A DNA stretch of 64,000 nt from Urechis unicinctus (lineage: Eukaryota > Annelida > Polychaeta > Xenopneusta > Urechidae), in the NCBI GenBank assembly GCA_034190875.2, contig CM067354.1, forward strand, positions 37,154,441 to 37,218,440, given 5' to 3'. Below, in pieces: positions 1-64,000 of this stretch; positions within the stretch are counted from its first letter, which is position 1; each line of letters starts with the position of its first letter. The notes beneath the pieces were generated by a model. It did not search any database. It saw nothing but the letters and a program-made list of their open reading frames with translations, and had not been told where the DNA came from. Both the position numbers and the translations under genes were made by a program.

Positions 1-3000
1 GAATTGTAGCCACTCTGTCTGTCATTGGTAGTTACATCCTCCTCTATATTTTCTCCCCGCAATTTAGCCATCAGCTTCTCTGTTTTTGCTCTTTCCTCTT
101 TTTCCCGTTTGAGTCGCTCTGCACGCAATTGTTCCACAGTCTTACTCCCAGAAGGCACTGCATGATGCTTCTTCTCTTGGATATTACTTAGTTCTTCCCT
201 CCTCTTTTCAATACGTTTGTCCTTTTCCTGGTACAGAATAATCAAACCATAGTTCAGAATGATGTAACAAAAAAGCAGTTATTTCATATTGATCATGGAA
301 ACAAATGGAGCTTACAGCATACTTATCCTTTCTTTTGCATTGTTTGTTGTCAAGATATCGCTCCGTTTGATCGACATATTTTGACATACTTCTAATTGGG
401 TCAAGTGATCGCTTCCCTTTGCTGTTGAACTCCTCACTGTAACAGAAATACAAAAATCAAAATGTGATGTGTAACGTATTCTGCCTTGATTGAGCGTTAA
501 GGCAATGGCCAGGAGGTGATGAAGTGGTGTATGCGTCAAACAACAGCAATTATAAAACAGAGCTACCATGACACAGATGGGGCAGGTGTCTAGGTCTAAG
601 GTAAGCAGTATATGCAAAAGTGAAAATGACATCAAGTGATGTCAAAGGGTCGCGAAGCTACGTTGATTTCTCACAACTTTTGACTTCTTGGAAAACGGCC
701 CCAGTCCCACCCTAACAAATGTATCTCAGAGAATCGTAGGCACAATTTGAGGCACAGGGAAGTGCTAGGCCAATGAAGATATAGTCAACTTACTTTTCCC
801 ATAGTGGTTGACAATCTCTACAGTGCAGATATGAGAGATTGACAGCAGTGGGTGCGGACATTGTCAGGGCTGAAGTTTCTTTAAATAATGAAGATATTAT
901 TGGAATATTGGTTGATGCCATTCAAGGACTGTTAGCCCTCCCTGAGACACATGTTCACTGAGTATGACAGCCAAGGCCACTAAATCGCTTGAAAAGTCCA
1001 GAGCATATGCAGAGCTAGTTGTAAGCTTGGATGGACGCACGTAATTACAACAAGGCGAGGTAAGGAGGAGACAACCAGTCCCCCAGTAATGGTGGAGGGG
1101 GGGGGGGGAGTGCTTGAATTAGGTACTATGCTTATTCAAGGTAGAATACAGTAGTTAAAACAATTTAAACTGTAAAAGTATGGAAATACTCACGCGCGCT
1201 TCTTTGATGGAGGTTCATCCTTATGTTTTTCCCTCACTTTTGAATACCATGGCTTTGATGCTGAAACACATGACAAACCAACGTTTAGATCAATACACCT
1301 CGAACCTCTGAAGCTGCTGCTTAAGACATGATTTTCAATTAAACGTTATGACCCGATAAAATCACAACACTCAATAACGTTGATGCAAACTAAAACTCAG
1401 CCCTCCATGACCTTTGTCCTCCAAGTTATTGTGGAATATCTTTGACAATTTAAACTCCATGAGGAATAAATTTTGATGGCACATTTATCATCCCTATATA
1501 ACCGAAACCCCTAGGTTGTTATTGAAAAATCTCTTGTACAATGACATTGCCAATGTAAACCTAATGGGGAATTTGAACTGTTATTTCATTCAAGCCAATT
1601 TGAAGTAAAAGGCTCTTAGTTTGTAGAGGTCATTCATCCAATAGGAAATTCTGGTATATTTCTGTGGCATATTATGTCAATTTAGCTTGTGGAATATTAT
1701 TAATGCAATTACCAACACATCTTACAATATGTTTTTCTTGACTGGTTGGGTAACTTGGCCAATGTGACCAAATTTTAGGGCTCTGCAACCCTTTAAATAG
1801 TGCCATTGAATATGATGTAAATCTATAAACGTTATGATAAAGTCTTGTTGTAATGTTTAATTGAAAATTTTGTCAAAAGCTACTCCACAGTCGATGTGAA
1901 TATATATGGTTGTACATACTTTGTGATTCTAATGCACTTTGCCCCAGATAAGTTAGAATTCCAAGCGACTTCTCATGTTTTTCCTTCTCTTCTTTTTTCT
2001 CAGCTTCATATTCCTCATTTCCCTTCTTTTCCTTTTTCTGTAAGAGAATATTTAAGATAATATCATATAGTCATTCATATTCAAACTTCATAGGTTTTAT
2101 TGATGTCTTATGTTGATAATAATACAATAAATCTGTATGATCAATTGAGGAGTGATAAAACCTTATAGGCCTACAAGCATTACTATAATGGCTATATCTG
2201 TGAGATCCACCATCAGGTTGTAAGCCAGTAAACTAACCACTTACACCAGCTTCAAGCTCTGAGAAAAAGTTGATGTGACCACCACTTGTGTCCGGTTGAA
2301 TTACCACTTCTTCATGGCCTCGTTTCCGTGATTTACCTCTCAACAATTCAGTTCTAGCCTCAGACTCCTAACATACAAATATGGGGTGATAAGCTTTGCT
2401 CATTTGCATATTCATGAAATATATACTATAACAAACTTGTGAAAAACATTGTTTAGTCTGTGGAAATAGAGCATATCAACAATTTGCAAAGTATTGTTGA
2501 AAGACTACCATAACAACGTAAAATTAACATTAAAAGGACCTGGAAATGTTACGTGCTTACAGCGAGGGCAATTTTGCGTTGACGTTCTTTCTCTTCTTCT
2601 GCAGCCTTTGCCTCATCACGCCGTACTCGCTCGATGTTGTCCTTATTGCGTACATGCCAACTGCAAATTATTTTCATAAGATTATTTCATCATCAAGTAC
2701 GCCCTCAGATGGTATTTTCATGACTAATCAATAAAAATCCACAGATGGAAAATTGCCAATAGCCAACAACATTATTATTGAAACAGGGTATTCTTGAGTA
2801 ATAAATCTTTCCCCAATCAATGGCATTGTGTACCCTAACACTTCCAATATTCAATCTATAACCTTCCATTGATGCGCAATTGCTGGTTCAACTTTCATGA
2901 GCAGATGAAGTCCATGACATAAAACAAATTGAGTTAAGATACCCGCAATTACGTGGTCTTACATGAGATCGTATCCACATAAATTAAATATTCAATTATG

Positions 3001-3311
3001 ATAGTTGATTTACTTATTTAACCAGTGATAAAACAGCTCATTAAGATGTGATTAGCCCCGGTCGGACGGTGATATACATATCTACAAGACGTCCTGCAGG
3101 GCTTATATGTGATTAACTTTTAGGATTTATTTACAGATTAACATTGTTAGGCTAGTATTTAACCACTATGTAATGTATAGACTATAGTATTAAGTAAATA
3201 ATTATCAACTTTACCTTTTCTTTGGCTAGTATTTAACCACTATGTAATGTATAGACTATAGTATTAAGTAAATAATTATCAACTTTACCTTTTCTTTGGA
3301 AGAATATTCAT
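1..3311 (-). CDS. LENG1: LENG1 orthologue (leukocyte receptor cluster member 1-like), 7 exons, C-terminus cut by the window edge
   Basis: Coding exons on the minus strand, read from high to low coordinates: 3289-3311, 2561-2660, 2245-2367, 1920-2037, 1194-1260, 316-436 and 1-227 (open at the edge). All junctions are GT..AG and the phases agree, giving about 259 residues; human LENG1 has about 264. The start [16 protein letters not shown], the block [17 protein letters not shown], the basic SLDPIRSM block and the [16 protein letters not shown] helix followed by GYNS near the end all match LENG1 in order. The protein is rich in charged helix. The family carries a Cir_N-type N-terminus and is linked to spliceosome-associated proteins; its precise function is not established. 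The start is the ATG at 3311, the only one giving the conserved N-terminus. A 74 bp tandem duplication overlaps the first splice donor. Confidence 0.93.
1380..1640. repeat. Dispersed repeat fragment in a LENG1 intron
   Basis: The phrases catgacctttgtcctccaag, ttgatggcacatttatca and ctcttgtacaatgacattg recur in diverged form at 54.7-55.4 kb and 60.5-61.2 kb. This points to an old interspersed repeat family without coding capacity in this copy. Confidence 0.55.
3150..3297. repeat. 74 bp tandem duplication spanning the LENG1 exon 1 splice donor
   Basis: Copies 3150-3223 and 3224-3297 are essentially identical. Each carries the last bases of LENG1 coding exon 1 and its GTAAAG donor (minus strand), so intron 1 begins with a functional-looking donor and holds a second copy of it 74 bp further in. 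Confidence 0.9.
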
Positions 3312-3837
3312 CTTGCTAGATCGTCAGAAAAATCTCGGTCCATCCAAATTTAACAGAAACCAATGTTATCTGTCTTCAATATATATAGTCAATCAACAGT
3401 GAAAATCTGTTGATATGCACTTGCGAGGATTGACAGCTCCACAAAACTTGATAGACAGTAGCCCATCGGACACAAACACAGCGTTGTTATACTTCCGGTG
3501 AAGCGATGGTAATGGCGGTGGTACTCTTTCATACAACGACCCTACATAAAAGATTTATCGATTGACCTCTATGCATGCACGAGCCTTTATACATACATAC
3601 ATGTTCAAGTAGTAGAAGTAATTTGTACATGTATCCATTATTCATACAGTCTACATCTATGCAACTTATGATTAATATTAGTTTCGCATACCGATAAAAG
3701 AGTAATCCCGCCCGTGCCGACTTCCGGTTTGGTATCAAATTGTGTGTTTACTCAAAAAAAGCTAATGCTGAGAAGTACGCTTTGACTGGATATTGTCCCC
3801 ATTTATGTCTTATTCGACGTACTTATAAATCTGAATA
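3312..3837. promoter_or_regulatory. Putative bidirectional promoter between LENG1 and the Pygopus gene
   Basis: This gap separates the divergent starts of LENG1 (minus) and the candidate first exon of the Pygopus gene (plus). It contains two ACTTCCGG motifs, near 3490 and 3719, which match the ETS/GABP consensus often found in housekeeping bidirectional promoters. No TATA box was seen. The promoter role is inferred from position and motifs only. Confidence 0.4.
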
Positions 3838-6391
<2,554 letters not shown>

Positions 6392-7616
6392 TCTGGTTGA
6401 ATTGAGAGAAAAATTAACGTTCAAAAACAGATATTATTGAATGGACAGTGTAGAAATTGTTCTCTCCATGTAGTGCTTGTCACCTGTGTATTGTATGTTC
6501 TGTGTATTGAGTGATGTTGCTGTTTTTATATTAAAAACTATTCGACTAATCTGTGTACAATTGGTATCATTGGGATACAGTGGTTAGATGATTAAAGGAT
6601 TCACAATCAGAATATTTCACACAAAGGATCACACTTCAAATATTGTTTCTTTCTGAATACACTGATACATGATCAGAAATCCGAATACCTTTAGCTTATG
6701 TCATTCCCCTTATAAATTTCTCCAGGTCCCCAAATAGCTTTCCTCTGGGACTGAAGTGACCCATTGACAATTTTGTTACATAAATAAGTTTTGTTGAAAA
6801 TGGAGATATTTGATTGGTCCTGGGCATAATGTACAAATTACCTGATAACAACAAAAACTTTGTCTTTCACCAGTGATTGAAAATTATGCCAGTTTAGATG
6901 GCCACATTAAATATTTCCACTGGTTTGTAATGATCTGTATTGATTATATTTGCTTACAGACTAGATGGATATCCCCCACCCGAAACACACACACAATATG
7001 AATATTACCCGGCCCCTAAATTTTGGCTGTGGTCCCCAAATCTGAGCATGCACGATACAGAGGGTCAGCAGCCAGTTCCTTCTCACATGATTTCTGGATC
7101 AGTTTTCTCGATATATTTGAGGACAAAATCGATATTTTGGCATGTTCCTGTGATGGTGTGACAATGACCAACGTTAGTCCCTACAGTCAAATGCCAACTA
7201 CAAGTAATTATATGATGAACCCAACATTACTGATCATCATCTACAAAATGATATTAGAGTGATAGGGCACAATGAGAAAATCATAATTCAATCACAAATG
7301 ACACAGACTGATTGCTCGAGTCCAAATTTATATCATATCGTACTATTTTTTAAAGTTCCTAATTGATATGTTGCTTCTCACTTGGTGTGTCCCACGACAT
7401 ATCTTTTCGTCGTCTGCGGGGATATAATTGTGGACGACACTATAACAACCTCGTATGATATGACTAATTTATTTCCGGTGACGTCAGTTAAATCACAAAT
7501 TTCTTGTCACGCCAACCAGCGTGAGTTGCTTGTGGGAAGAGCTCGTCTTCATCGTCCACGCATCTCGACTGAGCTGCATTTTCTTGGAGAAGTCTGTCGG
7601 GTGGACTTAGTCCAGT
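6392..7616. other. Pygopus 3'UTR and LARP6 upstream region
   Basis: No open reading frame here resembles a known protein. An ATTAAA-type poly(A) signal lies at about 6529, some 140 bp after the Pygopus stop. The final ~200 bp before 7617 is more GC-rich and probably contains the LARP6 promoter and 5'UTR. Confidence 0.45.
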
Positions 7617-9245
7617 ATGGCATCCGTCGACGGTGCGATAGAGGGTGAGGGCGAGATTGTCGTGGAGGCGCCGTGTAAGATCGTGGCCCCTGCTCTGAGG
7701 GTGGAGGAATTGAAGGAAGAAGATGGGGTGGTCTCCACGGCGACGAGTGACGAGGATGCCACTCTTAGTGTTGGGGAATCATCTGGTGCCTCAGATTCAG
7801 AAGCTGCGTCACCGAAACCATTACCGGAATTCGAAGCCCCCGATGATGAAACGGCTACGCGTATTGTCACTCAAGTAGAATTTTACTTTTCGGATGCCAA
7901 CATACTGAAAGATGCTTTTCTTCTGAAACACGTGCGTAGAAATAAACAAGGGTTTGTCAGCTTGAAATTGGTAACGTCGTTCAGGAAGATGAAGGCTATC
8001 ACTAAAGATTTCCGAGTTGTTGCTTACAGTCTGCGCAAATCAGAGCATTTAGAAGTAAATGGTGAAGGTACCAAAGTAAGACGCATCGCTCCTCTACCCG
8101 AATATGATGAAACTACACCTTCACGAACTGTTATTGCTGTCAACCTTCCTCAAGAAAATCCATCCATCGAATCTGTGTCTCAGCTATTTTCGAGCTGTGG
8201 TGATGTTGCTCTTATAAGGATCCTGAGACCAGGCAAGTCAATTCCTGCTGATGTAAGGAAGCATATTAACAAACACCCTGAACTTGGAAACACTATGTGT
8301 GCTGTTATAGAATTTGAGCATCATGAGTCGGCCAAGAAAGCCTGTGAAACTCTGACAAATACAGAAGACTGGCGAAAAGGTTTAAGGGTTGCACTTTTAG
8401 CACCAAACTCTAAAAAGGAAAAAACAGCTAAGAAGTTACAGGAGGGTAAAAAACCACCTGTTTGCCCTGATACTGATACAAAGAAACCGAATGAAGAAGA
8501 GCCTAGGCCAAAATCTAATGATTTATCAAGTGATGTGAACAAAGTTCACTCCTGTGAGGAGGATAATTGGAGGAGAAGGGATGATGATCATCTAGAAAAG
8601 AAACGTAAAAATGCTCGCTTCAATAAATTATCACCAAAAGGCGATTCATCGGGCTACCTGAGTAGTGGATCTGATATTGAGCATGATACGCCAAATCGGC
8701 GTCACAGCGATGACGGTAGAAGGGTACCATTTCCAAGCCGTGCTTCATTAAGTCCCAAACAAGACACCAACTTACTTAGCCCTAATGCAACTCCAAGAAC
8801 TACACCAAAGACTACACCAAAAAGTAGCCCAAGATCGAGTCCACGTTCAAGCCCAAATTCAAGACGCCGGAATTTGGGAAAGTCCCCTTTGGCTGTGGAA
8901 TCTCTCAGCCCGGGCATCAGTCCACGTGCCAGTCCTGCTGTAAGCCCTGAAATGCAAAGGAGAAAAAATTCTGGTAACATAGAGGCTGCCAATAGCCCTT
9001 CTCAAAGCCCATGGGTGCAACGCCGCCTTAAAGCTCAACAGGAAAGCAGCCCTCTTGCTGGCAATAGTCCTGTGGCAAGTCCTCGTCTGGGCCGTAGGTT
9101 GCCCGATGGATCTCTTGTGGAAGGGACTCCTGCACCCCGTATGGCGGACATGGAGGGTGTTGTGCGACAACCTAAAGGCCCTGATGGTACTCTGGGATTT
9201 CATGCCGGCATAGGAAGAGGCAAGCCTTCTGAGGAAGGTATATAG
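7617..9245 (+). CDS. LARP6: LARP6, La-related RNA-binding protein 6
   Basis: A single open frame of 542 residues. After an acidic N-terminus (1-75), a La motif spans about 78-158 (RIVTQVEFYFSDANI, then KHVRRNKQGFVSLKLV) and an RRM-like fold spans about 171-262 (TVIAVNLPQE, then MCAVIEFE). A Ser-Pro/Arg-rich linker (about 370-500, with TPK/SPR tandems) follows, and the C-terminus carries a SUZ-C-like motif (VVRQPKGPDGTLGFHAGIGRGKP), typical of LARP6. In vertebrates LARP6 binds a 5' stem-loop in collagen mRNAs and regulates their translation; in other animals it acts in mRNA control. The start is the first ATG after an in-frame GC-rich leader. The stop TAG lies inside GAAGGTATATAG, a possible splice donor, so a short extra 3' exon cannot be excluded. 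Confidence 0.93.
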   Translation: MASVDGAIEGEGEIVVEAPCKIVAPALRVEELKEEDGVVSTATSDEDATLSVGESSGASDSEAASPKPLPEFEAPDDETATRIVTQVEFYFSDANILKDAFLLKHVRRNKQGFVSLKLVTSFRKMKAITKDFRVVAYSLRKSEHLEVNGEGTKVRRIAPLPEYDETTPSRTVIAVNLPQENPSIESVSQLFSSCGDVALIRILRPGKSIPADVRKHINKHPELGNTMCAVIEFEHHESAKKACETLTNTEDWRKGLRVALLAPNSKKEKTAKKLQEGKKPPVCPDTDTKKPNEEEPRPKSNDLSSDVNKVHSCEEDNWRRRDDDHLEKKRKNARFNKLSPKGDSSGYLSSGSDIEHDTPNRRHSDDGRRVPFPSRASLSPKQDTNLLSPNATPRTTPKTTPKSSPRSSPRSSPNSRRRNLGKSPLAVESLSPGISPRASPAVSPEMQRRKNSGNIEAANSPSQSPWVQRRLKAQQESSPLAGNSPVASPRLGRRLPDGSLVEGTPAPRMADMEGVVRQPKGPDGTLGFHAGIGRGKPSEEGI

Positions 9246-11995
9246 TTCTAAGAGTATATATCATCTTTCGTTATTAATGTTTCTTTTATTGTTAATTGTG
9301 TTTTTTATGCCTTGCATGAAGTTAACATCTAAAGTTTAATTTCCCTCACAGCTGTTTTATCATCATGAAATATTTTCCTTGATTTCATAAGTATTGGAAC
9401 ATCTTGTTAAGTGAAAAATCTAGCCAATATCTTGGAATTCATTAGCCATTGTGTGTGTGAAGCTGTGTGGTAAATCTGGTATGAGCATTACCTCTAGTTT
9501 GATCAAATGAATGCATACATCAGCAGATATGCTGTAATGTTAACAGTTGTTATTTCTGCTAAAAAATGTAAGGAAACTTGTGGCCCTTGTTTTAAAATAA
9601 GATAATATAGCCTCTGTATTTGTATCTGTTACATTTAGCTGATCTGTGATAAGTTTATCACTTTGTTATTGGTAACTAAGATTCAAAAAATATTTGGGAA
9701 GATATGTTTTTACTCTATGGCTGATGTTGCTATACTACTAGAACATGTGGTCTATTTGTTGTAACAAATAACATTATCTGATCACATGAAAATCATGGTG
9801 TTTGCTACGGACAAAACTGTACTAAAACTTGGCGTGATGTTGGTCGCTTTAAAAGCACATTTTGAAGGATTTTCACTCTAAAGCAAATTGTGTGTATATC
9901 TGTTCGGTATGCGGGGGTGTAAAGTGATGCTATAAATGTGCATATTAGTGATTTGAATCATGGTCCTGTGTATAAGCTTGTGGTTGGGTTGTAATATTAG
10001 CAACATTGCCCATGTATGCTTTTTGTCAACTGAGTCCTGAGATGTTGTTCTGACTGACAGATGCATTTTGAGGTTTGTGCTGTGTCATCTCGTATGCAAA
10101 TAAGCAAAAGCTTGGCTGTTTGAATATTGTAATGTTTACTTATTCAGACTTTTTCCAAGTAACATTAACCGATATATATATATATATATTAATATATATG
10201 TGCAGACATTGTGAATGGATATGATGAATTATAAAGTCGGATGGGGTATATAATATATTCATGCCAACAGGTGATTCTCTCAAAAACATTATCATGGTAT
10301 TTGGAATGTATTTTCATCTCATTACTGATGTATTATTTCATAAACCATGTGTCTGTTGGGAAACCTTTATCATTTACATCTCAATGTACATCTGGTGCAA
10401 TATGATATCATGTAGTATCGAGGTTATCATTGTCATCCTGTTTTTATGGTAACTTCGGCGTTAAGCTGATCCACTTATTCCCTTTATGCCTGGGTCATGT
10501 ACACTGCTTATTAACTTGTACAGCATGGCATTGAAATGTTCTCTGGGATAGTTGCAAGTCCACTTAAAAATCATGACAACCTCTTTCTACAGCCTTCGTT
10601 TGTAGTTGCCAGTCTGTTGCATGTACACATTAACATCTTAGTTATTAGTGTTCTGATAAATGCAGTCTGGATGTGTGATTTATTGAGAGAAAGAAAAATC
10701 ATATTAATGTTGAAGGTTGACATTCCAGTTGAATTCAGCTGTTTAGTTATGGTTTTTATTCTTGCTTCTTCAATGCAGCTCCCCCAACCGAGCTTTGTGG
10801 AAAGATAACAAAAAGGAGACCAATATTGATTTTTACATTGAGGTGGCCTTCGCCTAGCATTTCTTCTGGTTCTGTTGATAGCTGCCAAGATGGCTGATTG
10901 TTGGATTTCGCTTATCTGCTTATCCAGGAATTGATCTTTGTTTGAAATGTTTATTTAATATGATTTATTAAAAGATCTCTGACAGACAGTTCAGTCAAAA
11001 TGTTACATTATGATACCAGTATCATAAATCTGGTCAATGAAACCAATCATGGTGACAACCATTGTGGAAAATTAAGAGAAGTTGACATTTCATTAGATAA
11101 GATGTGATTATGTGGATTACTATGGTGGGATAGGCAGTTATAGGGGTTAAATGATAGAACTGGTTAAAAATCATTTCCCAGTGAAGTGGATAAAAGTTTG
11201 ATTGTATAACTGGAACAAAGTACACATCCATGTCATTGCCATTATTATTTTACAGGCAGTGGAGATAGACTTGTCATTACCCACAGGCTGTTGAAAATAA
11301 ATTTAAGTTGGCTGTTTTATTGATGTTTGTCCGGTTTTTTCATGTCATTTAAGTTAACCCCCATTATTGTGTTTTAATGGAGCATTATGTGGTAGGATTA
11401 CAGTTAATAAGTAACAAAGACTAATTTAACGAATGTGCTTGCCAAGTTGTACTCCGCAATGCCATGGTTTCGTGTGTACTCATAATCCAGAGGTCTATGG
11501 TAATGGAGGCAATTGAGGTGGGCATTTGAAAGCAACCCCCCCCCCCCCCCCCCCCCCCTCCCGCCAGTCCACTTTACTAATTAGTTCGCAGTCCCATTGT
11601 CCGATGAGAGACCAGTCCGCAACTATACACGACAAAATACGTGAACACAACATGTGTGAAGCGCGCTGTTGTCATAACGTCTATCTTGAAACCACATTGC
11701 AATTTGGAGGCGCGGTCGCCTCGACCATTTAGATGTCGCCATTTCTTCAGCATTAACTAGTCCCATGCGCTTTTGTCGATTTTATGGTGGCGCCACGTGA
11801 AGGAGGGCGTTCTGGATGTTCTTGCCGCATAAACCAATTTAGAGTGAGCTCTCTAGGCATAGCTATACGATCGTTGGGTACAAGGTGTGTCATAGCTCGG
11901 TCATGACGCTTTGGTGTCGTTGCCATGTTGTCAAAGAGTTTGGCAATATACGCGAACAGTCCCCTAATTGGCAGCACGCTGTCATAACTTCTTTC
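9246..11995. other. LARP6 3'UTR and intergenic sequence, no gene seen
   Basis: AT-rich sequence without a supported coding region. It contains a short AT run at about 10171-10200, an AATAAA hexamer at 11296-11301 that could end a long LARP6 3'UTR, and a 23-nt poly-C tract at 11536-11558. Confidence 0.4.
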
Positions 11996-13028
11996 TTAAA
12001 GAGACTGTTCGCACTGGTTCACCCCCATATTTGTTACTAAGTTGCCTAAGCTAGCTGCTTGGCAACCGCACCTTGGAAACCAAAAGTTTAAAGTTTTCAG
12101 ACTTTCAGTCGCTACGCGGCGCTGCGGTCTCTTATCCTTCCTGCTCGTCGGTCTCATATTTGCGCAACTTTGATAAATGAAGATTTTATGAAATATCCAT
12201 TTTGTAAATCAAGTGGAAGTATACACGTCAGTAGAGAGGTAGTTATAGAGCGCGTAATGATTTACATCCAACACTCATGCGGTATTTGGCTCCGTTATCG
12301 ATGGAACGACACGACTCAATTGGACAAATTAGAAATAATCGTTTTACAAAGACGGAACACGGAAACGCCATATGGGGCTGTCCCCAATTCATAGCACCAC
12401 CACACAGTGGTTAACCCAGTGGCTTCTGCGAGTGATTTATACGGCTGAACACGGTTACAAATGTCGCGCATGTGTGGTTCAAGTTGGTCTTTCATCTGTT
12501 CTTCAAGAAAGAAAAGGCAATCTCAGATAATTAAACAGTACCATAGAATTATAAATAATTTACAATTAGTAACAACAGCCGTTTGGGTGCATATTTTCCA
12601 CATCCAAATAATTTTTTTCCGATTTAATACTTTCATGTTGAAGAGTTAGCAGATCTTTGATACTCTATCAAAGGCCTCCCTAAAACCATGAACTACACGA
12701 ATGTTAGCTGTAAATCATAACGCGCTCTGAATTTACCTCGCTAACGATGTGTATTCTTCCGCTTTAGTTACATAATGTAGATTTCATTAAAACTTCACTC
12801 ATTCAAGTTGTGGGCATAATTGTGCACACAATAGACCGACAAGCAAGAAGGATAATGTCCGACAACATAAATGGCGACAGCCGAAGTAAGGATCTTTTTT
12901 CTGAGACCACAGCGCCGCGTAGCGACTGAATGTCTAAAAAATGTAACATTTTTGGTTTCCAAGGTGCTGTTACCAAGCAGCTTGCTAGGCAACCACTTTC
13001 CTTATATGGGGCTGAACAGTCTCTTTAA
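11996..13028. mobile_element. TTAA-flanked fold-back element (MITE-like), copy A
   Basis: The element begins TTAAAGAGACTGTTC and ends in its perfect inverse complement at 13014-13028, so both ends are a TTAA plus an 11 bp inverted repeat. The left arm (about 12010-12310) recurs in reverse orientation in the right arm (about 12660-13010). Both arms share the core cagtcgctacgcggcgctg and an atagagcgcg block, so a ~1 kb hairpin is possible. There is no transposase. TTAA borders resemble piggyBac-type target sites, which suggests a non-autonomous element; the superfamily is inferred. Confidence 0.7.
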
Positions 13029-14918
13029 CTTCTCTGGATAGGTCAACGGACCCCATTGCGGTTTACACTTTGTTTGCATGACCTTATAATCAATAAATAC
13101 GCCCCCGGTGAAGTTCGGGTACACGTTGATCGGACGTCGGTATTGCTGTTAACATCAGCTAAGAAACGTAATGGCTTGCCTGTGGTAAATTAAGCTGCAG
13201 ACAATGATGGTGGGTGATGTCATTTAGCCTCAGTCCGTTCAGAAAGCCGCATCGACAAAGTAGCCATCAACTACATAGTGCCCGACACGCATTTATGCGA
13301 CAAAAATATGCCCTTAATCTTTTTGACAGGATAGTCTGAAATTGACGCGTCCCTTTAACTGGGACTGATGACGCACTCAGAACTTATCACCTGGTCATAA
13401 CGCCTGCGTTGTCGATGTCTTTATGCTTGGAACCTTCCCTCCCTTTCCGGATATTGATCGAGTTTGACAAGGGGCTCTTTCATCTTACATTCAAACATAC
13501 AGTTTATGTGTGGAGCACAACAAAGTCGAAATTGAAGCCCTGATTATTTTCTGATGATTCATTTCCGCGATGGGAGTATCAGACGGCTCGACTGAGCAGG
13601 GTGACAGTTTTTCCAATATTGTGATACCTTTATCAATGAACCGACTCAATATTCACCTCGATGTCATCCTATATATATGCCATGTAAACGGGCTCCGGTA
13701 GAGACAGATGACATCGGGATAAGATAAGCAGATGATGCCTGGTGCCACGTGCAGTATGAGGCTCGTTGGGTGTTTACGTTATTTGGAAGCTACCCAAGGA
13801 TGAACTATGGGATTTGTAATTCAAATTACCTCAGTCTACGAAGCCTTCCCTTGTGGTCGAATGATTTCGCCTCTATTTGAGTTCCTACCTTTTCTTTGCC
13901 TTCGTGCCTTTTCAACCGAGTGCCGAACTTACTTGACACCTCCGGCCTTCATATCAATAGATGCCCTGTCCCTCTTTAGTGACAATGTTTAACAGATAAA
14001 CAGTAGGATGTATAGTTTGACGTGAATCAATTTACACTGATGTACTTATAATCCATACATAAGAAAATTCGCAATCATTGGTTGAAGAGCGATGAATTTC
14101 CCTGCTGATGTTGACAAGAACCTTTCTGAAAACAAACATTACTTTTACTCAAACAAACATGACGTATTGAATTGGGATAGAAGTTCAACAGGCAGGGGTG
14201 GTAAAAGAATTCTTAGTTCATTTATCAGACCAAATTAACTAAGTGTATCGTAGTCTTCGCGAATCTCCCAAACACTCCCACGATAGTCACATGGCAGCGT
14301 AGACACCCTCTTTATAACATCAGGCAAGCATATTATTGACGACACATTCGTGAGAGATTATTATTCATTATCATCGGAGTATAATAAGGACGGAATGGAA
14401 GCATTCGGCCGCTGAGTGCCAAAGCGTCAACGTTGAATGTAAGTCTATTCGTGTTTTCCTAATTTTACAGGTAAATATAAGAGGTGCGATGGAGCCGTTG
14501 GGACGAATATACAACAGAGGTCTGATCAACGTAATGTGCACTCTTTTTTGAATCCAAGTTTCAGATTACTCTCACGTTTAAGATCTTTAAGATCTCGCAG
14601 CGGGCGGTCTGTACTTATCAAATGAACCTCCGTTAACACAACCAATATCTTACTCATAGACCTTTCACTTTCAACGCATTTCCGTTATATTTACATAATT
14701 CAAGGTTGTAAATTCCACAAATCACTACACCAATGCTATTTTTAATAATAGTTTGTAGGTTTCCCCCGTTCATAGCCAGGGACAACTAGTTCATGAAGAA
14801 ATCCGCGTTCTATTTTGACGAGTGCCCAGAGTAATAAATTGAACGTAAAATGTGGGATGTTTATGAACGTTTACCCAATTTTATTGACATTGCTGTCGCT
14901 GTATTCTGTGCACAGATC
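13029..14918. other. Intergenic region and probable 5' region of the next gene
   Basis: Nothing recognisable is encoded. The sequence just before 14919 ends in a good 3' splice site (ctgtgcacag followed by atcATG), so an upstream non-coding exon of the next gene probably lies in this interval, but it could not be placed. Confidence 0.4.
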
Positions 14919-16793
14919 ATGGGGTCAGGCGGAAGTAAACACAGTGCTAGGAAACCTAAGGTCACTTTTGCCGAAGAGCGCGATAGAGATGGGCGGTCCA
15001 ACACGATGCGGGATCAGGATACTTTTGACAGCTATGACGAAAACCCACAGGTGTCGAACAACAGAAGAGAAAGCACTGTGTCTCTCGGACAAAAAATTCG
15101 CAACAAAGCCCAGAACAGTGATGCGTTCTCGATACAACCGGCCAGGAAACTGGACAGGGAGTCACCTCCACCGAAAACGCAAGTACCGGAAGTCATACAG
15201 GATGGTGCTAGATTCAGCGGTAAAAGTTCACTAAAACCTTCCAAAACGCACCCAAGTTTTCAGAGAACTTCCCAGACAGTCATGCCCGTAGTGGAAGAGA
15301 CCCCTCCCCAAACGCCATCTCCACCTTTGAGACGCTCCCTTACACCACAGGATGAATTCGTCAGCGACCAGACAACAGAACCGTATTCAACTGGAATGGA
15401 TATTCTTAGCCCAACTCGTCGAGTCAGATTCCACGATAATATCAATCGTAACAGAATTACGAGCAATGAAACTGAGAAACCGAGCATGTCACTTGATTTA
15501 TGGGGTGAAGTTTCGGGGGAAATATATTCCATCACGAATTCAGATCAGCAAAATGAGGAAGTAACGCGCGATAAACAACGCGGAGACAACAGAAAGAGGA
15601 AACCAATGTGGCTTCGTTCAAAGAGCCATGCCAACAATCTGACGAAGAATCAACCTCCCCCTCCTCGCCCAATGTGGAATCCTCCCAATCGCGTTACAAA
15701 CACCTATCAAGCCAGAAAGGAATACGGTCAACATATCAAGCGTGAATTGGCGGGGAAGTCACGTGGCTCCAGCCAAGAGCGTTCCTCTTCCAAGGCGCGG
15801 GACATTCGACGCCCGTCTTACGTTCTCAAAGTATCAGACAAAACCAATGTGAATCGCGTCAAAGTTGGAAAGATCAAAGGAACAGTTATATACGATGGGA
15901 AAGATTACCGTGTTACTTCTGAAGATGACATTAGCGTTTTGAGGCTGAAAGACGAACCTTTCATTCATGGAAATATCAATTATATTGAACACGACTTGCC
16001 CAGTTCCTCATCTAACCCGTCTACGTCTCGATCGACGGTCCATCCTATGTCTGTCCGTTTGTCAGATAATGAAGTGAGCACGCCAGCGTCGGACGTAAGT
16101 GACGATGCGACTCACGCGAAAACCACGTACAACAAGAAGCTTCCCATGAAAGCAGCGCCCTCTGGCGAAGACAAGGACGTATACACTGAAACCTTTATCA
16201 CGCGGCGTCAGTATCCTGGCGTTTCCCCTCGAGAAACGGGGCCAATCAATGGGAAGAGTAATCATATATACTCCACCCCGTCTGACGAGACTGACACCGA
16301 ATCTGACGAGGAAAACTTACCAACAGATCAGCCTCTTAGTCGACAAGACAACGACGGCAGTGAACGTTATGATTCCCACCAAGACTATCCGATTCTACAT
16401 AATGATAACGATCCAACCATCAACGAGAGGCAGTATTCGACACCCCCGGATTACGTCCCCAATATTATCAATAACGATAGCGAGGAACCGCTAACAGACA
16501 ACCCTAGGAAGGGTAAAGTTCCGACTGTACTCTATAATACACCTCGCAGTGACACCAAGAGAATACCAATCATAATGCACTACACCCCAGACGAAATCGC
16601 AAGCAAAGACCAAGCAGACTCGACGCCTAGCGTCACCACAGAACAGACGCAGTCACCACCCACGCGGGGAAGTAAGCCGGTAGTGCGTTTCCAAGGAGGA
16701 GATGTATCCGACGAGGACGAACAGAGTGTACTGCCTTCTCATCACCAAGACACACAAGAATCATCCCCAGCCTCTCATCACAGTGCAACATAA
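14919..16793 (+). CDS. Unrecognised disordered protein with N-myristoylation-type start and RVxF motifs
   Basis: 624 residues in one exon. I do not recognise the family. The ATG at 14919 was chosen because a splice acceptor (cacag) ends three bases before it and because MGSGGSK fits the N-myristoylation consensus (Gly2, small residue at 6, Lys7); the frame is open 23 codons further upstream, probably intron. The protein is low in hydrophobics and rich in Ser, Pro, Asp and Arg, so mostly disordered. The only block that looks structured is about 310-370 (KVGKIKGTVIYDGKDYRV and following). KVTF at 14-17 and RVRF at 168-171 match the protein phosphatase 1 docking motif RVxF, and VVRF at 588-591 resembles it. 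An AATAAA hexamer follows the stop by five bases. A membrane-tethered scaffold is a guess. Confidence 0.75.
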   Translation: MGSGGSKHSARKPKVTFAEERDRDGRSNTMRDQDTFDSYDENPQVSNNRRESTVSLGQKIRNKAQNSDAFSIQPARKLDRESPPPKTQVPEVIQDGARFSGKSSLKPSKTHPSFQRTSQTVMPVVEETPPQTPSPPLRRSLTPQDEFVSDQTTEPYSTGMDILSPTRRVRFHDNINRNRITSNETEKPSMSLDLWGEVSGEIYSITNSDQQNEEVTRDKQRGDNRKRKPMWLRSKSHANNLTKNQPPPPRPMWNPPNRVTNTYQARKEYGQHIKRELAGKSRGSSQERSSSKARDIRRPSYVLKVSDKTNVNRVKVGKIKGTVIYDGKDYRVTSEDDISVLRLKDEPFIHGNINYIEHDLPSSSSNPSTSRSTVHPMSVRLSDNEVSTPASDVSDDATHAKTTYNKKLPMKAAPSGEDKDVYTETFITRRQYPGVSPRETGPINGKSNHIYSTPSDETDTESDEENLPTDQPLSRQDNDGSERYDSHQDYPILHNDNDPTINERQYSTPPDYVPNIINNDSEEPLTDNPRKGKVPTVLYNTPRSDTKRIPIIMHYTPDEIASKDQADSTPSVTTEQTQSPPTRGSKPVVRFQGGDVSDEDEQSVLPSHHQDTQESSPASHHSAT

Positions 16794-17365
16794 TCTCAAT
16801 AAAACAATGTACTTATGTCAATGAGCATGTAATGCCATATTTAAATATATATCATCATAATTTATTCTCGTTTATGTTCTCTACCGACAAAAGGTCATCA
16901 CATTTTTCCAGGTAATGGAGACTATAAGCACAAAATTACAAAATCAACACAACTCTCATTGATGAAAATGACTTGGTACTTGTCAATGGCACATCACATC
17001 ATCACATCATAAATTTCCTTGAAAATCAAACAAAAAGTGTTACAATAAATGTTAACCAACATATTGTTTATCTCTGCATGAATGCTTGTGCTAAAAGGGA
17101 GATACAAAAATATATATAACACAAAATAAATGATAAACATGAATGTGGTACGATTAAAACTCTGACATCCGATCATCCTGCCTTAGGATTGAGTTCACAG
17201 TGCAAGACAATGACACTGGGTTTGATATGTACTGTATAACACCCAAAATGATGATGACAATCACAGGTAACTAACTGGTGTCTAATGTCAGCTGACAAAG
17301 CAGGGCAAGATCTTACTTCCCTGTGTCCAGCCCATCACGCCCCAGAGAGGTTGGGTGGGGGGCAG
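16794..17365. other. Convergent 3' ends of the unknown gene and DNMT3
   Basis: The plus-strand gene ends at 16793 and DNMT3 (minus) ends at 17366. AATAAA occurs on the plus strand at 16799-16804 and on the minus strand at 16861-16866, so the two transcripts may overlap at their 3' ends. Confidence 0.5.
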
Positions 17366-20300
17366 TTACTCTTGTTTAGGGAGTTTGGGTGTAGAGAAGA
17401 ACAGTTTGAGGGGTCGTAGGATGCTACGAATGACAGGGACACTCCATGAGCGACCCAGTAACTTCTGGCGACGAGTACGCCCCATGTCACCAACATCTGT
17501 GTAGTGCTCGGGGAAGCCGAATATCCTGCCACCAACACACACAGACACATTTCTACTGGCATCATGGGAACATGCTGCTGGGCGGCAGTACCAGGGAGTG
17601 TTATAGTACAATCGTTATTACATAACGGGAAACATTGATAATGTAATGATTGGTTATCCTGAACCTTTCAATTTCAGGGATCCACAGGACATCGTCTGAA
17701 CTGCCCATTTTGACAGGGAAGCGTTTTTCTGTTTTCCCTCTCACCAGTGAGTTGGTGTTAGTTGTGACACATGTAATTTTCTGAAACTGCATCCAAACAA
17801 AACACAAGTGTGAGGGTCAATAGAAGCTAACTAATTGAAGCAATTTGTTATAATCACATGTTGAAAGAACAGAAAATAGATTAAGGAATGAATTTCAACC
17901 TACTTCGCAGTTAAATATCAACCTACTTTGCCATGAAACATCAACCTACTTTGGCATCCCGGCTGGGCATGAGTGCATCCTTCAACTGGCGGTCGCCATC
18001 CTCCGTATCTACCTCAAACCTGTGGTGTAGGGCAGGAATATTACCCCAGAAGAAGCGTTTTCTTTGCTGGGGGCTGAAGTGCTGAGCATCCCACATGCTG
18101 GCAGGGCACTATACAAACACAATCCCCCATTAACATCATTGGCAGGGCACTACACAAACACAATCCCCCATTAACATCATTGGCAGGGCACTACACAAAC
18201 ACAATCCCCCATTAACATCATTGGCAGGGCACTACACAAACACAATCCCCCATTAATATCACTGGCAGGGCACTACACAAAACACAATCCTCCATTAACA
18301 TTCCCACATGGCACACATCACATTGTCAGCAGCTATCACCATCTGCAAGCAGATTGGAAATGGGTAGCTGAGGGTACATTTAACCCCTACCTTATCACCA
18401 ACAAAGCCTGACTTTGTGGCCTCTTTTAAATGCCCCTCATATAGACAACCTTCTACCTCAGCATCCAGTGAATCCCTAATCCTAAATCCATGGAATAGCC
18501 ATCAATAACGACAGGGAATGTGAAACAACCTACCTCAAGGAAGCGAGAAATTGTAGACTTGCTCTCAGCAGACATGGATGCAACATTCTCAAACAGCCAG
18601 AAGAATGGCTGATGGCCAGAGTTTAACGAGTGCAAATCTTGTAAAACCCGGTAGAATTCGTAGAAGAGTAGACCTGTTCCCGCTTCAGTGACAAGGTGGT
18701 AAATAAGGTGCAACAAACATAAGTTGTGGAACAAAAGTAAGAAACACGTACCAAGCCTCACAGAAACAAAGCATCACATTTTTTAAAGCAGTACTACAAT
18801 GAAGTACATATCACAGGTAATAGGCAGCTTAGGTACCAAGTATCACAGGAAGAAATTCCAAGAAACAGATACCAAGTATCACAGGTTCCAAGTAACAGAA
18901 AGTAAGTATCACCAGTCCCAAGGATACCAAGTACCAAGTATTACAGGTCCCAAAGATACCAGGTACCAAGTATTACAGGTCCCAAAAATAACTGGTACCA
19001 AGTATCACAGGTCCCAAGGATACCAGGTACCAAGTATTACAGGTCCCAAAGGATAAATGTTACCAATTATCACCAGTCCCAAAGATAACTGGTACCAAGT
19101 ATCACAGGTCCAAAGGATAAATGTTACCAATTATCACCAGTCCCAAAGATAACTGGTACCAAGTATCACCAGTCCCAAGGATAACAGGTACCAAGTACCA
19201 CCAGTCCCAAGGATAACAGGTACCAAGTACCACCAGTCCCAGGGATAACAGGTACCAAGTATCACAGGTATCAAGGTGCTATGATATATCCCACAAAGCT
19301 TCACCTCCAAGTCCACTTCTGGCTGGGTTGACCACAGACAGCTCATCGCACGGCGAGCCTCCTATCAGCAAGTCGATTCGCCCAAGTGTCTTCAGCTGTC
19401 AACAGTTTTATTGCTCTTCTATCAAGCTCTTCAACTTAGTCTGTTTCTATGTTAAAATACCACACATCATAATGCAATACAAAGGAATATTTAAACAAGG
19501 ACAATCTATTATATTCAGGTGTATTTGGTGAATTTATGTTTGCATATGAACTAAGGGAGTATTTCATGGTTTACCTTGGTATATGAGAGCTTTCTGACAT
19601 CCCCAAGTTGGGTGATCAAGTTGGCCTGTCTCACACTGGTGACTAGAAGGGCGTCCTCGTCAATCTCACACGCGTAGTAAACCTCAACCTCCAAACCCAG
19701 GGCATTAAGTACAAACAGGCCTGAAAACCACAAAATAGACAACTCATAACAAACCAGGGCATCAAGTACAAACAGGCCTGAAAACCACAAAATAGACAAC
19801 TCATAACAAACCAGGGCATCAAGTACAAACCAGCCTGAAAACCACAAAATAGGCAACTCATTACAAACCAGGGCACCATGTACAAACCGGCCTGAAAACC
19901 ACAAAACACACAACTCATTACAAACCAGGGCACCAAGTACAAACCGGCCTGAAAACCACAACTTAGACAACTCATAACAAACCAGGGCATCAAGTACAAA
20001 CCAGCCTGAAAACCACAAAATAGACAACTCATAACAAACCAGGGCATCAAGTACAAACAGGCCTGAAAACCACAACTTAGACAACTCATAACAAACCAGG
20101 GCATCAAGTACAAACCAGCCTGAAAAACACAACTTAGACAACTCATAACAAACCAGGGCACCAAGTACAAACCGGCCTGAAAACCACAAAACAGACAACT
20201 CATAACAAACCAGGGCACCAAGTACAAACCAGCCTCAAAACCACAAAATAGACAACTCATAACAAACCAGGGCATCAAGTACAAACCGGCCTGAAAACCA

Positions 20301-23300
20301 CAACTTAGACAACTCATAACAAACCAGGGCACCAAGTACAAACCAGCCTGAAAACCACAAAATAGACAACTCATAACAAACCAGGGCATCAAGTACAAAC
20401 CAGCCTGAAAACCACAACTTGGACAACTCATAACAAACCCAGGCCATTATGTCATATTAACCAGTGCAATTATTGCTAGAATGTAAACAGGGAATGGAAA
20501 TGAATGCAGCAACATCCTGGAATAAATAACTTCACAAGCTGTTACCATGCCATATCAATAATTCAAAAGAAACTAGGATTAATTTGCAACATGGAAAAGT
20601 TAACCAACTTGACCTAATTAACAAATGTTATTTCATATCACACCTGTGCCTATACCATCAAAGAGGGACAGTACTCGGAGTGGTCTCTTCCTCGGCGTTT
20701 CTCCACCAAGCCCTCTCACGTCACACTAACAATCATAAACTCATGCAATTAAAAACTAGTGAAAAACTTACCAAGTTCAAGAATGTTTTTTAAAGAGAGC
20801 AGCTGTGGTTTTTTAAAATCACACTATTTTACTCACACTATGTTTGGCGACTGGGAGACAGAATGACATGAGATCTTCGTCGGATGTGTCCCGCACTTGG
20901 ATGCCAAACTGTTCAATGGCTTCATGAATCTCTTCCTTTTTGAGCATGCTGATCCTCTTACAACAGAGGTAACAAGACCAGAGCTTACTCCCCTTTACCC
21001 TCAGCAGCTCCGACTCACCTCCAAACAGCGACACACATCGCCTACAGTACACCCTGCACACATTACCAACAGCAACAAACAAACCAAAAGTCACAATACA
21101 GTACAGACATGTGGTCTAGCTACAGGACCTAGAAAATAGGTGATATCATTAGGGAGATGTGGCTGTCAGATATGAGAGAGATTCAACTAGTACTTGCTAT
21201 ATTCAGTACCTGTTACAGGTGGCAGTATCACACATGTACTGCTCCCCTCCGCGGCCACACACCGTGCAGTACACCTACACATCACACACACACCGTGCCG
21301 TACACCTACAAATCACACACACACCGTGCAATACACCAACACATCGCACACACACACCATGCAGTACACCTACAATCACACACACACACCATGCAATACA
21401 CCTACATGTCACACACACACACCGTGCAGTACACCTACACATCACACATACACACCGTGCAGTACACCTACAAATCACATACACACCGTGCAATACACCT
21501 ACACATCACACATACACACCGTGCAGTACACCTACAATCACACACACACACCGTGCAATACACCAACACATCACACACACACACCATGCAGTACACCTAC
21601 ACATTACACACCGTGCCGTACACCTACACATTACACACCGTGCAGTACACCTACACATCACACACACACACACACACCGTGCAGTACACCTACACATCAC
21701 ACATACACACCGTGCAGTACACCTACACATCACACACACACCGTGCATACACCTACACATCACACACATAAGAGGTGATACAAGAGCTCATCACACACAC
21801 ACATATGGACCTCTCTCCCATACACCAGGCGGAACACCAGTTCGTCACACACACACATGGCAAGATTCCATGCAGCGTCTTGTGTTAGTTATGTACAGTT
21901 CAGCTATCTCTTTGATTGGATCACTGACAGAGGAAGAATCTACCATCACTTCACATGAACATACAAAATGGAAAAGAATATTCATAATTCAATAAACAAA
22001 CACCAAAAAACTCACATATCCACCATCTTCATCACAAGTGACAACAGCCTCAACGAGCAGCTTCTGTTAGGCATAAATCATTCGTAATTTACTTTTGGTT
22101 TCAAACATGTCCACAAAGATGTTAACAGTGCGAGCATGTTGTTGATGTTACCTTGCAGCTTATGCAGAGACCCCCCATGAAGTATGGATGCTGAAGCTTA
22201 GCGTCACAGTCTCCACAAGCTAAGCACACATCTATATATGCAAGCATGATTAGGCGCACAAAATGACTGTACAAAATGAATTGCTTAGGGAAGATGCAGT
22301 CAAGGAGGATGCTGTCAAGGCTGTAGAATGTAGAAGAGACGCTAGTAGAGATGATGGGAAATGGGAAATACAAAATTAAGTTGTCGACTGGTTTATATAT
22401 CCCCCACCCCACTACCCGCGGCACTAAACTTTTTCTCACCTTATTCTCACTTTATTCCAATAGCATCAACACCTCGCCCAGGGAAGTGAGTTGTGAAAAC
22501 ATACTATTACAGATGGCGGATGTCAATAAGACTACCATCTTTGTTCCTTATTTGTTCCTATTTTCGGTTAGAAAAAAAACGGTCCTAGATCTGAGGGCGA
22601 GTTATGCAGATTCGCAAGTAAAAACAACGCAAGTTATCAGGGCATAGCTGTATGCCATCAATTACTAAGTCATGCTTTTAAGTTGTACCTTGAATGTTGA
22701 CTTTGTTGGCCTCAACAGCAGCCCAAGCTGTTTCTAAAAATATGAAAAAGCAAATCGAATATTACAAACTTCCATCTTCTGTTTATCAACATGGATCCAA
22801 ATGTTAAGTTGGATGCCTGTTAGCTGGTATGGTTGATTGGTAGAGCTTACTATACAACCGATTTCAAATGTGACCTCTATTTTTGTGGCGTTCTCTTAGT
22901 TTGTCAGATCTATCAAGGTCCTCTTTGGAGCCGCCTCCATCATCCTCATCATCGTCATCATCACTGTCCTCATCATCTCCATCGTCATCACAGTCTGTAG
23001 AGGAGCTGCTATCACTGTCACACTGGTTCAACTTCTGCAGCTTCTCCATACAGCCGAGTAACCACTCCGGGAAAAGGTCAACCCCTGAATGAATTGACAG
23101 AAAAACCTAAACCATATCATTAGCACTATAATGTATGGACACAGGATCATGCTATAATATAATAACAAAATGGAGGTTTGTGCATCATGATAGGACAGCT
23201 AGGTTGCTTTGAAGAAAGTGTGTTGTTAACGTTTGCAAGCGGATGGTCAAACAGAGAAATGATAAATTAGTAGTAGATGCGTTATATATTCTTTACTTAA

Positions 23301-25194
23301 TAGCCTTGTTCCATTATGACTCAATGTGATTGAATCATAATGCATACTATCACTGCATTGAAAACAAGTGTTTTTTCGACGCAGCTTAACCGCACACCAA
23401 CACTGATGTGCTATATGGTGCCTACAAAAGTAAAGTGAATATAAAGAGATAAGATAAATGGAAAAAATAGAAAACAAAGGAGTCAGTTTTTAACACCAAT
23501 GACCCACCATGCACCGGTTTGTAGAGGTCTGATTGCGGCTGTCTACAGATAGGGAATCCATTGAGAGCCCACTTGACTGGGTCCTCGTGTTCAGATGATG
23601 CTAGGTCCGCTCGACGCATGCATTCCTACGCACCAACAATAACATGGGCAGCATTCTTTATGAACACATCTTCAGACCCATTAATCCCTGAAACTCATTC
23701 CTATTGTCTCAGATAACATTAGCATATATTATGCAAAGAATGTGTCACCTTATGTCATTCAGAGCAAATACCCCATAGTTTAACAAAGCAGGTCTAACCT
23801 GGCTATTGTTCTAATAAAATATCGAGATAATTGATAGGACAACCAAACATCCCATATTGATATGAAGTGAGACCACATCCTGACTATGCCAGAAGCTATA
23901 AGTACTGATAATTTTCCATTAGAACATGATACAAAATACATCAATGTTTGGATAAAGGCAATAGATCTTGACCCCCTACAGCATTCACCATACAATACCT
24001 ACTCTGATGGCCTGTATGGTGGCTAGATATCTCTCCTTGTTCAGCGTGATGTCATGGTGATGGCGCCCGTAAAGTGCAGTGAACGCCTCTAAACCTCCAA
24101 TCTTCACCTGTGTACAACCAAGTGTAAATCATACTACAACTTTCACAAATATACCCTGTAATAATTATGAAATACAAATGTGAGTTGTGAATGAGGAATA
24201 GCATAACATAGGAGAAATGGAAACCAAGCAAATGACACATATTCTTAACCTCATACTGGACAAAAGAACAATAGTATCTTAAACAATTGTGGAAAGTATG
24301 GTTGACTTCATCTGACTATAAAACAAAGAATTACAATACTGAATATAAGCTGTGCACACACTCAGGCATCACAATAAGGCGAGATATTCTCATCCATCTA
24401 ACCTGAGACACTTTGTTTTTCGAGCCAAACCAGAGGAGCCATGTGTTGTCCTGTTTAGGTGGGGCCACTCCCACACAGGATGCCTCCACCACCACAGCAG
24501 GCCAGTGATGCTTGCTGAAGGGGCACCATACTAGAGTGCCAGGCTCACACAGTTCCTACAGGGGTCAAACAACAGGGGTCAGACAACAGGGGTCAAACAA
24601 TAGTGATTAGACAACAGGGGTCAGACAACAGGGGTCAGACAGCAGGGTTTAACAACAGGGGTTGGACAACAGGAATGTCACTGCAGGTGACAATCAGTGA
24701 GGTGAAGGTCAGTGGTAGGTGTGGTCATTATAACTTGATCAAGCCATCACTGACCTGCTTCAAAAGAGCCTTGTTCTGTAGGGTGTACATCCGCTTCGTC
24801 TTGGCTGGCTGAACAGTGTTTCTCTGGTGAATCCAACAGATGCAACAGTTAAACACAGTTTCAATGCAACGAAAATTGACTCCTTACGAAAACGCTTAAC
24901 CCCTAAATGGACGTCCCCGCAGCATAGCATACAATATGAAGGCACATTTCAAAGGGGCATTTAGATACAGACACTGGATTGCATAGCCAGGAAAGGCTGG
25001 AAACATCGCGACAATCAAGATGATATCTGTTTAACACACGAGTTAGACTACATCATTTGACATCTTCACAAAACTAATCCTCTCACCTTCAAGAAGGTTG
25101 GAGGAACACCAGAGACGGGCCGTCTTGTCGGTGGACGGCCTATAGGTCTACGTCCATTAACTGACGACCGACGTCTTCTCTTGTAAGCTGTCAT
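17366..25194 (-). CDS. DNMT3: DNMT3, de novo DNA (cytosine-5) methyltransferase, complete, 18 exons
   Basis: Exons from the start: 25087-25194, 24755-24823, 24403-24555, 24003-24107, 23508-23625, 22875-23084, 22689-22733, 22152-22231, 22016-22063, 21210-21274, 20837-21053, 20644-20725, 19575-19720, 19305-19395, 18534-18682, 17950-18108, 17665-17786, 17366-17525. They sum to 2127 nt with consistent phases, giving 708 residues. Order: AT-hook-like [13 protein letters not shown] (about 14-26), PWWP (about 60-145, with HHWPA and WLLWFG), acidic Asp/Ser linker (about 195-235), ADD zinc-finger domain (about 265-385, with DVCLACGDC and [10 protein letters not shown]), and the methyltransferase: motif [11 protein letters not shown] (425-434), catalytic Cys498 in [13 protein letters not shown] (543-546), and [10 protein letters not shown] near the end. 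In the family, ADD reads unmodified H3K4 and PWWP reads methylated H3K36 to direct CpG methylation. Four introns carry arrays at their 3' ends. Confidence 0.96.
18109..18300. repeat. 41 bp minisatellite carrying copies of a DNMT3 3' splice site
   Basis: Four to five units of about 41 bp lie directly upstream (gene sense) of exon 17950-18108. On the minus strand each unit contains the polypyrimidine-like tract, the TGTAG acceptor and the first ten exon bases (TGCCCTGCCA). Confidence 0.9.
18800..19285. repeat. Minisatellite in the DNMT3 intron after the catalytic-Cys exon
   Basis: Irregular units of about 29-36 bp built on ggtaccaagtatcacaggtc and cccaaggata. The array stops about 20 bp short of the donor of exon 19305-19395, so no splice site is included. 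Confidence 0.85.
19721..20445. repeat. 57 bp minisatellite carrying in-frame copies of a DNMT3 3' splice site
   Basis: About 12 units of 57 bp run from exon 19575-19720 into the upstream intron. On the minus strand each unit contains TTTTCAG|GCCTGTTTGTA, which is the real acceptor and the start of the exon (copies at 19777, 19834, 19891 and so on). Since 57 is a multiple of three, the coding frame stays open across the first eight units, until a TGA near 20235. Confidence 0.92.
21275..21775. repeat. CA-rich minisatellite carrying copies of the ADD-exon 3' splice site
   Basis: About 15 units of roughly 26-36 bp follow directly on exon 21210-21274. On the minus strand most units contain TGTAG|GTGTACTGCACGG, identical or nearly so to the acceptor and first exon bases. 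CA dinucleotide runs of varying length separate the units. Confidence 0.9.
24556..24675. repeat. 14 bp tandem repeat abutting the PWWP-exon 3' splice site of DNMT3
   Basis: About eight units based on acaacaggggtcag. In the gene sense they read as CCCCTGTTG stretches, and the last unit differs by one base to form CCCCTGTAG, the acceptor of exon 24403-24555. Confidence 0.85.
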
Positions 25195-25744
25195 GTCTCT
25201 CCAGTGAAGGTACGAATGATATAAAACGCCAAGTATCGCGGTCCTGGAATCAAATCGAGTTGGTTGGATGTCAGAGGGGAAGCTACAGCCGTGTCGCGCT
25301 CCCTTATGAATGATTAATTCAAATTGTCACCTGCTTAAGTTTTAGAAATGCTAGTAGACATCACTGGCGATACTTACACACTTACGATAACCTCTAAAGC
25401 GATCATACAGTCTGGCCACAAGTAAAACATATTGGTCCTACCCACGTGATCCCGGGATTGAAGCGCGCAGACTATACTTCACCAGCAACTCTTCATAAGA
25501 ATGCTGCTAAACATAAAATATGCACTTGACCTTATTGCACGTTGGGTGAAATCCTCACGCAGCAGAACATTTCAGCCAGGTCAAGTTGCCATGGAAGCAG
25601 GGGGAACATTTCAGCAAGCTAGTGGTAGGAAAACTGTGTTACAGTAAAGGTGGAGATCCTAGGTTGACATGAGACCTTATCACGACTGTTAGAAAAAGAC
25701 AGTTTAAAGATACTTACAGATCTTTCAAGCGACTTTTTACTCCT
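25195..25744 (-). promoter_or_regulatory. DNMT3 upstream region
   Basis: The 550 bp before the DNMT3 start codon has no coding potential and is not repetitive. It must contain the 5'UTR and probably the promoter; no core promoter motif stood out. Confidence 0.35.
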
Positions 25745-26818
25745 TTTTTGCCCAACGTCGTTTTGCCGTTTTCTTCACCACCCTTTTACCGTTCTATCCA
25801 CAAAACCTTTGCTGCTCTGTCCACTCCCATTTTGCTGTTCTGCCCGCTCACATATTGCTGTTCGGCCCTTCAACGTTTTGCCGTTCTGCCCACCAACTTG
25901 CTGTTCGGCCCACTCGCATTTTGCCTTTCTGCCCATCAACATTAAGCTTCTCTGCCCACTCACCTTTTGCTTTTCTGCCCACCAACCTTTTGCCGTTCTG
26001 CCCACCAAACTTTTGCCGTTATGCCAACCAACCTTGTACCGTTCTGCTATCCAACCTTTTGCTGTTCTGCCCACTCACATATTGTTGTTCTGCCCACAAG
26101 CGATTTGCTGTTCTGCCCACTCACATATCGCCCATTCACATTTCGCTGTTCTGCCAACGCACATTTTGCCGTTCTGCCAACCAACGTTTCGCTGTTCTGC
26201 CCACCAACCTTTTGCCGCCCATTCATATTTTGCTGCTCTGCCCACCAGTATTTTGCGGTTCTGCCAAATCACATTTTGTTGTTCTGCCCACTCACATATT
26301 GCTGTTCTGCCCACCAACATTTTGCTGCTCTGCCCACCAACACTTTGCTGTTCTGCCCACCAAAATTTTGCTGTTCCGCCCATCTACGTTTCGCTGTTCT
26401 GCCCAACAACCTTTTGCCGCCCATTCATATTTTGCTGCTCTGCCCACCAGTATTTTGCGGTTCTGCCAAATCACATTTTGTTGTTCTGCCCACTCACATA
26501 TTGCTGTTCTGCCCACCAACATTTTGCTGCTCTGCCCACCAACACTTTGCTGTTCTGCCCACCAAAATTTTGCTGTTCCGCCCAGCCACGTTTCGCTGTT
26601 CTGCCCAACAACCTTTTGCCGCCCATTCATATTTTGCTGCTCTGCCCACCAGTATTTTGCGGTTCTGCCAAATCACATTTTGCTGTTCTGCCCACTCACA
26701 TATTGCTGTTCTGCCCACCAACATTTCTGCCCTCCAATGTTTTGCTGTTCTGCCCACTCACAGTTTGCTTTTCTGCCCTCCAATGTTTTGCTGTTCTGCC
26801 ACCAACCTTTTGCCGAGT
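25745..26818. repeat. 23-24 bp minisatellite, about 1.07 kb
   Basis: About 45 units of ttttgctgttctgcccacca and variants, with units missing or shortened. A longer block of about 200 bp (26215-26400) recurs at 26405-26590 and again, shortened, at 26610-26720, so the array shows higher-order duplication. Long open frames in several frames are a by-product of near-24 bp periodicity. Confidence 0.95.
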
Positions 26819-27960
<1,142 letters not shown>

Positions 27961-29925
27961 GAACTCTACCCTCCCCTTACAACCCTACTCTTCCCTTACA
28001 ACCTTATCCTCCCCTTACAACCCTTACACCCTCTTACAACCCTACCCTCCCCATACAACCCTACCTTCCATTACAACCCTACCCTCCCCATACAACCCTA
28101 CCCTCCCCTTACAACCCTACCATTCCCATACAACCCTACCCTCCCCTTACAACCCTACATTCCCCCCTACAACCCTTCATTCCCCTTACAACCCTACCCT
28201 CCCCCTCCCCTTACCCCAACCCTCCCCTGACAACCCTACCCTTCCCATATAACCCTACCCTCCCCTTACACCCTCCCCCTTACAACCCTACCCTACCACC
28301 CCTTCCCTCCCCTTACAACCCTACCCCTACCCCCCTTACAACCTCCCCTTACAACCCTCCCCAACCCTCCCCCCCTTACAACCCTACCCTCCCCTACAAC
28401 CTACCCTCCCCTTACAACCCCTACCCTCCCCTTACAACCCTACCCTCCCCTTACAACCCCCTACCCTCCCCTTACAACCCTACCTTCCCCTTACAACCCT
28501 ACCCCCTCCCCCTTACAACCCTACCCTCCCCTTACAACCCTACCCTACCCATACAACCCTACCTACCGTTCCCATACAACCCTACCCTCCCCTTACAACC
28601 CTACCCTCCCCTTACAACCCCTACCCTCCCCTTACAACCCTACCCTCCCCTTACAACCCTACCCTCCCCTTACAACCCTACCCTTACAACCCTACCCCCC
28701 CGGACAACCCTAACCCTCCCCTTACAACCCTACCCTCCCCTTACAACCCTACCCTCCCCTTACAACCCTACCCTCCCCTTACAACCCTACCCGCCCTCCC
28801 CTTACAACCCTACCCTTACAACCCTACCCGCCCCTTACAACCCTACCCTCCCCCCCTTACAACCCTACCCTCCCCTTACAACCCTACCCTCCCCTTACAA
28901 CCTACCCTCCCCTTACAACCCTACCTCCCCTTACAACCCTACCCTCCCCTTACAACCCTACCCTCCCCTTACAACCCTACCCTCCCCTTACAACCCTACC
29001 CTCCCCTTACAACCCTACCCTCCCCTTACAACCCTACCCTCCCCTTACAACCCTACCCTCCCCTTACAACCCTACCCTCCCCTTACAACCCCTACCCTCC
29101 CCTTACAACCCTACCCCTCCCCTTACAAACCTACCCTCCCCCTACACCCTACCCCCCTAACAACCCTACCCTTACCCCCTTAAACCCTACCCTCCCCTTA
29201 CAACCCCTACCCCGCCCCCTTACAACCCTCCCTTACAACCTCCCTCCCCTTACAACCCTACCCCCCCTACAACCCTACCCTCCCCTTACCCCTACCTTCC
29301 CCTTACAAACCCTTACAACCCTACCCTCCCCTTACAAAAACCCTACCCTCCCCTTACAACCCTACCCCCCCTTACAACCCTACAATCCCCTTACAACCCT
29401 ACCCTCCCCTGACAGCCCTACCGTTCCCATATAACCCTACCCTCCCCTTACAACCCTACCCTCCCCTTACAACCCTACCCTCCCCTTACAACCCTACCCT
29501 CCCCTTACAACCCCCTACCCCTACCCTCCCCTTACAACCCTACCCTCCCCTTACAACCCTACCTTCCCCTTACAAACCCTACCCTTACAACCCTACCCTC
29601 CCCTTACAACCCTACCATTCCCATACAACCCTACCTTCCCCTTACAACCCTACCCTCCCCTTACAACCCTACCTTCCCCTTACAACCCTACCATTCCCTT
29701 ACAACCCTACCATTCCCATACAACCCTACCATTCCCATACAACCCTACCATTCCCCTTACAACCCTACATTCCCCTTACAACCCTACCCTCCCCTTACAA
29801 CCCTACCCTCCCCTTACAACCCTACCCTCCCCTTACAACCCTACCATTCCCACTTACAAACCCTACCCTCCCCTTACAACCCTACCCTTCCCTTACAACC
29901 CTACCTTCCCTTTACAACCCGACAA
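27961..29925. repeat. C-rich 19 bp minisatellite, about 2 kb, G-quadruplex-prone on the minus strand
   Basis: About 100 units of ccctccccttacaaccctac with small length variants. The minus strand reads as repeated G3-4 runs (GGGGAGGGTAGGGTTGTAAG), meeting the G-quadruplex pattern in every unit. It is not the TTAGGG telomere repeat. Confidence 0.95.
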
Positions 29926-32900
29926 CGTCAATGGTCAACAAAAGCGTGATAGTAATGATCCATATCCTCACCTTTGAAGAGTTCCAACATGGCTGCGCTT
30001 ATCATTAATTATTTGTAAAAAAGTAGTTATGTTTATTAAGTTAAGAATTTTTATGCTCTTACTCCAAGTTCGCCACGCAACCCTCATTGTTAGTATTATT
30101 TACGATGTATATGTGTATTTTCCAGTAGAAGGCAACATCAGGCAATCGGGTAATGGCTGCTCAATTCCCTTGTTGGCAATCAGCCTTATCTGGGAGTGAT
30201 TCAAGTGGTATCATAACGTGTCCACAGAGTGGCGCCATCCATCACAGGCAGTGTGTGTGTGTATCACGTGGTACAGCGCTTGTCTGTCCATACGCTGTAA
30301 CTCAACAGCATCTCTTCAACAGATAGAAATTGTTTGAGGAACATTGCTGTAAGGCTTGTAATTATTTTATTCGTCAAACCAATCGTTAATGTTTAACATC
30401 GGTGACTCAGCGGGACTTATGTGGCGCGGGATTTGACCTTGACATTTACTTCCGCGATTTCGGACACTTGATGCATCTCTTCACAAACCTCCTCCTGATA
30501 AAACAATGCGAGTTTGTATAAACGCAGAAATCCTGACGAGCGGCTTGAATAGGAAGCCAACATGGAAGTTTCTCACCTGCTTTACGGGCGTTGTATATTT
30601 ACGATGAGTAGCATTTCATCGTAGGATGGACCTCTGCGAAAAGCACTTCATATCCATGGGTTATTATCAATAATTCAGGCAAGTCCCTGTTTGAATTAGT
30701 GGCCAATTATCCCATACATTAAGAGTGCCATTATATCTTTAGCGAGTCCATTATCCGCCTCTGCATATTAAAATATTAACCCGGCCTATGGAACAAGCGT
30801 ACGCATCAACCACCGTAATCGACGTTCTGTACGTTTTGGGGCTCATGTGTAACGGTGATGGAGCGTGAGGTGTGCGTGAGTGGAGGGTGGGGGTGCACTC
30901 AATGACCTCTATCAATGAACTGTACTTCTATCGCTCCCCTATAGGTAAGTACCTGTCACAGTTGCGCCTTCTCACCATCAGGAGACGTCATAGTCATTGT
31001 CAGTATGTTTTTTTGTCCTCAATATGATGACGAACACGACCCGTTATCCCAGGACACTTAGTGGCGAGTTGAGGTCGAATATGAAGCAGGTCTTCATTAC
31101 GATGGTAGCCTGCCGCTGCTATCAAGTGGCTGTCGGTGAGATTCGGGGTGGGGGTTATGATGTGGAGGTTGCTGCGGACCTGCTCAGCTTATCAGCGGGA
31201 GAGCCCTCGCAGGACCGGCCCCTCTATTTGTGCGCTACTTGATGCCATATCAATCAGCCTAGCGTCAGGGGCGCATGCTGGAGAGTGAGGGAGTGAGGTG
31301 GGAGTGGTATGCTGTGGCAGTGAGCGCATCCCATGCGTCGAGTGGTCGGGTCCAGATTGAGGGGGTGTGCGTGTCTCAACGCGGCACTCCCGAGGTACCG
31401 TCCCCAAGTCACGCGGCATTCCCGAGGTACCGCCCCAAGTCACGCGTCACTCCCGAGGTACCGTCCCCCAGTAACGCAGCACTACCGAGGTACCGTCCCC
31501 AGTCACGTGACCTCGTTGGCGGGAAACACACTCTGCTGGTTGACGTTTGGTGAAATCAACGACTATAAATTGTTGTGCATATATGGACATAATCATGCCT
31601 TCTTCATCCACCATTAAAGTGATTTTAATCTGGGTCAGTTCAGGTCAGGCCATATCCCCACGGTTTGTAATTCTCTAGGAAACTCATTGAGCGAATACAT
31701 GGATCAACCCGTTAGGTTATGACGGTCCTTAACGCCAGTGCATCATGATTTTCCAAAATTATTGATCAATGATTTATCTATAAGCATGAGTCCGTATTTG
31801 ATTAAACACCACCATGTGTATTTTGATACCTATTAATAAATATTACATTATCTTCCCGATCATTCTGGACACGTACCTCGTGTTGGGACTATCCGCTCAT
31901 CTATGATTTGACCACGTGACGAGGGGGCATTATGCGGTCTGACGACCATCGCATTTCCTCCCTAGCTGGCACGCCCTGAGGCTTCAATCACCAGTCAACC
32001 AACTTTGGATTCCAACTTTGTTGGCAGAAACTATTGACGGTGAAAAGACACTGTTTATTCTGTACGCACATGTCCGGTACGCCATCACATGAAAAAACAT
32101 ATTTTCCAACATGCAGAAACACAATTGTTCATTCTCAAGGGCGCCTGTCTACATTTCTTTCCGGTGTTTGCATACCCCTGAAACTACCGCAAATCGCAGT
32201 CGATCCCTATGTACGTCCATGAACTTATCTGCAAGATGTTGACACAGAGATCAAAGTGGACACTTGCTGTCGGTGTCTCCATCAACCCACTGTCCTCTGA
32301 GCTCGCGAGCCATAGCGCACCGGAGATGCTGCTTGCTCACCTCACCTAGGCACCGGCCTCACCTCACCTCCGGCGCTCACCTCACCTCGGCACCGGCGCC
32401 CACCCACCTCCGACGCCCATCTCACCTCGGCACCGGCGCCCACCCACCTCCGACGCCCACCTCACCTTGGCACTTGCGCTCATTTGATTCCGGCTCCAAA
32501 TGCCCTGCCATTCAACGAGCATATTATCATTATGGCAGATATTGGATTCGATTTAGAGAGAAAGTAGTTCCCGGCTACCGTAGAGCAGCACTTGATAACT
32601 TCACTCTTGAGCCGGCGAATATCACGAGGTATGGCTAGAAACAATAAGGAGTGCTCTTAATTTGGTTCCGCCGAAGGGGCTAAATCTCGTATTGATTCGT
32701 CAGCGAGCCTCCAATTTCCTGCTCCTCTGTATGGCCTTATTGGGCGTGGGAGGGAAGTTCTGATGAAGTAACCGTGTCTGCAAGTTGGTGACGAAGTCGT
32801 TGACGCAATGGACGCCGACTGACGGATGAGTGCTGACCAATGAGCAAGCTGCTTGCCCTGAGCGCGGGAAGCAGACAGCGTGAACGAGGCCGTCACAGCT

Positions 32901-33178
32901 GTAGTGACGTAGAGCAAGCTCCAGCCAGATGGCTCCACGCTCATTTGACTTTCGTACTGCGTTATCATATTTAGCGTTAGTCGCGCACGCTGGTGTGCAC
33001 GTAAGTATCAACAGAGACTGGGCTCACTCGCATCTCTGACATACAACAGGCGAGTTCTCTCAGGCAGAGTCTATTACCAGGTCTCCATCGCTCTTGTATC
33101 GCATTACGGTTCAGAGACGCAACTTGTATTGGTTGTGAGCCGAGGAGGAGGGAGCTGGCGGCAGTGTTGGCCGTGATT
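29926..33178. other. PCSK1 upstream region with short tandem repeats
   Basis: No supported coding region. It holds five ~31 bp units at 31378-31515 (based on cactcccgaggtaccgtccc) and a GC-rich duplicated block at 32335-32470 (ggcaccggcgcccacccacc). The PCSK1 promoter and 5'UTR are expected close to 33179. Confidence 0.45.

Positions 33179-64000
<30,822 letters not shown>

What the first reader, a model, noticed from the sequence alone, without database searches (positions are those of the whole stretch)
19575..20445. DNMT3 minisatellite whose 57 bp unit copies a 3' splice site and stays in the coding frame
Each unit on the minus strand carries TTTTCAG|GCCTGTTTGTA, the real acceptor and exon start. 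The exon frame is open through about eight upstream units, so use of an upstream acceptor would insert one to eight blocks of 19 residues ([19 protein letters not shown]) just after methyltransferase motif I. Copy-number change in the array would change the set of competing acceptors. A repeat that can generate in-frame variants of a catalytic domain is unusual.
Basis: partly seen in the sequence, partly recalled or inferred. Interest (0 to 1): 0.75.

Follow-up and report, generated by a model that had tools for sequence, protein, structure and literature searches.

The report
Splice-site minisatellite in a DNMT3 gene
A short DNA repeat has copied one splice site of an animal DNA-methylation gene a dozen times; this is a known kind of oddity, most likely tolerated and spliced out as intron, although it is a good natural test of how cells choose among near-identical splice sites.

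Summary
On the minus strand, 12 full 57-bp units lie directly upstream of the real acceptor (19720) of the DNMT3 exon after motif I. Eleven of 12 copied acceptors score within 1.4 bits of the real one or better; the nearest is identical over 50 bases. Nine of 12 give an open frame; the three farthest meet a TGA. It fits the "mirages" described in lancelet genes: minisatellites that duplicate an intron-exon boundary, reportedly without disturbing splicing. The same DNMT3 gene carries three more (33-bp and 41-bp acceptor arrays, 23-bp donor array); a neighbouring PC1-type convertase gene carries at least two and a kinesin gene one. In the 33-bp and 41-bp arrays every tested upstream acceptor (13 and 4) leads to a stop, so the exon-proximal copy must normally win. 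An open in-frame array is near chance expectation, and the 12 variant types among units are all nonsynonymous, so nothing shows a coding role. An in-frame isoform generator is not excluded but unlikely.

The parts
17366..25194 (-). DNMT3 gene (PWWP-ADD-methyltransferase by my reading of motifs), 18 coding exons, 708 aa
   Evidence: Exons joined without a stop (e16 and e17 of that script are contiguous and count as one exon); a typed fragment matches DNMT3A at E 2.9e-43. Exon ends chosen by me from splice consensus, frame and recalled DNMT3 motifs.
19575..19720 (-). Authentic exon 13 ([16 protein letters not shown]...), directly after motif I ([10 protein letters not shown])
19692..20447 (-). 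57-bp minisatellite: 12 full units, a partial distal unit and 29 bp of exon 13; each unit has about 33 bp of intron end and 24 bp of exon start
19777..20233 (-). Nine upstream acceptor copies that leave the frame open (8 CAG, 1 GAG)
20234..20404 (-). Three distal acceptor copies (20290, 20347, 20404) whose use meets TGA
21256..21768 (-). Second mirage: 33-bp array (16.1 copies) over the acceptor of exon 21274-21210 (ADD by my reading); 13 upstream TAG acceptors, all lead to a stop
18099..18301 (-). Third mirage: 41-bp array (4.9 copies) over the acceptor of exon 18108-17950; 4 upstream acceptors, all lead to a stop
17887..17957 (-). Fourth mirage: 23-bp array (3 copies) that repeats the donor GTAGGTTGA at 17949, 17926 and 17903
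   Evidence: not found by the 24-mer test at 80%
24558..24673 (-). 14-bp array that ends 2 bp before exon 3; abuts but does not span the junction
33180..64000 (+). Start of a PC1/3-type proprotein convertase gene (start approximate); 12 exons found, up to right-hand coordinate 70647 (L005:6647); the model is incomplete. Carries at least two mirages
63972..64000 (+). 42-bp array over the donor of convertase exon E6 (AAGATTGGAG|GTAAGC), continuing to L005:99; a further merged array, first row of period 42, lies at L005:230-2082
   Evidence: not found by the 24-mer test at 80%

Best explanation
It is a mirage: a minisatellite seeded by tandem duplication of a segment that straddles an intron-exon boundary and then expanded by slippage or unequal exchange. 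Shown: the unit is intron end plus exon start, the copies are local to this one place, both edges keep a 58-bp spacing with GGG while the 12 inner units share a one-base shorter form, and the gene as a whole is intact. Inferred: in the transcript the upstream copies stay intronic, because the copy next to the unique body of the exon, within a normal exon length of the donor, is the one recognised (exon definition). The open frame through nine units is incidental. Rare use of the nearest copies may add 19 to 57 residues after motif I, most likely as non-functional noise.
For: Array and unit anatomy; edges and spacing; single place in the assembly. Local site strength cannot explain the choice: 11 of 12 copies score 10.4-12.6 against 11.8 for the real site, one 7.2, and the 19777 copy is identical over 50 bases. 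Sister arrays in the same intact gene would wreck it if upstream sites were used: 13 of 13 upstream TAG acceptors (33 bp; two further units end in TTG and were not tested) and 4 of 4 (41 bp) lead to a stop. Convertase arrays: 0 of 18 AG copies in frame and open (50 bp), 1 of 7 (35 bp). No sign of coding constraint: 12 variant types, 12 nonsynonymous, 22-25% synonymous expected. Exons would be 203-830 nt with upstream sites against 146. Six purine-rich tetramers that I picked occur at 6.6 per 100 nt in the exon body and not in the unit (chosen after the fact). Literature: passages of PMC3087553 and PMC3902484.
Against: No RNA was seen, so use of 19720 alone is inferred. Zero synonymous of 12 variant types is itself slightly unusual (0.03-0.05). 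The species is not identified, so the lancelet splicing result is carried over by analogy. Recalled in vitro work (Reed and Maniatis 1986) found that of two equal acceptors the upstream one can be favoured. PMC3087553 itself allows that repeats could act as cryptic sites.
Confidence: 0.82

Rival explanations
1. A working generator of in-frame DNMT3 variants: upstream acceptors are used to a regulated or allele-dependent extent and add blocks of 19 residues after motif I.
For: Nine of 12 upstream acceptors are in frame and open; 11 of 12 copies are about as strong as the real site; the nearest three give exons of 203-317 nt.
Against: An open in-frame array is expected by chance in about 1 of 6; all 12 variant types nonsynonymous; 10 of 12 units change the Leu; an insertion beside the cofactor loop would probably harm the fold (inference, not modelled); the other acceptor arrays tested break the frame at nearly every site.
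Confidence: 0.06
2. A dosage effect: competing acceptors cause some mis-splicing and decay, so array length tunes DNMT3 output without useful variants.
For: Three distal copies lead to TGA; most copies are strong; tested upstream sites of the 33-bp and 41-bp arrays lead to stops.
Against: Reported lack of disturbance in lancelet mirages; no transcript or allele data here; no second copy of the locus in the assembly.
Confidence: 0.1
3. Assembly artefact.
For: Tandem arrays are hard to assemble; no reads were seen.
Against: Units differ from one another, the array is at one place in a 79.6-Mb contig, and similar arrays occur in two other genes.
Confidence: 0.02

Closest known systems
Lancelet 'mirages' (Adh3, globins BflGb6 and BflGb9, TnC, PGBD5); PMC3087553 and PMC3902484, passages read
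   Same: Minisatellite-like tandem duplication of an intron-exon boundary, at acceptors or donors, many copies with splice signals.
   Different: Here a DNMT3 gene with four such arrays; 12 upstream copies in the 57-bp array and 26 (18 with AG) in the convertase array, against 6 and 3 units in the two BflGb6 haplotypes; unit in frame and open. Host not established as a lancelet.
[quoted passage not shown] the paper itself is not held)
   Same: A minisatellite that multiplies a splice site.
   Different: [quoted passage not shown] here acceptors, use unknown.
Intron gain by tandem genomic duplication (PMC4974935; search listing and start of abstract only)
   Same: Tandem duplication in a gene, linked to splice signals.
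   Different: There a new intron is gained; here the end of an existing intron is multiplied.

Membership tests
Mirage (minisatellite over an intron-exon boundary) | Tandem repeat whose unit spans a real intron-exon boundary | tested here: met
   the boundary is inferred from homology and frame, not from RNA
Mirage (minisatellite over an intron-exon boundary) | Repeat units contain consensus-like splice signals | tested here: met
   11 of 12 copies 10.4-12.6 bits, one 7.2, real site 11.8
Mirage (minisatellite over an intron-exon boundary) | Regular splicing is not disturbed | not testable with these tools
   No RNA; indirect only: frame-breaking sister arrays in an intact gene
Mirage (minisatellite over an intron-exon boundary) | Copy number varies between haplotypes | tested here: inconclusive
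   A DNA search of the assembly found only the window's own copy
Mirage (minisatellite over an intron-exon boundary) | Host is a cephalochordate (as in the two papers read) | tested here: inconclusive
   GFP family 0 matches and mollusc hemocyanin 0 matches, both with controls that rang nowhere; COX1 0 matches; C1q 13 matches; truncated 18S only
DNMT3 DNA methyltransferase | Sequence similarity to the DNMT3A/3B catalytic domain | tested here: met
   E 2.9e-43 to DNMT3A, best of 37 sequences; Pfam on two single ORFs of the gene gave 0 families

The most novel reading that the evidence does not exclude
The array is a length-variable switch: some individuals or tissues use upstream acceptors and make DNMT3 with one to nine extra 19-residue blocks beside the cofactor loop, so that repeat number changes a DNA methyltransferase and hence methylation.
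Probability: 0.05. Interest if true: 0.8.

Novelty: new member of a known kind. Interest (0 to 1): 0.4.

Why it matters
Eleven near-equal acceptors and a weaker twelfth in front of one exon, with other acceptor and donor arrays in the same gene, are a natural experiment on what lets the spliceosome choose between sites of equal strength; the frame is open for nine of them, so mis-splicing there could leave stable, countable products. It also shows that one conserved gene can carry four such arrays. If the animal proves not to be a lancelet, mirages are wider than the two papers read report.

Tried and rejected
Rejected: that the open frame is selected. Rejected as strong evidence: enrichment of arrays on junctions. 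In DNMT3, 4 of 7 arrays span a junction (the purely coding 15-bp array dropped) against 0.78-1.52 expected when each array is collapsed to one unit (P 0.002-0.04), but 4.1-4.3 expected when full lengths are placed (P 0.73-0.80); without the given array 3 of 6, P 0.006-0.08. In the convertase gene 3 of 31 arrays span (one by a single base) and 3 more lie within 15 bp; 0.9-1.3 expected. That model is incomplete: 12 exons, at least one between E5 and E6 not found, none sought after E12 with success. The 24-mer test hits 3 of 34 DNMT3 and 2 of 23 convertase junctions, exon interior 0.3-0.5%, intron interior 34-38%, so junctions are hit less often than intron interiors; it misses the two donor arrays that TRF sees. 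Kinesin sample: 143 matches found, of which 56 lay in loci held; 10 introns placed, 0 of 20 junctions hit; 1 of 112 exon edges spanned by an array and 3 edges with an array near, not counted; the one is a 37-bp acceptor array reaching about 6 bp into the exon.

Led nowhere: Pfam on single DNMT3 ORFs, 0 families; Rfam on the window, 0; Pfam six-frame scans of 43.3-47.5 and 52.7-57.0 kb, 0 families; naming the organism. My guess that it may be the lancelet Asymmetron rests on recalled chromosome number and genome size and is not a result. No structure prediction was run.

Full report
What is there. TRF finds a 57-bp array at 19692-20447, 13.2 copies. Read on the minus strand, 12 complete units precede the real acceptor at 19720, and the array runs 29 bp into the exon. 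The exon belongs to a DNMT3 gene whose 18 coding exons join to 708 residues without a stop. The stretch around the array, [20 protein letters not shown], aligns colinearly to DNMT3A (E 2.9e-43), so 19720 is the conserved exon start and the unit is a copy of it.

Splice sites. A weight matrix from 28 acceptors of this gene and its neighbour gives the real site 11.8 bits, the highest of the 28 when each is left out in turn; 11 of 12 upstream copies score 10.4-12.6 and the GAG copy 7.2. The 19777 copy is identical over 40 intron and 10 exon bases. Local strength therefore cannot tell most of the sites apart.

Frame. Nine of 12 upstream acceptors (20233 to 19777) read open into the exon; 20290, 20347 and 20404 meet a TGA made by the TTTTGAG variant. 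Is this special? A shuffled unit is open in 51% of cases and a length divisible by three has a chance of one third, so about one array in six would look like this, or 0.84 of five acceptor arrays. The other four do not: 33-bp array, 13 of 13 upstream TAG acceptors give a stop; 41-bp array, 4 of 4; convertase 50-bp array, 0 of 18 AG copies in frame and open (26 copies, 8 without AG); 35-bp array, 6 of 7 stop, one open. One in five is thus close to chance. Within the 57-bp array the 12 variant types are all nonsynonymous, against 22-25% synonymous expected (probability of none 0.03-0.05), and 10 of 12 units replace the Leu by Trp or Arg. Nothing speaks for a coding role.

Origin. Both ends of the array keep CCTGGGTTTG, while the 12 inner units have CCTGGTTTG. 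The 16-bp stretch TAATG(G/C)CCTGGGTTTG stands once in the intron and once in the exon, 742 bases apart, that is 58 after removal of 12 x 57. A simple history is a 58-bp duplication between these two short repeats, or an array edge that preserves the old state, with a one-base loss in the founder of the inner units. In either case the in-frame length would be derived from one small deletion. The two histories cannot be told apart here.

Not alone. Three further DNMT3 arrays contain a junction: 33 bp over the acceptor of the exon at 21274 (array 21256-21768), 41 bp over the third acceptor downstream of exon 13 (18099-18301) and 23 bp over a donor (17887-17957). The gene to the right, a PC1/3-type convertase, has a 50-bp array with 26 upstream copies of a boundary, 18 with AG (L005:2758-4101) and a 42-bp array over a donor (window 63972 into L005). 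A 35-bp array abuts another of its acceptors, and an array at right-hand coordinate 69367 reaches one base over a donor. A kinesin gene on contig C8 has a 37-bp array over an acceptor. In the kinesin sample as a whole the phenomenon is rare: 1 of 112 exon edges, 56 of 143 matches examined. Whether arrays prefer junctions is not settled; the outcome depends on the null chosen.

How it most likely works. Shown: the gene is intact, yet in the 33-bp and 41-bp arrays every tested upstream acceptor would truncate the protein. Inferred: the spliceosome therefore normally takes the copy next to the exon body. A likely reason is exon definition: the real exon is 146 nt, upstream sites would make it 203 to 830 nt, and six purine-rich tetramers that I picked are frequent in the exon body and absent from the unit. 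Use of the nearest one to three copies would be the most plausible leakage.

Compared with what is known. Passages of PMC3087553 describe minisatellite-like duplications of intron-exon boundaries, called mirages, in lancelet globin and Adh3 genes, say that RT-PCR suggests no interference with regular splicing although repeats could act as cryptic sites, and give haplotypes with 6 and 3 units; a passage of PMC3902484 adds TnC and PGBD5. The present array fits that description. A human minisatellite that provides multiple donors is known to me by its title. A search with DNMT3, minisatellite, splice acceptor, amphioxus and mirages listed 4 papers with three or more terms; the two on mirages do not contain DNMT3, and the other two are on mouse retrotransposons and Xist by title. 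Earlier searches did not use DNMT3 as a term. All cover open-licence papers only.

Species. The assembly has 1.19 Gb in 926 contigs; the 13 contigs whose length was shown among those fetched measure 44-91 Mb. Family searches for GFP and mollusc hemocyanin found nothing, but their controls rang nowhere, so they do not decide. I leave the species open.

Noticed in passing
L005:2758-4101 (continuing from the window): 50-bp array, about 27 copies, repeating the acceptor and exon start of a PC1/3-type convertase exon; 26 upstream copies, 18 with AG.
   Followed up: partly
window 1-64000: Tandem arrays make up 25% of the window by a hand-merged list of 36 arrays that leaves out several short ones, 24.6% of 214 kb by automatic merging, against 6.8% in 24 kinesin regions of the same genome.
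   Followed up: partly
L050, about 2542-2838 (contig C8, minus strand): 37-bp array, 8 copies, over the acceptor of a kinesin exon (DMNEHSSRSHS).
   Followed up: partly
window 18864-19266: 32-bp array, 12.6 copies, inside a DNMT3 intron and not touching a junction.
   Followed up: no
window 5798-9245: PHD-finger exon (Pygopus-like by my reading) and a La-domain gene with SUZ-C (LARP6-like by my reading).
   Followed up: partly
window 14838-16793: Open frame of 651 residues without a Pfam match.
   Followed up: no
L004:1-1678: Rfam matches the 3' part of an 18S rRNA here, in contig C6; the locus was the only exact match to the universal pattern used.
   Followed up: partly
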